This document shows, piece after piece, positions 1 to 64,000 of a stretch of 64,000 nucleotides of DNA. Positions within the stretch are counted from its first letter, which is position 1; each line of letters starts with the position of its first letter. A program made the position numbers and the translations under genes. The DNA lies in assembly GCA_946187555.1 (NCBI GenBank), contig CAMHQP010000002.1, positions 1 to 64,000 of the forward strand. Direction: 5' to 3'. Under the pieces are notes generated by a model. It ran no database searches, was not told where the DNA came from, and saw nothing but the letters and a program-made list of their open reading frames with translations. This DNA is from an uncultured Bacteroidales bacterium (GTDB lineage Bacteria; Bacteroidota; Bacteroidia; Bacteroidales; Paludibacteraceae).

Positions 1-2
1 CA

Positions 3-977
3 TACGCGCCGCTGCAGACACGGTCGTTCTATAAGCAAGCCATATCCGGTTATGAGTCGCTTGATCCTATGCAACTCTACCGACAAGCGGCTGACTGGGC
101 GGAAGCCGTATTGGACGGAACATATGGCACATACGAATTACTGACATACGATCGCCTTTGGACAAGAGCGGCCGCTACGGAATCGGAGTTCCTCTTCTCC
201 ATCGGTACGGTCAGCGGAGATGCTAAATACAAAGTCACGGTGCATTCGTGGTATGAGGGATATGTCATGGCAGACAATAGCGATTTTATCCAATCCGGAC
301 AATGGGTTGGCTGCACACGCCATTGGTACGATCTCTTTGACCATGACGACTATCGTATCACCAAGGGTGTCAAGCATCGCTGGCGCGTTGCCTACCAAAG
401 GGAAGACAACTCCGGCTTCTACTACCCTTATACACCCGAGTATCAGCAGATGGCGGAGGTGGACCACTCCGGTATCTATGCCGATGGAGTCAAATATCGC
501 TACTCCATGTCCGATGAGTGCCTTGCGTTCACAACCAAGTATGCCGATGTGTCCAATCCTGCTACTGACAATGCGGATGCCAACTGGCCATTCCTTCGCC
601 TGGCTGATGTTATACTCATCTACGCAGAAGCACTCAATGAGCTCGACAAACCCGGTGATGCACTCATCCAACTCAATAAGATCCGCGAACGCTCCAATGC
701 CGACCGTGCTTCCATGGGAGGCAGCAAGGCTTTGTCATCCAAAGAACTACGCCGTTCTGCGATCCTTGAAGAACGCGCCAAAGAGTTGGCGTGTGAAGCA
801 GACAGACGATGGGACCTCATTCGCTGGGGTATATACCTCGATGCGATGAATGCCGTCGGACTGGATGACTGCGGCGTGTCCAAGACACGCACTGCGCGTA
901 ATCTCCTATTCCCGATTCCGCAACAGGAATTAAACACCAACGCCGCTATCAATAGCAACAATCCCGGTTGGAACTAA
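3..977 (+). CDS. SusD/RagB-like outer-membrane glycan-binding lipoprotein, C-terminal part (5' truncated by window)
   Basis: Frame open from base 3; SusD C-terminal pattern 'ALNELDKPGDALIQLNKIRERS...RRSAILEERAKELACEADRRWDLIRWG'. Confidence 0.9.
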   Translation, partial: YAPLQTRSFYKQAISGYESLDPMQLYRQAADWAEAVLDGTYGTYELLTYDRLWTRAAATESEFLFSIGTVSGDAKYKVTVHSWYEGYVMADNSDFIQSGQWVGCTRHWYDLFDHDDYRITKGVKHRWRVAYQREDNSGFYYPYTPEYQQMAEVDHSGIYADGVKYRYSMSDECLAFTTKYADVSNPATDNADANWPFLRLADVILIYAEALNELDKPGDALIQLNKIRERSNADRASMGGSKALSSKELRRSAILEERAKELACEADRRWDLIRWGIYLDAMNAVGLDDCGVSKTRTARNLLFPIPQQELNTNAAINSNNPGWN

Positions 978-1014
978 TCTATCTATTATACTAACAATAA
1001 AAAAAACTACTACA

Positions 1015-1923
1015 ATGAAAAAGATTTTTACATTTTTCGCTGCATGTATGGTCTCTGCAGCCCTTTTTGCAACTCAAACAACAGTATGGACAGGTAATGA
1101 ACCCATCTCGTGGAATCCTGAAGTTTATCAAGGAACCCAGTTTGAGACACCTGCTAACACTTTCGCCGGTCTCGCCGCAGGTCATACCATCAAAGTAACC
1201 GTGGTTGCTATGATCGATGAACCCCAGTATGTCATGACCTATAAAGCTGGAACTGGCTGGGACTGGACTGACCTTTCAACTTCCGTAGCTGACGGTGTCA
1301 TGTCCTACACCGTGGAATCCGCACAGATTGCTACGGAGATAGCTGACCGTGGACTCATCTTCCGTGGACAAGGCTATAACATCACGGCTATCGTTGTCGA
1401 TGATAACCAAGGCGACGATCCGGAACCCCAACCGCAACCGGGAGAAGAGTACGACTTCACGGCGGTATGGACAGGTGACAAAGCCATCTCGTGGAATACC
1501 GAGGTCTATGCCGGAGAGCAGTTCGACACCTATACCCAACAACAAGATATGTTCGCCGGTATTGCCAAAGGGGACAGCATCAAAGTCTTCTATGCAGACG
1601 CTGTCGAAGGTGCTGAATTCGCTGCTTCCTACAAAGCCGGTGACGATTGGACATGGACCGATCTTGCTATCACGCAGCACGACGGCTTCTATGCATACCG
1701 TGTAGCAAGCGAAGAAATGGCACAATGGATTGCAGACCGCGGTATTGTGCTCCGTGGACAAGCATACCATGCTATCCGCATCGAAATCGGTAAACCGAAG
1801 AGTTCTACGGGCATTGTAACGGTGAACGGTGAGCGGTTATCGGTTAAAGTTATCTGCAACGGTCAAGTACTGATTCTCCGCGAAGGCAAGACATACAACA
1901 TGTTTGGACAAAAAATTCAATAA
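1015..1923 (+). CDS. Secreted protein with two ~115-aa beta-rich repeats and conserved C-terminal tail
   Basis: Signal peptide; two copies of 'VWTG..ISWN.EVY.G.QF...FAG.A.G..IKV...Y.AG..W.WTDL...IADRG...RGQ'; tail NGQVLILREGKTYNMFGQKIQ. Confidence 0.8.
   Translation: MKKIFTFFAACMVSAALFATQTTVWTGNEPISWNPEVYQGTQFETPANTFAGLAAGHTIKVTVVAMIDEPQYVMTYKAGTGWDWTDLSTSVADGVMSYTVESAQIATEIADRGLIFRGQGYNITAIVVDDNQGDDPEPQPQPGEEYDFTAVWTGDKAISWNTEVYAGEQFDTYTQQQDMFAGIAKGDSIKVFYADAVEGAEFAASYKAGDDWTWTDLAITQHDGFYAYRVASEEMAQWIADRGIVLRGQAYHAIRIEIGKPKSSTGIVTVNGERLSVKVICNGQVLILREGKTYNMFGQKIQ
1821..1848. repeat. Heptamer array GGTGAAC GGTGAGC GGTTATC GGTTAAA (in CDS)
   Basis: Four 7-bp units. Confidence 0.6.
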
Positions 1924-1927
1924 TACT

Positions 1928-3721
1928 ATGAAAAACGTAGTTAATCGTGCCTGTATGGCTAAGAAAAAATTATTTAGTCTTTTCAGCGCAGTGCTGGTCT
2001 CACTGGCATTGCAGGCAGCACAAGTGACCCAAAATGTATGGGGAGGTTCTTTAGAATTGACCAATGACGAATTCCAACCGCATAATGAAACTTTGTTTGC
2101 TGCCGGACAGACATTGCGTCTGACATTTGTGAACAATAGCGGATGGATGCAGGTGTTCCATAAAGATGGTGTGAACGGCTGGAGTTCTACCGACCTCGTT
2201 AGTGGTCTTGACCTCAGTGCAGGTTCTATAGAGGTGGTGCTCAGTTCTACTGCTGCAAGTGAAATACAAAGCTTTGGAGGTTTGTATATCAAAGGCGAAA
2301 ACATAACGCTTAAATCTATTGATCTGATTTATGACAACGGTGTGGCTCCGGAAATGACTCCGACCACAATTTGGACGGGTTCGGTAACTTCGGAACACGA
2401 GGCTATTTCTGCAGAAACCAATATAGATGCATCTAATTTCGCTTCTGCAAAAGTGGGAGATAAGGTTCGTTTTCATTTCTCTAATAATGATGGAGAGGAA
2501 TATTTCCAAATGTGTGCAATTACCAAAGATGGAGATTGGAATACTTCGCATGAATATATGTATTACACCGGGGTAACGGCTCCGACTGCAGATATTACGA
2601 TTGTTGCTGAAGGATTGGAGGACCTAAAGGCTCGTGGTTTGTATTTCCAAGGCAAGCATATTACGATAACAAAAGCAGAATTGCTTCAGCCGACATGGAT
2701 TGCAGAATCTACGTGGACCGGTAGTATTGGTTCTTCCGAAACAGAGGTAAATGCATCTTACTTCTCTTCAGCAGTCGCAGGAAACAAACTCCGTTTCCAT
2801 TTTACGAAGGATATCGAAGATTCTTATTATCAATTGACGGTAGTAGTTAAAGATGGAAGTTGGAATTACCACCATTACATGAACTATGAGGCTGTTGTAG
2901 CCCCCACCCATGATATTGAATTGGAGGCAGGTGATAATTTGGATAATCTGGTTGCTCGTGGATTATATGTAATCGGCACGAATATCACAGTCAATAAGAT
3001 AGAACTCTTACGTGAAAAAGTTTCTTCGGACGATCTGGCAGCCATTGTTGCAGATTCCAATGATCCTACATCTCTATTGTCCGGTTTGAATGGCGAAACA
3101 GTAGACTTCACGCTCAACCGTACCCTCTATTGCGACGGGTATTTCAATACGCTTTGTTTACCGTTCTCGCTCGCTTCATTGGCAGGCACTCCGCTGGAGG
3201 GCGCTACAGTCATGACATTAGTGGATGCTGAAATATCCGGAACGAAAGCAGGCGGAGACATGGCGCTGGATGTAACCATCGACGAAGTATCGGCTATCGA
3301 AGCCGGTAAACCGTATCTGGTTTCCTTCCCCTCGGCAAGCGATATTACGAGCATGACCTTTAAAGGAGTTACTATCACGGCTACTACTCCCCAGACTGTA
3401 AGCACTACCTTATTGGATATGAAAGGTATCTTTGCTCCGCAAAATATGGCGGCCGACACAGACAATCAACTCTTCTTAGGAGATAACAATACGCTCTATT
3501 GGTCAGATGGTACAGAGCCGCTCAAAGGCTTCCGTGCGTACTTCCAAACGAAGAGCCCTATAGCCGGAATTCCGGCACGTTTTGCACGACCGAAAAATAA
3601 TCCTACTGGTACGGAACAAGTTCAGAGCAACAGCAACGTGCAGAAAGTGTTCCGTAACGGACAACTGATTATTATTCGTGACGGAAAACAGTATAACGTA
3701 TCCGGTGCAATCGTCAAATAA
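1928..3721 (+). CDS. Secreted protein with three repeats of the same beta-rich module plus C-terminal tail
   Basis: Repeats 'TTIWTGS...RFHFS...ARGLYFQGKHITITKAELL' and 'ESTWTGS...RFHFT...ARGLYVIGTNITVNKIELL'; tail RNGQLIIIRDGKQYNVSGAIVK; start taken at ATG 1928 rather than 1904. Confidence 0.8.
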   Translation: MKNVVNRACMAKKKLFSLFSAVLVSLALQAAQVTQNVWGGSLELTNDEFQPHNETLFAAGQTLRLTFVNNSGWMQVFHKDGVNGWSSTDLVSGLDLSAGSIEVVLSSTAASEIQSFGGLYIKGENITLKSIDLIYDNGVAPEMTPTTIWTGSVTSEHEAISAETNIDASNFASAKVGDKVRFHFSNNDGEEYFQMCAITKDGDWNTSHEYMYYTGVTAPTADITIVAEGLEDLKARGLYFQGKHITITKAELLQPTWIAESTWTGSIGSSETEVNASYFSSAVAGNKLRFHFTKDIEDSYYQLTVVVKDGSWNYHHYMNYEAVVAPTHDIELEAGDNLDNLVARGLYVIGTNITVNKIELLREKVSSDDLAAIVADSNDPTSLLSGLNGETVDFTLNRTLYCDGYFNTLCLPFSLASLAGTPLEGATVMTLVDAEISGTKAGGDMALDVTIDEVSAIEAGKPYLVSFPSASDITSMTFKGVTITATTPQTVSTTLLDMKGIFAPQNMAADTDNQLFLGDNNTLYWSDGTEPLKGFRAYFQTKSPIAGIPARFARPKNNPTGTEQVQSNSNVQKVFRNGQLIIIRDGKQYNVSGAIVK

Positions 3722-3747
3722 GTATCCACCTCATAAACAGTTATCTT

Positions 3748-3876
3748 ATGAAAAGAACATATATTCGTCCGCAGGTTGATGCACTCTCATATGCTCCTGC
3801 ATGCACATTGTGCGCCAGTGGTGACCGTCATCATTTCGGTACAGGTGGTATGGGCAATCCCGGTGGTGGACGTTAA
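3748..3876 (+). CDS. 42-aa peptide MKRTYIRPQVDALSYAPACTLCASGDRHHFGTGGMGNPGGGR
   Basis: Complete small ORF between the module protein and GH36, too short for the ORF track; MKx-YIxP N-terminus and Gly-rich C-terminus. Confidence 0.55.
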   Translation: MKRTYIRPQVDALSYAPACTLCASGDRHHFGTGGMGNPGGGR

Positions 3877-3888
3877 ATAGTGATTTCT

Positions 3889-5985
3889 ATGAAACGAACA
3901 GGTTTATTCTTCCTTGCCATGTGTGCCTGCCTGATGGTGGGTACACCGGTGCGGGCTATAGACATGTTGCCTACCTTCGGTGACATCGACCATATCCATC
4001 TGCCTGCCCTCATTGTGCAGCATGCGGATGGCGACCAAAGTTTGCAACTTAGGGCGCAGGATACCACTTATGTGGACAATGCCCAATACAAGGAAACGGT
4101 CATCGCTACCAAGGATTTGGTGCAACCCTTCTATGTTACCATCCATGTGCGTCAATGGAAAGCCGTACCTATCACCGAGACCTGGTACGAGATCTCGCAC
4201 GCCGAGAAGAAGCCTGTTCGTCTCCAACGTTTCGACAGCGGTTACCTGCCGCTGGAGAACGGTGACCTGTACCTCGTGCACCTGCATGGAAACTGGGCAG
4301 GCGAAGCTGTACCGACCGTCGAACGTCTCACGCGTGGTATCAAAACCATCCGTAACTCTGACGGCGCACGTAATGCCCACCTTGATGCACCCGAAGTGAT
4401 GATCTCGCTCGATGGTCAACCGCAAGAGAACAGCGGGCGTGTACTCGGTGCTGCCCTCTGTTGGAGTGGTAACTTCGAGATACGGGTGGCTGCTACCGAC
4501 GAGAAAGGATTCCATTTCTATGCCGGTATCGATCCCATGGCATCGGAATATATCCTATCTCCCAAAGAGGTCTTCACCACACCACATCTCGCTTATACCT
4601 GTTCGAACGAAGGAATGGGCGGTGTCTCCCGTGCGTTCCATCGTTGGGCACGCACTTGCGGCATGCTCCATAATGGCAATGCCACGCGTTCTATCCTCCT
4701 TAATTCTTGGGAAGGTATCTATTTCGATATCACCGAAGAACGTATCCTCGCTATGATGAACGATATCGCAGCCTTTGGTGGTGAACTGTTCGTCATGGAT
4801 GACGGGTGGTTTGGGGGTAAGTACCAACGCAACTCCGACGATGCTGCCCTCGGGGACTGGGTAGTGGACACTCGCAAACTTCCGAACGGTCTGGATGCAC
4901 TCACTGCTGCGGCTAAAGATCGCCATATCCAATTTGGTATATGGATCGAACCCGAAGCGGTCAATACCCGCTCCGAACTGTTCGAAAAGCATCCCGAATG
5001 GGCACTTCAAGAACGAAATCGTGAACTTAAACTCGGGCGAGGTGGCACCCAACTCGTGCTCGATATGACTAATCCCAAGGTACAGGACTTCGTCTTCAAC
5101 CTTGTCGATGACCTCCTAACCAAACATCCCGAGATAGCCTATATCAAATGGGATGCCAACGCCTCTATCCAGAACTGCGGATCTACTTATTTACCACGCG
5201 ACAAACAGTCAAACCTCTATATCGACTATCACCTGGGTTTGGTCAAGACCCTCGAACGGATTCGTGCCAAATATCCGAATGTGGTCATCCAGAACTGCGC
5301 ATCGGGTGGGGGACGCGCGAACTATGGACTGATGCCCTATTTCGATGAGTTCTGGGTAAGTGACAACAACGATGCCCTGCAGCGTGTCTATATCCAATGG
5401 GGCACGTCTTATTTCTTCCCCTCTAACGCGATGGCGCAGCATATCGGTGGCTCGCCCTATCTCATGACCGGTCGTACGACGCCGATCAAGTTCCGTTGTG
5501 ATGTCGCCATGTCCGGTCGACTCGGTATGGAACTCCAACCCGCGCACATGACCGAAACGGAACGGGCGCAGTGTACTACGGCCTTTCAGGATTACAAAGA
5601 ACTGCGCGAACTGATCCAACTCGGAAACCTCTACCGTCTTGTATCGCCGTATAATGACCAATATCCAATGTCCAATGTCAAATTGCCGGAAACGCAAAGC
5701 GTTGCGGCATTGATGTATGTATCCGACACCAAAGATCATGCAGTGCTTTTTGCATACGGTCTCTCGTCCTTCATGAAGCAGGCTTCCCGTCGTATCCGTC
5801 TGGCCGGACTCGATCCGGAGCGCACTTATACGCTCACGGAACGCAATGTTCGTCATGGGGAACAACCCTGTGCTCTAGACGGGAAGTCTTTCACCGGTGC
5901 ACACCTCATGTCTGTCGGTCTCGACATCCCCTTGAGCACCGAATATGCTATCGATTATCCTTCACGAATCTTTGAGTTGAAATGA
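3889..5985 (+). CDS. Alpha-galactosidase, GH36 family, secreted
   Basis: 'ELFVMDDGWFGGKYQRNSDDAALGDWVVDTRKLPNGLDAL...FGIWIEPEAVNTRSELFEKHPEW', 'YIKWDAN'; signal peptide. Confidence 0.93.
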   Translation: MKRTGLFFLAMCACLMVGTPVRAIDMLPTFGDIDHIHLPALIVQHADGDQSLQLRAQDTTYVDNAQYKETVIATKDLVQPFYVTIHVRQWKAVPITETWYEISHAEKKPVRLQRFDSGYLPLENGDLYLVHLHGNWAGEAVPTVERLTRGIKTIRNSDGARNAHLDAPEVMISLDGQPQENSGRVLGAALCWSGNFEIRVAATDEKGFHFYAGIDPMASEYILSPKEVFTTPHLAYTCSNEGMGGVSRAFHRWARTCGMLHNGNATRSILLNSWEGIYFDITEERILAMMNDIAAFGGELFVMDDGWFGGKYQRNSDDAALGDWVVDTRKLPNGLDALTAAAKDRHIQFGIWIEPEAVNTRSELFEKHPEWALQERNRELKLGRGGTQLVLDMTNPKVQDFVFNLVDDLLTKHPEIAYIKWDANASIQNCGSTYLPRDKQSNLYIDYHLGLVKTLERIRAKYPNVVIQNCASGGGRANYGLMPYFDEFWVSDNNDALQRVYIQWGTSYFFPSNAMAQHIGGSPYLMTGRTTPIKFRCDVAMSGRLGMELQPAHMTETERAQCTTAFQDYKELRELIQLGNLYRLVSPYNDQYPMSNVKLPETQSVAALMYVSDTKDHAVLFAYGLSSFMKQASRRIRLAGLDPERTYTLTERNVRHGEQPCALDGKSFTGAHLMSVGLDIPLSTEYAIDYPSRIFELK
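5658..5685. repeat. Heptamer array CCAATAT CCAATGT CCAATGT CAAATTG (in GH36)
   Basis: Four 7-bp units. Confidence 0.7.
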
Positions 5986-8237
5986 GAAAAGGAATCTTTT
6001 TAGGATGCATGGTTTTGGCTTTATGGGCTTGTACAAATCATAAATCTGAAATCATAAATCAAAAATCGCAGTTGATGCAGCGTCTTCAGGACTTGCAGCA
6101 ACAAGGCACCATGTTCGGTCACCAGGATGACCCCATGTATGGCGTTCACTGGCAATACGAAGCCGGACGAAGTGACGTACTGGAGTCCTGCGGCGATTAC
6201 CCTGCCGTCATGGGTTTTGACCTCGGCGGCATCGAGATGGGAGACACCAAAAACCTCGACAGCGTACCCTTTGACTGCATCCGTGAAGAGATCCGTGCCC
6301 ACCACCGCCGTGGTGGAATCATCACCGTCAGTTGGCACCCGCGTAACCCCGTAACCGATGGTACGGCGTGGGATGCTACCGACGGAGTCGTCACCGCTAT
6401 CTTGGCTGATGGTCCGACCCATGATCTGTTCCTCAATTGGCTCGAGCGCGTACGTACGTTCCTTATCACTCTTACCGATGATAATGGCAACGCTATCCCC
6501 CTCATCTTCCGTCCGTGGCATGAGAACAACGGTTCGTGGTTCTGGTGGGGTGACCGCCATTGTACACCCGAAGAGTTCAAAGCCCTCTGGAACTTGACGC
6601 AGGACTATCTGAAGGCAGATAATATCTTATGGTCATATTCTCCGAATCTTCAAGGTGGATTCACCGATGAATTGTTTGTACCTCGTTATCCGGGTGATGA
6701 CCGTGTGGATATGATTGGGCTCGATGCCTACCAATGGGGCACGGAAGAAGACTACGTCAACCAAGCCGGTGCGGACCTTGATTACCTCTGTGCCTTCGGT
6801 GCAGCGCATAACAAACTCGTAGCCCTCACCGAATGTGGTTGGCGGTCCATGCCGGATCCGACATGGTGGGGACGTGTGTTACTGCCGGTTATCAAGAGTC
6901 ATCCGCTCTCCTATGTCCTTATCTGGCGGAACAGCGATCTCAAGGAACATTTCGGACCCGTGCCGAACACGCCGAACGGAGACGAGTTCATGACTCTCTA
7001 TAACGACTCTTCCGTTCTTTTCCTGAACGACATTGCGCCCTCGTCTTTCGTCCGTCAGCAAGCAGGACAATTCTGGCTGAACGGTCATCCCTATCGGTAT
7101 ATCGGAACGAACTTTTGGTATGGTGCTATCCTTGCTTCCAAGGGACAAGGCGGCAACCGCAAACGGCTCATTGCCGAATTGGACAGCCTACACGCCTTGG
7201 GGTTGGATAACCTTCGTATTCTGGTGGGTAGTGACGGCGAACGCGGAGTGAAAACGAAGGTGGAACCCACGCTTCAGATAGCCCCCGGTGTCTATAACGA
7301 TACCATCCTCGACGGACTCGATTACCTCCTTCCCGAGATGGCGAAGCGTGACATGAAAGCCGTGCTCTATCTCAATAACTCCTGGGAGTGGTCCGGTGGT
7401 TACGGTTTCTACCTCGAACATGCCGGTTATGGTGTGGCTCCCCGACCCGAAGAAGCCGGCTACCAAGCCTTCATGAACCATGTGGCGCAGTTCGCCGACG
7501 CACCCGAGGCACAGGCCCTCTTCTACGACTATGTCCGTTTCATTGTCTCCCGCACCAACCGTTACACCCAACAAGCCTATACCGCCGACCCCACCATCAT
7601 GGCTTGGCAGATAGGGAACGAACCCCGTGCGTTCGGTGAGGCACAGAAAGTTGGTTTTGCCAACTGGCTTGCCCGAACATCCGCACTCATCCGTTCGCTC
7701 GATCGAAACCATCTCATCTCCATCGGTTCCGAAGGAATATGGGGATGCGAGATGGACGAGACACTATACCGTACTATCTGTGCGGATCCCAACATCGACT
7801 ACCTTAACGCCCATATCTGGCCTTACAACTGGTCTTGGGTACATGCCGATCGTCTGCCGGAGGACATCCCTGCAGCCATCGCGAATACAACCGATTACCT
7901 CAAACCACACGTAGCTATCGCACGTGACCTGCGCAAACCGCTCGTTATCGAGGAGTTCGGTTTTCCGCGGGATAACATGTCCTATACCGCCGGTTCTCCT
8001 ACCGTCGGACGCGATGCGTACTATGCCCATATCTTCTCCCTCGTTGTCAACGAACCTCTTATCGCCGGAGCGAACTTCTGGGCTTGGGGCGGGTATGCTC
8101 AACCGCAACACCCGCAATGGCAAGTAGGAGACGACTACACCGGTGACCCCGCCCAAGAGCCGCAAGGACTCAACTCCGTCTTTATCACAGATACAACCAC
8201 TCTGACACTGATCCGTCAATGCGTAAATTCATTGTAA
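5982..8237 (+). CDS. Bimodular lipoprotein: GH26 beta-mannanase fused to GH5 (GH5_7-like) mannanase
   Basis: Lipobox LWAC; GH26 'FRPWHENNGSWFWWG' and 'LTECGWR'; GH5 'WQIGNEPRAFG' and 'LVIEEFGFPRD'; 4-bp overlap with the GH36 gene. Confidence 0.92.
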   Translation: MRKGIFLGCMVLALWACTNHKSEIINQKSQLMQRLQDLQQQGTMFGHQDDPMYGVHWQYEAGRSDVLESCGDYPAVMGFDLGGIEMGDTKNLDSVPFDCIREEIRAHHRRGGIITVSWHPRNPVTDGTAWDATDGVVTAILADGPTHDLFLNWLERVRTFLITLTDDNGNAIPLIFRPWHENNGSWFWWGDRHCTPEEFKALWNLTQDYLKADNILWSYSPNLQGGFTDELFVPRYPGDDRVDMIGLDAYQWGTEEDYVNQAGADLDYLCAFGAAHNKLVALTECGWRSMPDPTWWGRVLLPVIKSHPLSYVLIWRNSDLKEHFGPVPNTPNGDEFMTLYNDSSVLFLNDIAPSSFVRQQAGQFWLNGHPYRYIGTNFWYGAILASKGQGGNRKRLIAELDSLHALGLDNLRILVGSDGERGVKTKVEPTLQIAPGVYNDTILDGLDYLLPEMAKRDMKAVLYLNNSWEWSGGYGFYLEHAGYGVAPRPEEAGYQAFMNHVAQFADAPEAQALFYDYVRFIVSRTNRYTQQAYTADPTIMAWQIGNEPRAFGEAQKVGFANWLARTSALIRSLDRNHLISIGSEGIWGCEMDETLYRTICADPNIDYLNAHIWPYNWSWVHADRLPEDIPAAIANTTDYLKPHVAIARDLRKPLVIEEFGFPRDNMSYTAGSPTVGRDAYYAHIFSLVVNEPLIAGANFWAWGGYAQPQHPQWQVGDDYTGDPAQEPQGLNSVFITDTTTLTLIRQCVNSL
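6035..6068. repeat. Heptamer array AAATCAT AAATCTG AAATCAT AAATCAA AAATCG (in GH26-GH5, after the lipobox)
   Basis: Five units. Confidence 0.75.
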
Positions 8238-10510
8238 TATTATTTTGTAGTTCCATTATTCCCATGCAGGCACAGTTGCTCAATACGGAAAATATAGAGA
8301 CCATTCTCTCTGCTATGACCTTGGAGGAAAAAGCCCAACTGCTTGTTGGCGGCGGCAACGACGGCTTTGCCGGAAGCGGTGCTATGATGGGCAATCAGAA
8401 AAAACTGGTAGCCGGTGCCGCCGGCATCACGGTAGAGATACCACGTCTCGGTATCCCGTCTGTTGTACTGACCGACGGACCGGCGGGCGTACATATCGAC
8501 CCCACACGGGAGGGAACCGAAGAGACTTTCTACGCTACTGGTTTCCCTATCGGCACTGCGCTCGCCTCTACCTGGAACACCGAACTGGTAGAACAAGTGG
8601 GACAGGCTATCGGAAACGAGACGCGCGAATACGGTTGCGATATTATTCTCGGTCCGGGAATGAACCTGCACCGCAATCCTCTTTGCGGACGCAATTTCGA
8701 ATACTACTCCGAAGACCCGCTGCTCTCCGGCAAGATAGCAGCAGCTATGGTACGCGGGATACAGAGCCAGGGGGTAGGCGCCTGCCCGAAACATTTTGCC
8801 GTCAATTCCCAGGAGTCGGACCGCACCAAGGTGGACGAACGCCTCTCCGTGCAAGCGCTGCGCGAACTCTATCTGCGTGGGTTTGAGATCATGGTGCGGG
8901 AGTCGCAACCCTGGTCTGTCATGTCGTCCTACAACCGGATCAACGGCGAGTTTACCCAGCAGAGCTATGCGCTGCTCACTACCATCCTTCGCCGGGAATG
9001 GGGATTTGACGGGGTGGTGCTGACCGACTGGACCGGAGTACGGAATACCGCTATGCAGGTCTCAGCCGGCAACGACCTCATGATGCCCGGCTATCCACGG
9101 CAGGTCGAAGATATTATCGCTGCCGTCCGCAACGGCACCCTGCCTATTGCGGATGTGGACACCTGTGTGCGGAGAATGTTACAACTGATTGTCCGTACTC
9201 CGAGGTGTAAGAAATATCCCTATTCCAATCACCCGGATCTTGCCGCGCACGCCGCTGTTACACGGCAGAATGCTGCAGAAGGAATGGTGTTGCTCAAAAA
9301 CGACGGAGACACCCTTCCGCTCCGGCCGGAGATACGTACCATAGCTCTCTTCGGGGTGAATAGTTATGATTTCTTCTCCGGCGGTCTCGGCTCCGGCTGC
9401 GTCCATACGCCTTATGTGGTGGATTTGCTCACTGGGCTGACCGATGCCGGTATAGCTGCTACGCCGGCTTTGACCGCACTCTATCAGGCATATATCCCCT
9501 TTGCTACCCTCAAACTGCGGGCGGACAAAGATCCGCTGATGTGGTTCTTGGATCAAGGGCAACCCAAACTGCCGGAGATGGAGGTGTCCGAACAGATGAT
9601 CAACAGCGAGGTGCAGCACGCCGATGCCGCAATCATCACACTCGGCAGACAAGCCGGCGAAGGACTCGATCGTACAATAGAGGACGATTTTAATCTTACC
9701 GCGGAGGAACACAGGCTCCTTTCGCGCGTCAGCGAGGTCTTCCGGCGTGAACGCAAACCCGTTATTGTGGTTGTCAACTCCGGCTCGGTCATCGAGACTG
9801 CATCGTGGCAGGCATACGCGGATGCTATCCTGGTGGCATGGCAGCCTGGTGAAGAAGGAGGCAACAGCGTCGCAGATATTCTTACCGGAAAAATCAGCCC
9901 GTCCGGCAAACTGACAATGACCTGGCCCGTAGCGTGCTCGGACCACCCGTCCACACGCAATTTCCCCAAACCGATGTCGCTCTATGACTACAAGGAGCGG
10001 GAGAACTGGGGAACGCCTATCGAGTTTGTGCATTATACCGACCATGCCGAGGGAATGGATGTCGGTTACCGCTATTTCAATACATGCAAACGTCCCGTTG
10101 CCTATCCATTCGGCTTCGGACTGAGTTATACCACCTTCGAATACAGCCGTCCGTCTGCTAAGAGGCAGGGCGACGAAGTGCTCCTCTCTGTTACCATCCG
10201 CAATACCGGTGCAAGAAGCGGCAAAGAGGTGGTGCAGGTCTATATGCAATCCGGCTATTCTCCGCTCGTGGCGTTCGCTAAAACACGTGATTTGCAACCG
10301 GGAGAAAACGAGACACTCACCATGCGTGTTCCGCTGCGTTACCTTGCATCTTTGGATGAGGCAAACAGTCAGTGGCTACTGCCGTCCGGCGAATATACGT
10401 TCGCTTTTGCCGCCTCGTCAAGAGACATACGGCAAACAGCGAAAACGAAACTGCCTGCATTCACCGAACCGGTCCATGCTGTGCTATTACCCAATCAAAC
10501 CAACAAATAA
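8219..10510 (+). CDS. Glycoside hydrolase family 3 (beta-glucosidase-like)
   Basis: 'MTLEEKAQLLVGG', 'GPGMNLHRNPLCGRNFEYYSEDP', 'VVLTDWTGV', 'ACPKHFAVNSQESDR'. Confidence 0.93.
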   Translation: MRKFIVILFCSSIIPMQAQLLNTENIETILSAMTLEEKAQLLVGGGNDGFAGSGAMMGNQKKLVAGAAGITVEIPRLGIPSVVLTDGPAGVHIDPTREGTEETFYATGFPIGTALASTWNTELVEQVGQAIGNETREYGCDIILGPGMNLHRNPLCGRNFEYYSEDPLLSGKIAAAMVRGIQSQGVGACPKHFAVNSQESDRTKVDERLSVQALRELYLRGFEIMVRESQPWSVMSSYNRINGEFTQQSYALLTTILRREWGFDGVVLTDWTGVRNTAMQVSAGNDLMMPGYPRQVEDIIAAVRNGTLPIADVDTCVRRMLQLIVRTPRCKKYPYSNHPDLAAHAAVTRQNAAEGMVLLKNDGDTLPLRPEIRTIALFGVNSYDFFSGGLGSGCVHTPYVVDLLTGLTDAGIAATPALTALYQAYIPFATLKLRADKDPLMWFLDQGQPKLPEMEVSEQMINSEVQHADAAIITLGRQAGEGLDRTIEDDFNLTAEEHRLLSRVSEVFRRERKPVIVVVNSGSVIETASWQAYADAILVAWQPGEEGGNSVADILTGKISPSGKLTMTWPVACSDHPSTRNFPKPMSLYDYKERENWGTPIEFVHYTDHAEGMDVGYRYFNTCKRPVAYPFGFGLSYTTFEYSRPSAKRQGDEVLLSVTIRNTGARSGKEVVQVYMQSGYSPLVAFAKTRDLQPGENETLTMRVPLRYLASLDEANSQWLLPSGEYTFAFAASSRDIRQTAKTKLPAFTEPVHAVLLPNQTNK

Positions 10511-10517
10511 TTCTAAT

Positions 10518-12665
10518 ATGAAAAAAATCCTTTGTACTTTGTACTTTGTCGCCTTGTCCCTTTGCCTGGCTTCGGCGACGGAGACAACCTTGTATTCCGA
10601 AGAGTTTACCTGTACGGACGATTGGTCCGGTTTTGCACAGATCGAGAAAGCTGCCCTCTCGGGTGCCACTGCAGGTGACCAAATCAATGTCTATGTCACC
10701 GCTATCAGTGCCGGAACAGAATGGCCGCAAGTCGCACTGCAGTATGTCGATGCAGCATGGGAATGGCATGATTTTGCAGATCCACACTCTTATGGCTTAT
10801 GGGATCAGACTGCTCCTGTTAAAGCGTCTATTGAACTGACGCAAGCCATGCTGGACAATGTAGAGGATGGACTTTATCTTATTGTTAAGGGTGCCGGCTT
10901 TACTGCTAACCTGATCACCCTCACCCACACGCCTTCGGAAGCCGGTAGCACCCAATCCATCTGGAGCGGTTCCAAAGATTTCGGTAACGCATGGGGCGAA
11001 TGGGAGACGCTCTCCGCATCGCTCTTCGCCAATGCCGTAGAAGGTCAACTGCTGCGTTTCCGCTTCACCGACCTCCGTGCCGGTGCACAACTCAAAGTAG
11101 GACGTTCCGATTGGGAAGTGATGGACGACACGGAGATCGTCAACCTCAGCGGTCGCTACCAGGACTTCACCGTCACTGCCACCATGCTGGCTAAACTCAA
11201 AGCCAACGGTACTATCATCAGCGGTTTAGGATTCACTCTGACCGAAGTGCTGCTCATTAACCCGGCTGACCTCCGAACGCTCAACCTTTTCGTACCGGTT
11301 ACCGACAACTGGACATATGCCGCACGTCCGTCCTTTACTATCCACGTAGAAAACCCCTATGACGAAGCGGTTACTGCCAATGCAGAGATAGAGATAGCTA
11401 CCGATAAGATGGCACCGGTGGATACATTGCACGCGGTGGTGAATATCCCGGCTAACGGTTCAGACAATATCGTCTTTACGACCGAAAACGACCTCGAAGC
11501 AGGTTTCTATAAAGCCACCTGCATCGTCAACGATGATCTGGCACGCGCTTTTGTTTTTGCTATCAACCCGACTGCAGCCGTTTCCGCTCCGGACGCGCAA
11601 GCTGACTTCGCTTCATTTTGGGCTGCGGCTAAGACCCAACTCGAAGCCATCGAGATGAACCCTGTCCTCACCGAGATAACCGCCAAATCGACGGCAGCAC
11701 GTAAAGTTTATCTCGTGGAGTTCAACTCCATCCCCGATGGCCTCACCGGTGACCCGGTAGTTGTTCGCGGATACTACTGCGAGCCCCAAGACGGACAACC
11801 GCACCCCGTCATCATGCACTATCTCGGTTATGACTCCGGTTATCGTCCGGGTGGTCAGGATGTCAAACCTTACTGCCCCTCCGGTGATGCGGAACCGACC
11901 TATGCCGAGTTCTATCTCTCTACCCGTGGACAGAGTATCAATAACCGTGCGGCCGAAGAACGCGAAGCAGACGGTAAGGGTGATTTCGTGAACACTTACG
12001 GAGACTGGTTTGCCTTCCACTTCGGCGACAAGGACAGTTACTACTACCGCGGTGCGTTCATGGATTGCGTGCAGGCCATCCGTTTCATGGCAACCCGCCC
12101 GACTTCGGATATGAACAACCTCTTCGGTGAAGGTCAGAGTCAAGGAGGAGCATTCACCTATGCGGCAGCTGCACTGAGTGATCATCCATTCCGTGCGATC
12201 GCACCGGGTATCGCTTTCCTCGGTGACTTCCCCGACTATTTCGATATTGTCAACTGGCCGGCATACGTGGCTCGTGAGAACCAAGGCACCATGACCGATG
12301 CCGAGATGTTCGCCTTCCTCTCGTATTTCGATACCAAGAACCTCGCACCGTCCATCACGGCGGCTACGTACGCATGCCTCGGTCTCCAAGACAATGTCTG
12401 CCCGCCGCATACGAATATCGCACCCTATAACAACCTCACCGTCACCGATAAACAACTCGTCATCAACCCCGAACTGATGCATCAGGTTTCCGGTACGTGG
12501 TACAACGAGATGATGGCTTTCTTTGCCGCTCATATGGACAATACCCCCACAGGAGTGGAGAGTATTCAGCATTCAGTTGTCAGCAATCAGAAATACTTTC
12601 GCAACGGACAAATGATCATTGTTCGTGATAACAAAATCTATAACGCATTAGGTCAACAATTATGA
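10518..12665 (+). CDS. Secreted acetyl xylan esterase-like (AXE1/CE7) with N-terminal beta-rich modules and C-terminal tail
   Basis: 'GEGQSQGGAFTYAAAALSD', 'GLQDNVCPPHTNIAPYNNL'; module 'QSIWSGSKDF...'; tail FRNGQMIIVRDNKIYNALGQQL; start at 10518 (MKKILCTLYF). Confidence 0.8.
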   Translation: MKKILCTLYFVALSLCLASATETTLYSEEFTCTDDWSGFAQIEKAALSGATAGDQINVYVTAISAGTEWPQVALQYVDAAWEWHDFADPHSYGLWDQTAPVKASIELTQAMLDNVEDGLYLIVKGAGFTANLITLTHTPSEAGSTQSIWSGSKDFGNAWGEWETLSASLFANAVEGQLLRFRFTDLRAGAQLKVGRSDWEVMDDTEIVNLSGRYQDFTVTATMLAKLKANGTIISGLGFTLTEVLLINPADLRTLNLFVPVTDNWTYAARPSFTIHVENPYDEAVTANAEIEIATDKMAPVDTLHAVVNIPANGSDNIVFTTENDLEAGFYKATCIVNDDLARAFVFAINPTAAVSAPDAQADFASFWAAAKTQLEAIEMNPVLTEITAKSTAARKVYLVEFNSIPDGLTGDPVVVRGYYCEPQDGQPHPVIMHYLGYDSGYRPGGQDVKPYCPSGDAEPTYAEFYLSTRGQSINNRAAEEREADGKGDFVNTYGDWFAFHFGDKDSYYYRGAFMDCVQAIRFMATRPTSDMNNLFGEGQSQGGAFTYAAAALSDHPFRAIAPGIAFLGDFPDYFDIVNWPAYVARENQGTMTDAEMFAFLSYFDTKNLAPSITAATYACLGLQDNVCPPHTNIAPYNNLTVTDKQLVINPELMHQVSGTWYNEMMAFFAAHMDNTPTGVESIQHSVVSNQKYFRNGQMIIVRDNKIYNALGQQL
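12567..12594. repeat. Heptamer array CAGCATT CAGTTGT CAGCAAT CAGAAAT (in the esterase, before the tail)
   Basis: Four units. Confidence 0.55.
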
Positions 12666-13825
12666 AATACGCAGATAAAGTAAAAGCGCTTCGCGAAGCG
12701 CATGAATCGTTCTTGGCACTCAAGAACGAACCCGTAGAGTTCAGTAACGGTATTTATCAGAAATACCAGTATCCCATCCTCACCGCGGAACACACACCGC
12801 TCGAATGGCGATATGACTTCAATGAGAAAGACAACCCCTTCCTCATGCAGCGCATCATGATGAATGCGGTCCTCAATGCCGGAGCCATCAAGTTCAACGG
12901 CAAATACACCGTTGTAGCTCGCGTGGAAGGAGCAGATCGCAAGTCTTTCTTCGCCGTAGCGCAGTCCGACAACGGTATCGACGGTTGGCGGTTCTGGGAT
13001 GAACCGATCACCATGCCCGATGGCGAGAACGCACCTGCGACCAACGTCTATGACATGCGTCTCACGCAGCACGAAGATGGCTTTATCTATGGCATCTTCT
13101 GCGTCGAGCGTCACGACGAGACCAAACCCTTCGACACCTCTGCCGCTACCGCTGCGGCCGGTATAGCGCGCACCAAAGACCTCATTCATTGGGAGCGTCT
13201 CAAAGACCTCTCGTCCCTCTGCCAGCAGCGTAACGTCGTCCTCCATCCGGAGTTTGTAGATGGCAAATACGCCCTCTATACCCGTCCCCAAGACGGCTTT
13301 ATCGACACCGGAAAGGGTGGCGGCATCGGTTGGACGCTCACGGAGGACATCTGCCATGCGGAGGTACGCAACGAACGTATCATCTTCGGTCGTAATTACC
13401 ATACCATCTATGAGGTCAAGAACGGCGAAGGACCGGCTCCTATCAAGACCGCCCAAGGCTGGCTTCATCTTGCACACGGTGTACGCAACACTGCTGACGG
13501 TCTGCGTTATGTGCTCTATATGTACATGACTGCACTTGATGACCCGACCCGCATCATTGCCAAACCCGGCGGTTGGTTCCTCATCCCCGAAGGATACGAA
13601 TACATCGGTGATGTGATGAACGTCGCCTTCGCCAACGGTTGGATAGCGGACGAAGATGGCAAAGTCTTCATCTACTACGCTTCGGCAGACACCCGCCTCC
13701 ATGTAGCCACCACTACTGTGGAGCAGCTTCTTGACTACTGCCTTCATACCCCCGAAGACGGTCTTACCACCGGAGCTTCCGTCGAGACCATCAAAGCCCT
13801 CATCGCAAAAAATCATAAATCATAA
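12662..13825 (+). CDS. GH130 beta-1,4-mannosyl-glucose/mannooligosaccharide phosphorylase
   Basis: 'NAVLNAGAIKFNGKYTVVARVEGADRKSFFAVAQSDNGIDGWRFWDEP', 'ATNVYDMRLTQHEDG'. Confidence 0.93.
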   Translation: MKYADKVKALREAHESFLALKNEPVEFSNGIYQKYQYPILTAEHTPLEWRYDFNEKDNPFLMQRIMMNAVLNAGAIKFNGKYTVVARVEGADRKSFFAVAQSDNGIDGWRFWDEPITMPDGENAPATNVYDMRLTQHEDGFIYGIFCVERHDETKPFDTSAATAAAGIARTKDLIHWERLKDLSSLCQQRNVVLHPEFVDGKYALYTRPQDGFIDTGKGGGIGWTLTEDICHAEVRNERIIFGRNYHTIYEVKNGEGPAPIKTAQGWLHLAHGVRNTADGLRYVLYMYMTALDDPTRIIAKPGGWFLIPEGYEYIGDVMNVAFANGWIADEDGKVFIYYASADTRLHVATTTVEQLLDYCLHTPEDGLTTGASVETIKALIAKNHKS

Positions 13826-13842
13826 ATTTGAAATCCTAAATG
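13810..13842. repeat. Heptamer array AAATCAT AAATCAT AAATTTG AAATCCT AAATG (GH130/GPH junction)
   Basis: Contains stop of GH130 and start of GPH. Confidence 0.8.
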
Positions 13843-15231
13843 CGTAAGCTCCTCCGTCATATAGGTTACGGTTTCGGCGATATGTCCTCGTCGATGTTCT
13901 GGAAAGTGTTTTCCTATTATCTGCCGTTCTTTTACAGCAATATCTTCGGTCTCTCGCTCAAAGATGCCGGGGTCATCCTGCTCGTCACCCGTATCTGGGA
14001 TGCCGTGTCTGACCCGATGATGGGTATCCTGGCTGACCGAACGAACACACGATGGGGCAAATACCGTCCGTACCTGCTCTTTGTGGCTCCGCTGTTCTCC
14101 ATCGCCGGCATCCTGCTCTTTACTACACCCGACTGGTCGTATGGCGCAAAGCTCGTTTGGGCATACGTCACCTACATCCTCATGATGACCGTCTATACCG
14201 GTATCAACGTGCCCTACGGAGCTATGCTCGGCGTCATGACTGATGACTCCAACGAGAAGACCGTCTATTCGTCTTTCCGTATGTTCTTTGCCTACGGCGG
14301 GTCGTTCCTCGCGCTCTTCCTGTGGGAGCCCCTGTGTAATGCCCTCGGCGGGTACAACAGCCCCCAAGGATGGTTCTGGGCAATGGTCGTCATAGCCTCC
14401 GCATGCTTCCTCCTCTTCCTCTGCTGTTTCTCGCTGACTAAGGAAGAGCTCAAAACGGTCTCTACCGTCTCTATCGGTAAAGATTTCAAGTCCCTCCTGT
14501 CGAACAAACCATGGTGGATACTCATCGGCGCAGCACTCTGTTTCAACCTCTTCTGTACTGTCCGCGGGGCTACTGTCGCGTATTATTTCGCGGATATCAT
14601 CCCTGCCGGAGCACGACTGGCTATCGGGCCGTGGTCGTTTCTCTTTTATGCCGGACTCTTCCTCGCCGTCGGCGAAGTGAGCAACATGATAGGTGTAGCA
14701 GTCTGCGTACCCCTCGCAGCGCGGTTCGGTAAGAAATCGACCTTCATCGCGGTCAACATCGGGCTCTGCATCCTGTCCGTCCTGTTCTTCTTTATCCCGA
14801 TGTCGCAGACAGGTTTCTGGCTCATGCTCATCGCGCAGGTACTCATCTCTATCCTCACCGGTGTCATGTCACCCCTCGTATGGTCCATGTATGCCGATGT
14901 GAGCGACTATGCGGAGCAACGCTTCAAAACAGCCTCCACAGGTCTCATCTTCTCCTCTTCGTCCATGGCGCAGAAATTCGGTGGCGCTATCGGCGGTTCG
15001 GCCGCCTTATGGCTGCTCGCCGGCTTCGGCTATATAACCGACCCTGCACTCACCTCCGCTGCCACCTTTGCCGGACAACCCGAGGATGCCCTCACTTGTC
15101 TGAAGTGCCTCATGTCATTCATACCGGCGCTTGTCAGCCTCATCGCCGTGCTCGTCGTGTCATTCTATCCACTCACGACGGCACGCATGAAAGAAATAGA
15201 TGCTCAACTTCAAATACAACGCGCACAATGA
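13840..15231 (+). CDS. GPH-family (glycoside-pentoside-hexuronide) sugar:cation symporter
   Basis: 'LLVTRIWDAVSDPMMGILADRTNTRWGKYRPYLL', ~12 hydrophobic segments. Confidence 0.9.
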   Translation: MRKLLRHIGYGFGDMSSSMFWKVFSYYLPFFYSNIFGLSLKDAGVILLVTRIWDAVSDPMMGILADRTNTRWGKYRPYLLFVAPLFSIAGILLFTTPDWSYGAKLVWAYVTYILMMTVYTGINVPYGAMLGVMTDDSNEKTVYSSFRMFFAYGGSFLALFLWEPLCNALGGYNSPQGWFWAMVVIASACFLLFLCCFSLTKEELKTVSTVSIGKDFKSLLSNKPWWILIGAALCFNLFCTVRGATVAYYFADIIPAGARLAIGPWSFLFYAGLFLAVGEVSNMIGVAVCVPLAARFGKKSTFIAVNIGLCILSVLFFFIPMSQTGFWLMLIAQVLISILTGVMSPLVWSMYADVSDYAEQRFKTASTGLIFSSSSMAQKFGGAIGGSAALWLLAGFGYITDPALTSAATFAGQPEDALTCLKCLMSFIPALVSLIAVLVVSFYPLTTARMKEIDAQLQIQRAQ

Positions 15232-16385
15232 CCCCTTCTGAATTAAAACAGTCTGCGCAGCAGATATTGGAGAATAACATCCTCCGCTTCTGGTCGGAAC
15301 ACATGGTCGATAACGAACATGGAGGGTTCTATGGTCGCATGGACGGAAACAACATCCTCCATCCCGAAGCCGAGAAAGGAGCCGTGCTTAACGCCCGTAT
15401 CTTGTGGACGTTCGCTTCCGCGACGCGCATCCTCCATCGTATGCCTTATCGCATCCTTGCCGCACGAGCCAAAGACTCCCTTATCACGCATTTCATGGAT
15501 CCCCAATATGGAGGGGTTTATTGGTCACTTAATGCCGATGGTTCACCCCTTGACACCAAGAAACAAACCTATGCCATTGCCTTTGCAATCTACGGTCTGG
15601 TAGAGTACCATCGCGCTACCGGAGATAAAGAAGCCCTCGATACGGCGATTCGACTCTTCGAAGATATCGAAGCACACGCTTTCGATGCCGTGAACGTAGG
15701 CTACATCGAAGCCCTCACACGCGACTGGCAACCCATCGCCGATATGCGACTCTCCGAATCGGATGAGAACGGTTCGCGCACCATGAACACCCATCTCCAT
15801 GTGCTCGAAGCATACACTAACCTCTATCGTGTGTACAAAGACCCCCGCGTAGCGCAACAACTGCGCGTACTCATCTCCATCTTCGTCAACCGACTCTTCA
15901 ACCCTGCTAACGGACACCTAGGCTTGTTCTTTGACGATGAATGGAAACCCCTCACCGGTAACCCGTCACCCGTAACCCGTCACCTTTATAGCCCCGGACA
16001 TGATATCGAGGCCGCATGGCTCCTTCGTGAAGCACTCATCGTACTCGGAGACCAAGAACTCCTGCAACAGACCCTTCCCGTCTGCCGACGACTCGCAGTG
16101 GCAGCACGAGATGGTATTCTCAAAGAAACACAATGGTGGTGCTACGCAGAAGCCGTGGTCGGATATGTCGATCAATACCAGGACATCCGTGACCCGCATC
16201 AATGGCTGATGGCTCTCAAAGCCTTCGATTTCATCCAATCGCATCTCCTTGACCGCGAACACGGTGAGTGGTTCTGGTCCATCCTTCCCGATGGCACACC
16301 CGACCGATCCAACGACAAAGCCGGGTTCTGGAAATGTCCCTACCATAATTCCCGCATGTGTTACGAGTTAATAGAAAGATTATAA
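15228..16385 (+). CDS. N-acylglucosamine 2-epimerase family / cellobiose 2-epimerase
   Basis: 'FWSEHMVDNEHGGFYGRMDGNN', 'YSPGHDIEAAWLLREA', 'GEWFWSI'; start ATG 15228 overlaps the GPH stop. Confidence 0.9.
   Translation: MTPSELKQSAQQILENNILRFWSEHMVDNEHGGFYGRMDGNNILHPEAEKGAVLNARILWTFASATRILHRMPYRILAARAKDSLITHFMDPQYGGVYWSLNADGSPLDTKKQTYAIAFAIYGLVEYHRATGDKEALDTAIRLFEDIEAHAFDAVNVGYIEALTRDWQPIADMRLSESDENGSRTMNTHLHVLEAYTNLYRVYKDPRVAQQLRVLISIFVNRLFNPANGHLGLFFDDEWKPLTGNPSPVTRHLYSPGHDIEAAWLLREALIVLGDQELLQQTLPVCRRLAVAARDGILKETQWWCYAEAVVGYVDQYQDIRDPHQWLMALKAFDFIQSHLLDREHGEWFWSILPDGTPDRSNDKAGFWKCPYHNSRMCYELIERL
15954..15984. repeat. Heptamer array ACCGGTA ACCCGTC ACCCGTA ACCCGTC (in epimerase)
   Basis: Four units; peptide TGNPSPVTRH. 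Confidence 0.75.
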
Positions 16386-16386
16386 T

Positions 16387-17373
16387 ATGAAACCATATAA
16401 ATTCGATCCGTATCTAAAAACCACCATCTGGGGTGGTTACCAAATAGCCCCGTTCAAGGGCATCTTCACGGCCCAACCCAATATCGGAGAATCATGGGAG
16501 ATATCCGGCGTGCCCGGTCATGAGTCCGTGGCTATTGAGCGAGGCATCATCGGCGATGTCGATCTCGGTCTCAACCTCACCCAACTCATCGACAAATACA
16601 AAGGACTCCTCGTCGGTGACCGCGTATATAAGAAGTTCGGAAACAAATTCCCGCTCCTTGTCAAATTCATCGACTCCCGACAAGACCTCTCCGTCCAAGT
16701 GCATCCCGATGACAAGCTCGCTCAGAAGCGTCACGGCTGCGCCGGAAAAACCGAGATGTGGTACGTCATCAAAGCCGATGTGGGCTCCAAGATTTACGCA
16801 GGTCTTAAGAAACCCATCACGCCCGAAGAGTACGAACGTCTTGTTGCGCCCGTAGCCGGTAACCCCTCACCCGTAACCCCTAACCCCTTCCTGGACGTTA
16901 TCGCTACGCACGAGGCGCACCAGGGAGACCTTTATTTCCTGCCTGCCGGTCGTCTTCATGCCATCGGTGCGGGTAACTTCCTTGCCGAGATACAGCAGAC
17001 CTCGGATATCACCTATCGCGTCTATGACTTCGGTCGCGTCGATGCAGCCGGCAAACCACGCGAGCTGCATATTGAGCAAGCCAAGGAAGCCATTGACTAC
17101 CAGGTTTGGCCCGAGTACCGTACCTCCTACGACTCCACAAAACCCAACTCCGAACTCATTCACTGTCCGTACTTCACCGTCAACCGCGTCGTCGTACAGG
17201 TTGCCGCAGAAGTCGATCTTCATACCGACTCCTTCGTGGTCGTTGTATGTCTCTGGGGCGAAGCAAACATCAACGGCATTCGTGTCAAACAAGGAGAAAC
17301 ACTCCTCGTTCCCGCCTCCGAGAATGTCCTCTACATCTTCGGTAATGCTACTTTCCTTACCGCTACGATGTAA
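16387..17373 (+). CDS. manA: Mannose-6-phosphate isomerase, class I
   Basis: 'GESWEISGVPGHESVAIERG', 'PLLVKFIDSRQDLSVQVHPDD', 'GKTEMWYVI', 'FLPAGRLHAIGAGNFLAEIQQTSDITYRVYDFGR'. Confidence 0.94.
   Translation: MKPYKFDPYLKTTIWGGYQIAPFKGIFTAQPNIGESWEISGVPGHESVAIERGIIGDVDLGLNLTQLIDKYKGLLVGDRVYKKFGNKFPLLVKFIDSRQDLSVQVHPDDKLAQKRHGCAGKTEMWYVIKADVGSKIYAGLKKPITPEEYERLVAPVAGNPSPVTPNPFLDVIATHEAHQGDLYFLPAGRLHAIGAGNFLAEIQQTSDITYRVYDFGRVDAAGKPRELHIEQAKEAIDYQVWPEYRTSYDSTKPNSELIHCPYFTVNRVVVQVAAEVDLHTDSFVVVVCLWGEANINGIRVKQGETLLVPASENVLYIFGNATFLTATM
16855..16887. repeat. Heptamer array GCCGGTA ACCCCTC ACCCGTA ACCCCTA (in manA)
   Basis: Four units; peptide AGNPSPVTPNP. Confidence 0.75.
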
Positions 17374-17385
17374 AAACAAATACCT

Positions 17386-18543
17386 ATGAACAAACAATTA
17401 CTCCTCAATGCTTTTGCCGACAAATTCGCTGGAGCGAATGGCAATGTTTATGCCTCTCCGGGACGTATCAACCTCATTGGAGAACATACCGACTACAACG
17501 GCGGTTTCGTCTTTCCGGGTGCCGTAGAACAAGGTATCATGGCGGTTATCCGTCCCAACGACACCGATACCATCCGCGCCCTCTCGCTGGACCTCAACGA
17601 ATATGGCGAATGGCCGGTCAATGATTCGAATGGACCGAAAGAGACCTGTCTCCGTTTTGTCTATGGTGTAGCGCGTGAACTGATCGAACGAGGTGTAGCC
17701 GTTCGCGGTTTTGATACCGTCTTCGCCGGTGATGTTCCTCTCGGTGCAGGTATGTCTTCGTCTGCAGCACTGGAGAGCTGTTTCGCTTTCGGTCTCAATG
17801 ACCTCTTCCACGGCTCCATCTCCAAATGGGATATGGTACTGGCCGGACAGGCAACCGAACACAAGTATATCGGCTGCAACTGCGGTATCATGGATCAGTT
17901 CGCTTCCGTCTTCGGTCAGGCAGGCAAACTCATACGCCTCGACTGCCGCAGTCGTGAGTTCGAGTATTTCCCGTTCGACCCCAAAGGCTACAAACTGGTG
18001 CTCGTCAACTCCTGCGTCAAACATGAACTCGCCGGTTCGCCCTATAACGACCGTCGCCGTTCCTGCGAAACTGTCACCAAAGCCATCCATGCCCTCCATC
18101 CCGACCGTAAGATAGAGACCCTGCGCGACTGCTCTTGGGAGGATTTAGAGGCTGTTAAAGATATCTGTTCTGCCGAAGATATCCAACGTGCTACCTTCGT
18201 TCTCGGAGAAAAAGACCGTGTCCTCGCTGTCTGCGATGCACTCCTCAAGGGAGACTATAATGAGGTAGGTCGTCAGATGTACCGCACGCACGAGGGTTTG
18301 AGCAAGGAATACGAAGTAAGCTGCGAGGAGTTGGATTTTCTCAACGAACTCGCCAAAGAGTGCGGCGTCACCGGTTCACGTATCATGGGTGGCGGTTTCG
18401 GAGGATGCACGATCAACCTGGTCAAAGACGATCTGTATGAATCGTTCACGAAGCGTGCCGTAGAGGCTTTTGAGGCCAAATATGGACATAAACCCGTTAT
18501 TATTGATGTGGTTATCGGTGATGGCAGCCGTAAAATCGAATAA
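17386..18543 (+). CDS. galK: Galactokinase
   Basis: 'SPGRINLIGEHTDYNGGFVFPGA', 'DVPLGAGMSSSAALE', 'GSRIMGGGFGGCTINLV'. Confidence 0.96.
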   Translation: MNKQLLLNAFADKFAGANGNVYASPGRINLIGEHTDYNGGFVFPGAVEQGIMAVIRPNDTDTIRALSLDLNEYGEWPVNDSNGPKETCLRFVYGVARELIERGVAVRGFDTVFAGDVPLGAGMSSSAALESCFAFGLNDLFHGSISKWDMVLAGQATEHKYIGCNCGIMDQFASVFGQAGKLIRLDCRSREFEYFPFDPKGYKLVLVNSCVKHELAGSPYNDRRRSCETVTKAIHALHPDRKIETLRDCSWEDLEAVKDICSAEDIQRATFVLGEKDRVLAVCDALLKGDYNEVGRQMYRTHEGLSKEYEVSCEELDFLNELAKECGVTGSRIMGGGFGGCTINLVKDDLYESFTKRAVEAFEAKYGHKPVIIDVVIGDGSRKIE

Positions 18544-18546
18544 GCT

Positions 18547-19794
18547 ATGAAACACTCCAATTCATTACGTATCATCACCATCATCGCGATGATGTTTCTC
18601 TACGCGATGATCTCGTTTGTAACGAACCTGGCTGCTCCTGTAGGTAAGATATGGGGAGCATCTTTTGACGACCCTGCTCAGGCCGAGCGGATGGGTATGC
18701 TAGGCAACCTGTTCAATTTTCTGGCCTACCTGATCATGGGTATACCGGCGGGTAATTTCCTGGCTAAACACGGCTATAAGAAAACGGCGCTGACGGCTAT
18801 CTTCCTCGGCTTCATCGGTATTGCTATCCAGTGGATGAGCGGTATCTTTGACAGTTTTGCTGTCTATCTGGGCGGCGCGCTGATATGCGGTTTCTGCGTG
18901 TGTATGCTGAATACCGTGGTGAACCCGATGCTGAACCTCTTAGGCGGTGGCGGTAACCGTGGTAACCAGTTGAATCTCATTGGCGGTACGCTGAACTCGC
19001 TGTCGGGCGCGCTGACGCCGATGCTGGTGGGCGCTATTATAGGAGAGAGCCTGGCCGGCAAGGAGATCGATGATGTCAATGTCGTGCTGTATATCGCGAT
19101 GGCTGTCTTTGCTTTGGTATATCTGATCATTCGTCTGACACCTATTGCGGAGCCTTCGAAGACAGGAGAGGACGTAGTTTATGAGCGCAGTCCGTGGTCC
19201 TTCCGGCACCTGACACTGGGCGTGATTGCAATCTTCTTCTATGTCGGTGTCGAGATCGGTATCCCCGCTACGCTCATCAGTTATCTGACGCCGAAAGTGG
19301 GATTTGCAGTAGCCGGTATGATAGCAGGACGGTATTGGGTGATGATGCTCATCGGCCGTTTTATCGGTTCGGCTATCGGCGGTAAGGTCAGCAGCCGTAT
19401 AATGGTCATCTGTGTGGCGAGCGTAGCGATAGCCTTGATGGTTGCGGCTATGCTGATTGGAGACAGTATAATGACGAAGACTTTTGTGCAGGGCTCTGTG
19501 ATGGATATACCGCTGGCTTCGACGCTGCTGGTGCTCTGCGGCCTCTGTACATCGGTCATGTGGGGCTCTATATTCAATATGGCCACTGAAGGGCTTGGCA
19601 AATATACGGCCAAGGCTTCGGGTATTTTTATGATGATGGTTCTCGGCGGTGGTGTGGTACCGTATATCCAGAGTATTATAGCAGGGCATGACTGCCTGCT
19701 CAGCTATATGGTACCGGTTATCGGTGTGGCTTATATCCTGTTTTACGCGCTTTGGGGCAGTAAGAATGTAAATAAGGACATCAAAGTGGATTAA
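18547..19794 (+). CDS. MFS sugar transporter
   Basis: ~12 hydrophobic segments; 'NLFNFLAYLIMGIPAGNFLAKHGYKKTALTAIFLGFIGIAIQWMSG'. Confidence 0.85.
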   Translation: MKHSNSLRIITIIAMMFLYAMISFVTNLAAPVGKIWGASFDDPAQAERMGMLGNLFNFLAYLIMGIPAGNFLAKHGYKKTALTAIFLGFIGIAIQWMSGIFDSFAVYLGGALICGFCVCMLNTVVNPMLNLLGGGGNRGNQLNLIGGTLNSLSGALTPMLVGAIIGESLAGKEIDDVNVVLYIAMAVFALVYLIIRLTPIAEPSKTGEDVVYERSPWSFRHLTLGVIAIFFYVGVEIGIPATLISYLTPKVGFAVAGMIAGRYWVMMLIGRFIGSAIGGKVSSRIMVICVASVAIALMVAAMLIGDSIMTKTFVQGSVMDIPLASTLLVLCGLCTSVMWGSIFNMATEGLGKYTAKASGIFMMMVLGGGVVPYIQSIIAGHDCLLSYMVPVIGVAYILFYALWGSKNVNKDIKVD

Positions 19795-19903
19795 ACTCTC
19801 CATCTTCCCCCATTACATCACCGCCTCCAACGGCAACTTCTGGAATAACTACGGCTACTAAATACCGTACCTTACAACAATCATAATACTATTTTGTCGA
19901 AAG

Positions 19904-19934
19904 GCGATCCACTTCGGTGGGTCGCTTTTTTTTT
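19904..19934 (+). terminator. Rho-independent terminator after the PUL
   Basis: GCGATCCA-CTTCGG-TGGGTCGC followed by TTTTTTTTT. Confidence 0.85.
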
Positions 19935-19959
19935 GTCTAATTTTTAAAATTTTCACAAC

Positions 19960-20175
19960 ATGTTTTACCAATTGGAATCAACGACCGAGCGTCGTAACAG
20001 AAAACATCAAAACATCAAAAACCTCTTCATGCAACTCACCATCAATGAAGGCATGTCCTTCATGGAAGCCTACGAAGCTGTTGGCTATGTGTTCTACGAA
20101 CAAGCCGATGCTATTCGCAAGATTTTAGCCTCCATCAACAAAAGTGGGAAAAATTCCCACAACCAATCCAAATAA
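19960..20175 (+). CDS. Small hypothetical protein (71 aa)
   Basis: ORF with plausible composition; first gene of the small-gene island. Confidence 0.5.
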   Translation: MFYQLESTTERRNRKHQNIKNLFMQLTINEGMSFMEAYEAVGYVFYEQADAIRKILASINKSGKNSHNQSK

Positions 20176-20181
20176 AACCAC

Positions 20182-20189
20182 TACCTTTG
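20182..20189 (+). promoter_or_regulatory. Bacteroidetes -7 promoter motif TACCTTTG
   Basis: Matches TAnnTTTG upstream of the HNH gene. Confidence 0.55.
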
Positions 20190-20207
20190 CACCGGATTTC
20201 CAAATAA

Positions 20208-20230
20208 GGCTGGCGCCAGCCATAATTTTT
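20208..20230 (+). terminator. Terminator/attenuator-like palindrome GGCTGGCGCCAGCC + T-rich tract
   Basis: 14-nt perfect palindrome followed by ATAATTTTTT, just downstream of a promoter motif. Confidence 0.55.
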
Positions 20231-20283
20231 TAACCCGTCCTAGTTCGACCTAGTTCTACCTGGGACTACCTATTAAAAATATT

Positions 20284-20772
20284 ATGGCTAAACATGTCGA
20301 TTTAAAACCCGTTCTGCCGATCTCAAGAACCGGCGGACACCCCCTCTTTGCCTCTTCCGAAGGAATTCTCTACTCCTTCCATCATGGCGCTTACCACCAA
20401 CTCCGACCCCAACACACTTCCGGGCCGAAGAGTAAAAAAAACGGTCGGCGAAAGCAGATCTATTACAAGATGTCTGACCGCTACGGCAACATCCTCGTCC
20501 ATCATGCCGTCGCCCTCGCTTTTATCGGACCTCGACCCGTCGAAAGGCTACCGCCATCCCCTAAGTTCCCCGCCGGACGACTGCATGCCTACGATTGTCA
20601 TCATCTCAACGGCATCACGACGGACAACCGTCCATCCAACCTCATCTGGCTCTCCGAAGCCGAGCATCGCCGTTTCGATGCCGCCCTCGCCAAAGGCCTC
20701 ATCCTCACCCGCGATCCCCGTCCCACCGACGACCTCATGCAATCCGACATGTCCCACCACATGGAGTGCTAA
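20284..20772 (+). CDS. HNH endonuclease-like protein
   Basis: 'HAYDCHHLNGITTDNRPSNLIWLSEAEHRRF' HNH-like motif. Confidence 0.7.
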   Translation: MAKHVDLKPVLPISRTGGHPLFASSEGILYSFHHGAYHQLRPQHTSGPKSKKNGRRKQIYYKMSDRYGNILVHHAVALAFIGPRPVERLPPSPKFPAGRLHAYDCHHLNGITTDNRPSNLIWLSEAEHRRFDAALAKGLILTRDPRPTDDLMQSDMSHHMEC

Positions 20773-20829
20773 AAAGATTCTTCGTTAATTTCGTCCAAAT
20801 TGTATTTGGACACCCAAATTTTTATCATT

Positions 20830-21216
20830 ATGAAAACTGAAAACTTAAAACTCCTGCGTGAATTGCGCACCCAAGAGAAAGCCCTCAAGGCTCGTATTGA
20901 CTCTATCTCCGACGCGGCTACCACCGAAGCCGTCGCCATTCTTGCCGCCGAAGGTAAAGACCGAGGCGAGTTCACCATCCCCGGAGTAGGCACTTTCCAA
21001 CTCCAGCGCACCGATGTCATTGACATGACCAACTACAACCGCTACAAAGGCGAGGATGCCATCCGCTGGCGGCAGAAGAACGAGCAGAAAGAGCAGAGCC
21101 GCAAGTACCAAGCCGCCCTGACGCGTGAGATGAAAGGTATCACCGACGGCTTCGTTGCCACGCACCCCGATTGGACTCCTGACGACATCAAACTCACGGT
21201 GAAGGTTATCGACTAA
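20830..21216 (+). CDS. Hypothetical protein, coiled N-terminus (128 aa)
   Basis: Complete ORF in the island gene series; ATG 20830. Confidence 0.55.
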   Translation: MKTENLKLLRELRTQEKALKARIDSISDAATTEAVAILAAEGKDRGEFTIPGVGTFQLQRTDVIDMTNYNRYKGEDAIRWRQKNEQKEQSRKYQAALTREMKGITDGFVATHPDWTPDDIKLTVKVID

Positions 21217-21305
21217 AAGAGAAAGAACCAAAGAGAAAAATAAAAATTGTTGTTTCTAGAACGTTATACTATGGTGTTTGAACAACAACAACTTTTTATA
21301 GATCT

Positions 21306-21620
21306 ATGTTTTTTGAAGATCTCATAAGAATGTTAAACACCCGACCGATCGTGCCGGGAAAAACAGCGGAGTGTCTGCGCCTTTGGAAGACACTTACTGC
21401 GCGGCAACAGCAACAAATCTACAACACAATACGCGACAAGTTGCAAGCCGGTAAGTTCGTTCACTATGACCCCGTCAAGGCCATTCAGGACAACATCCCC
21501 AAGGTGCAGATCATCTCTGCTGATGAGTACTACCGCCGCTATCATACGCAGACAAACCATGACGGTTGGGTGCGCACATTCCTTCCTGAAAAACAAAAAA
21601 CCATTTACGTAAAACAATAA
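21306..21620 (+). CDS. Hypothetical protein (104 aa)
   Basis: Complete ORF in series. Confidence 0.5.
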   Translation: MFFEDLIRMLNTRPIVPGKTAECLRLWKTLTARQQQQIYNTIRDKLQAGKFVHYDPVKAIQDNIPKVQIISADEYYRRYHTQTNHDGWVRTFLPEKQKTIYVKQ

Positions 21621-21633
21621 AACTACAATCACT

Positions 21634-21831
21634 ATGACCTTCGAAGTAAAATCCAAAGATGGAGTTATCTCCTCATTAAGCGGACGCTTCGGCGACTTTA
21701 TCTTCCGCACCTTCAAGTCCGGTAAGATCTTCGCTACCTACGCCCCGCGTCAACCCCGACCCATTCCCGAGTCATTATCGGTCCATCTTCGGGAGCAAAT
21801 TGAACTCCTCAACCTCGAAATTGTTGAATAA
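21634..21831 (+). CDS. Hypothetical small protein (65 aa), 'GRFGDFIFRTFKSGKIFATYAPR'
   Basis: Complete ORF; resembles small proteins seen in Bacteroidales phage-type gene series (recalled, not searched). Confidence 0.5.
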   Translation: MTFEVKSKDGVISSLSGRFGDFIFRTFKSGKIFATYAPRQPRPIPESLSVHLREQIELLNLEIVE

Positions 21832-21832
21832 T

Positions 21833-21997
21833 ATGGAAACAGAAATCATTATCTCCACCCAAGAAGTCCACGATCGACTCAACCACCGAGCTGGGCGCAA
21901 CATCCCCCTCAAGCACCTTGCCATCCTTATGGAATGTTTCGGACAACCCATCACAGAAGCCAACATCGAAGTCTTCCTTCGCTACGCTTGGGCATAA
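21833..21997 (+). CDS. Hypothetical small protein METEIIISTQEVHDRLNHRAGRNIPLKHLAILMECFGQPITEANIEVFLRYAWA
   Basis: Complete ORF directly after the 21634 gene. Confidence 0.45.
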   Translation: METEIIISTQEVHDRLNHRAGRNIPLKHLAILMECFGQPITEANIEVFLRYAWA

Positions 21998-22080
21998 TCT
22001 GGAGGACTTTTTGGAGAAAAATTTGCAAAACCGCCAAAATTGTGGGCATATTTGCATCGGATTTCAAAATTCACACAACT

Positions 22081-22269
22081 ATGCGACTCGATTTACAACT
22101 CATCGCCGCCTTTGTGCTCTCTATCGGCGGACTCATATTGCTCTTCTGCGGCATCTTCATCGACCCGCAAGGCCAGATCCACGAAACACTCCTCGTTGCC
22201 TTCGGCGAGACTGCCACCTTCGCAGGCGCGCTCTTCGGTATAGACTATGTTTACAAAAAACGCTCGTGA
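22081..22269 (+). CDS. Holin-like small membrane protein (62 aa)
   Basis: Two hydrophobic segments; 'LLVAFGETATFAGALFGIDYVYKKRS'; adjacent to a DUF5675-like gene. Confidence 0.5.
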   Translation: MRLDLQLIAAFVLSIGGLILLFCGIFIDPQGQIHETLLVAFGETATFAGALFGIDYVYKKRS

Positions 22270-22272
22270 CCT

Positions 22273-22689
22273 ATGTATTATAAGCTTATAAGAGAGATGC
22301 CCGAAGACAATGCAGTCCACGGCAAACTCTATCGCACCTCGCACTACGTCAACAAACGCACCGGGCTCCTCGTCGAGCGTCTGCACTACATCTGCGACAC
22401 CCTCGAAAACGCCGACTACCTCATCCCTGCACTCATCTACAAAGTGCAAGTCACGCAGTCCCCGCGTTTCAAACGCCTGCTGCCCATCCTCATCCAAGTC
22501 CCCGGTCGTTCCGGCATACGATTCCACCGCGGCTCTCTACCTGAGCACAGTAAAGGCTGTATCCTTATCTCTGCCAGCATGGAGCAATCTCTCACCGCTC
22601 GCTGGCTCGCAGAACAAACCGCTCACGAGGAGACCCGCCTCGAGATCTGTAACAACATTAACTATTACCGCAATGAAAACAGAATCTGA
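22273..22689 (+). CDS. DUF5675-like protein (phage lysis-module associated)
   Basis: 'SGIRFHRGSLPEHSKGCILISAS' resembles the DUF5675 core. Confidence 0.6.
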   Translation: MYYKLIREMPEDNAVHGKLYRTSHYVNKRTGLLVERLHYICDTLENADYLIPALIYKVQVTQSPRFKRLLPILIQVPGRSGIRFHRGSLPEHSKGCILISASMEQSLTARWLAEQTAHEETRLEICNNINYYRNENRI

Positions 22690-22780
22690 AGAACAATCTT
22701 GGACCAAAGTCCTCTTAGAGGTAATCATCAAAATCCTCACCCTTGGCTTCTACCACATCGAGAAGCACAAAAAGAACTAA
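22673..22780 (+). CDS. 35-aa membrane peptide MKTESEEQSWTKVLLEVIIKILTLGFYHIEKHKKN, 'smalltalk protein'-like
   Basis: Complete ORF overlapping the DUF5675-like 3' end; single amphipathic/hydrophobic helix. Confidence 0.45.
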   Translation: MKTESEEQSWTKVLLEVIIKILTLGFYHIEKHKKN

Positions 22781-22806
22781 TGTTTAACCCTTAAAACCAA
22801 CGCGAA

Positions 22807-23196
22807 ATGGCGAAAGCAACCTATGCCCCGATGTTTGAGACCGTCTCTGGCGCTCTGAACAAGATCGACAAGAAGTCTCCGCACGCGGCAGACCAAAAGA
22901 TGGTGTTGGCTACCCACCGTAAAGCACCCACCACCTCGCCTGATTGCTCTCGTGTCTATCTCCGCGGACTTAGCTCCGTTACTCGCTCCACGCCCGTAAC
23001 GGCTAAGGAAACCGGAATCCGCACCAAGTTTGCAGCGGTCTCAACCGCAGTAAGCGCACGTCTGCAAGACCCGACCAAGCAAGCAGCCGACCTCGCAGCC
23101 TTCAAGGCGCAAAAGGATGCAGCGAACGGCAAAAAGACCATGCGCTCCTATATCTGGAGCCTCGAGTCCGCCGCTTATGACCAAGCCAACGGCTAA
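22807..23196 (+). CDS. Hypothetical protein, paralog A (129 aa)
   Basis: Alignable with the 23368-23754 product: 'TRxxAPT.(S/N)P.C(S/T)R(V/I)Y(L/I)R', 'FxAVSTAV..R..D.TK.AAD.AAF..QKD', 'KKTM(R/K)(S/G)Y.W..E..AYDQ..G'. Confidence 0.75.
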   Translation: MAKATYAPMFETVSGALNKIDKKSPHAADQKMVLATHRKAPTTSPDCSRVYLRGLSSVTRSTPVTAKETGIRTKFAAVSTAVSARLQDPTKQAADLAAFKAQKDAANGKKTMRSYIWSLESAAYDQANG

Positions 23197-23270
23197 CAAT
23201 CATCAACCAACTAACTAACCCTATTTACTCACTTATTAACACCTCTCAAGTGGCTTAGAGGGCATCCTCC

Positions 23271-23303
23271 TAGCGAGGACTTCGTGAGTCCGAGCTAAGA
23301 GCG
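23271..23303 (+). ncRNA. Structured hairpin element copy A (TAGC-GA-GGACT-TCGTG-AGTCC-GA-GCTA + AAGAGCG)
   Basis: Shares 25 of 28 nt with 61878-61905; outer 4-bp stem differs by compensatory changes. Confidence 0.5.
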
Positions 23304-23322
23304 GGTGCATCCGAGTAGTCCC

Positions 23323-23343
23323 TACTAAAACAAAGTTTTAGTA
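23323..23343 (+). promoter_or_regulatory. Hairpin TACTAAAAC-AAA-GTTTTAGTA in leader of paralog B gene
   Basis: 9-bp perfect stem, 3-nt loop. Confidence 0.5.
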
Positions 23344-23367
23344 CATCTACGAGGATAGCCACACGCG

Positions 23368-23754
23368 ATGGGAAAAGTATCTTATTCGCCGGGTATTGAG
23401 TACGTACAAGGCTCCCTGGCAAAACCGAAGAAACAGGACGGTCACAATCACGGTGATTACCTCATCGGTACGCACCGCACCGCGCCGACCGAGAACCCCA
23501 ACTGCACCCGCATCTACATCCGTAAGGGTAACACCTACGGTCAGAACGTCAGCAAGTCGCAGGAAAGCATCGCAGCCCGTCTGCGTTTCAGTGCCGTCTC
23601 GACTGCGGTTAACACCCGCTCCAAAGACCTCACGAAGATCGCAGCCGACCGCGCAGCGTTCCTCGAGCAGAAGGATCTGCCGGGTGGCCGCAAGACCATG
23701 AAAGGTTACCTCTGGAAAGTAGAGGGTCAAGCCTACGACCAGCAACACGGTTAA
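23368..23754 (+). CDS. Hypothetical protein, paralog B (128 aa)
   Basis: See paralog A. Confidence 0.75.
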   Translation: MGKVSYSPGIEYVQGSLAKPKKQDGHNHGDYLIGTHRTAPTENPNCTRIYIRKGNTYGQNVSKSQESIAARLRFSAVSTAVNTRSKDLTKIAADRAAFLEQKDLPGGRKTMKGYLWKVEGQAYDQQHG

Positions 23755-23763
23755 TCTTCGAAA

Positions 23764-23791
23764 GGACACCTCCAGGAGGTGTTCTTTTTTT
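23764..23791 (+). terminator. Rho-independent terminator after paralog B
   Basis: ACACCTCC-A-GGAGGTGT followed by T-run. Confidence 0.8.
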
Positions 23792-23886
23792 ATGCGGTGT
23801 TCGTTTCACTCACGGCTGTTTTTATCCCCCGAAAAGAAAATATTGCATTTTTTTGCAAAATATTTGCTCAGAGCAAAATAATTTCG

Positions 23887-23894
23887 TACCTTTG
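23887..23894 (+). promoter_or_regulatory. Promoter motif TACCTTTG reading into the left inverted-repeat arm
   Basis: TAnnTTTG, 22 nt before the arm. Confidence 0.55.
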
Positions 23895-23916
23895 CAGCAA
23901 ATTTTGAAAATAAGTT

Positions 23917-24084
23917 TATGGAACGGGAGTTTATCGGTGTATCCGCTCTGCTCCCTCCGCTCCGCCTCTCTCGGCTCTCTCCGCCTTTCTTTGTATGCTC
24001 TCCGCTCGGCCTCCGCGCGCGGCAGCGCACATCTCCGCGCCACACTCCAGCCCGCACCGTCCCATCCCATATAGGGTCTCTCTC
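23917..24084. repeat. Left arm of 168-bp inverted repeat
   Basis: Reverse complement of 24686-24853, identical by eye. Confidence 0.92.
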
Positions 24085-24186
24085 TTTCATAAGGTCTTCT
24101 CTCCGTTCAGGGGCTGTGTTTAACTTGTATTGTACTGCCCACTTGGCGCCTACTTGTATTGTCAGCTTAGTCCTTTTCACTCAACC

Positions 24187-24241
24187 TGTATCCTATTTAT
24201 ACCCTGCTTGTACCTTACTTGCACCCCGCTTGTACCCTAAC
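24187..24241. repeat. Degenerate 11-bp tandem repeat (5 units)
   Basis: TGTATCCTATT TATACCCTGCT TGTACCTTACT TGCACCCCGCT TGTACCCTAAC. Confidence 0.6.
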
Positions 24242-24685
24242 AGCTTGTTCCTTTTAGTTTGTGTCTTTTTCTTTCTTCTTTGTTAAATACTGCGTATTTT
24301 TATCACCCGTCCTCTGGCAGGGCAAGTACCTGCGGTGCTGAAACGAATTTTGTTGTTTAAGAGGTATACCGGCGAGCCGGTTTTTTATATGCTGCGAAGA
24401 GAATACTATCAGCATTTTATCTGCTCAGATGCGAATTTTACACAACTATCACCTCAAATACCCACAACTACCAACCCAATATATGCGAATGCACAGCCCA
24501 CGCACACTCTGCGCGCACCTCACACATCCAATGCCATCCCGCGCATACCCGCGCACACCCTTACATAATATATCAGCGCACACCTGCGCACACAAGGTGC
24601 ACATTCCGCACATCCTTCGCACATAATAACTACTCGCGCGCCCTGCGGTCGCTCGAAAAAAAAAAGAGAGACCCTCTATTCCTTT

Positions 24686-24853
24686 GAGAGAGACCCTATA
24701 TGGGATGGGACGGTGCGGGCTGGAGTGTGGCGCGGAGATGTGCGCTGCCGCGCGCGGAGGCCGAGCGGAGAGCATACAAAGAAAGGCGGAGAGAGCCGAG
24801 AGAGGCGGAGCGGAGGGAGCAGAGCGGATACACCGATAAACTCCCGTTCCATA
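24686..24853. repeat. Right arm of 168-bp inverted repeat
   Basis: See left arm. Confidence 0.92.
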
Positions 24854-24878
24854 TACTTATTGTTTCAATTTTGCACTG

Positions 24879-24886
24879 CAAAATTA
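24879..24886 (-). promoter_or_regulatory. Promoter motif TAATTTTG (minus) reading into the right arm
   Basis: Reverse complement of CAAAATTA, 25 nt before the arm. Confidence 0.5.
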
Positions 24887-24919
24887 CAACAAAAAAATGA
24901 CATATGCAAATTTTAAGTG

Positions 24920-25053
24920 TAATTTTGCAGCCAACAGCAACTTTTTGACGGGTAGCCGTGAGCCCCCTTAGTAGAGTAGTCTATACCCTATGTAATAGGG
25001 ATAGACCTACTAAGAGGCTCCGCAACCCAGTCAACCGCGGAATCGGATTCCGC
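24920..25053 (+). ncRNA. Candidate structured ncRNA: promoter motif followed by three hairpins
   Basis: TAATTTTG at 24920; ACGG/CCGT hairpin 24948-24959; long hairpin 24960-25020; GCGGAATC-G-GATTCCGC 25037-25053. Confidence 0.5.
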
Positions 25054-25199
25054 AGAACACAAAGAAAGAAAAGTGGATAGAAACGTACCGTACATGTCCG
25101 TAATGCGAACGAGATGCGAATGAGACAAATAGGTAAAAGAAAGGAAAGAAAAATGAAAAAAAAGAATGGCATATGCTTGCGTATGTCATTTTTTTTTTG

Positions 25200-25207
25200 T
25201 AATTTTG
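25200..25207 (+). promoter_or_regulatory. Promoter motif TAATTTTG
   Basis: TAnnTTTG 20 nt upstream of the CDS at 25228. Confidence 0.6.
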
Positions 25208-25227
25208 CAGCGCAAAAGTGTGTGACC

Positions 25228-25725
25228 ATGACAGAACAAGAGATCGAGGCTCGGGCACAACGGGCGGTGGAGTTATTCAAAAACGGTTTTAACTGTGCGC
25301 AGGCGGTGTTTGCCTCGTGCGCGGATATATATGGAATAAAGGACGAACAATTAGCGCTGCGTCTGTCTGCTTCGTTTGGCGGGGGTATGGGACGTATGCG
25401 GTTGGTATGCGGTGCTGCCTCCGGCATGTTCATGCTCGCGGGACTGCAGAACGGTTCCTGCACGCCTCACGATAACGAAGGCAAGATGGCGAATTATGCC
25501 TTTGTGCAACAACTTGCCGGTGATTTCAAAGGCAAGTACGGCAGTTTGATTTGTGCAGAGTTGTTAGGGTTGGCGCCCAAAGGCGCGGTTACGGGTTACG
25601 GGTTACAGGTTACGGGGGATGACCCCAAGCCGGCAGATCGCACGCCCGAGTATTACGAGAAACGTCCCTGCCCGGAGATGATCGCGGAGGCCGTACGAAT
25701 TTATCTGCGAAATATCAAATCATAA
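25228..25725 (+). CDS. C_GCAxxG_C_C family (putative redox) protein
   Basis: 'NCAQAVFASCADIYG...SFGGGMGRMRLVCGAASGMFMLAGL'. Confidence 0.85.
   Translation: MTEQEIEARAQRAVELFKNGFNCAQAVFASCADIYGIKDEQLALRLSASFGGGMGRMRLVCGAASGMFMLAGLQNGSCTPHDNEGKMANYAFVQQLAGDFKGKYGSLICAELLGLAPKGAVTGYGLQVTGDDPKPADRTPEYYEKRPCPEMIAEAVRIYLRNIKS
25587..25614. repeat. Heptamer array GGTTACG GGTTACG GGTTACA GGTTACG (in C_GCAxxG gene)
   Basis: Four units; peptide VTGYGLQVTG. Confidence 0.85.
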
Positions 25726-25756
25726 ATTTGAAATCATAAATTTGAAATCATAAATG
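25717..25756. repeat. Heptamer array (AAATCAT AAATTTG)x2 AAATCAT AAATG
   Basis: Spans stop of the C_GCAxxG gene to start of cysK. Confidence 0.85.
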
Positions 25757-26641
25757 ATCTATAAATCCCTTATAGAACTCATCGGGCACACGCCTATGTT
25801 AGCGATTCAGCCCGGCTTGCTGCTCAAACTTGAGCGCTTCAACCCCGGCGGATCTGTCAAAGACAGAACGGCACTCGCGATGATCGAGGATGCCGAGAAG
25901 AATGGAAAATTAGTACCGGGTTCTACCATCATCGAGCCTACGTCCGGTAACACGGGTGTGGGGCTGGCGTGGATCGGTCGGCTCAAGGGCTATCGCGTGA
26001 TCCTTACCATGCCCGAGACCATGTCCGTCGAGCGGCGAAACCTACTGGCGGCATATGGCGCTGAACTCATCCTCACGCCCGGATCGGAAGGGATGAAAGG
26101 CGCTATTGCAAAAGCAGAACAGCTATGCGCCCAGACGCCGAACGCCATCATATTAGGCCAGTTCACCAACCCCGCCAACCCTGCTGTCCATTACGCTACC
26201 ACGGGGCAGGAGATATGGGAAGATACCGCCGGACAGGTGGATGTGTTCATCGCCGGAGTAGGTACCGGCGGTACGATCAGTGGAGTAGGGCGAGCCCTCA
26301 AAGAGAAGAATATGCTCGTGGAGATCATCGCTGTTGAACCCGCTTCGTCACCCGTTCTCTCGGGCGGCAATCCCGGTCCGCATAAGATACAGGGTATCGG
26401 CGCAGGTTTCCAACCTCAGACCTACCAGCCGGGATATATCGACCGCGTCATAACGGTCACCAACGAAGATGCGTTCGAGGCCGCACGCAGCCTCGCCAAA
26501 GACCACGGGCTGCTCGTCGGCATCTCTTCCGGAGCCGCCTACGCCGCCGCGCTCCAACTGACCAAGCTACCCGAATACAAAGACAAAACGATCGTCGTTC
26601 TCCTGCCCGATACCGGCGAACGATACCTCTCTGTCTTTTAA
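25754..26641 (+). CDS. cysK: Cysteine synthase A
   Basis: 'LERFNPGGSVKDRTALAMIEDAE', 'IIEPTSGNTGVGLAWI', 'GVGTGGTISGVGRALKE'. Confidence 0.96.
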   Translation: MIYKSLIELIGHTPMLAIQPGLLLKLERFNPGGSVKDRTALAMIEDAEKNGKLVPGSTIIEPTSGNTGVGLAWIGRLKGYRVILTMPETMSVERRNLLAAYGAELILTPGSEGMKGAIAKAEQLCAQTPNAIILGQFTNPANPAVHYATTGQEIWEDTAGQVDVFIAGVGTGGTISGVGRALKEKNMLVEIIAVEPASSPVLSGGNPGPHKIQGIGAGFQPQTYQPGYIDRVITVTNEDAFEAARSLAKDHGLLVGISSGAAYAAALQLTKLPEYKDKTIVVLLPDTGERYLSVF

Positions 26642-26666
26642 CCCATAACCCGTAACCCGTAACCCA
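26639..26666. repeat. Heptamer array TAACCCA TAACCCG TAACCCG TAACCCA
   Basis: Exactly from the cysK stop codon to the first base of the cysE ATG. Confidence 0.88.
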
Positions 26667-27352
26667 TGTCCCAGATACCCAATATAGCGCATCTCAAGCA
26701 ACTCGTCCTGCATCTGCAGGGAGAGATCTTCCCGGAGTATTATCCGGCGGTGGAGCGACCCAAGAGTCTTTGTCTGCCGGACGAGTTCTGGGCGCAGATA
26801 CCCGAAATAAAACGGCTCATCAACACCGATGTGGACGCGGTGCTGCATAACGACCCTGCGGTCACCGACAGAGGCGAAGTCATCCTCTCGTATCCCCTGC
26901 AGTATGCGATGATTCACTACCGCGCGGCGCATGTGCTCTACCAACTGGGCGTACCGCGTATTCCCCGTATGTTAACCGAACTCGCACATAGCCGCACAGG
27001 AATAGATATACACCCCGCGGCGCAGATAGGAGACCATTTCTGCATCGACCACGGTACCGGTGTCGTCATCGGAGAAACGGCCGTCATCGGTTCGCATGTC
27101 GTGCTCTATCAGGGTGTGACGCTCGGCGCAAAGAACTTTGAATACGACGAACAGGGGCGACCCATAGACATACCGCGTCACCCCATCCTGGAGGATCATG
27201 TCACCGTCTATTCCAATACCTCCATTCTCGGACGCGTAACCATCGGACATGACACGGTTGTGGGCGGTAACATATGGCTCACCCAAGATGTCCCGGCTAA
27301 CTCCATCGTCCTCCAATCCAATCCGGAAATCAGAATAAAGAATAAAATATGA
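26666..27352 (+). CDS. cysE: Serine O-acetyltransferase
   Basis: Left-handed beta-helix hexapeptides 'HPAAQIGDHFCIDHGTGVVIGETAVIGSHVVLYQGVTLGAKNF'. Confidence 0.92.
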   Translation: MSQIPNIAHLKQLVLHLQGEIFPEYYPAVERPKSLCLPDEFWAQIPEIKRLINTDVDAVLHNDPAVTDRGEVILSYPLQYAMIHYRAAHVLYQLGVPRIPRMLTELAHSRTGIDIHPAAQIGDHFCIDHGTGVVIGETAVIGSHVVLYQGVTLGAKNFEYDEQGRPIDIPRHPILEDHVTVYSNTSILGRVTIGHDTVVGGNIWLTQDVPANSIVLQSNPEIRIKNKI

Positions 27353-28686
27353 GATATTTTTTGGCAATCATAGGCGGTGGACCTGCGGGGTATACCGCGG
27401 CAGAGAAGGCTTCCAAAGCCGGTAAGGATGTGGTGCTCTTTGAGCAAAACGCCGTAGGCGGTACCTGCCTCAATGTAGGTTGTATTCCGACGAAATCGCT
27501 CTTGTACGGTGCGAAGCAGTATTATAACGCGACCCATGCGCAGAAATACGGCGTGACGGCAGAGAACGTGAGCTTCGACTTTGCCGCCATGCAGAAACGC
27601 AAGACCATCGTGGTGCGCAAACTCGTAGCCGGCATCAAGCAGCGCCTTAATAACGAACATTGTACGCTCGTGACGGGCTTTGCGAAGGTGGAGAGCCGCA
27701 CGGACGAACTCGTGACGATCGAATGCAACGGCGAGACGTACGAGGCAGAGAACCTGATGATTTGTACGGGTTCGACGAACTTCGTTCCGCCCATCCCGGG
27801 CATTAAGGAAAACCCCGCTGTATGGGACAGCACGGACGCGCTGGCTGCGACCGAACTGCCGAAGTCGATCATCATCGTCGGCGGCGGCGTCATCGGTATG
27901 GAGTTCGCTACACTCTATCATGAACTCGGCATCCCCGTGACGGTCATCGAAGCCCTGCCGACGATCCTGCCGAACCTCGATCCGGAGGTGGTTTCTGTGC
28001 TGGCAGACAAATACAAGAAAGCAGGCATGACTCTCCTCACCTCTTCGAGGGTGGAGGAGATTAATGGTGAACGGTTAATGGTGAATGGTGAATGGTTAGA
28101 AGCGGAGCGGATCTTGGTTTCGGTAGGGCGCCGTGCAAACCTGAACGGCCTCGAAGCGCTCAACGATATCGAACTGAACCGCGGGGCGATTGTGATCGAT
28201 GATTTCTGCAAGACCAATCTGCCGAACGTCTATGCCTGCGGTGACGTGACGGGAAAGATCATGCTCGCGCATGTGGCAGCTCGTCAAGCCGAGGTAGCGG
28301 TGGGGCGTATGCTCAAGCAGATCCCGCTCCAGCGCATCGCCTACAACGCCATTCCGTCGGTCGTTTATACGAATCCCGAGATAGCCTCTGTCGGTGTCAC
28401 GGAAGCCCAAGCGGCAGAACTGAATATCGAGACCGAAGTGCGCAAACTCCCTATGACCTTCAGCGGTCGGTTCATGGCGGAGAACGAAGGCGAGACGGGG
28501 CTCTGCAAGATGATTATTGATGCGAAGAAAAAGAGTGTATTGGGTGTTCACATGATCGGTAATCCCTGCTCGGAGTTCGTGGCGGCAGCCTCCTTCGCTG
28601 TGCGTATGGGATACACCACCGCCGAGTTCGAGCAAGTAGTCTTCCCGCACCCGACTGTCAGCGAGATTTTGCACGAGATATTATAG
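27349..28686 (+). CDS. lpdA: Dihydrolipoyl dehydrogenase
   Basis: 'GGTCLNVGCIPTKSLL', 'GGGVIGMEFATLYHELG', 'VYACGDVTGKIMLAHVA', 'FPHPTVSEILHE'. Confidence 0.93.
   Translation: MRYFLAIIGGGPAGYTAAEKASKAGKDVVLFEQNAVGGTCLNVGCIPTKSLLYGAKQYYNATHAQKYGVTAENVSFDFAAMQKRKTIVVRKLVAGIKQRLNNEHCTLVTGFAKVESRTDELVTIECNGETYEAENLMICTGSTNFVPPIPGIKENPAVWDSTDALAATELPKSIIIVGGGVIGMEFATLYHELGIPVTVIEALPTILPNLDPEVVSVLADKYKKAGMTLLTSSRVEEINGERLMVNGEWLEAERILVSVGRRANLNGLEALNDIELNRGAIVIDDFCKTNLPNVYACGDVTGKIMLAHVAARQAEVAVGRMLKQIPLQRIAYNAIPSVVYTNPEIASVGVTEAQAAELNIETEVRKLPMTFSGRFMAENEGETGLCKMIIDAKKKSVLGVHMIGNPCSEFVAAASFAVRMGYTTAEFEQVVFPHPTVSEILHEIL
28066..28100. repeat. Heptamer array GGTGAAC GGTTAAT GGTGAAT GGTGAAT GGTTAGA (in lpdA)
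   Basis: Five units; peptide NGERLMVNGEWL. Confidence 0.85.
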
Positions 28687-28690
28687 GGGA

Positions 28691-30355
28691 ATGATGAAGA
28701 GATATCTGTACACGGCACTCTGTGTGCTGTACTCCGTTAGCCTATTTGCTAACGTGGTAGAAGGTGTAGCCGCCATTCCGGACGGGTACTATGATGATGT
28801 AGATGGTAAGGCAACTCCGGCTTCCATCCTTACGGCCTTGCAGACCTGTATATCGCGCAACTACAACGAGATCTCCTATAAAGGTCTCGAACCCCATTAT
28901 CTCAATACCGACTTCTATGCCGATACGCTCTGGGATGTATACTCGACTTGTCATTTCACCTACGAGATGGCGAATATTCCGCAGAGTTATGTGTGCGACG
29001 GTTGGAACAAAGAGCACGTCTGCTGTCAATCCTGGCTCGGCGGTGGTCCTATGGTCTCGGATATGTTCAACGTCTATCCTACGGACGCACGAATCAATAA
29101 CCTGCGCTCGAACTACCCGTATGGCGTGGTCAGTTCCTTCTCCGGGTTCAGCAAAGACCCGGATCATCACGGACTCGGCAAACTCGGTTCCTCGGTTACT
29201 TCCGGTGTAGGTACGTGTTACGAGCCGGATGACCGCTATAAGGGAGATCTGGCACGCACGTTCTTTTATATGGTTGCCCGCTATCGTGATTATGTGCTCA
29301 ACTCCGGTAATGGTTCGAAGATGTTCACGTCTAATCCTACGGATCTCACGGCTTATAGTCTCAATTTTCTCCTTGCTTGGCACCGCAACGACCCTGTATC
29401 GCAAAAGGAGATCGACCGTAACCAGGGCGTTTACGGGGAACAAAATAACCGAAATCCGTTCATTGACTATCCCGATTTGGTGGAGTATATATGGGGCAAC
29501 AAAATGGGTCAGACGGTGGATCTGTCTACGATGACGCCTACCTGCGAGAACCAGACCGTGCCCTCCAATACGAAGTACGGCGTCTCGTGGTCGATAAACG
29601 GCGCTGTTCAGACGGTGGACTCTGTGCTGGAGACCAAGAAGATCCGGACGCTGCCGGACGCACCCGAGTCGTGCTCTGCAACGAGCAATACCTTCGTAGG
29701 CTGGAGTAGTACTCCTGTCGCTACCCCTACTGACCTTGAGCCGGTTCTCTTTACCGCCGCTTCGCAGTTCCCTGCCGTCACGTCGGATGTGACGTATTAT
29801 GCCGTCTTTGCGCATGCGGAACAAGAGCAAGGACAAGGAGCTGTCACGGCTTCTACGAACTTCAGTTCGTATAGCCGAGGCAATGCCGTCACGTCTGAAC
29901 AGATAGGGAATATAACCGTTACGTTCAATAAGGCAGCAGCCGGTACCGCGACTACGTATTACTCCGAGGTGCGCTGCTATAAAGGTTCAACGCTCACCTT
30001 CACCGGCGCGCAGATGAGTCGCATCGAGTTCTCTCCGGGCACCAACGATAAAGGCAATGCGCTCACGCCGAACACCGGCACGATGGCTTCCGGCAATGTG
30101 TGGACAGGCGATGCTTCGTCGGTTACCTTCACGGTAGGCGGAGATAAGGGGTATAGAGGTATAGGAGGCATCAGCGTGACCTATGAAGATAATACTACCG
30201 TCTTTACCTATTCCGATTACCTCACGCATTGCGGAGCAACGGGTATAGAAAATCAACCATCGGGCACCTCCAATCGCAAGCTGCTGATCGATGGTCGGTT
30301 GTATATCCTTGTGGGCGAAACGCTGTATGATATAACCGGTCAACGGGTGCAATAA
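28691..30355 (+). CDS. Secreted endonuclease I-family nuclease with C-terminal tail
   Basis: 'YNEISYKGL', 'DGWNKEHVCCQSWLG', 'MFNVYPTDARINNLRSNYPYG'; tail IDGRLYILVGETLYDITGQRVQ. Confidence 0.8.
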   Translation: MMKRYLYTALCVLYSVSLFANVVEGVAAIPDGYYDDVDGKATPASILTALQTCISRNYNEISYKGLEPHYLNTDFYADTLWDVYSTCHFTYEMANIPQSYVCDGWNKEHVCCQSWLGGGPMVSDMFNVYPTDARINNLRSNYPYGVVSSFSGFSKDPDHHGLGKLGSSVTSGVGTCYEPDDRYKGDLARTFFYMVARYRDYVLNSGNGSKMFTSNPTDLTAYSLNFLLAWHRNDPVSQKEIDRNQGVYGEQNNRNPFIDYPDLVEYIWGNKMGQTVDLSTMTPTCENQTVPSNTKYGVSWSINGAVQTVDSVLETKKIRTLPDAPESCSATSNTFVGWSSTPVATPTDLEPVLFTAASQFPAVTSDVTYYAVFAHAEQEQGQGAVTASTNFSSYSRGNAVTSEQIGNITVTFNKAAAGTATTYYSEVRCYKGSTLTFTGAQMSRIEFSPGTNDKGNALTPNTGTMASGNVWTGDASSVTFTVGGDKGYRGIGGISVTYEDNTTVFTYSDYLTHCGATGIENQPSGTSNRKLLIDGRLYILVGETLYDITGQRVQ

Positions 30356-30429
30356 CGCCAATATTCCGAAAAAAAGAACTTTTTTTTGCTTTTTCTTTAG
30401 AAAAATTTGCTCAATTCAAAAAAAAGCAG

Positions 30430-30437
30430 TACCTTTA
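30430..30437 (+). promoter_or_regulatory. Promoter motif TACCTTTA
   Basis: Near match to TAnnTTTG, ~32 nt upstream of 30470. Confidence 0.5.
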
Positions 30438-30469
30438 CAGTTCGAAATGAAAATTTGTGAGGTACAAAG

Positions 30470-33400
30470 ATGAATGGAATTACCCAAAAAGGTATGTTTT
30501 TTGTGTGTGCACGTATGGGACGTGCCGCGCTTGTTTTGATGTGTTTATGGATGTCGGTTTGCGCCTATGCGGTAGGTTGGACGCCGACGGATGGTGGTCT
30601 GGTAGTGGAGCTGGAGCAAGGTGACCGGTTCTTGCTGTCTATTTGGCTGGATTTGGACAAAGATGGTGTGGAGGATCCGGGAGAGGAGTTCTTTGTAAAT
30701 AACTACAACCGCTACACCGGCGGACATTTTAACTATACGAACGGTTTGTATCTGAAGCTTATCCCTCAAGCTGGTGATGCGACGGAGCCTTCGGAGATGT
30801 CCATCTGGTCGGTAGGTGCACCATTGACACATGTGATTGGAGGTAAGGATTATTCGTTGGGCGCGAATGCCGGCCATGTGTATACGATCTGGAATGATGG
30901 TAAGACGCTGAGAATGAAGGACAATAATAGCTTTCAGTTCTTTGGCGATCTGACGGATGATTACAACTACAAAGATGCTGCAGATGTGGTATTTGTCATT
31001 CCGACAAATCATACCGGTATCACTTCTTTTGACCCGAACAAGACTTTAAAGAACGTGTATGGTCGTGACGACCAAGCATCGGACGGTAAGATCAACGGTA
31101 AGATCGGAAAGGGTTTCTTGGGTATGACGTATCGCGAGGTGTATATGTTGGACATTCCGCGTCAGAATAGTCCGATTTCGTACACGAACGCGGCGTTGGT
31201 GACCTTCAATACGACGAATGAGACGCAGAAATGGTCACAAAATCAAATCACCTGTCTTCCGGGTCATGCGGCGTATGCTTATGCGGATGATAAACACAAG
31301 CCGACGCATCGTACGCTCTTCCGTCTGTATATGCTGGACAAACCCTTCCCGTATTGCGACACGTATTACTTCGCAACGGACAAGCAGGATGTGAAGAGAT
31401 ATCGTAAGTCGAAGGAAGTTCCGGGGGATAGTACGGCGGCAAAGAAGATCTACACCATCGATTGGATGAGCCCGATGAAGCGCGTTGGTACTTCCGATAC
31501 CTTCAAAACGGACTTTATGACGGTGCCTACGGATGATAGTACGTACTACTATGTCGGATACAAAAACGATTTCCGTAACACGGGAGAGTCTTTAGGCTCG
31601 GGATCCGCCACGTCTGCGTTCGCGAATATCCGCAACTTGCCGCTGACGAATCTGCCTACTTTCAAGGCTCCGGCGGGTGCGTACGGACAAATGGTGGTGG
31701 ATACGAGTTCGTCAGATCCCAACTTGGGGGTTAAGTTCGAACCGGCAGGTTATTTCCTGAAGGTAATCACCGGTACCAACGTGCGTATGCACCAAGTCAA
31801 CGACAGTGTCTGGATCACCGAAGAGATGTGGACAATCTCCGGTGAGTATAAGGAAATGTCTATTAAAACGATGCTGATGACGGGGCCTGAGTTCAGTGCT
31901 ACTGACCCGGGTGCCGCGGTAGAAGGCTGGACGAAGTTTATAAAAGGTAAGGATGTGCCGGTAAGCACAGGTGGAGATATTGAAGGCTTGTCCGGTTACG
32001 CGCAGATCACTGTCAATAGGACCGATTCAAACGGTCATATGGTGTTTATTACCGCGGATAAAGACAAATGGATTCGCTATGACAACAACGGCTTCATGGG
32101 GCTGGAGATGCCGCTACAGTATCCTTTGAATGACGGCACAAACAAGGTCACGATTATGGAGCCGCGAATTAAGCCCGAATATACGTTCTTGGGTTGGGAT
32201 ACGCGGGCAGATGGTAAGGGTACGCGCTATCATGAAGGCGATGAGTTTACGTTTGGGGGAGATGGCGAAGTAAAACTCTATGCTCAAGCAGAGTATCGGG
32301 GTACCTTGCAGATGGCGATCTCGTTCATTCATCCTACGGATGGCAAGCGTTATTTCTTGACGCACCCGAACAGAGAGTCCCCTCGTTTTGCCCGTGCTCG
32401 TCATTTTGATAGTTGGGAGAACACCTGGCAAGGTATGGAGGATGCAGATAATGCGGATCCGAACTACCTGAGTACGTTTGAATTGCGTCGTCCGATCAAT
32501 GAGATTAAGAAGAAAGATGCAGGAATTACGGAAGACCTGAGACTTCAGGAGCATATCTTAGCTCCGCGGAGTTATACCATGAAGGGCTATACGGACTCGT
32601 TGACGTTCTACGAGTTCTTCCACCCGGCTGATGATGAGTACATCGGTTTGTATTATGATGAATCGTTCAATACCATCCTGGCGAATAATACGTGGGCGGG
32701 TTTGTTTACAACAAATAGTGATGCCACCGAACTCAGTTGGCCGAATTACAAAGTGCCGTATATCCACAATGCGAAGATCCAATCTACACGGTACGTAGAA
32801 GAGTACGATCCGGAGAATAAGAAAGACTCGTTGATCCTAAAGGCTCGCTTAAACGCGTTAAGGAATGATACTATAGCGTCCTACGTCAAGTATATCCCGG
32901 CGACGAATCAGTTCGACGGTTGTGTCTCCCCGGATACAGCGACGGCTTTTGACATCTCGGCGGTGATTGTAGCGGATGAGCACTATATCATCCTGCCGGA
33001 TACCGCGTACGAATGGAAAGATACAATCGATTTCGGTTATCATAAAGGGGAACAACTGAGCGAAGATGTATGGTCGGCGCTGATCGGTAAACAACTGATG
33101 GCGGTGATGATAGTCGATGGGGATACCACGTATTTCCACCCGAACCGCAAGAAGGTCATCAGCGACCCGAATAACCTGTATCTGTCGCCGGACTTCCGTG
33201 TGACGCAGGTATTGGAACTCATCCATGATAGCCGTGTGAGCGGGGCGTTGCCTGAAGGCGACAGCGTAAAGCACGAGACAACGGGCTACCACTGGCATAA
33301 CAATATCGTCAGCGGTCTCAACAGCCCGATGAACGTGAAGGATGCCGGCGGTAATTATATCAATATCGTCGATACCTTCCGTATCACCGTCAGCCATGAT

Positions 33401-36400
33401 GCGGTCAGCAAGATCAAGGAGTACCGCGGGTATTGGAATAAAGACGCAGCGGGTCTGAAGGTGGATAACGCCAACGGTTCTGTGCGTCACCGCGATATCA
33501 TCGTGCGCACCAAGACCTATCACTACGGCGATGAGCTGAAGACGCGCTACACACTCAAGCCGGAGCATGACAGTTATTCCTTCAGTCCGTTGGCCGGTCA
33601 AACCAAGCCGATCAAGTTCGCACTCTACAGCGAGACCTATCGTGAGATATTGGATACGGCGAATAATGTAATTAGCGAGAAGATAGAAAGTGTCGATACC
33701 CTGACCACGCAATTGACGATGCGCACGGATGGGTGCAGTTTTAACAAGGACGCCAATTATGCCGTCAGTGCCGTCACAGACAGTATCGTGACGCTGCGCG
33801 TAAAAGAGGAGAATACGGTCAATACCAACTACGATACCCTCAAGATATTCCGTATAAACGTAGATGGTGTCGCAAAGGACATTGATACCGTCCGTGTGCC
33901 GCTGGTACAAGCAGCTTTGACAACGAATGAGTTGGTATGGTCGGCTGTGCATAATGGCAAACGCTATTTCATTATGGCGGTCGGAAGCGGAGGCAGTTAT
34001 ACCTTGCAATTCCGCGAGTTCACGCAAGCCAAGTCGATGCTCTATGAGCAGGGCACAAAGAACCAATTGGTGAAAGGATCCGACGAAGGTGATAATACCG
34101 ATGGTAAGTACATCACGCCGTGGAGATTCGATTATGACGAGGGTGACAAAAATAAACTCACGCTTAAGACCGAATATAAAATTAATAAGTTCTTTGCCAT
34201 CAGCGGCTCGACCGGAACATTAAATGATGCTCCGACGCTATTTACCTGCCGTATTGCGGAAGAGAATACGAATGATAACTCTAACTACGAGGAAAAGGTA
34301 CGTATCAAATATTCGGATGGTCAGTGGTTGAAGTTCAATGGTACTAACATCGTATTGCAATCTGACTCTGCATCGGCTACTGAGTTCTCTTGGACGTATC
34401 TGATCAGAGAATATAATATACTCAACAACGGCAACTATCCGAGTGTGAACAGTGCGGAATTTATATACAATGTTTCTACCCCGAAGACGATTCAGACGCG
34501 TTATAAAGCCTATCGCGAGTATTCGATGCTGCTGGATAATGAATTGACGTATCTGTGTCACAAAGAAGAGTTACGTATCGATAGCCTGCAAGACGCTGCA
34601 CGCGAATGGAAGACCACCTGTACGATCGACACCATCCGTGATCGTCGTACAGCTACGCCCAGCGGACTAACCCGTACTATCAATACCGAGACACTCACCA
34701 CCACGGTGAATGCTGCAGGCACCAGCCCGACGGATGTGACCTACGGAGGTAAGTACATCGATATCGTGGATACACTGCGTGTGACCTTCTCGCTCAAAGA
34801 CGGCGCACCGACATATCGTTTCAAAGGCGATTGGAGTGATTTCAAGTCCATCAGCGATGCGAACCTCAAGATTCCTTTGGTGCGTAAGACCTATCATGAA
34901 GAGTCGTTCAGCACGCTGAACTGTGCCGTAGATGGCGATGATGAGAACTTCACCTTCCCGGCTAGCCTTGCTGCAAAAGATAGCCTCCACGAGTACGTCC
35001 TACATACAATACTACATGAGGGAACGCAGATGTTGGATGTGGACGGTAATGTGGTAGCGATTACCAGCGAGCGATTTATCGATGTGACCGAAGACCGAAC
35101 GGATACCACCGGTATGCACCTGGATGAAAAACAGTTGGCAGAGGTGCGCCTGATGGATGTCAACGGTAATGCACCGGATTGGTGCGAGATAGCCAGCGTA
35201 TCCGCTAGTTCCGTTACGATCAAGTGTAAGAAAAAGGGTGTGCGTTCACCCCGCACGGCGAACCTCTACCTCGCCTATATCGTGACCATTAATGGTAAAG
35301 CGCGATTTGTTAACTACCGTTTGACGGTGTCGCAGCTCAGCTATTTCGAGTACGCCAATAACCAGACCCTGATTCACAGTCACGGTGCTTCAGGTGACGA
35401 CATGATGGAGAACGGTATGCAGCAAGTGCATACCAACAAACGTGTCCTCTATTACTATCCGAAGCAGGAAATCGAGTTACCGGTTCGTGAACGTGCTTTC
35501 TACGGCTGGTGGCGTTGGTACCGTGAGGGAGTGGACGTGGATAGCGTCGATGTATCCGACTCGGATGTACCCGATTCGTTATGGTGTAGCCCTCCGCGTA
35601 ACACCGGTAGATACAACTTCCCGTTCCGTATCATCGGTGACTCGGTGATGTTAAAGAAAACAGACGGTACGGACTCTGTCAAAGTATTGGTAACGATGGG
35701 GCGTTGGACGGTATTCCATTACAAATCGAAAGACTATAACAACAAACAGGATCCGCCGGCTAAGAACCCGCGTGTGGCTTCGCCTGATACGATGCGTAGA
35801 GGAACCACCAGAGGCCAGTACCCTGTCTTGACCTATGCGGTCGATATCAGTAACTACTACGACAACCTGCCGATGTCCTTGAAGGATAAGAACCAGGTGG
35901 ACGCAGCGCTGATGGATACGATGCCGCAGATTACCGAACCGACCCTGTCGCTGCGTGAGGTATTTGAGCTGCACCCGTGGACAGAAATGGCGGAGCGCTT
36001 GGAGCACTACAAAGATACGGTTGCCCAACCGTGCAGTAACCTCAAGTACATGGAGGATCATGTGATGATGGCGCCGACGGGTGCTCCCTTGCTGCTGCAA
36101 ACCGAGCAGCGCTATAACTACGACCACCTGAAAAAGTTCAACCATGCGGAGTCCTTGTTAGGCTACTACATGCGCGATGATAACTGGAGTTCGATGAGTG
36201 CCACCCGGGATGCCAAAGGTTGGAGCCGTCAGGACTCGATGGTTTGGTGCGGAGGTTGGGATGCCGATTGTAAGTGGTATATCTACAACCCGAAAGCTGA
36301 TCCGGCTGAACGCTATACGGAATGTTCCCATCCTGTATCCGAAGAAGAGGACTTCCTTAAAGTGCCGGCCAAGGGAGCGGGTGCAACCGATACCGTTTAT

Positions 36401-39400
36401 TACTGCTTGCGTGCACGGAGTAAGTCCACTACAGTAGACGAAAAAACAAAAGAAGATGTAACCGTTGACGGCGACTATTGGTTCAACATATGCCGGTATG
36501 CGATCATTTATAATAGTCCGGAGAAGTACGGTCCGAAGAAAGAGGTGACCAAAAGCGGTGTAACCAAAGCGTTGATCACCAAGGAAGAGATCGAACAGCG
36601 GTATGATGTGCTGGAGCGTTTGGACTTCGATTATATCCAACCGGGTCCCGACTACCATATCTATCCGCATCCGCTGCCTTGGGCTGATGCATCGTACGGT
36701 TATACCTATCCGGAGACCTCCGATCTGCCGCATAACCGTTACCACAACGAGTCGGATTTCCCGAACCACGGTGAGTACGGCTTGATCAACCGCATCCCGT
36801 ATGGCGCTTATTGGCGTAAGGTGGAGCAACACGGTGGTGCCGCGAACGGCTATATGATCTACTGCGACGGTATGGCATCCGCAGGACAGGTGGCAGCACT
36901 TACGCTGAATACCACGCTTTGCGCCGGACAGAAGATGTTCTTCTCCGGCTATGTAGGCAACCCCAGTAGCCAGACCGGTAAGTCTAACCCGAACTTCATC
37001 TTCTCTGTACAGGGTTCAACGGATGGTGTAGCATGGAAGGATATCACCTCTTACATGACGGGCGATATACCGCCTGCCAATGAGTGGTATCAGATTTACT
37101 TCCCGATTCTGCACAACGAAGAGGGAGACGACTACACGTACTTCCGCGTACGTATCTATAATGTGGCAGCGGACTTTGACGGAAATGACTTCATCATCGA
37201 CGATATGTGTATCTTCGCTACCAAGCCGCCGTTGATCGCTTATCAGGCGCAGACGACCTGTAATGACTATGGTCATTCGGATGAAGAGACGCATGTGTTG
37301 CTGCGTGTGGATTACCAGGGTATCACCGGTGAGGGCTATAACGATACGACCGTTTGCTATACCGTGCGCCAGAAGACCCCGGCGGGTGAGTATTCGTTCG
37401 TTCACCTGAGCGATCACTACATTAGCGAGGGTAGTACGGGTACGGGCGCATTAGCCACCGATACGCTGTACGGACGCATCTATATCCCGGCCAAAGACTA
37501 TGAACCGAAGACGAAAGACTCGATCTATAAGAACATGAACGACCTGCTCGATCGTTTCGATACCACGTTTGCACGGCATAAGGAAGATGGTGTAACGCCT
37601 ATCGTTCGAGAGGGGTATATCTACGAGATCCTGGAAGGCGATATCCGTCCGGTGAAATATATCGTACATTGCGCGAAGATGATGGCCAAGAATGACTACA
37701 CGGTGCATATGTCCGGTGTGCCTAAGGAGCTGCTGAGCAGTATATGCGGTATGACGAGTCATCTGAAGATCAGCAACCGTATGGTGCTGGAACTCAATGG
37801 TGAGGAGCAACCGGAGACCGAGCAGTTAGGTCTGTGCGCCAATGCAACCTATGATATCAGCTTGCGCGTCAAAGGGTCGATGTATCTGGATAGCGTGGCA
37901 CCGATCGATGTATCCGGTTCGTGTGTCAATGATTGGTTGCTCTACGGCGATACAGCGCGCGAGTCCAGTAAGAATCGGTATGGCTATTACTTCTCCGATA
38001 TCGAGAAAGTGGTGACGAATATTCTGCGTCAAGAATCCCTACCGAGTTGTGAGAATAAGAACCAGTTTGTGTCCAGCCTCGCATCGGTGGACAGTGCGGT
38101 GATGCGTACGGTGCAGGAACACTATAGAGTGACCTTAGAGACTCCTGCGCACCCCTATACAGTCCTCGAGGATCTGGTGAACAATGGATTCTTAACGCTC
38201 TATCAGCAGAATCTCACTGCTTCCGTCATGTCCGGAGACTCCTTGCAGTATGTGATCTTCCCGATCGTCGGTTCTGGTTCCAAAGAGATGGAGGATGCAC
38301 GCGTGGAGGTATGTCCGAATCCGATCCAGATCAAACTCAAACCTTCTAAGGGAGGCAATGTACCGATGATGATCGGTGGTCTGAATCGTGACTCGACCGA
38401 GGCGGCGTTGCCGATCGAAGTGCTCGCCAGTGCAGCCAGTGCTAACAGCGAGATCAAAATACGTTTGGATTCGATCATGACCGCCGTAGGTATCTACACC
38501 GTTGAACTGCGTTCGACGGATGACCCGGACTTCCGTGAAGGCTTGCATATCTTACGTTTGGAGCCGGATAAACACTATCCTGCCGAATCCTATTATCATA
38601 ACGGAGACAGTATCCGATTGCACCCTGCTTCATCCAATAACTATACCATGCGGCCGGGTTATCGCTATACCTTCAACATCGTCATGCAAACCTTGTTCGG
38701 GCAGCTGAAGACCGATGACGGATGCGATGTGGGAATCGTGCCGTTCACGGTATCTGTTGTGCCGGACTATGTACGCTGGAATCCGCAGTCCGCATCGAAT
38801 AACAGTTGGAATGATGCTGCTAACTGGCTCGGTATCGATGAGCATAACGTACCTATCCACGAGGAGGCGCACTTTGTGCCGATGGGGAATACGATGGTGA
38901 TCATCCCGGAGGTAGAAGAAGGCAAACCTTATCCTGTCGTACAACCGATGCCGGAGGAGTGGAAAGACTCTGTCCAGAAGGTGAACTTCCAGTACAACGA
39001 ATGTAATACCATCCGCTTCTTGCCGGGTGCTGCAATCGGACAACAGCAGTATCTCAACAATACCGATGTGGTCATTGACATGGAACTGCCGAATAAAAAA
39101 TGGGCATTCCGTGCGGCGCCGGTAAAGGGTATGATCAGCGGTGACCTGTTTATGGCGAATGCCGATCTGAATAACGAGACACCGCTGTGGGAAGTAGGAG
39201 CGTTCGATGCAGCCGGACGTGCTTACCAGACCGGTAATGCTTCATTCTGGTTGTCCGTCTATAACACTGAGACTCATAAAGTCAACCCGACCGGCGATGA
39301 CTCCACGCGTACCGCTTCGGCAGATTGGTCGAAAGTGACGAATGCACTCACCTTGCCGTTGCGCGAAGGACAAGGTCTGGCAATCTATTCCCGCACCGCG

Positions 39401-40558
39401 TCCGACGAAGATGCCGTCATCCGTCTGCCTAAAACTGATGATATCTATTATTACTACGGTACATATGGCGAACGGGTAGATAGTAAGTTTGAAGGAGATC
39501 TGAACAATTATCGCGGCACATTGGTAAGTTCCGGTGCGCCCGGAGATCTGATTTATCATCCGGCCGATGACTCGCAGGCATTCACGCTTGAGAATGGTGA
39601 AGAGTCAGAATTATTCGTCTTCGGTAACCCGACCATGGGATATATCGACATCTGGGGCTTTATTGACGATAACTGCCTGGAGCAAGAATTTGATTACATG
39701 GATGAGAGTAACCCGAAAGCCAGCCTCTATACGACAGTAAGTAGAGCTTCTGTGGTGGCAACGGATAATAAAATGACGACGAGGGAGCGTTACTTACCGC
39801 CGTTGCATGCGATTGTGCTGAAGGCTCACGAGGATGCTACTTCGCTGCCGGTAACGCTGTACACCAACCGTGTTGTAACGGATACGAATCAGGTGGCACC
39901 GCACATACGTGCGTGCGGAGATGGAGGCGGAGCTAACGCACCGCAGCGGCGTACCATCAACCCGGTTAGCAAGGGTATCATGACCGTTACAGCCAAGAAC
40001 CCCTGCTCGCCACGTTGTACATCGCGTCTGCTGCTCGGTCAAGGATACCACGACGGCATACGCGAAGGAGAAGATGCGGTATTGACTACCATCAATATCG
40101 ATAACTACTCCAACACCAACGCGCCTGCTACGCCGTTTAATATCTATGCGGCGGAGGGTAATGCCGGTTTGAGTATTGACCTGAGGAACGAAGTGATCAA
40201 TATCCCGATTTCGTTCTACATGTCGAATCTCCCGTATGCCGCTACGACGCAATTATGGTTCACGGGCGTGAATAATATCGATGGACAACTGGTGCTTTAC
40301 GATGAGTGGACGAATACCGAGCGCCGAATCATCGACGGTATCTGTCTGACGATCGAGACACCGGATCAGAGTCATCAGAAGCGCTATTATATCCGCCGTG
40401 AGGGCTATACGCAGGACGACGAACAAACGCCGGTACCAACGGAGATAGAATATTATGAGACGGACGGAGAACAAGCCGTCAAGATCATTCGGAACGACCA
40501 AGTATTGATCATCCGTAACGGTCATGTTTATACCATGTTTGGACAAAAAGTGAAGTAA
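30470..40558 (+). CDS. Giant (3362 aa) surface/adhesin-like protein with Listeria-Bacteroides (Flg_new)-type repeat and C-terminal tail
   Basis: 'YTFLGWDTRADGKGTRYHEGDEFTFGGDGEVKLYAQ'; signal peptide; duplicated internal segments; tail RNDQVLIIRNGHVYTMFGQKVK. Confidence 0.85.
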   Translation: MNGITQKGMFFVCARMGRAALVLMCLWMSVCAYAVGWTPTDGGLVVELEQGDRFLLSIWLDLDKDGVEDPGEEFFVNNYNRYTGGHFNYTNGLYLKLIPQAGDATEPSEMSIWSVGAPLTHVIGGKDYSLGANAGHVYTIWNDGKTLRMKDNNSFQFFGDLTDDYNYKDAADVVFVIPTNHTGITSFDPNKTLKNVYGRDDQASDGKINGKIGKGFLGMTYREVYMLDIPRQNSPISYTNAALVTFNTTNETQKWSQNQITCLPGHAAYAYADDKHKPTHRTLFRLYMLDKPFPYCDTYYFATDKQDVKRYRKSKEVPGDSTAAKKIYTIDWMSPMKRVGTSDTFKTDFMTVPTDDSTYYYVGYKNDFRNTGESLGSGSATSAFANIRNLPLTNLPTFKAPAGAYGQMVVDTSSSDPNLGVKFEPAGYFLKVITGTNVRMHQVNDSVWITEEMWTISGEYKEMSIKTMLMTGPEFSATDPGAAVEGWTKFIKGKDVPVSTGGDIEGLSGYAQITVNRTDSNGHMVFITADKDKWIRYDNNGFMGLEMPLQYPLNDGTNKVTIMEPRIKPEYTFLGWDTRADGKGTRYHEGDEFTFGGDGEVKLYAQAEYRGTLQMAISFIHPTDGKRYFLTHPNRESPRFARARHFDSWENTWQGMEDADNADPNYLSTFELRRPINEIKKKDAGITEDLRLQEHILAPRSYTMKGYTDSLTFYEFFHPADDEYIGLYYDESFNTILANNTWAGLFTTNSDATELSWPNYKVPYIHNAKIQSTRYVEEYDPENKKDSLILKARLNALRNDTIASYVKYIPATNQFDGCVSPDTATAFDISAVIVADEHYIILPDTAYEWKDTIDFGYHKGEQLSEDVWSALIGKQLMAVMIVDGDTTYFHPNRKKVISDPNNLYLSPDFRVTQVLELIHDSRVSGALPEGDSVKHETTGYHWHNNIVSGLNSPMNVKDAGGNYINIVDTFRITVSHDAVSKIKEYRGYWNKDAAGLKVDNANGSVRHRDIIVRTKTYHYGDELKTRYTLKPEHDSYSFSPLAGQTKPIKFALYSETYREILDTANNVISEKIESVDTLTTQLTMRTDGCSFNKDANYAVSAVTDSIVTLRVKEENTVNTNYDTLKIFRINVDGVAKDIDTVRVPLVQAALTTNELVWSAVHNGKRYFIMAVGSGGSYTLQFREFTQAKSMLYEQGTKNQLVKGSDEGDNTDGKYITPWRFDYDEGDKNKLTLKTEYKINKFFAISGSTGTLNDAPTLFTCRIAEENTNDNSNYEEKVRIKYSDGQWLKFNGTNIVLQSDSASATEFSWTYLIREYNILNNGNYPSVNSAEFIYNVSTPKTIQTRYKAYREYSMLLDNELTYLCHKEELRIDSLQDAAREWKTTCTIDTIRDRRTATPSGLTRTINTETLTTTVNAAGTSPTDVTYGGKYIDIVDTLRVTFSLKDGAPTYRFKGDWSDFKSISDANLKIPLVRKTYHEESFSTLNCAVDGDDENFTFPASLAAKDSLHEYVLHTILHEGTQMLDVDGNVVAITSERFIDVTEDRTDTTGMHLDEKQLAEVRLMDVNGNAPDWCEIASVSASSVTIKCKKKGVRSPRTANLYLAYIVTINGKARFVNYRLTVSQLSYFEYANNQTLIHSHGASGDDMMENGMQQVHTNKRVLYYYPKQEIELPVRERAFYGWWRWYREGVDVDSVDVSDSDVPDSLWCSPPRNTGRYNFPFRIIGDSVMLKKTDGTDSVKVLVTMGRWTVFHYKSKDYNNKQDPPAKNPRVASPDTMRRGTTRGQYPVLTYAVDISNYYDNLPMSLKDKNQVDAALMDTMPQITEPTLSLREVFELHPWTEMAERLEHYKDTVAQPCSNLKYMEDHVMMAPTGAPLLLQTEQRYNYDHLKKFNHAESLLGYYMRDDNWSSMSATRDAKGWSRQDSMVWCGGWDADCKWYIYNPKADPAERYTECSHPVSEEEDFLKVPAKGAGATDTVYYCLRARSKSTTVDEKTKEDVTVDGDYWFNICRYAIIYNSPEKYGPKKEVTKSGVTKALITKEEIEQRYDVLERLDFDYIQPGPDYHIYPHPLPWADASYGYTYPETSDLPHNRYHNESDFPNHGEYGLINRIPYGAYWRKVEQHGGAANGYMIYCDGMASAGQVAALTLNTTLCAGQKMFFSGYVGNPSSQTGKSNPNFIFSVQGSTDGVAWKDITSYMTGDIPPANEWYQIYFPILHNEEGDDYTYFRVRIYNVAADFDGNDFIIDDMCIFATKPPLIAYQAQTTCNDYGHSDEETHVLLRVDYQGITGEGYNDTTVCYTVRQKTPAGEYSFVHLSDHYISEGSTGTGALATDTLYGRIYIPAKDYEPKTKDSIYKNMNDLLDRFDTTFARHKEDGVTPIVREGYIYEILEGDIRPVKYIVHCAKMMAKNDYTVHMSGVPKELLSSICGMTSHLKISNRMVLELNGEEQPETEQLGLCANATYDISLRVKGSMYLDSVAPIDVSGSCVNDWLLYGDTARESSKNRYGYYFSDIEKVVTNILRQESLPSCENKNQFVSSLASVDSAVMRTVQEHYRVTLETPAHPYTVLEDLVNNGFLTLYQQNLTASVMSGDSLQYVIFPIVGSGSKEMEDARVEVCPNPIQIKLKPSKGGNVPMMIGGLNRDSTEAALPIEVLASAASANSEIKIRLDSIMTAVGIYTVELRSTDDPDFREGLHILRLEPDKHYPAESYYHNGDSIRLHPASSNNYTMRPGYRYTFNIVMQTLFGQLKTDDGCDVGIVPFTVSVVPDYVRWNPQSASNNSWNDAANWLGIDEHNVPIHEEAHFVPMGNTMVIIPEVEEGKPYPVVQPMPEEWKDSVQKVNFQYNECNTIRFLPGAAIGQQQYLNNTDVVIDMELPNKKWAFRAAPVKGMISGDLFMANADLNNETPLWEVGAFDAAGRAYQTGNASFWLSVYNTETHKVNPTGDDSTRTASADWSKVTNALTLPLREGQGLAIYSRTASDEDAVIRLPKTDDIYYYYGTYGERVDSKFEGDLNNYRGTLVSSGAPGDLIYHPADDSQAFTLENGEESELFVFGNPTMGYIDIWGFIDDNCLEQEFDYMDESNPKASLYTTVSRASVVATDNKMTTRERYLPPLHAIVLKAHEDATSLPVTLYTNRVVTDTNQVAPHIRACGDGGGANAPQRRTINPVSKGIMTVTAKNPCSPRCTSRLLLGQGYHDGIREGEDAVLTTINIDNYSNTNAPATPFNIYAAEGNAGLSIDLRNEVINIPISFYMSNLPYAATTQLWFTGVNNIDGQLVLYDEWTNTERRIIDGICLTIETPDQSHQKRYYIRREGYTQDDEQTPVPTEIEYYETDGEQAVKIIRNDQVLIIRNGHVYTMFGQKVK

Positions 40559-40560
40559 GA

Positions 40561-41019
40561 ATGAGAAAGGGAATGAAAATGAGAAGAAACAAAGTATATA
40601 GATGGCTGTTAGCCTTGTGGTTACTATTGATTCCGGGTGAGTATGCCTTGTGCGCTTACCGACCGGCTATGTTGCCTTCAGCGTGGCGTACAAAACCTGT
40701 ACTCAGTTCGGACATACAGACGGAATATCAGTTCCGTTCTACATCGACCTATCCGCTCATAGTAGGAAGCACTTCCTATACCGGAACCTATACAGGAACC
40801 TATACCGCGACCAATAACCCAACGGCCGGCTCTTCGCCCCGTGTGCGCAAAGGCCATTGGGATGAAGATGGCAATTATGTAGAGGATGAACTCCCGATAG
40901 GTGTACTCGATACTCCTATCGGCGAACCCTGGATCCTGATCCTGCTGGTAGAAATCTACCTGTTCGTTTCCATACGAAACAAACGTTCGGTATATAGCAT
41001 AAAAAAAGGAGCGCATTAA
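40561..41019 (+). CDS. 152-aa secreted companion protein with C-terminal motif-TM-basic tail
   Basis: N-terminal signal peptide; C-terminus 'PIGEPWILILLVEIYLFVSIRNKRSVYSIKKGAH'; 2 bp after the giant gene. Confidence 0.65.
   Translation: MRKGMKMRRNKVYRWLLALWLLLIPGEYALCAYRPAMLPSAWRTKPVLSSDIQTEYQFRSTSTYPLIVGSTSYTGTYTGTYTATNNPTAGSSPRVRKGHWDEDGNYVEDELPIGVLDTPIGEPWILILLVEIYLFVSIRNKRSVYSIKKGAH
40777..40812. repeat. 12-bp tandem repeat (3 units) encoding TGTY repeats
   Basis: TATACCGGAACC TATACAGGAACC TATACCGCGACC. Confidence 0.7.
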
Positions 41020-41031
41020 CGCTCCTTTTTT
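41001..41031. terminator. Bidirectional terminator AAAAAAAGGAGCG-CATTAA-CGCTCCTTTTTT
   Basis: Near-perfect inverted repeat with A/T tracts on both sides. Confidence 0.85.
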
Positions 41032-42110
41032 GCTAATTGAATCACCTCTTCGGCGATACGTTTGGCTGAGTCGGTTTGGGCTAATTTCAGTACATTGGTA
41101 TGCAGTTGCTCAAGCCGATTCTTATCGTTAATCAACTCGAGCGCCGTAGGCACGAGTTGTGCAGCGGCATCGGCATCCCGAACGAGGACAGCGGCGTCTT
41201 TATTGACAAGCGCCAAGGCATTATGCGTCTGATGGTCTTCGGCTACATTCGGCGAAGGCACAAGGATAGCGGGTTTACCCAGCAGGCATAGTTCGCTGAT
41301 CGAAGAGGCTCCGGCACGGCTGATAACCAAATCCGCATTCGCGTATCTGTCCGGCATATCGCTCAGGAAATCGAAACAGCCGCCCCCCTCGTTCCCCCCA
41401 TGGAGGGGGGATGCATCGTAGATGGCTTTGCATTTCTCGTAATAGGTCTTTCCTGTCTGCCAGACGACAGTGATACCTGCTGCCGCCAGTTGATCCAGAC
41501 CGGCTGCGATGGCTTCGTTAATCGTGCGGGCACCAAGACTACCGCCTATAATGAGGAGCGATTTTCGATTATCGATTTTCGATTTTCGACCACTCAGCAG
41601 GTTCTGTCGTACGGGATTACCGGTGAGAATGATCTTGTCGGCGGGGAAGAAGCGCTCCATACCTTCGTACGCCACGCAGATCTTCGATGCTTTATCCTTG
41701 AGGATCTTATTGGTGACCCCTGCAAAACCGTTCTGCTCTTGGAGCAGGATAGGGATACCCATGTTCGCTGCTGCCCACATGGCTGCACCGGATGCGTAAC
41801 CGCCAACACCCACACCGACGTCCGGACGGAAGTCTCGGATGATCTTTTTCACCTGACGAATCGACTTATACAGGTCAATGAGCACGGACACGTTCTTCCA
41901 TGGCTGGGAACGGTTGAAACCCCGAACGGGCAGTCCGATGATCTTATACCCCGCCTGGGGTACGCGCTCCATCTCCATACGCCCGAGGGCACCGATGAAG
42001 AGGATGTCCGCTTCGGGATCAAGTTCTTTTAATGCGTTAGCAATGCTGACTGCGGGGAAGATGTGTCCACCGGTTCCACCGCCGGAAATTAAATATCTCA
42101 TATCATTCAA
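41016..42110 (-). CDS. murG: UDP-N-acetylglucosamine--N-acetylmuramyl-(pentapeptide) transferase
   Basis: 'ISGGGTGGHIFPAVSIANAL', 'LLQEQNGFAGVTNK', 'GNPVRQNLL', 'ADLVISRAGASSISEL'. Confidence 0.96.
   Translation of the reverse strand: MNDMRYLISGGGTGGHIFPAVSIANALKELDPEADILFIGALGRMEMERVPQAGYKIIGLPVRGFNRSQPWKNVSVLIDLYKSIRQVKKIIRDFRPDVGVGVGGYASGAAMWAAANMGIPILLQEQNGFAGVTNKILKDKASKICVAYEGMERFFPADKIILTGNPVRQNLLSGRKSKIDNRKSLLIIGGSLGARTINEAIAAGLDQLAAAGITVVWQTGKTYYEKCKAIYDASPLHGGNEGGGCFDFLSDMPDRYANADLVISRAGASSISELCLLGKPAILVPSPNVAEDHQTHNALALVNKDAAVLVRDADAAAQLVPTALELINDKNRLEQLHTNVLKLAQTDSAKRIAEEVIQLAKKER
41382..41410. repeat. GC-rich palindrome-like insert in murG (CCCCCC...ATGG...GGGGGG)
   Basis: Encodes SPLHGGNEGGG inside MurG. 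Confidence 0.65.
41559..41588. repeat. Heptamer array CGATTTT CGATTAT CGATTTT CGATTTT (in murG)
   Basis: Four units; peptide RKSKIDNRKS. Confidence 0.85.
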
Positions 42111-43335
42111 GTGTTACAATCGGTGCATCTTCGAGGCTCTCTTCGATGGTCTCGTTCACTTTCTCGCGGAGGGCTGTTTGTTCGCGGCTGACACCCATCA
42201 TGATACCGAAATAGATCGATGTGATGAGTACCGATGTGCCGCCTCGCGAGATAAGAGGTAGGGGCTGACCGGTTACAGGTCCGAGTCCTACAGCCACGAG
42301 CATGGAGATAAGTGCCTGGCAAGTGATCATGAGCGCGAGTCCCATGGTCATAAGCATAGCGGGCATGTCGCTGTACCGGCTCGAGACATTGCTGGCACGG
42401 AAGAGAATAGCAAGGTAGATGAAGATCAGGAATGCTGCGCCGAGGATACCGGACTCTTCAACGATGATGGCGAAGATATAATCGGCAAAAGCAAGGGGCA
42501 GGTAGTCCCGTTCTTTCGAGTTACCGGGCAGTACACCGAGCGGCGAAGCACCGCCACGGGCGATCGCCACAGAGGCATAGACCTCTTGGATATTGTCATC
42601 CGTGAGGGTGTATTTATTCGCTCCGTCATCCGCAAAATGCCGGTCGATACGGCTCACCCATGTGGTGGCTCGTTTGAAAGGTCCGTGCATGGCTCTACCC
42701 GGGCGCACAAAACCAAACTCCACGATGGCGTACCCGAGTCCGAGCACAAGCACCGCGATACCCACTACGGACAGCGTGTATTTCCACGGGATACGGGCGA
42801 GGATCCAGAGACAGAAGATAATCAGCCCGATCAGCACCGCCGTAGAGAGGTTAGACGCCATGATAGGCAGCATGACCGCCGCGGAGATGATGAGCGTGCG
42901 GTAGAAATACTTGCTCTTATCCGCTTCGGTGCGAATACGCGCCAGTTGGTCGGCTACCACGATGATAAGCGACAGCTTGGCTAACTCCGAGGGCTGGAAC
43001 GTGATGCCGCCGATCCGTACCCACCGCGCAGCGCCGTTGATCGTCACCACCAGCGGGTTACCGGGTATCATGGTCGAATAGACGAGTAGCACACTGATTG
43101 CCAGCAGCGCGTAACCGCCGAAACGAACCCAATAGGTCGGGATGAACTGAATCAGATATGCCGCGGCGATGCCGAGCACGATAAAGAACATCTGTGAACC
43201 GATGGGACCGAGTACCGAACCGCGCGAATAGACCAGCGTCGAGGATGCCGAGAATAGCGCGATGATGGCTACTGCAATCAGGATCAGAAACAGCGCCCAG
43301 AAGGTCTTGTCAATATTGTCTAATTTTAGTTTCAA
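42103..43335 (-). CDS. ftsW: Cell-division lipid II flippase/SEDS protein
   Basis: SEDS family: 'NGAARWVRIGGITFQPSELAKLSLIIVVA', 'LPLISRGGTSVL'. Confidence 0.95.
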   Translation of the reverse strand: MKLKLDNIDKTFWALFLILIAVAIIALFSASSTLVYSRGSVLGPIGSQMFFIVLGIAAAYLIQFIPTYWVRFGGYALLAISVLLVYSTMIPGNPLVVTINGAARWVRIGGITFQPSELAKLSLIIVVADQLARIRTEADKSKYFYRTLIISAAVMLPIMASNLSTAVLIGLIIFCLWILARIPWKYTLSVVGIAVLVLGLGYAIVEFGFVRPGRAMHGPFKRATTWVSRIDRHFADDGANKYTLTDDNIQEVYASVAIARGGASPLGVLPGNSKERDYLPLAFADYIFAIIVEESGILGAAFLIFIYLAILFRASNVSSRYSDMPAMLMTMGLALMITCQALISMLVAVGLGPVTGQPLPLISRGGTSVLITSIYFGIMMGVSREQTALREKVNETIEESLEDAPIVTLE

Positions 43336-43337
43336 AG

Positions 43338-43368
43338 GGTTATTACAGGTTATGGGTTACAGGTTACG
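43338..43368. repeat. Heptamer array GGTTATG GGTTACA GGTTACG with degenerate first unit (murD 3' end / ftsW-murD gap)
   Basis: Supplies the last codons and stop of murD. Confidence 0.75.
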
Positions 43369-44661
43369 GACAGCAGCCATGAATTGTTCGCCGCGATCTT
43401 CGTAACTCTTAAACAAATCGAAGGATGCGCAGCAAGGAGAGAGCAGCACCGTGTCGCCTTCGTGCGCAGCCTTATACGCGCCCTGAACGGCATCGTGCAA
43501 ATTATCCACATCGATAATTTGCAATTTGTCATTTGTGATTTGTGATTGGAAATTGGCGAAATGCTCACGCAGTTTTTCATTATGAAGACCCATGAAGACG
43601 AGCGTGTGACATTTCTGGCGCACCAGTTCATCGATCTCGGAGTAGTCATTGCCTTTGTCCTTACCGCCGAGGATGAGCACGACGGGCGTCTTCATACTCT
43701 CCAGCGCGTACCAGCAGCTGTTGACGTTGGTGGCCTTCGAGTCGTTGATATACTGCACGCCTTTAACGGTCGCCACATACTGGAGCCGGTGCTCCACGCC
43801 CTGGAAGGTCATCAGGCTCTCGCGGATGACATCTTTCTTGATCTTGAGCACATTCGCTGCAATCGTTGCCGCCATCGAGTTGAGCACGTTATGCCGTCCC
43901 TTCAGCGCTAACTCCTCTTCACTGACGGGCAGCGGGTTGGGGCAGGTGAAGCCGTAAGGCAACAGCGTCGCATTAAGACGGAGTGTCCGGAGACACCGAT
44001 CGATGACGGGATCTTCCGCCCAATAGATGAACGAGTCCTCTTTGGTCTGGTTGCGCGTGATACGGAACTTGGCGTCGATATAGTTCTGGAACTTATAATC
44101 GTAGCGGTCGAGGTGATCGGGCGTGATGTTCAGCAATATGGCGATATCCGCCTTGAAATCGTACATGTTATCGAGTTGGAACGAACTCAGTTCGATGACG
44201 TAATAGTCATGATGCTCGCGCGCTACCTGAAGGGCGAGCGAGTTACCGATATTACCTGCCAAACCCACGTTCAGACCTGCCTGACGCAGGATATAATAGA
44301 TGAGCGAAGTGGTCGTTGTCTTACCGTTAGAACCGGTGATGCAGATCATCTTGGCGTTCGTATACCGCGCCGCGAACTCGATCTCTGAGATGATCGGTGT
44401 ACCTTGTGCCTGCAGTTTTTGAATCAGGGGTGCTGTCAAAGGAATACCCGGCGATTTGATGACCTCGTCGGCATTGAGGATGAGGTCTTCGGTATGTTGA
44501 CCGTTTTCCCACGTGATACCGTTCTGGTTGAGTAACGCGCGGTAAGGCTCGGTGATCGTTCCGCAATCGGACACAAAGACATCAAAACCTTTCTCTTTGG
44601 CCAAAATGGCTGCTCCTGAACCACTTTCGCCTGCTCCCAATACAACAATTCTCTTGCTCAT
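43357..44661 (-). CDS. murD: UDP-N-acetylmuramoylalanine--D-glutamate ligase
   Basis: 'VLGAGESGSGAAILA', 'ITGSNGKTTTTSLIYYIL', 'LNITPDHLDRY', 'VEHRLQYVATVKGVQYINDSKATN', 'LLSPCCASFDLFKSYEDRGEQF'. Confidence 0.96.
   Translation of the reverse strand: MSKRIVVLGAGESGSGAAILAKEKGFDVFVSDCGTITEPYRALLNQNGITWENGQHTEDLILNADEVIKSPGIPLTAPLIQKLQAQGTPIISEIEFAARYTNAKMICITGSNGKTTTTSLIYYILRQAGLNVGLAGNIGNSLALQVAREHHDYYVIELSSFQLDNMYDFKADIAILLNITPDHLDRYDYKFQNYIDAKFRITRNQTKEDSFIYWAEDPVIDRCLRTLRLNATLLPYGFTCPNPLPVSEEELALKGRHNVLNSMAATIAANVLKIKKDVIRESLMTFQGVEHRLQYVATVKGVQYINDSKATNVNSCWYALESMKTPVVLILGGKDKGNDYSEIDELVRQKCHTLVFMGLHNEKLREHFANFQSQITNDKLQIIDVDNLHDAVQGAYKAAHEGDTVLLSPCCASFDLFKSYEDRGEQFMAAVRNL
43515..43556. 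repeat. Heptamer array, minus strand CCAATTT CCAATCA CAAATCA CAAATGA CAAATTG CAAATTA (in murD)
   Basis: Six units; peptide NFQSQITNDKLQI. Confidence 0.85.
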
Positions 44662-44663
44662 AA

Positions 44664-45944
44664 TTAACGAATTTTAAGGGTTAGGATCGTGATGGCGGCA
44701 AGGATAAGCGTCACGATGCAGAAACGGAGTACGATCTTGGACTCGTGATGCAGGTTCTTGCTGCCTTTGAAGAGGATGGAGCAGGTAGGGTCATTCTTGA
44801 GCACCTGCTCTACCGACGTGCGGAAATGGTCATGCAGCGGCGTACGTTTCCATACGCGTACATGCTGTCCGCGTTTCTTATAGAATTTATATACCTGTGT
44901 CTGCAAAATGACGCTCACGCTCTCCATGAGGAAAACGCCGCAGAGCACCGGCACGAGCAGCTCCTTATGGATGATCATGGCGCAGACGCCGATGATACCG
45001 CCGACCGTAAGGCTACCGGTGTCACCCAAGAACACCTGTGCGGGGAAACCGTTGAACCAGAGGTAACCGACCAACGCACCCACGAAGGATGCGAGGAAGA
45101 CTACCAACTCTTCGGAACCCGGGATGTACATCACGTCGAAATACTCCGCCCACACGACGCTACCGGAGGTGTATGCCAATATCAGTAGGGCGATCGCCAT
45201 AATAGCCGAGTTACCGGCACACATGCCGTCCATGCCGTCGTTGAGGTTCGCACCGTTGCTCACTGCGGCTACCACGAAAACCGTCAGCAGCACGAAGAAG
45301 ATCCAACCGAAGCGGTATTTATTGTTCTCGCCTGTCCAACTGAACAGATCGGCGTAGTTGAAGTTATGATGCTTGACGAAGGGAATGGTGGTCTGCGTCG
45401 ATTTGATCTCCGGACTCTTCTCTACCACTACCACATTGTTCTCGATATGACTCGATACTACCTCGTTCATGCTCACCGCCGGGCAGAAACGGAGCGTCAG
45501 ACCCACAATCAGACCGAGGGTGATCTGACCGGCTATCTTCACCCAACCGTTCAGACCGTCTTTGTTCTTGCGGAAGGTCTTGATATAGTCGTCCGCGAAG
45601 CCCAGCGCACCCATGAGAAGGGTCGTGACGAGCATCAAAATCATATAGACGTTGGTCAACTTACCGAGCAGCAGACACGGCAGCAAAATGGCTGCAATGA
45701 CGATGAGGCCGCCCATGGTAGGCACACCTTTCTTGCCCACATTGAAGGGGTCTGTTTTCTCATCACGCTGCGTCTCGGAGATGTTGTGACGCTTCATGTA
45801 ATTGATGAACCAGTTGCCGAACCAGATACTCGTGACGAGCGCAATGATGCCCGCCGTGATGGCGCGGAAAGAGATGTAGGTGAACAAACGTGCACCTAAA
45901 ATGTCACTGAAATAAGTAAAGAACGAATATAGCATAGTTAACAA
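44664..45944 (-). CDS. mraY: Phospho-N-acetylmuramoyl-pentapeptide transferase
   Basis: 'KKGVPTMGGLIVIAAI', 'NGANLNDGMDGMCAG', 'FLGDTGSLTVGG', 'RTPLHDHFR'. Confidence 0.96.
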   Translation of the reverse strand: MLTMLYSFFTYFSDILGARLFTYISFRAITAGIIALVTSIWFGNWFINYMKRHNISETQRDEKTDPFNVGKKGVPTMGGLIVIAAILLPCLLLGKLTNVYMILMLVTTLLMGALGFADDYIKTFRKNKDGLNGWVKIAGQITLGLIVGLTLRFCPAVSMNEVVSSHIENNVVVVEKSPEIKSTQTTIPFVKHHNFNYADLFSWTGENNKYRFGWIFFVLLTVFVVAAVSNGANLNDGMDGMCAGNSAIMAIALLILAYTSGSVVWAEYFDVMYIPGSEELVVFLASFVGALVGYLWFNGFPAQVFLGDTGSLTVGGIIGVCAMIIHKELLVPVLCGVFLMESVSVILQTQVYKFYKKRGQHVRVWKRTPLHDHFRTSVEQVLKNDPTCSILFKGSKNLHHESKIVLRFCIVTLILAAITILTLKIR

Positions 45945-47395
45945 TATTTACGTACTTGTTCGTGATCGTCAAAATGATGTTTGACGCCCTTGATGATCTG
46001 GTAGTCTTCGTGTCCCTTACCGGCCACGAGGATGACGTCATCTTTCTGCGCGAGCGTACAAGCCGTTTGAATAGCAGCCGCGCGATCCTCGATAACCAAA
46101 GTGCTACGTAACTCCTCTTCCGTCAACCCGGCTTTCATGTCATTGAGGATGTCGGCGGGCTCTTCGTCGCGGGGGTTATCACTCGTCAAGATCAGTTGCT
46201 CACTGCCCTGTTTGGCGATCTTCGCCATCATGGGGCGTTTGCCCTTGTCCCGATTACCTCCGCAACCTACGACCGTGATCAGTTTGGCGCCTTCTTTCTT
46301 GATCTCTCGAATGGTCTGGATGACGTTATCCACGGCATCCGGAGTATGGGCATAATCCACGATAGCCGTCCAACCCTTGGGGCTGTGAATGGTCTCAAAA
46401 CGACCGTTCACCGGCTTCAATGTGCTCAGCACACGCAGCACATCCAGCTCCTCAAAACCCAGGTTGAGCGCCGCACCGTAGATACAGAGCAGGTTGCTTA
46501 CGTTAAAGCGTCCTACGAGGGGTACGAACACCTCTTTGCCGTTGATAGCCAGCATCATGCCGTCGAAACCTTCTTCCAATATCTGTGCCTTGTAGTCGGC
46601 CAGCGAACGGGTGGAGTAGGTCTTGACCTCTGCCTTGCAGTTCTGCGTCATCACAAGCCCGTTCTTGTCATCTTTATTGGTCACAGCGAAGGCGGTTTTC
46701 TTGAGGTTGTCAAAGAGCCGTTTCTTCGTGTCGCGGTAGTTATCAAACGTCTTATGATAGTCGATATGATCGCGGGTAAGGTTGGTGAACAACGCCCCGT
46801 CAAAATCAAGTCCGGCAATACGTTCCTGTGCGATCGCGTGGCTGCTCACCTCCATGAAGGCATAGGTACAACCCGCATCAACCATCCTTCTCAGTAACCC
46901 GTTCAATTCGATGGCATCCGGGGTGGTGTGGGTAGCAGGAACGGCTTCGTCCTCGATATAATTGACCACAGTCGAGAGCAGGCCGGCTTTGTGACCCAAC
47001 GCGCGCACGAGTTTATATAATAAGGTCGCGATAGTGGTCTTACCGTTCGTACCGGTGACACCGACGAGGGTCAGTGCTTTGGATGGTTCACCGAACCACT
47101 TGCTTGCCATCAAACCGAGGGCTTTATCCGTATTCTCGACGAGGATAAAGGTTACGGGGGAGGGGTTATCGGTTACGGGGAGATAGGCGCGGTCGGACAA
47201 CACCACCGCGGCAGCCCCTTTGGCGACACAACCATCAATGAACGTATGTCCATCTACTGCTGTGCCTATCTGGGCTACAAACACGTCGCCTGCACCGATC
47301 TTACGGCTATCGAAATGCAGACCGTTGATCTCTTTGTTCACGTCCCCGACTACTTCGATCGGTTTAATCGCGCTTAATAAGTCTTTTAGTATCAT
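45938..47395 (-). CDS. murE: UDP-N-acetylmuramoyl-tripeptide synthetase
   Basis: 'GVTGTNGKTTIATLLYKL', 'TTPDAIELNGLLRRMVDAGCTYAFMEVSSHAIAQERI', 'GNRDKGKRPMMAKIA', 'SDNPRDEEP'. Confidence 0.95.
   Translation of the reverse strand: MILKDLLSAIKPIEVVGDVNKEINGLHFDSRKIGAGDVFVAQIGTAVDGHTFIDGCVAKGAAAVVLSDRAYLPVTDNPSPVTFILVENTDKALGLMASKWFGEPSKALTLVGVTGTNGKTTIATLLYKLVRALGHKAGLLSTVVNYIEDEAVPATHTTPDAIELNGLLRRMVDAGCTYAFMEVSSHAIAQERIAGLDFDGALFTNLTRDHIDYHKTFDNYRDTKKRLFDNLKKTAFAVTNKDDKNGLVMTQNCKAEVKTYSTRSLADYKAQILEEGFDGMMLAINGKEVFVPLVGRFNVSNLLCIYGAALNLGFEELDVLRVLSTLKPVNGRFETIHSPKGWTAIVDYAHTPDAVDNVIQTIREIKKEGAKLITVVGCGGNRDKGKRPMMAKIAKQGSEQLILTSDNPRDEEPADILNDMKAGLTEEELRSTLVIEDRAAAIQTACTLAQKDDVILVAGKGHEDYQIIKGVKHHFDDHEQVRKYC
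47150..47177. repeat. Heptamer array GGTTACG GGGGAGG GGTTATC GGTTACG (in murE)
   Basis: Four units; peptide VTDNPSPVT. Confidence 0.75.
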
Positions 47396-49163
47396 TTTCG
47401 TATATATAGCAGCCTGTGTAGGCCATGGTTTTCTCGGCAATGACGCGGACGGCTGAACCGCAGTCCATGCCGGCGTCATAGGGGTATTGCGGGTCTTCGA
47501 TCATGCAGATACAGGTGTACCGCGGGTTCTCTTCGGGGAAATAACCCACGAAGGTCATTCGGTGTCGGCGGGCGGAGTAACCGTGCCCGCGTACGAAAAG
47601 CTGTGCCGTTCCGGTCTTACCGGCGATAGACACTAAGTTCGACTGCGCTTTGCGGCTCCAGAGCTTGGCGGCTGCTGTTCCGAGGTGGTTGTCCCACACG
47701 ACATCGTGCAGCGCCCCTTGGATGTCCTTAAGCGTACGCGATGAGCAGATGGATGACTTGACCGTCTCGGTTTTGAACCGCTTGGTGTCTTCGCCGTTCT
47801 GCTGAATAGACGTCACGAGCATGGGACGTACCATGCGGCCGTTATTGGCGATCGCATTGTAGAACATCAATATCTGCATCGGACTCAGTTCCACCGAATA
47901 ACCATATGACATTTTACTGAGCGTCACAGTGTCTTTAGGCACGTCGATACGCGCTTTGTCTGCACCCGGGATCTCACAATACACGCTGTCCATCAGACCC
48001 ATCTTCTCGATGCGGCGCACGAACTTTTTCGCCGAGCCTTCGTAACTGCGCGTGATCAATTTGGCCAGTGCGATATTGGACGAAACGGCGAGTGCCGAAC
48101 GGACGGTGAGGATAGTGTCCATCGGGTGGGCGTCCGTGTGCTTGACGGTGAAATACTGCCAAGGCTGACGTGTCACTTTGACCGTGTCGTCGATATCGAT
48201 CTTACCATCGTCCAGTGCAGCAACGAGGGCGATCGTCTTGAAGGTCGAACCCGGTTCTACACGCTGAACGGCATGGTTCTGCGCCTCGTAGTATTTGCCG
48301 TCTTCCTTGTCGCGGTCGAGGTTAGCGATCGCGCGTATATAACCCGTCTCGGTCTCCATAAGAATGGCGCATCCCCACGCTGCCTGTTTCTGCTGCAGCT
48401 TCTCCATGAGCGTGTTCTCCACGATGTCCTGGAGGTTGGCATCAATAGTCGTCTTGACATCGAGACCATCCTGCGCCTCCTCTTCGGTGACGGACTCATA
48501 CCGCCCGCCTATCTTCTGGATCGAACTCATGCCGTCGATGCCGCGCAGTTCTTTGTCAAACCGCTTCTCCAGACCCGAGTTACCGCCTCCACCATCACCG
48601 TAGATGCCACCTATCGTGCGGCTGGCAAGGATACCGTAAGGCTTGATTCGACGGTGTTGGTCTTCAAAGAAAACACCGCTCCTGTACTTACCTTTTTGGA
48701 TGAGCGCGTTCTGCTCGAGTGCCTGGCGTTGTAGATAGTTGATACGATGATCGCAGACCTTGAGACGTTTTTCTCCGCGGCGATAGGCATTGACGATGCG
48801 GGCTTTGTATTCGGCTGCAGTCTTGTCCTTGATGACAAGCGCCAGATCGTGTGCCAGCGAGTCGATATGCGTCGTGAAGAGGATACCGTTTTTCTCGTGC
48901 AGCGCGGGCACACGTGTATCCATATACATATAATACTGCGGCATACTGGACGCCAGCAGATAACCGTTACAATCGAGGATATTGCCGCGTGTGGCCTGGA
49001 TAGGCTTGCGCGTCGGCACTTGTTTCTCCGCTACCTTGAGCCACGCTTCCCGCTCCACGGTCTGGACATAGATGATCTTGCCCAACACGGCCACAAAACC
49101 GAGCAGGATGACGATGAAGATCATCGCAAAGCGCCAGACGGTATTTCGTTGTTCGTCACTCAT
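47364..49163 (-). CDS. ftsI: Peptidoglycan transpeptidase, PBP3/FtsI-like
   Basis: 'AVSSNIALAKLI' (SxN), 'AGKTGTAQ' (KTG); dcw position. Confidence 0.9.
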   Translation of the reverse strand: MSDEQRNTVWRFAMIFIVILLGFVAVLGKIIYVQTVEREAWLKVAEKQVPTRKPIQATRGNILDCNGYLLASSMPQYYMYMDTRVPALHEKNGILFTTHIDSLAHDLALVIKDKTAAEYKARIVNAYRRGEKRLKVCDHRINYLQRQALEQNALIQKGKYRSGVFFEDQHRRIKPYGILASRTIGGIYGDGGGGNSGLEKRFDKELRGIDGMSSIQKIGGRYESVTEEEAQDGLDVKTTIDANLQDIVENTLMEKLQQKQAAWGCAILMETETGYIRAIANLDRDKEDGKYYEAQNHAVQRVEPGSTFKTIALVAALDDGKIDIDDTVKVTRQPWQYFTVKHTDAHPMDTILTVRSALAVSSNIALAKLITRSYEGSAKKFVRRIEKMGLMDSVYCEIPGADKARIDVPKDTVTLSKMSYGYSVELSPMQILMFYNAIANNGRMVRPMLVTSIQQNGEDTKRFKTETVKSSICSSRTLKDIQGALHDVVWDNHLGTAAAKLWSRKAQSNLVSIAGKTGTAQLFVRGHGYSARRHRMTFVGYFPEENPRYTCICMIEDPQYPYDAGMDCGSAVRVIAEKTMAYTGCYIYENDTKRLIKRD

Positions 49164-49474
49164 TTGATTTTCGTGGGTGGTATGCGGTTTTCTTGTAATG
49201 GACTTCCGTTCGTATGGAGCACCTCAATGATCTGAGACTGCCGCGTGGTGTTGGTCAGTTGGGCACTGATGGTCATGTAGCGGAACTTAGCGTCCAGCAT
49301 CTCTTTCTTGGTGTCCGTCAGACGGTGTTGTTGCTTGGCGGACTGATAACCCGTGAGAATATAGATAAAGATCAGTGCCGTGATAAGTGCTATCAGCGGG
49401 TACTGATCTCTGAACCGTTTGCTGCGGAGTTGGTCTCCGTTCAACCAGGATTGTATGTCGTGGGTATCAGCCAT
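49160..49474 (-). CDS. ftsL: FtsL-like small membrane division protein
   Basis: 104 aa, single TM, between rsmH and ftsI. Confidence 0.75.
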   Translation of the reverse strand: MADTHDIQSWLNGDQLRSKRFRDQYPLIALITALIFIYILTGYQSAKQQHRLTDTKKEMLDAKFRYMTISAQLTNTTRQSQIIEVLHTNGSPLQENRIPPTKIK

Positions 49475-49476
49475 TT

Positions 49477-49556
49477 CCCTAATTCTCTAATTCTCTAATT
49501 CTCTAATTCTCTAATTCTCTAATTCTCTAATTCGCTAACTCCCTAACTCCCTAACT
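49477..49556. repeat. Octamer tandem array, 10 units (CTCTAATT/CCCTAACT) between ftsL and rsmH
   Basis: Ten contiguous 8-bp units, includes the rsmH stop codon. Confidence 0.92.
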
Positions 49557-50504
49557 CTTTTTCTCCGCTATGCGGAGCTTCGCGCTCCTCGCTCTTGGGT
49601 TCTGTGCTACTTCTTCGGGGCTTGCCTCGCGTCCTTTCTCGATCAACTCAAACGGGCTGAGGTTATTACCGTAGAAGTCTTTCTCTATCGTGCCTTCGAG
49701 GTTCCCGCTGCGCAGGAAATTTTTCACCAGCCGGTCTTCGAGCGAGTGGTAGGTCAGCACAGCTATTCTTCCACCGGGTTTCAACAAATCTCGTGCTGCC
49801 ACCAGCATCTCTCGCAACGCCCCCATCTCATCGTTCACTTCTATTCGCAGAGCCTGAAAGAGACGCGCTAAATCTTTCTTTGCGTTGGTGGGTACCTCTA
49901 TCTCTCCTCCCTCGCTTATGGAGAGGGTCGGGGATAGGCTTTTAACTAACTCTTCCGTGCGTTCAATAGGCTTCTGTGCCCGCGCCCGGCAGATGTTCTT
50001 CGCGATCCCTCGGCCGTTCTTCAACTCACCGTAGAGCCAGAAGATACGTGCCAACTCTTCTTCGCTGTAACTGTTGACGATATCCGCCGCCGTGCGCTTT
50101 GCCGTCTGGTTCATGCGCATGTCGAGCGGCGCACTGAACCGAAAACTGAACCCGCGCTCAGGGCAATCAAAATGGTGAAAACTAACTCCCAAATCTGCCA
50201 ACAGACCATCTATATGTTCCACTCCGTAATAGTCCATCCAGTTGCGCAGATAACGGAAGTTGCTATGCACGAACGTCCAGCGTTCGTCATCTATCGCATT
50301 GGCCAATGCATCGCTGTCCTGATCGAACGAGTACAAATGTCCAATCTCCAATTTACCAATTTCCAATTCGTGCAATTTGTTGAGAATCGCACGACTATGC
50401 CCTCCTCCTCCGAAAGTGACGTCCACATACGTCCCCGCAGGCTTAATCGCTAAGCCCTCGATCGTCTCTTTCAACATTGCCGGTATGTGGTATGCTTCAA
50501 CCAT
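49551..50504 (-). CDS. rsmH: 16S rRNA (cytosine1402-N4)-methyltransferase
   Basis: 'YVDVTFGGGGHSRAIL', 'LADLGVSFHHFDCPERGFSFRFSAPLDMRMNQ', 'FQALRIEVNDEM', 'VLTYHSLEDRLVKNFL'. Confidence 0.95.
   Translation of the reverse strand: MVEAYHIPAMLKETIEGLAIKPAGTYVDVTFGGGGHSRAILNKLHELEIGKLEIGHLYSFDQDSDALANAIDDERWTFVHSNFRYLRNWMDYYGVEHIDGLLADLGVSFHHFDCPERGFSFRFSAPLDMRMNQTAKRTAADIVNSYSEEELARIFWLYGELKNGRGIAKNICRARAQKPIERTEELVKSLSPTLSISEGGEIEVPTNAKKDLARLFQALRIEVNDEMGALREMLVAARDLLKPGGRIAVLTYHSLEDRLVKNFLRSGNLEGTIEKDFYGNNLSPFELIEKGREASPEEVAQNPRARSAKLRIAEKKS
49899..49940. repeat. Palindrome-like insert in rsmH (CTCTCC..GGAGAGGG)
   Basis: Encodes SPTLSISEGGEIEV within RsmH. Confidence 0.6.
50334..50369. repeat. 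Heptamer array CAAATGT CCAATCT CCAATTT(A) CCAATTT CCAATTC (in rsmH)
   Basis: Five units, one with +1 nt; peptide ELEIGKLEIGHL. Confidence 0.8.
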
Positions 50505-50559
50505 AAATCTTGTGCAATCCCCCTAAAATACGTACTTGCATTGGAGGTTTATTGGGTGA

Positions 50560-51036
50560 TTATTGCGTGATTATTGTGTGATTAGTGCGTGATTTGGTCA
50601 TCTTGGCCCGCAGGCGAGCTGCCAATTCGGTCTGGCTGAGACGTTTGCTTGCGAACGTATCCGGTGTCCAAAGTGCAAAACGATTCAACATGCCGACAAA
50701 CAGCACGTCTTGTTGTGCACCGATGGTCTCAAGGTTCTTTTTCTGCAGCAAGATACGACCCTGCGCGTCGAGTTCCATATACTCGGCATCGGCCATGAAC
50801 TGCATAAGAATCAACTGGTCTTCCGGATTCCACTCGTCGAGCGTCTGACGCATCTGCTCCACTTTCTCGTTCCATACCTGCTCGGGGTAGAACATCAGGC
50901 ACTCGTTGTCCGTGTCACGGCGCATCACCATGAATTTCGAACCCGTCTCCGCCAATATCTTACGATAGGCAGCCGGCACGAAGATACGCCCTTTCTCATC
51001 CAAACGAGCTTCTATATTTCCTACAAATGTACCCAT
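50560..51036 (-). CDS. mraZ: Transcriptional regulator MraZ
   Basis: 'MGTFVGNIEARLDEKGRIFVPAAYRKIL'; start set at the internal Met. Confidence 0.93.
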   Translation of the reverse strand: MGTFVGNIEARLDEKGRIFVPAAYRKILAETGSKFMVMRRDTDNECLMFYPEQVWNEKVEQMRQTLDEWNPEDQLILMQFMADAEYMELDAQGRILLQKKNLETIGAQQDVLFVGMLNRFALWTPDTFASKRLSQTELAARLRAKMTKSRTNHTIITQ

Positions 51037-51063
51037 TTTCACCACTTTGTTTTGAAATCGGGT

Positions 51064-51071
51064 GCAAATAT
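51064..51071 (-). promoter_or_regulatory. Promoter motif TATATTTG for mraZ/dcw
   Basis: Minus strand GTATATTTGCACC ~28 nt upstream of the mraZ start. Confidence 0.6.
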
Positions 51072-51162
51072 ACAAAAAATATTTGAATTAACCCACATTT
51101 CCCCACAAAAAAATTTTTCAATTGTTTTATCAACAAGTTTTCAACAGATTTAGACATAAAAC

Positions 51163-51194
51163 AACCCGCGTAAAATCAGGTGTTTACGCGGGTT
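51163..51194. terminator. Hairpin terminator AACCCGCGTAAA...TTTACGCGGGTT
   Basis: 12-bp perfect inverted repeat downstream of the M6 protease gene. Confidence 0.7.
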
Positions 51195-51241
51195 ATTAAC
51201 AATTTGACGAAAATGTGGGGAAAAATGGGGTAATGTGTTTA

Positions 51242-54040
51242 TTACCTGCTAATAATCTTAATCCACGGGTTCTTACGACCCATTTTGTTGTTCGGCATGT
51301 ATTTGATCATATACATCGTTCCGCGGCGGAAATAGTCATCGTCCAGCGGTACCACATTCTGCGAGGCAGCTACCGGAATACTCTTAACCAACTCTCCTTG
51401 TGGGGAGTATATATTGAGGCAACCGTCGGTGAGCGACTGCGGGATATAGATCACGCGTTTAGCCGGATTATATACAATCGAGTCTACATCATACGTGAGG
51501 TGCTTGGAGTCAGCCGCTTCGCCTTCTTTGGTGAAGACGAACGTTGGCTCGCTCAATGCACTTAAGTGCTCCTCGCAACCTTTATTCTCCGAGCATTGGA
51601 GACGTACGTAATAGGTTGTGTTGGGAGTCAGGTCATACGCATAGAAGGTCGTTCCGTTCTCGGCAGGAATTGTCATCTCGCGACCTTTGTAGGTATAGAC
51701 GGTCTTCTGGTTGAAGGTCGTCGTGAACGCATCGAGACATACACCTTCGCCTCCGAGGGCGGCATACGTCAACTCAAAACGGCGGTATCCCGGATCGGTG
51801 TCAAACGTGCGGGTATAGGTGTATTTCTTCGTGGTCTTGCTTACGCGGATCGTATCGATTACATCGATACTGTTGTCGCTGTAACCGGATAAGATGATCC
51901 ATCCCACTTCGGTGTCCGTCGTAGCCGGTGCACTGATCCACATACTCAATTCCACAACCGGCAACGGGTAGAGCGGAGTGATCATATGCTCGCCGTCCGT
52001 CTTGAACCACATCGACTCTGCGCCGTCGGATTTGGCTTTGGTGGTGGTGCGGTAGAAAGAGGTGTACCAACCCGATTCAAACACCACTGCCTCATCGTCA
52101 AAGCCCTCGAAGCTCTCCATGAGCGACTCGCTTCCTGCTTCCATATGATAGAGGGTGACGTAGTAGTTCTCTGCGTCTTTTTGTGCGTCCCATGCAACCT
52201 TAAACGAGGTCGGTGTCACTTCGGTCAAATCGCTTAACTGCGGTGCCTCGATGGATACGGGACGAGGAGAGGTTCCGTGTACGACGAACGTAGCTGCCGT
52301 CGCATCCTGCGAAGCGGTGATCGTAGCCGACTTGATGTCGCACACCATCTTGCTCGGCGAGTAACGCACGTAGAAAAGCTGCTCCATCGTTGAGTCCGGC
52401 AGCACACTCGTGGTGAGTTCTTTTTTCCACGTGAGGCTATCGAATGAGATGGCAAAACCGCCTCCGGAGATGCTGATCTTAACCTCTTGCTCCGGGTCTA
52501 AGTGGTTAGCCGACAGAATCAACTTGGATGCCGGCGTATAGGACTGCTCGGTGTCCGGATTATAACTGCTCTCTATCGTCGGCAACTCCGTCGGAAGGAA
52601 CATAAAATCACTGGACTTGAAGGTAAAGACAATATTCTTGTTTGCCTCCATAATGCCGGTAATCGGTTGCTCCAGTACTTCGCCGCTATACAGAGTCGGA
52701 GTGAATGACCGCACGTTTCTCGATCCGGGGTAGGGATCGCTGGTGGCAGAGAACCCTTTGTCACCACCGGCTGCATCCAGACAGTAACCGAAAGGCTTGG
52801 AGTTGTTCGGGCGGTTGCTGCCCCAGGCGGACGAGCTGTAGTTAATATGCCAGATCAGCAGACCGGTAGCCGTCAAACAGTTGTCATTGGCATCCCAACC
52901 TACGTGCTGGCGGTTCTCCAGTAACCAGTACTCGTTCTGATTCGGGAGGTCAAAATTCAAGTTATGTTTGTCTTTCGCCAAGAGGTAGATCTTATTGCTG
53001 GTCTCTACCGGCTCAACGGTATACGAGCCTTCGCGATCCAACTGCTCGGGGATCGACCAACCTAACTGAAAACGCTCACCGGCAGTGTAGGAAGGCGGCG
53101 TCTTGCCGTTGCCGTTGTAACTACCGTTACACATGATCGACCAATCGCCGATGGTGTAGTACTGATAGTCGGTGTCGTAGTAATCCGGCAAACCGAGTAC
53201 GTGACCGAACTCATGGCAGAACGTACCGATACCGCACATGCTGGTACCGGAAGCGCCACGGAGCTCTGAGGTACAAGCGTAGTCGTATATCCTCTTACCC
53301 TGTACGCGCTGGTCACCCATGACCTTGCTACGGTGCGGCCAGATCGTGTTCTCGCCTCCGTGCTCGGCCTCGTTATGACCGGCATAGTAAACGAACACGT
53401 TATCCAGACGACCGTCTCCATCGGTGTCGTATTGCGTCAGATCCACACCTGCTTCGGCTGCTTTCTGGCATGCCTCCACAATCATCATAGCCGCATTGGC
53501 ATCGTTGCCGCTGCTGGTGTGTCCGCCGTAGTACTCATAGTCTTGGCTGATGGTATAGGGACCGTAGCAGTCGAATTGCGGTGCGAAGACACTGTCGGAA
53601 CTGGCAATGAAGTAGTCACGCGCAGAACCGATAGCGCCGTTCTCGCTATATCCGGACTCGGTGAGCATCTTCTGGAAGTCCTCTAACTTATACTTGAACT
53701 TCATATTTTGGAAGTTCACAAGAATAACGAGGCTCTTCGGAGAACCGCTCAGCGGGTACGAAGCGACTTTGAGTACCTCTTGGTTGGCTTTGCGTATATT
53801 ACGCGCTGCCGCAGGCATCTCCCTTACGGATGCATCGTCCACCCACATGCCTTTCTTGTTCAAACTGACAGGACTACCGTCCGGACGGGTAAAATAATGA
53901 TAAAACTCATCACCTACCATCTTCAGCTTGATCACACTACCGTCAGCTTGCGTCACCTCAATGAGTTCCGGACTAGCCGGTACTGCCCATAAACCTATGC
54001 TCAACAAACAAGCACTCAAAATACTTACTATCTTTTTCAT
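51242..54040 (-). CDS. M6-family (immune inhibitor A-like) secreted metalloprotease
   Basis: 'GIGTFCHEFGHVLGLPDYYD' zinc motif; signal peptide. Confidence 0.9.
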   Translation of the reverse strand: MKKIVSILSACLLSIGLWAVPASPELIEVTQADGSVIKLKMVGDEFYHYFTRPDGSPVSLNKKGMWVDDASVREMPAAARNIRKANQEVLKVASYPLSGSPKSLVILVNFQNMKFKYKLEDFQKMLTESGYSENGAIGSARDYFIASSDSVFAPQFDCYGPYTISQDYEYYGGHTSSGNDANAAMMIVEACQKAAEAGVDLTQYDTDGDGRLDNVFVYYAGHNEAEHGGENTIWPHRSKVMGDQRVQGKRIYDYACTSELRGASGTSMCGIGTFCHEFGHVLGLPDYYDTDYQYYTIGDWSIMCNGSYNGNGKTPPSYTAGERFQLGWSIPEQLDREGSYTVEPVETSNKIYLLAKDKHNLNFDLPNQNEYWLLENRQHVGWDANDNCLTATGLLIWHINYSSSAWGSNRPNNSKPFGYCLDAAGGDKGFSATSDPYPGSRNVRSFTPTLYSGEVLEQPITGIMEANKNIVFTFKSSDFMFLPTELPTIESSYNPDTEQSYTPASKLILSANHLDPEQEVKISISGGGFAISFDSLTWKKELTTSVLPDSTMEQLFYVRYSPSKMVCDIKSATITASQDATAATFVVHGTSPRPVSIEAPQLSDLTEVTPTSFKVAWDAQKDAENYYVTLYHMEAGSESLMESFEGFDDEAVVFESGWYTSFYRTTTKAKSDGAESMWFKTDGEHMITPLYPLPVVELSMWISAPATTDTEVGWIILSGYSDNSIDVIDTIRVSKTTKKYTYTRTFDTDPGYRRFELTYAALGGEGVCLDAFTTTFNQKTVYTYKGREMTIPAENGTTFYAYDLTPNTTYYVRLQCSENKGCEEHLSALSEPTFVFTKEGEAADSKHLTYDVDSIVYNPAKRVIYIPQSLTDGCLNIYSPQGELVKSIPVAASQNVVPLDDDYFRRGTMYMIKYMPNNKMGRKNPWIKIISR

Positions 54041-54067
54041 AAGCGTATAATTTTCCAAATTTAGCGT

Positions 54068-54075
54068 GCAAAGGT
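54068..54075 (-). promoter_or_regulatory. Promoter motif TACCTTTG
   Basis: CAAAGGTA on + strand, 28 nt upstream of the M6 start. Confidence 0.65.
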
Positions 54076-54150
54076 ACGAAAAGTTTTGCATATATGCAAA
54101 TTTTAGGGATGGAATTTACGATTTTTCTGTCTTTTTGCTATTTGGCGCAC

Positions 54151-54181
54151 AAAAAAATCAGGCCACCGAAAGGTAGCCTGA
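54151..54181 (-). terminator. Rho-independent terminator of the SusCD operon
   Basis: Minus strand TCAGGCTACC-TTTC-GGTGGCCTGA-TTTTTTT. Confidence 0.85.
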
Positions 54182-54203
54182 CTTTATGTAAGGATCGATT
54201 TCC

Positions 54204-55406
54204 TTATTTCGCTTTCTTTGCGGTTGCATTGTACTGAACCGCACCGGTGAGGATATTGCGTTTCAGCAATTTGGAAGCCTTGCGAGTAGCTCTCTTCGGA
54301 GCAACACCTTCGCCACCTTCGCCTTCACCGCCTTCTTCCTCTTCATCGTCGATGAATTGGCCTTCCTCGTTCTCGATGTCATAGTGAACCATAGCGGATT
54401 CGCACAACTGATACGGTTTAACCAAGAGGTTAGCAAGCGACTCGGTCTCTTCAGCTTTATCCCAATCTGCCAGCAAGCCCCAGAAACCGCTTACAATCCA
54501 TTGGAGCGTGATATCGTAATCCAGATAAGCACCTTCGGTTGTTCTCACAATTTTGATGTAACCTTCTTTCATCAATGCAGCAGGAACATGGGAGTAGCTT
54601 ACGCTTCCGCCTTCGGAGAAGGTAGCCTCTGCTATATAAGCACCTTTAATGGCTTTTTTGCTGAATGTGTCCCAATCCGGTTTTGCACTCTGGTCTTCGG
54701 CATCGATCTTCTCCAGGTAGTCTTGATAGATCTTGCCTGCTTCCTCCGGATCCAAGTCACCTACCAAAGCAGAGAACGGAGTGACTTTCCACTCTTCTTC
54801 GGTTGCAACCAGTTTCAACTCACGATCAACACCTTCTGCGACGTAAGCCTGATCCTCTGCGGAACCCTCGATGGGGAACGGAGCGGCTACCTTAGCAAAG
54901 AGGCAGTAACCCTCACCGGCAGAGTAGTCCTCGTTGAAGTCGTTTGCGTTCGGGTAAATGAAGGAAACCGAGAACAGTTTGCACTTAACACCACCGTACA
55001 CAAAGATAGAGTCGGTCAACGGTTCTGCCGACTTGGTGCTCGGGAAATAGAAGATTTGACCAATGTTCCAGAACAAAGGCTCATAGTTCGCGTGAATCTG
55101 GCACGCACCGCTGAACTGACCTGCAGTTGCTTTCACAACAGCATCACCCGGAAGAGCCGCGGTGATGAGACCGTTCTGGCTTACGATAGCAACCACGTCT
55201 TCGTCAGAAGAAGTCCATACTACCTTTACACCGTCGTCAAATTTTGCGCCGTCAGGACTAACGATAAGACCCAACTTAACGGTATCACCGATGTAGTACT
55301 TCTCGATCTTGTCCGGGTTGATAGCGATACCGCTTACCGCAACGTCTTTCTTACAACCTGCAAATACACATGCCAAGGCTGCAAATACAATCAGATACTT
55401 TTTCAT
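54204..55406 (-). CDS. Lipoprotein with BIG2-like Ig domain
   Basis: Lipobox 'FAGC'; 'VVWTSSDEDVVAIVSQNGLITAALPGDAVVKATAG'. Confidence 0.75.
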   Translation of the reverse strand: MKKYLIVFAALACVFAGCKKDVAVSGIAINPDKIEKYYIGDTVKLGLIVSPDGAKFDDGVKVVWTSSDEDVVAIVSQNGLITAALPGDAVVKATAGQFSGACQIHANYEPLFWNIGQIFYFPSTKSAEPLTDSIFVYGGVKCKLFSVSFIYPNANDFNEDYSAGEGYCLFAKVAAPFPIEGSAEDQAYVAEGVDRELKLVATEEEWKVTPFSALVGDLDPEEAGKIYQDYLEKIDAEDQSAKPDWDTFSKKAIKGAYIAEATFSEGGSVSYSHVPAALMKEGYIKIVRTTEGAYLDYDITLQWIVSGFWGLLADWDKAEETESLANLLVKPYQLCESAMVHYDIENEEGQFIDDEEEEGGEGEGGEGVAPKRATRKASKLLKRNILTGAVQYNATAKKAK

Positions 55407-55466
55407 AATGATTGTTGTTTTAAAATTAATACTTAAATAGTTATTTATCAACAGACTAATAGTCTA

Positions 55467-57092
55467 TTATTTCGTGGTTAACTCATTCAACGATTTCACC
55501 AGTTCCGGGTTATACGACGTCTCGGAAGACGGGATTGCGCACTGGTAATGCTCGTAATCGCTGAGGATATTGATCTCTGCCGAAGCACGAGAGATATGAT
55601 TCGTACCCAGGGAAACGGATTTGGTCAGACGACGCAACGTCTGCAAACCGTAACCTTCACCCCACATCTCGACACGCCAGTTGTAAATAAGCGCGTCTTT
55701 TATGCCGGTTGCAGTCAACCATGTAGTGAAATCTGCTACGGTCTTGCCGGTCAGCAGACGCTCCGAGCAGAGATCCGTGAGGTATTTCTCCGCGTTGGTG
55801 TTGTCGTTCAGACGGTATGCGGCTTCTGCAGCAATCAGGTACGCTACCTCAACACGCATAAACACATTGTCATCCAACCAGTTGCGGTCGATCTCGCTGT
55901 TCTTTACTGTGTGACGCGTTTTCGGGCAATAGAACTTGCCGTCTGGAGCGTAACTATAGGTCATCGTAGGCGCACGGAACCAATTGATACGGGCATCCCA
56001 AGCGGGGATTGCATTATACAACTTGCTGTCAATACCTTTAGTAGCACCCGCAGATGCATAGCCGTAACTGTGGATATCCACTTGACCAAAGAACGAAGCC
56101 AGACCCGTAGAGTTCTCTTCCGTCACTTCCTCGCCCCACATCCAGTTAGCAGCATTAATATCCGCAAAACCGGTCTCCGTCAAATCGGCTTGTTTCAAGA
56201 GGGGGAACTTGCCGCCGCTAATCACGTCGGTAGCCAAGTCATAGGCTACTTCATACGCATCCTGACCGTTATAAACTTTACCTCTCTCCGTACCTTGATT
56301 CAGCATAGAGTAGGCGAGCATAATACGTGCTACGTCGGCATTGATCTCCAATTTGGATCCGCGCTCTATTTTCTGCTCGAAGAAATCCATATAGTCGATT
56401 GCATCGAACAGATCCTCGTAGATACGGTCATACACTTCTTCTATGGTAGCCAGCGCCTCACCTTCCGTACCGGCTTTCAGTTCCGTCACCGTGTAGATAG
56501 GTACTGCCAATTCGACGTCCATCGTGCTTGCCAACTGATCCATCGGGTTGCAGAAATAGGTCAGCAGGTTGTCATAAGCCCATCCGCGGATAGCCAGCAG
56601 TTGTGCATAGTAATAACCCATCGTAGCCAATTCCTCGTCGTCCTTCGTAATCGTACCGGAAGCGCGAAGGTTCTGGATATCTTTCTCGTACTTCTCTGCT
56701 ACGAGCAGGCCTCGGTTAGCGAGGTTGATGATGTCATAGTAGTACGACCATAGGTAACTCGGGGTGCCTGCCAATACGTCAGAGTAGAACCAACCGCGCT
56801 CGTAATCTTCGAACCAACCATAACCGGAGATGGCCATGGCCATATCGCCGCACTGCATATCGCCGTACATGTCGATAGAACGCTCACCGAATATACTGTG
56901 GGAACCATACTGGTACAATCTGGAATAGATACCGTAAACACTTCCCGATAATTTCTCCATGTCGGTTAACCTGTTGAATTGTTCTTCCAACATCACTTCT
57001 CCTTCCGGATATTGAGTCAAGAGGCTGTCACCGCAAGAAGTCAAAGCCAATCCCAATACAAGGGTGGTAAACAGATATTGTATCTTTTTCAT
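55467..57092 (-). CDS. SusD/RagB-family lipoprotein
   Basis: Lipobox 'LTSC'; 'NRGLLVAEKYEKDI', 'IAAEAAYRLNDNTNAEKYLTDL'; pairs with SusC. Confidence 0.9.
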   Translation of the reverse strand: MKKIQYLFTTLVLGLALTSCGDSLLTQYPEGEVMLEEQFNRLTDMEKLSGSVYGIYSRLYQYGSHSIFGERSIDMYGDMQCGDMAMAISGYGWFEDYERGWFYSDVLAGTPSYLWSYYYDIINLANRGLLVAEKYEKDIQNLRASGTITKDDEELATMGYYYAQLLAIRGWAYDNLLTYFCNPMDQLASTMDVELAVPIYTVTELKAGTEGEALATIEEVYDRIYEDLFDAIDYMDFFEQKIERGSKLEINADVARIMLAYSMLNQGTERGKVYNGQDAYEVAYDLATDVISGGKFPLLKQADLTETGFADINAANWMWGEEVTEENSTGLASFFGQVDIHSYGYASAGATKGIDSKLYNAIPAWDARINWFRAPTMTYSYAPDGKFYCPKTRHTVKNSEIDRNWLDDNVFMRVEVAYLIAAEAAYRLNDNTNAEKYLTDLCSERLLTGKTVADFTTWLTATGIKDALIYNWRVEMWGEGYGLQTLRRLTKSVSLGTNHISRASAEINILSDYEHYQCAIPSSETSYNPELVKSLNELTTK

Positions 57093-57111
57093 ATTTTTTT
57101 CCTCCTATTTT

Positions 57112-60100
57112 TTAGAATTGAACTTTAATACCGCCCATAATAGTGGACTGAGGACTATAGTCAGCGTAGGAGTTGGTACCGCTGATGGACATCATCGGGT
57201 TGTAACCCTTACGTGCCGTAGCGATAGCCAGGTTGTCTCCTGCTACCCATACCTGCAACATGGTCAACTTGATTTTCTCGATCCATTTCTTCGGGAACTT
57301 GTAACCCAAGTTAATGTTATTCAGACTCAAGTAGCTGTTGCTGGTCAAGAAACGGTCACTGCTGATGTTAGAGTATTGGTCAGCACCGTTGCTCAAACGC
57401 GGGATGTCGGTATTGGTGTTGTTCTCCGTCCAGGAGTTCAACATATCCTTGTGCCAGTTCATCTTACCGATCTTGTCACTATGCATTAACAACATGTAGT
57501 TATTGTCATAGCCGTAACCACCGATACGATAGCTGCAGCTCACGCTCAGCGTGACACCATACGCCTCGAAGTCAAATCCGAAACCACCATCGAGATCCGG
57601 CATATAGCTCTTGCCGTTGTAGTTATAACCTGCATACTCGGATTCCGTACCCGAAACGGAGTGTTTCTGGATATTTGCATCCGGGTGCTTTTGCTGATAC
57701 TCATATACCGAGAGGATGTAGTTGTCGCCGGTCTTGCCGTCTGCAATCAACTCTGCTTTGGTAGTACCGAAACCACCCTTGTTGGCATCGTAGTATGCGG
57801 TATAAACAGCTTGACCTTTCTCGTCCACACCTTCATAATGACGCATATAATAGTCTGCCGTAGAGTGACCTAACGCCATACCGCCGTTCATAACCATACG
57901 TTTCGGAGTACCGTCCTCGTTATAGCCGTCAATAGGCATCAAAAGCATCTTGTTGCGGTAGAAACCACCGTTCAAACGAACATCTAACTTGATATTACGC
58001 ATATCGATGGCGTGTGCTTTGAGGTCAAACTCGAAACCTTGGTTCTCCATCGCTGCATCGTTTACGTAGTAACCGCTATAACCGAGCGAAGGAGCTACAT
58101 AACGCGGACAGAGCATGTTATCCGTCTTCTTGTAGAAATAATCCAACTCTACATCGAGGTACTTGCTGATACTCAACTCCAGACCGAGGTCCAATTGGCT
58201 CGTACGCTCCCAAGTTAGATCCGGATTACCTCTATAGCTCCAAGGATAACCCTTGTCACCGTTGACGTTGAAGATACCGTATTTGTCAGAGAACAACATG
58301 TCTCCCACTTCCTGGTTACCCAGCACACCCCAACTCAGACGCAACTTACCGTTTTTCATCCAATCGGCTGCCTCCGTACCTTCCATGAAGTGCTCGTTGG
58401 TGAAGTTCCATGCACCACCGACAGAACCGAAGTGACCCCAACGGTGACCTTTAGCGAACTTAGACGAACCATCAGCACGATAGTTGGCCGTGATCAGATA
58501 ACGGTTGTCGTACTCATAAGTAGCCGTTGCCAGAGCAGACTCCAGCGTGCTCGTACGGGCATAACCGCCGACACCGCTCATACTAACACCGTTACTCAAC
58601 TCAACGATATTGTCCTCTACGATGTTCTTTGTACTACCGTATTGTACGTTATAGTTGAAATACGTGGTCTCGTGACCGGCCATAACGCGGATCGAGTGCT
58701 CGTTGAACGTCTTCGTGTACTCTAACAACTGGTTGCTCGTAACGGCCAGGTAGTTAACCTGCGTGTTGTGGATACGACCAAGACCGGCTGCATCACCATA
58801 ATACTTGTTCGTCAACTCGTTGGAGCGATCATTCAAGTATTGTGCACCGAGGTTAACGGTGAATTTCAGACCTTCGTAGAGCTTGAACTCTAAGAAAGCA
58901 CTGGCTACCGTCTGGTGACGTTTGGTTATTTTCTTATCAAACTGCAATGCACCGGCAGGGTTGATACCCCAAGAGTACAAACGACCCGTTCCGTCACCCG
59001 GAACACGAGCATCTCCATAGTCATACATATACTTGCCCGTCAACGGATCGATGACAATCGAACCATCGGCATTGTGTACATATACCGGATAGATAGGCGG
59101 AGTCTGCTGGAGGAACAAGAAACCGTTATTAGCGGCTGCATCGTCCTGAACAGGGTCATTAGCCTGAGCATACGCATATTGGATGTTCAAACCACCCTTC
59201 AACCATTTCTTCGCCTGATAGTTCACATTGGCACGCGTGTTGAAACGCTGGAAGTCGGAATTCAGATAATAACCTTCATCCTTCAAATAACCAAAACTGG
59301 TATAGTAGTTCAGTTTTTCGCTACCACCGCTGATCTTAGCCGTTGCTTCAAATTTCAAACCGTTATGGAACAATGCATCTTCCCATTTCTCCATGTTTTG
59401 ATAAGCCGGCAAACGACTTACGTTGGGGTTGAAATACGGACGTACCACACCATTCGTGTACGGCTCAATAAGCGTCTCACCGGTTGCCGGTTTTTCCCAC
59501 AGGTTATAAGTTGCAGGAAGTCCGTCAGAACTGAACAATTTCGAGTGAGCATCGTTGATAGACGTCACCATGGACTTGTTATTGATACGCGATTGGTTGT
59601 ACAAACTCTGCCAGCAGAGTACCAGGTAATCTTCCGGCGTATCGATCACGTCGTACATCGGGAGCAGACGCATGTTGGCACCGGCCTTCACGTCAACGTC
59701 AATTTTTGCATCATCGCCGTTTGAACTACCTTTCTTGGTGGTAATCAAAACGACACCGTTCGCACCACGGCTACCGTACAACGACGTAGCGGTGGCATCT
59801 TTCAAAATAGTGGTCGATGCGATATCGCTCGGGTCAATTGAACTGATCGATGCTGCATCCAATGGAATACCATCTACTACGTAGAGCGGAGCACTGCTTG
59901 CGGAAAGTGAACCGATACCGCGAATACGGATAGCAGCCACAGTACCCGGCTGACCGCTCGAGGTGACAACCTGTACACCGGAAACCTCACCGGCCAAGGC
60001 CTTCGTGATATCCGACGGGTTCTTTTTCTCAATGTCCTCGGCTTTTACTGCCTGGGCTGAACCCGCATAGGCACCCTTCGCAACCGTACCGTAACCGGTA

Positions 60101-60405
60101 ACGACAACGTCTTGGAGCACTTGCGTGTCGTCAGACAGAACAATCCGCAGATTTTTGCCGGCTTCCACCTCACAGGCTTTCATACCGACGAATGTTACGA
60201 CCAGAGTCTTCACAGATTCCGGCACCTCCATCTCGAAATTACCGTCATAATCCGAGATCGTACCCTGTGTGGTTCCTTTCGCCTGGATGCTCGCGCCGAT
60301 AACGGGATCACCCTTCTCATCTACAACCACACCGCTTACTTGCTTCTCTGCGTACAAGCTCAAGCTTAGTACCGTCAGAAACAAAAGTGTAAAAATCTTC
60401 TTCAT
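57112..60405 (-). CDS. SusC/RagA-family TonB-linked outer-membrane protein
   Basis: Carboxypeptidase-D-like N-domain 'VSGVVVDEKGDPVIGASIQAKGTTQGTISDYDGNFEM'; plug 'IRIRGIGSLSASSAPLYVVDGIP'. Confidence 0.95.
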   Translation of the reverse strand: MKKIFTLLFLTVLSLSLYAEKQVSGVVVDEKGDPVIGASIQAKGTTQGTISDYDGNFEMEVPESVKTLVVTFVGMKACEVEAGKNLRIVLSDDTQVLQDVVVTGYGTVAKGAYAGSAQAVKAEDIEKKNPSDITKALAGEVSGVQVVTSSGQPGTVAAIRIRGIGSLSASSAPLYVVDGIPLDAASISSIDPSDIASTTILKDATATSLYGSRGANGVVLITTKKGSSNGDDAKIDVDVKAGANMRLLPMYDVIDTPEDYLVLCWQSLYNQSRINNKSMVTSINDAHSKLFSSDGLPATYNLWEKPATGETLIEPYTNGVVRPYFNPNVSRLPAYQNMEKWEDALFHNGLKFEATAKISGGSEKLNYYTSFGYLKDEGYYLNSDFQRFNTRANVNYQAKKWLKGGLNIQYAYAQANDPVQDDAAANNGFLFLQQTPPIYPVYVHNADGSIVIDPLTGKYMYDYGDARVPGDGTGRLYSWGINPAGALQFDKKITKRHQTVASAFLEFKLYEGLKFTVNLGAQYLNDRSNELTNKYYGDAAGLGRIHNTQVNYLAVTSNQLLEYTKTFNEHSIRVMAGHETTYFNYNVQYGSTKNIVEDNIVELSNGVSMSGVGGYARTSTLESALATATYEYDNRYLITANYRADGSSKFAKGHRWGHFGSVGGAWNFTNEHFMEGTEAADWMKNGKLRLSWGVLGNQEVGDMLFSDKYGIFNVNGDKGYPWSYRGNPDLTWERTSQLDLGLELSISKYLDVELDYFYKKTDNMLCPRYVAPSLGYSGYYVNDAAMENQGFEFDLKAHAIDMRNIKLDVRLNGGFYRNKMLLMPIDGYNEDGTPKRMVMNGGMALGHSTADYYMRHYEGVDEKGQAVYTAYYDANKGGFGTTKAELIADGKTGDNYILSVYEYQQKHPDANIQKHSVSGTESEYAGYNYNGKSYMPDLDGGFGFDFEAYGVTLSVSCSYRIGGYGYDNNYMLLMHSDKIGKMNWHKDMLNSWTENNTNTDIPRLSNGADQYSNISSDRFLTSNSYLSLNNINLGYKFPKKWIEKIKLTMLQVWVAGDNLAIATARKGYNPMMSISGTNSYADYSPQSTIMGGIKVQF

Positions 60406-60500
60406 TGTTAATTATGTTTGTTAATAATTTTTGCTCACTCTTCTTTCCGCGCGTATGTATAATAACGGAATACGCACACGCGCATAAACGAAAAATCGTG

Positions 60501-60508
60501 CAAAGGTA
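60501..60508 (-). promoter_or_regulatory. Promoter motif TACCTTTG for susC-susD operon
   Basis: CAAAGGTA on + strand ~95 nt upstream of susC. Confidence 0.6.
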
Positions 60509-60570
60509 CGACTTTTTTTTGATATGACCAAATAATTTAGGAAAAAAAACGCAAAAATCTACATTTTGTG

Positions 60571-61833
60571 TCACTCGTATGTCAAAATGCAACAATTTTC
60601 GACATAAAACAAGTCATTTGCTACGTCTAAGAGCTCTTTTGACGACGTTTGTGCAATTTTGGCAAACGTTTCCTGCCATTCCGGGGCGTAACCGCGATAC
60701 AAAACCGACTTGGCCAAGGCCAATGCACTATTCTCCTGATTTTGGGCACTAATGGCCAACTGACCCCGTAATTGTGCCAATGCATTATGCAGCGCTGTGT
60801 CGCTCAATTGAACGTCCATTAACTTGTCCAATTCCTTACGCACCAGCCCGACGCTGCGGCTGTAGTCCTCCGGATCACATGCCCAGTAAACGCACCAATA
60901 CCCCGTGTCACTTAAGGGCGTATAGGTCGATTCGACTGTATAAACGAGTCCTTTCGATTCCCGCAAACTCAGATTCAAACGGCTGTTCAGACTGCCGCCG
61001 CCCAGGATGTTATTGAGCAGAAATAGCGCCAACTGCTTCTCATGTCCCAGCGGGTACGCTCTGCCGCCTAACATGGCATGCACCTGGTGCGTGTGTTTTT
61101 TATAGTGCGCTTCGTGCTCATTTGTGAATGTATGTGGAACGTATGTTTGTCCTATGTTTAACCTATGTTTGTCGTTATTAGAATTTCCAGTAAGTCCGCC
61201 GAATTCCTTCTCTGCAATCTTGAACATTTTCTCCGGTTTCACATTTCCTTGACAGAAAACCACCATCCGCTCCGGCGTATAATGTTCCGCCATCCAACGC
61301 TTGGCAAACTCCGGCTTCGAAGAGATATGCCGCAAAGTCTTCTTGGTGCCTAAGATAGGCTGCGCAAGGCTGCTGCCGGAAAAAACAAGACTCTCAAAAT
61401 CGTCGTAAATCAGTTCACTCGGCTGGTCGTTATAACTCTCTATCTCGTCCAAGATCACCATCCGTTCCTTGTCCGTCTCTTCTTTCTTGAACGCCGGCTC
61501 CAGAATCATCTCCGCAATCAGATGCAAGGTCAACTGCACATGTTCTGCCAAAGTGGCTGCATAGAACGTCGTCTCCTCCTTCGTTGTGTAGGCATTCACC
61601 TCACCGCCGATACCTTCTATCGACTGAATGATCTGCCGTCCCGTATGGTGCGCTGTCCCCTTGAAAACACAATGCTCGATATAGTGCGCCATGCCGTTCT
61701 CTTCCGGCTTCTCATCCCGTGTGCCGGCACCCACCATCACGCCTACGTATGCCACCGGACTCGGCGTCCAGCGGTGCACGATTTTTACACCATTCGGCAA
61801 ATTATGATAAAAAGTTTGACTATTTTCTTGCAT
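60571..61833 (-). CDS. M16 (insulinase/pitrilysin-like) peptidase
   Basis: HxxEH 'MAHYIEHCVFKGT', 'IGGEVNAYTTKEETTFYA'. Confidence 0.92.
   Translation of the reverse strand: MQENSQTFYHNLPNGVKIVHRWTPSPVAYVGVMVGAGTRDEKPEENGMAHYIEHCVFKGTAHHTGRQIIQSIEGIGGEVNAYTTKEETTFYAATLAEHVQLTLHLIAEMILEPAFKKEETDKERMVILDEIESYNDQPSELIYDDFESLVFSGSSLAQPILGTKKTLRHISSKPEFAKRWMAEHYTPERMVVFCQGNVKPEKMFKIAEKEFGGLTGNSNNDKHRLNIGQTYVPHTFTNEHEAHYKKHTHQVHAMLGGRAYPLGHEKQLALFLLNNILGGGSLNSRLNLSLRESKGLVYTVESTYTPLSDTGYWCVYWACDPEDYSRSVGLVRKELDKLMDVQLSDTALHNALAQLRGQLAISAQNQENSALALAKSVLYRGYAPEWQETFAKIAQTSSKELLDVANDLFYVENCCILTYE
61130..61173. repeat. 11-bp tandem repeat (4 units) in M16 peptidase gene
   Basis: GTATGTGGAAC GTATGTTTGTC CTATGTTTAAC CTATGTTTGTC. 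Confidence 0.75.
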
Positions 61834-61850
61834 AATTCAATTTTTTGTTG

Positions 61851-61858
61851 TACTTTTG
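61851..61858 (+). promoter_or_regulatory. Promoter motif TACTTTTG for tRNA-Leu transcript
   Basis: TAnnTTTG ~112 nt upstream of the tRNA. Confidence 0.55.
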
Positions 61859-61872
61859 CAAAAATTTTTAAC

Positions 61873-61969
61873 TCGGGAGGACTTCGTGAGTCCGACCGAA
61901 GAGCGTAGAACACGACGTAGCGCTATTACGAGGGCTGTGCCCGAAGTCGCGCGAGTCGTAGTTTAAGCG
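61873..61969 (+). ncRNA. Structured leader upstream of tRNA-Leu containing hairpin element copy B and a second hairpin
   Basis: TCGG-GA-GGACT-TCGTG-AGTCC-GA-CCGA, then ACGAC..GCGC..GGGC-TGT-GCCC..GCGC..GTCGT. Confidence 0.5.
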
Positions 61970-61970
61970 A

Positions 61971-62052
61971 GCGGCATTGGCGGAATTGGTAGACGCGCCA
62001 GACTTAGGATCTGGTTCCTCACGGAGTGAAAGTTCGAGTCTTTTATGCCGCA
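61971..62052 (+). tRNA. tRNA-Leu (anticodon TAG)
   Basis: Acceptor GCGGCAT/ATGCCGC; anticodon arm CCAGA-CTTAGGA-TCTGG; long variable arm; T-loop TTCGAGT. Confidence 0.92.
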
Positions 62053-62056
62053 CATT

Positions 62057-62536
62057 ATGAAACGTATTCTCTTATATGCTGTCGTAGCGCTCGCCGCTAT
62101 ATCCCTCACTTCCTGTCTGGAGTCGAATAACCAAGCTACGCCTGTTATTCAGGCCGGCTATCTCACGCGTGTCAACGCCGCCGGCGTTTGCGATACCATC
62201 TCTTTCGCGGATACGCTTCAAGTGGCCGATACCCTGCGCGTACCTCTGGCGCTCTGGGGCGTGTATAATAATCTCACGACCTTCCAGGTCACGGCCGACA
62301 CTTCCGTCATCTCTTATCAACTGCTCAACGATTCCTCCTATCTGCATCTGCTCGATAAGAGTTCCGCTCCGGAGAAAGGCTATCTGCGTTTCCTCACCGG
62401 TTGTTTGCTCTTTGAGACGAACTTGCAGTATATACCCAAGAAAACAGGAGATTATGAGGTGCACTTGACGCTCGCTTCAGATGCCGGCGATAAATACTCA
62501 CCTCTCGAGGCCTATTTCGTGGTGCACATCCGCTAA
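62057..62536 (+). CDS. Hypothetical lipoprotein
   Basis: Lipobox 'ISLTSC'; start at MKRILLYAV rather than the tRNA-overlapping ATG 62045. Confidence 0.75.
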   Translation: MKRILLYAVVALAAISLTSCLESNNQATPVIQAGYLTRVNAAGVCDTISFADTLQVADTLRVPLALWGVYNNLTTFQVTADTSVISYQLLNDSSYLHLLDKSSAPEKGYLRFLTGCLLFETNLQYIPKKTGDYEVHLTLASDAGDKYSPLEAYFVVHIR

Positions 62537-62539
62537 CAC

Positions 62540-63331
62540 TTACAGTTTTTTTGCTTCTTGCCAAAGTGCTTCCATCTCCTCAAGGCTCATATCCTTGAGT
62601 TCTTTGCCTTGCTCCTTGGCCTTCGCCTCCACGTAATTGAAGCGTTTGATGAACTTCAGATTCGTCTGCTCTAACGCGTTGTCCGGTTTTAACTTATACA
62701 ATCGTGCGGCGTTAATCAGCGAAAACAAAATATCTCCGAACTCTTCGGTCATTCGTGCATCCGTAACCTGTAACCCGTCTCCCGTAACCTCTTTTTCAAA
62801 CTCCGCAATCTCCTCTTTCACCTTCGCCCATACATCCTCGCGTTGTTTCCAATCAAAGCCCACATTGGCCACCTTATCCTGTATCCGATAGGCCTTCACT
62901 AAACTCGGCAGACTATCCGGTATACCACCCAACACGGTCTTGTTGCCGCCTTTCTCCTTCAACTTAACCTGCTCCCACAGATGACTCACTTCCTCTGCAT
63001 TCGCGGCTGCCGCTTCGCCATACACATGCGGATGGCGGAAAATCAACTTGTCGCAGATTCGATTGCATACATCGGCAATATCGAAATCTGCCGTTTCGCT
63101 TCCCATCTTGGCGTAAAATACAACATGCAGCAGAACATCTCCGAGCTCTTTGCAGATCTCGTTCATATCGTGCCGACTAATCGCGGTCGCCAACTCGTAC
63201 GTCTCCTCGATCGTGTTCTGACGAAGACTGTCAAAAGTCTGTTTCCGATCCCATGGACATTTCTCCCGCAGGTCGTCCATGATATCCAACAACCGACCGA
63301 AAGCTTTCAGTTGTTCCTCTCTACTGCTCAT
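62540..63331 (-). CDS. mazG: Nucleoside triphosphate pyrophosphohydrolase
   Basis: 'LREKCPWDRKQTFDSLRQNTIEETYELATAI', 'ELGDVLLHVVFYAKM'. Confidence 0.94.
   Translation of the reverse strand: MSSREEQLKAFGRLLDIMDDLREKCPWDRKQTFDSLRQNTIEETYELATAISRHDMNEICKELGDVLLHVVFYAKMGSETADFDIADVCNRICDKLIFRHPHVYGEAAAANAEEVSHLWEQVKLKEKGGNKTVLGGIPDSLPSLVKAYRIQDKVANVGFDWKQREDVWAKVKEEIAEFEKEVTGDGLQVTDARMTEEFGDILFSLINAARLYKLKPDNALEQTNLKFIKRFNYVEAKAKEQGKELKDMSLEEMEALWQEAKKL
62763..62790. repeat. Heptamer array GTAACCT GTAACCC GTCTCCC GTAACCT (in mazG)
   Basis: Four units; peptide VTGDGLQVT. Confidence 0.8.
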
Positions 63332-64000
63332 AGGTATGCATCGTTAAATTGCCATGATGATCCAGTTTGGCGTATGTCCATTGTTTGAAACAATCGCCTA
63401 AAATCACCACACGACTGCCGCTCGCAATCTGCAGATCCAATTCGATATGCCGGTGACCGAAGATATAGTAGTCGCGGTGGTTCTGCTGTTTCTCCTGATC
63501 CTTGGCAAACAGCACCAACTCTTCCTTGTCCTCGCCTTTGTACGGGCAGGGATGAGCCAATTCCTTCAACCGACTCCGCTTCGCCCATTCATAACCGAAC
63601 TTATTGCCCCAACTCGGCGGCAGACTGCGGAAAAGCAGTTGCAGAGTAGGGTTCCGGAAGATCTCGCGCAGACGCATGAAACGTTTGATTTTCTTCTTCA
63701 CGTCCTTCGGATAGAGCGTCTCCCAGTTGCTCGGTAACAACCCGTCGCCATGCGCCAGATAAATCTGCTTACCATAACGGGAGATTGTGCACGGATCATA
63801 ATGAACCTCTGCACCTGTCAGTTTTTGCAAGCCACCGAACGTCCACAGGTCATGATTGCCGGTGAAGATATGTACGTGAATACCCTTTTTGATTAACTTA
63901 CGAATCTCTCGGCAGAAAGGATGGTATTGCCTTTTGCTCTTGTCACGGATGTAATACTCCATCCAGAAATCGAACATATCGCCCAACATGTAGATAGAGA
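63321..64000 (-). CDS. lpxH: UDP-2,3-diacylglucosamine pyrophosphatase-like phosphoesterase (5' truncated by window)
   Basis: 'MLGDMFDFWMEY', 'TGNHDLWTF', 'AHGDGL', 'FGHRHIELD'; frame open to the window edge. Confidence 0.85.
   Translation of the reverse strand, partial: SIYMLGDMFDFWMEYYIRDKSKRQYHPFCREIRKLIKKGIHVHIFTGNHDLWTFGGLQKLTGAEVHYDPCTISRYGKQIYLAHGDGLLPSNWETLYPKDVKKKIKRFMRLREIFRNPTLQLLFRSLPPSWGNKFGYEWAKRSRLKELAHPCPYKGEDKEELVLFAKDQEKQQNHRDYYIFGHRHIELDLQIASGSRVVILGDCFKQWTYAKLDHHGNLTMHTYEQ

Follow-up and report, generated by a model that had tools for sequence, protein, structure and literature searches.

BOX elements of Streptococcus pneumoniae are dispersed intergenic repeats with a modular A-B-C composition and a variable middle part, which are strongly base-paired as RNA, are sometimes co-transcribed with genes and have been proposed to be mobilised in trans (PMC3049150). 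They are the nearest known kind to the RNA family reported here, as both are modular, folded and dispersed, but BOX elements are not described as lying flush with tRNA, tmRNA or SRP RNA genes or with start codons, as members of this family do (PMC3049150). Moreover, the present family is distinguished from BOX by a GAGCG/GCGA terminal helix and tandem-GA modules of its own. REP/BIME repeats resemble it as hairpin repeats in the intergenic space of one lineage, whereas our element is longer, keeps internal loops and a pseudoknot by covariation, and is, in two of its classes, strictly sense-oriented with a fixed contact to gene starts. Small self-cleaving ribozymes (pistol, hammerhead, HDV-like) and 5' insulators of the RiboJ type are likewise compact, sometimes pseudoknotted 5'-leader RNAs that give defined 5' ends. 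Unlike these, the element has no Rfam match at permissive E-values and no conserved cleavage dinucleotide, and its strand order differs from that of HDV and pistol. The Rfam family 6S-Bacteroidales (Bacteroidales-1, RF01693) adjoins the element at one locus (L026) as the downstream gene and is not the element itself. A literature search with partial coverage yielded no description of an equivalent, and to our knowledge there is no precedent for one RNA architecture that leads stable RNAs as well as mRNAs and stops at their first functional nucleotide. The new part is this placement at the exact gene starts of both.

Two leaders of one modular family

The window, i.e. the whole analysed stretch of 64,000 nt from an uncultured Bacteroidales bacterium, contains a leader in front of a tRNA-Leu gene (copy B) and a second leader in front of a small ORF (copy A), which are both members of a dispersed, modular structured-RNA family. 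Its members begin with a variable 5' module; AGAGCG comes next, then a complex second hairpin and finally GCGA. The 5' module can be hairpin 1, which contains tandem G.A pairs, or a hairpin of the GGGGCCCC type; before mRNAs it is a pseudoknot together with hairpin 1. The constant part of the family is the AGAGCG-hairpin 2-GCGA domain. As GAGCG pairs with the GCGA end, the element is a closed domain. Two covariance models were used, R1 for the tRNA-leader domain (built from 11 sequences of AGAGCG-hairpin 2-GCGA) and R2 for the mRNA leaders. The features of the window are as follows, all on the plus strand:

61851-61859: -7 promoter box TACTTTTGC of the Bacteroidota TAnnTTTG type, read from the sequence
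61872-61970: whole leader of copy B, abutting tRNA-Leu
61872-61899: hairpin 1 of copy B, CTCGG-GA-GGACT-TCGTG-AGTCC-GA-CCGA, with a tandem G.A internal loop (sequence and folding; outer and inner stems covary); 5' strands CTCGG 61872-61876, GA 61877-61878 and GGACT 61879-61883, 3' strands AGTCC 61889-61893, GA 61894-61895 and CCGA 61896-61899
61901-61905: 5' strand GAGCG of the terminal helix, pairing with the 3' end of the element (AGCGA, 61966-61970)
61908-61964: hairpin 2 of copy B (covariation, R1 match), with GAAC/GTTT, bulged A61960, ACGAC/GTCGT (61912-61916/61955-61959), a GUA/GA internal loop, GCGC/GCGC (61920-61923/61949-61952) and the inner stem GGGC/GCCC (61932-61935/61939-61942)
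61965-61970: 3' end AAGCGA, its final nucleotide touching the mature tRNA 5' end
61971-62053: tRNA-Leu, anticodon TAG (ARAGORN and Rfam RF00005)
23242-23368: whole element of copy A (R2 match, 143.5 bits)
23242-23261: P1 hairpin CCTCT/AGAGG, its loop GTGGCT (23250-23255) being the pseudoknot 5' strand (R2 match, covariation)
23262-23308: P3, GCATCC 23262-23267/GGGTGC 23303-23308, enclosing hairpin 1 (23270-23297; sequence, covariation)
23309-23356: hairpin 2 variant of copy A (ATCC...GGAT; folding, covariation)
23357-23368: pseudoknot 3' strand AGCCAC (23357-23362) and GCGA end (23365-23368)
23368-23754: ORF for a small protein of unknown family, its start codon abutting copy A

In copy B, R1 matches 61896-61970 with 83.2 bits, and beyond the ACGAC stem four extra pairs (GAAC 61908-61911 with GTTT 61961-61964) extend hairpin 2 past the bulged A61960. 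Folding yields minimum free energy z-scores of -2.9 (copy B) and -4.1 (copy A). The -7 box TACTTTTGC is also found upstream of orthologous tRNA-Leu leaders. In copy A the GCGA end overlaps the A of the start codon. Re-reading the window bears out the sequence and the pairing that the first-pass annotation had given for the tRNA-Leu leader, as well as its two compensatory pair changes in the outer stem (TAGC/GCTA versus TCGG/CCGA). The helices are present, but the leader had been drawn too short, since it runs on to position 61970 against the tRNA at 61971. Similarly, the hairpin claimed for copy A exists but is only part of the longer element, and a recount of the shared nucleotides between 61878-61905 and 23276-23303 gives 26 of 28 instead of 25.

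The small ORFs (about 100-160 aa) at 20284-24286 of the window form a cluster, in which the ORFs 22807-23196 and 23368-23754 have no Pfam or PHROG match; comparable small proteins lie behind several mRNA-type leaders of other genomes, e.g. at L006, L280, L281 and L301.

Spread and covariation of the family

The window has two occurrences of a 19-nt core, for which shuffles give an expectation of 0.00, and hairpin 1 has five copies in the genome (at most one mismatch to the pattern) whereas a reversed control pattern has none, which rules out a chance repeat. Nine exact-match stretches were found in GTDB genomes, all of them Bacteroidales or Paludibacteraceae MAGs, and the hairpin-1 pattern is present in 8 of 300 family genomes, all of one genus. 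R1 confirms this restriction: in 250 family genomes spanning 33 genera its matches are confined to one genus, where it hits 102 of 178 genomes (E <= 1e-3) with up to 23 matches per genome and 10 in this one. R2 matches 118 of the 178 genus genomes. Within its Bacteroidales family, this genus comprises rumen and gut MAGs, for which the names given by submitters include Paludibacteraceae.

The compensatory changes exceed those in shuffled and slid controls, and the family is a structured RNA. Already in the R1 seed alignment, 13 of 18 pairs have changes on both sides. Among 105 aligned R1 matches (94 distinct), 94.5% of the cells pair, double changes occur at 17 of 18 pairs and the covariation is 0.641 compared to 0.249 when shuffled and at most 0.15 when slid; G.U is found at one pair in 43 of 94. 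For R2, 67 distinct matches give 97.3% pairing cells, double changes at 32 of 37 pairs and a covariation of 0.513 (0.172 shuffled, at most 0.072 slid). Both large alignments are fitted to their models, but the unfitted seeds, of nine sequences in the case of R2, agree with them.

The terminal helix occurs as GAGCG/CGCGA (42), GAGCG/AGCGA (19), GAGTG/CACGA (4), GAGTG/CGTGA (1) and GAGCG/CGTGA (1), of which GAGTG/CACGA is a compensatory change. Furthermore, the base that opens the motif changes together with the one that closes the element in the tRNA class (n=105; G/A in 51, A/C in 31), which is compatible with a sheared-type rather than a Watson-Crick contact, the geometry being inferred. Members of the mRNA class have the additional 5' hairpin CCTCT/AGAGG, the loop of which is complementary to the strand just before the start codon. 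These pseudoknot strands pair as CTGGCT/AGCCAG, GTGGCT/AGCCAC, CGAGCT/AGCTCG, TGAACTA/TAGTTCA and others, with a mean complementarity of 6.35; exchanging the partners among the sequences lowers it to 5.20 (maximum 5.42). The module is seen before ORFs only. By inspection, the pseudoknot 3' strand of type-1 copies could instead pair with the base of hairpin 2, an alternative that is absent in tRNA copies.

The proposal of a dispersed element is thus borne out by the covariance-model search of this and related genomes, which brought up many further copies, and the covariation that had been suggested from only two copies is very strong in homologs. The symmetric GA/GA loop also holds, with GA on both sides in 33 of 42 examined hairpin-1 copies of the tRNA class and on the 3' side in 64 of 67 mRNA-leader copies. 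What the reading as a hairpin element missed is that hairpin 1 is just one interchangeable 5' module, so that it is supported but too narrow.

At gathering thresholds, an Rfam 15 scan of the window found the tRNA alone and no match was obtained on the element at the other loci scanned; permissive Rfam scans of the element gave nothing credible, and for hairpin 1 as a hammerhead or other known ribozyme there is no Rfam support.

Several variants were also observed. In L015, L017 and L025, one 3' strand ahead of the start codon could be paired either by the P1 loop or by the basal 5' strand of hairpin 2, so that the strands may switch. L072, L075, L079, L080 and L096 have a related leader, GGGGAGAGCGGAGGCACAAG...TTGCCGAACGCGA, with the same AGAGCG/GCGA ends and another hairpin 2. 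Tandem arrays of hairpin 1 with a period of 35-36 bp lie at L034:5661-5838 and L034:9987-10094 (genome G268, contig C9; five and three copies), followed by GTTCTTTGACRTATTGA, which resembles the boxA of rRNA leaders.

Contact with gene starts, gain and loss

The further copies lie in two contexts, before tRNA genes and before ORFs, as judged from sampled loci. Of 102 distinct R1 copies 47 belong to the hairpin-1 class, and 44 of these precede a tRNA, tmRNA, SRP RNA or 6S RNA; 38 tRNA/tmRNA, two SRP RNA and one 6S-like RNA were assigned by the classifier and three were added by inspection, namely the tRNAs of L140 and L201, which are truncated at contig ends, and one more SRP RNA (L150). Examples of tmRNA are L200 and L175, the SRP RNAs (L112, L114, L150) were identified by their sequence, and the 6S-like RNA at L026 has an Rfam E-value of 0.0012, below gathering. 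Within the counted range of -3 to +12, the offset to tRNA or tmRNA over all classes (n=46) is 0 in 34 copies, +1 in six, +2 in three, -1 in two and -2 in one. All 67 copies of the mRNA class are sense-oriented. Their offset to the ATG is 0 in 35, +1 in 26 and -1 in one, which covers all 62 copies with an assignable ORF; the other five have no long enough ORF in the fetched stretch. For the sense classes, this distribution of offsets rules out random insertion. The genes behind mRNA leaders include groEL, greA, acrB, rpmF, infB (judged by sequence) and those for an S30AE ribosome-associated protein, a GTPase, transketolase, an ATP-synthase-type subunit, PspC and DUF3127. At L029:1595-1967 (genome G167), the RNase P RNA gene begins no more than 3 nt behind a leader-bearing tRNA-Gly.

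The leaders differ among relatives even at orthologous genes. Before tRNA-Leu, hairpin 1 and hairpin 2 are found in the window, hairpin 1 alone at L031, a GGGG-type module with hairpin 2 at L087 and L090, another type at L072, L079 and L080, and also a short plain leader. Many orthologous tRNA-Leu genes have no element, which excludes that it is part of the tRNA gene. At groEL, the element is present in G167 (L030) and G290 (L297) and as a variant in G256 (L015), and plain spacers are found in this genome and in the remaining orthologues read. Module swapping as well as gain and loss are also seen at a TPR gene (L007 versus L009). In genome G169, 7 of 30 sampled tRNA loci have an R1 match, of which six are upstream leaders 0-3 nt from the tRNA and the seventh (L235), on the other strand, adjoins the tRNA 3' end. 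In being multi-copy and present or absent at orthologous loci, the family behaves like a BOX-like or MITE dispersed repeat.

A third class, the GGGG-type, is often antisense to the neighbouring gene. 12 of its 50 copies end at or near a promoter -7 box, and others (L096, L121, L124, L194, L235) end a few nucleotides from a tRNA 3' end, as the hairpin-1 copy L156 does. Empty and filled sites at mraZ and at tRNA-Leu were compared by eye; at the two filled mraZ sites the antisense copy immediately follows TTTGCA, which puts it at or close to the start site. The antisense GGGG-type copies flush with promoters point to mobility. A phage or plasmid origin was rejected, since the exact core has no occurrence in IMG/VR contigs and BLAST gave no match to phage or plasmid records. 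The mraZ gene of this genome (window 50560-51075, minus strand) lacks the antisense element of its relatives L126 and L164.

Possible roles of the leader

The family is shown to be a modular, cis-acting structured RNA that makes up the 5' leader region at many genes within a single Bacteroidales genus. Its function is inferred without transcript or cleavage data. Our favoured but still tentative reading, for which the chances are somewhat below even, is that the leader defines the 5' end of the downstream RNA, preferably by cleavage at the boundary and alternatively or additionally by insulation, and that it spreads between genes. The RNA itself, or a host RNase recognising the fold, would cut at the 3' boundary of the folded domain, so that stable RNAs would obtain their mature 5' end and mRNAs would become leaderless; the leader may also, or instead, shield the product from misfolding with upstream sequence, and the cassette would move between genes. 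Boundary cleavage is proposed because a helix that reaches position -1 leaves no single-stranded leader on which the ribosome or RNase P could load in the ordinary way, and with housekeeping genes such as groEL, rpmF, greA and transketolase directly behind the element, expression must be permitted. As tRNA, tmRNA, SRP RNA, 6S RNA and AUG share only a functional start at the junction, this counts for 5'-end definition, and boundary cleavage would unify all sense contexts. Several points speak against cleavage. The antisense GGGG-type copies are not explained by a role in sense RNA, and the nucleotides at the putative cut are variable (the last one can be A, C, G or T), a variability around the cut in which the element differs from known self-cleaving ribozymes. 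Moreover, most sampled tRNA loci of G169 have no element, which is therefore dispensable, and the RNase P RNA in the genus (L029) means that tRNAs have an ordinary route. In the strongest form of the idea, the family would be a new class of RNA that makes a cut, or brings it about, exactly at its own 3' end whatever sequence lies downstream. It would be a natural, portable 5'-end maker for tRNAs, tmRNA, SRP RNA, 6S RNA and leaderless mRNAs, with no need for RNase P or for initiation of the Shine-Dalgarno type; this is held to be rather unlikely.

The main rival is a passive insulator or stabiliser, which we regard as unlikely but not to be dismissed: a self-contained leader would block misfolding between leader and product and protect 5' ends, while RNase P trims the tRNAs and the ribosome opens the leader or loads at the AUG. 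The domain being closed up to -1 would fit this, as would the many tRNA units that manage without the element and the unrelated hairpin leaders of the genus that also stop at the tRNA 5' end (L222, L233, L226, L218, L223). However, a passive hairpin would not need the non-helical motifs that are strongly conserved in all copies (GAGCG/GCGA, GUA/GA, tandem GA), and a position flush at the AUG is poor for standard initiation. Ranked second, and a little less likely again, is a primarily selfish MITE-like or BOX-like mobile element, which would keep its structure because transposition requires the DNA or RNA hairpin and would direct its insertion at promoter bubbles or the ends of RNAs, with only secondary effects on genes. 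Presence and absence at orthologous groEL, mraZ and tRNA-Leu sites, the up to 23 matches per genome, the antisense copies that abut promoters or the 3' ends of tRNAs and the hairpin-1 arrays of G268 all speak for it. Against it speak the strict sense orientation (44 of 47 in the hairpin-1 class, 67 of 67 in the mRNA class), G.U pairs of the kind usual in RNA (at one pair, 43 of 94) and a module choice that follows the kind of gene, with the pseudoknot only before ORFs.

It is quite improbable that the family is a riboswitch-like or protein-binding regulatory leader (for an RNase, a ribosomal protein or a chaperone) that tunes a set of co-regulated translation and stress genes. The pseudoknot does set a switchable strand just before the AUG, which in type-1 copies can alternatively pair with the hairpin 2 base, and the served genes include tRNAs, tmRNA, SRP RNA, infB, rpmF and groEL; yet the membership differs among close species and includes the unrelated acrB, transketolase and PspC, and tRNA and mRNA copies revealed no shared alternative fold with a terminator or a sequestered start. 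An intrinsic terminator or attenuator is not favoured, as the gene comes right behind the element without a T-run. REP-like or attC-like roles as a DNA hairpin, considered solely by inspection, are likewise not favoured. If the leader sets 5' ends, Bacteroidota would have a maturation pathway for RNA and a way of starting translation that are both new, and the engineering of gut bacteria would gain an insulator part that is ready to use. A mobile element would be equally unusual, as its targeting of RNA 5' ends is accurate almost to the nucleotide.

The five G169 tRNA leaders with unrelated hairpins (L222, L233, L218, L223, L226), which likewise stop at the tRNA 5' end, have sequences such as GGCGGAGGCC...TCCG, ...CACGATCT and GCGGCAGTGCTGCTCGCGAC and possibly represent additional leader families.
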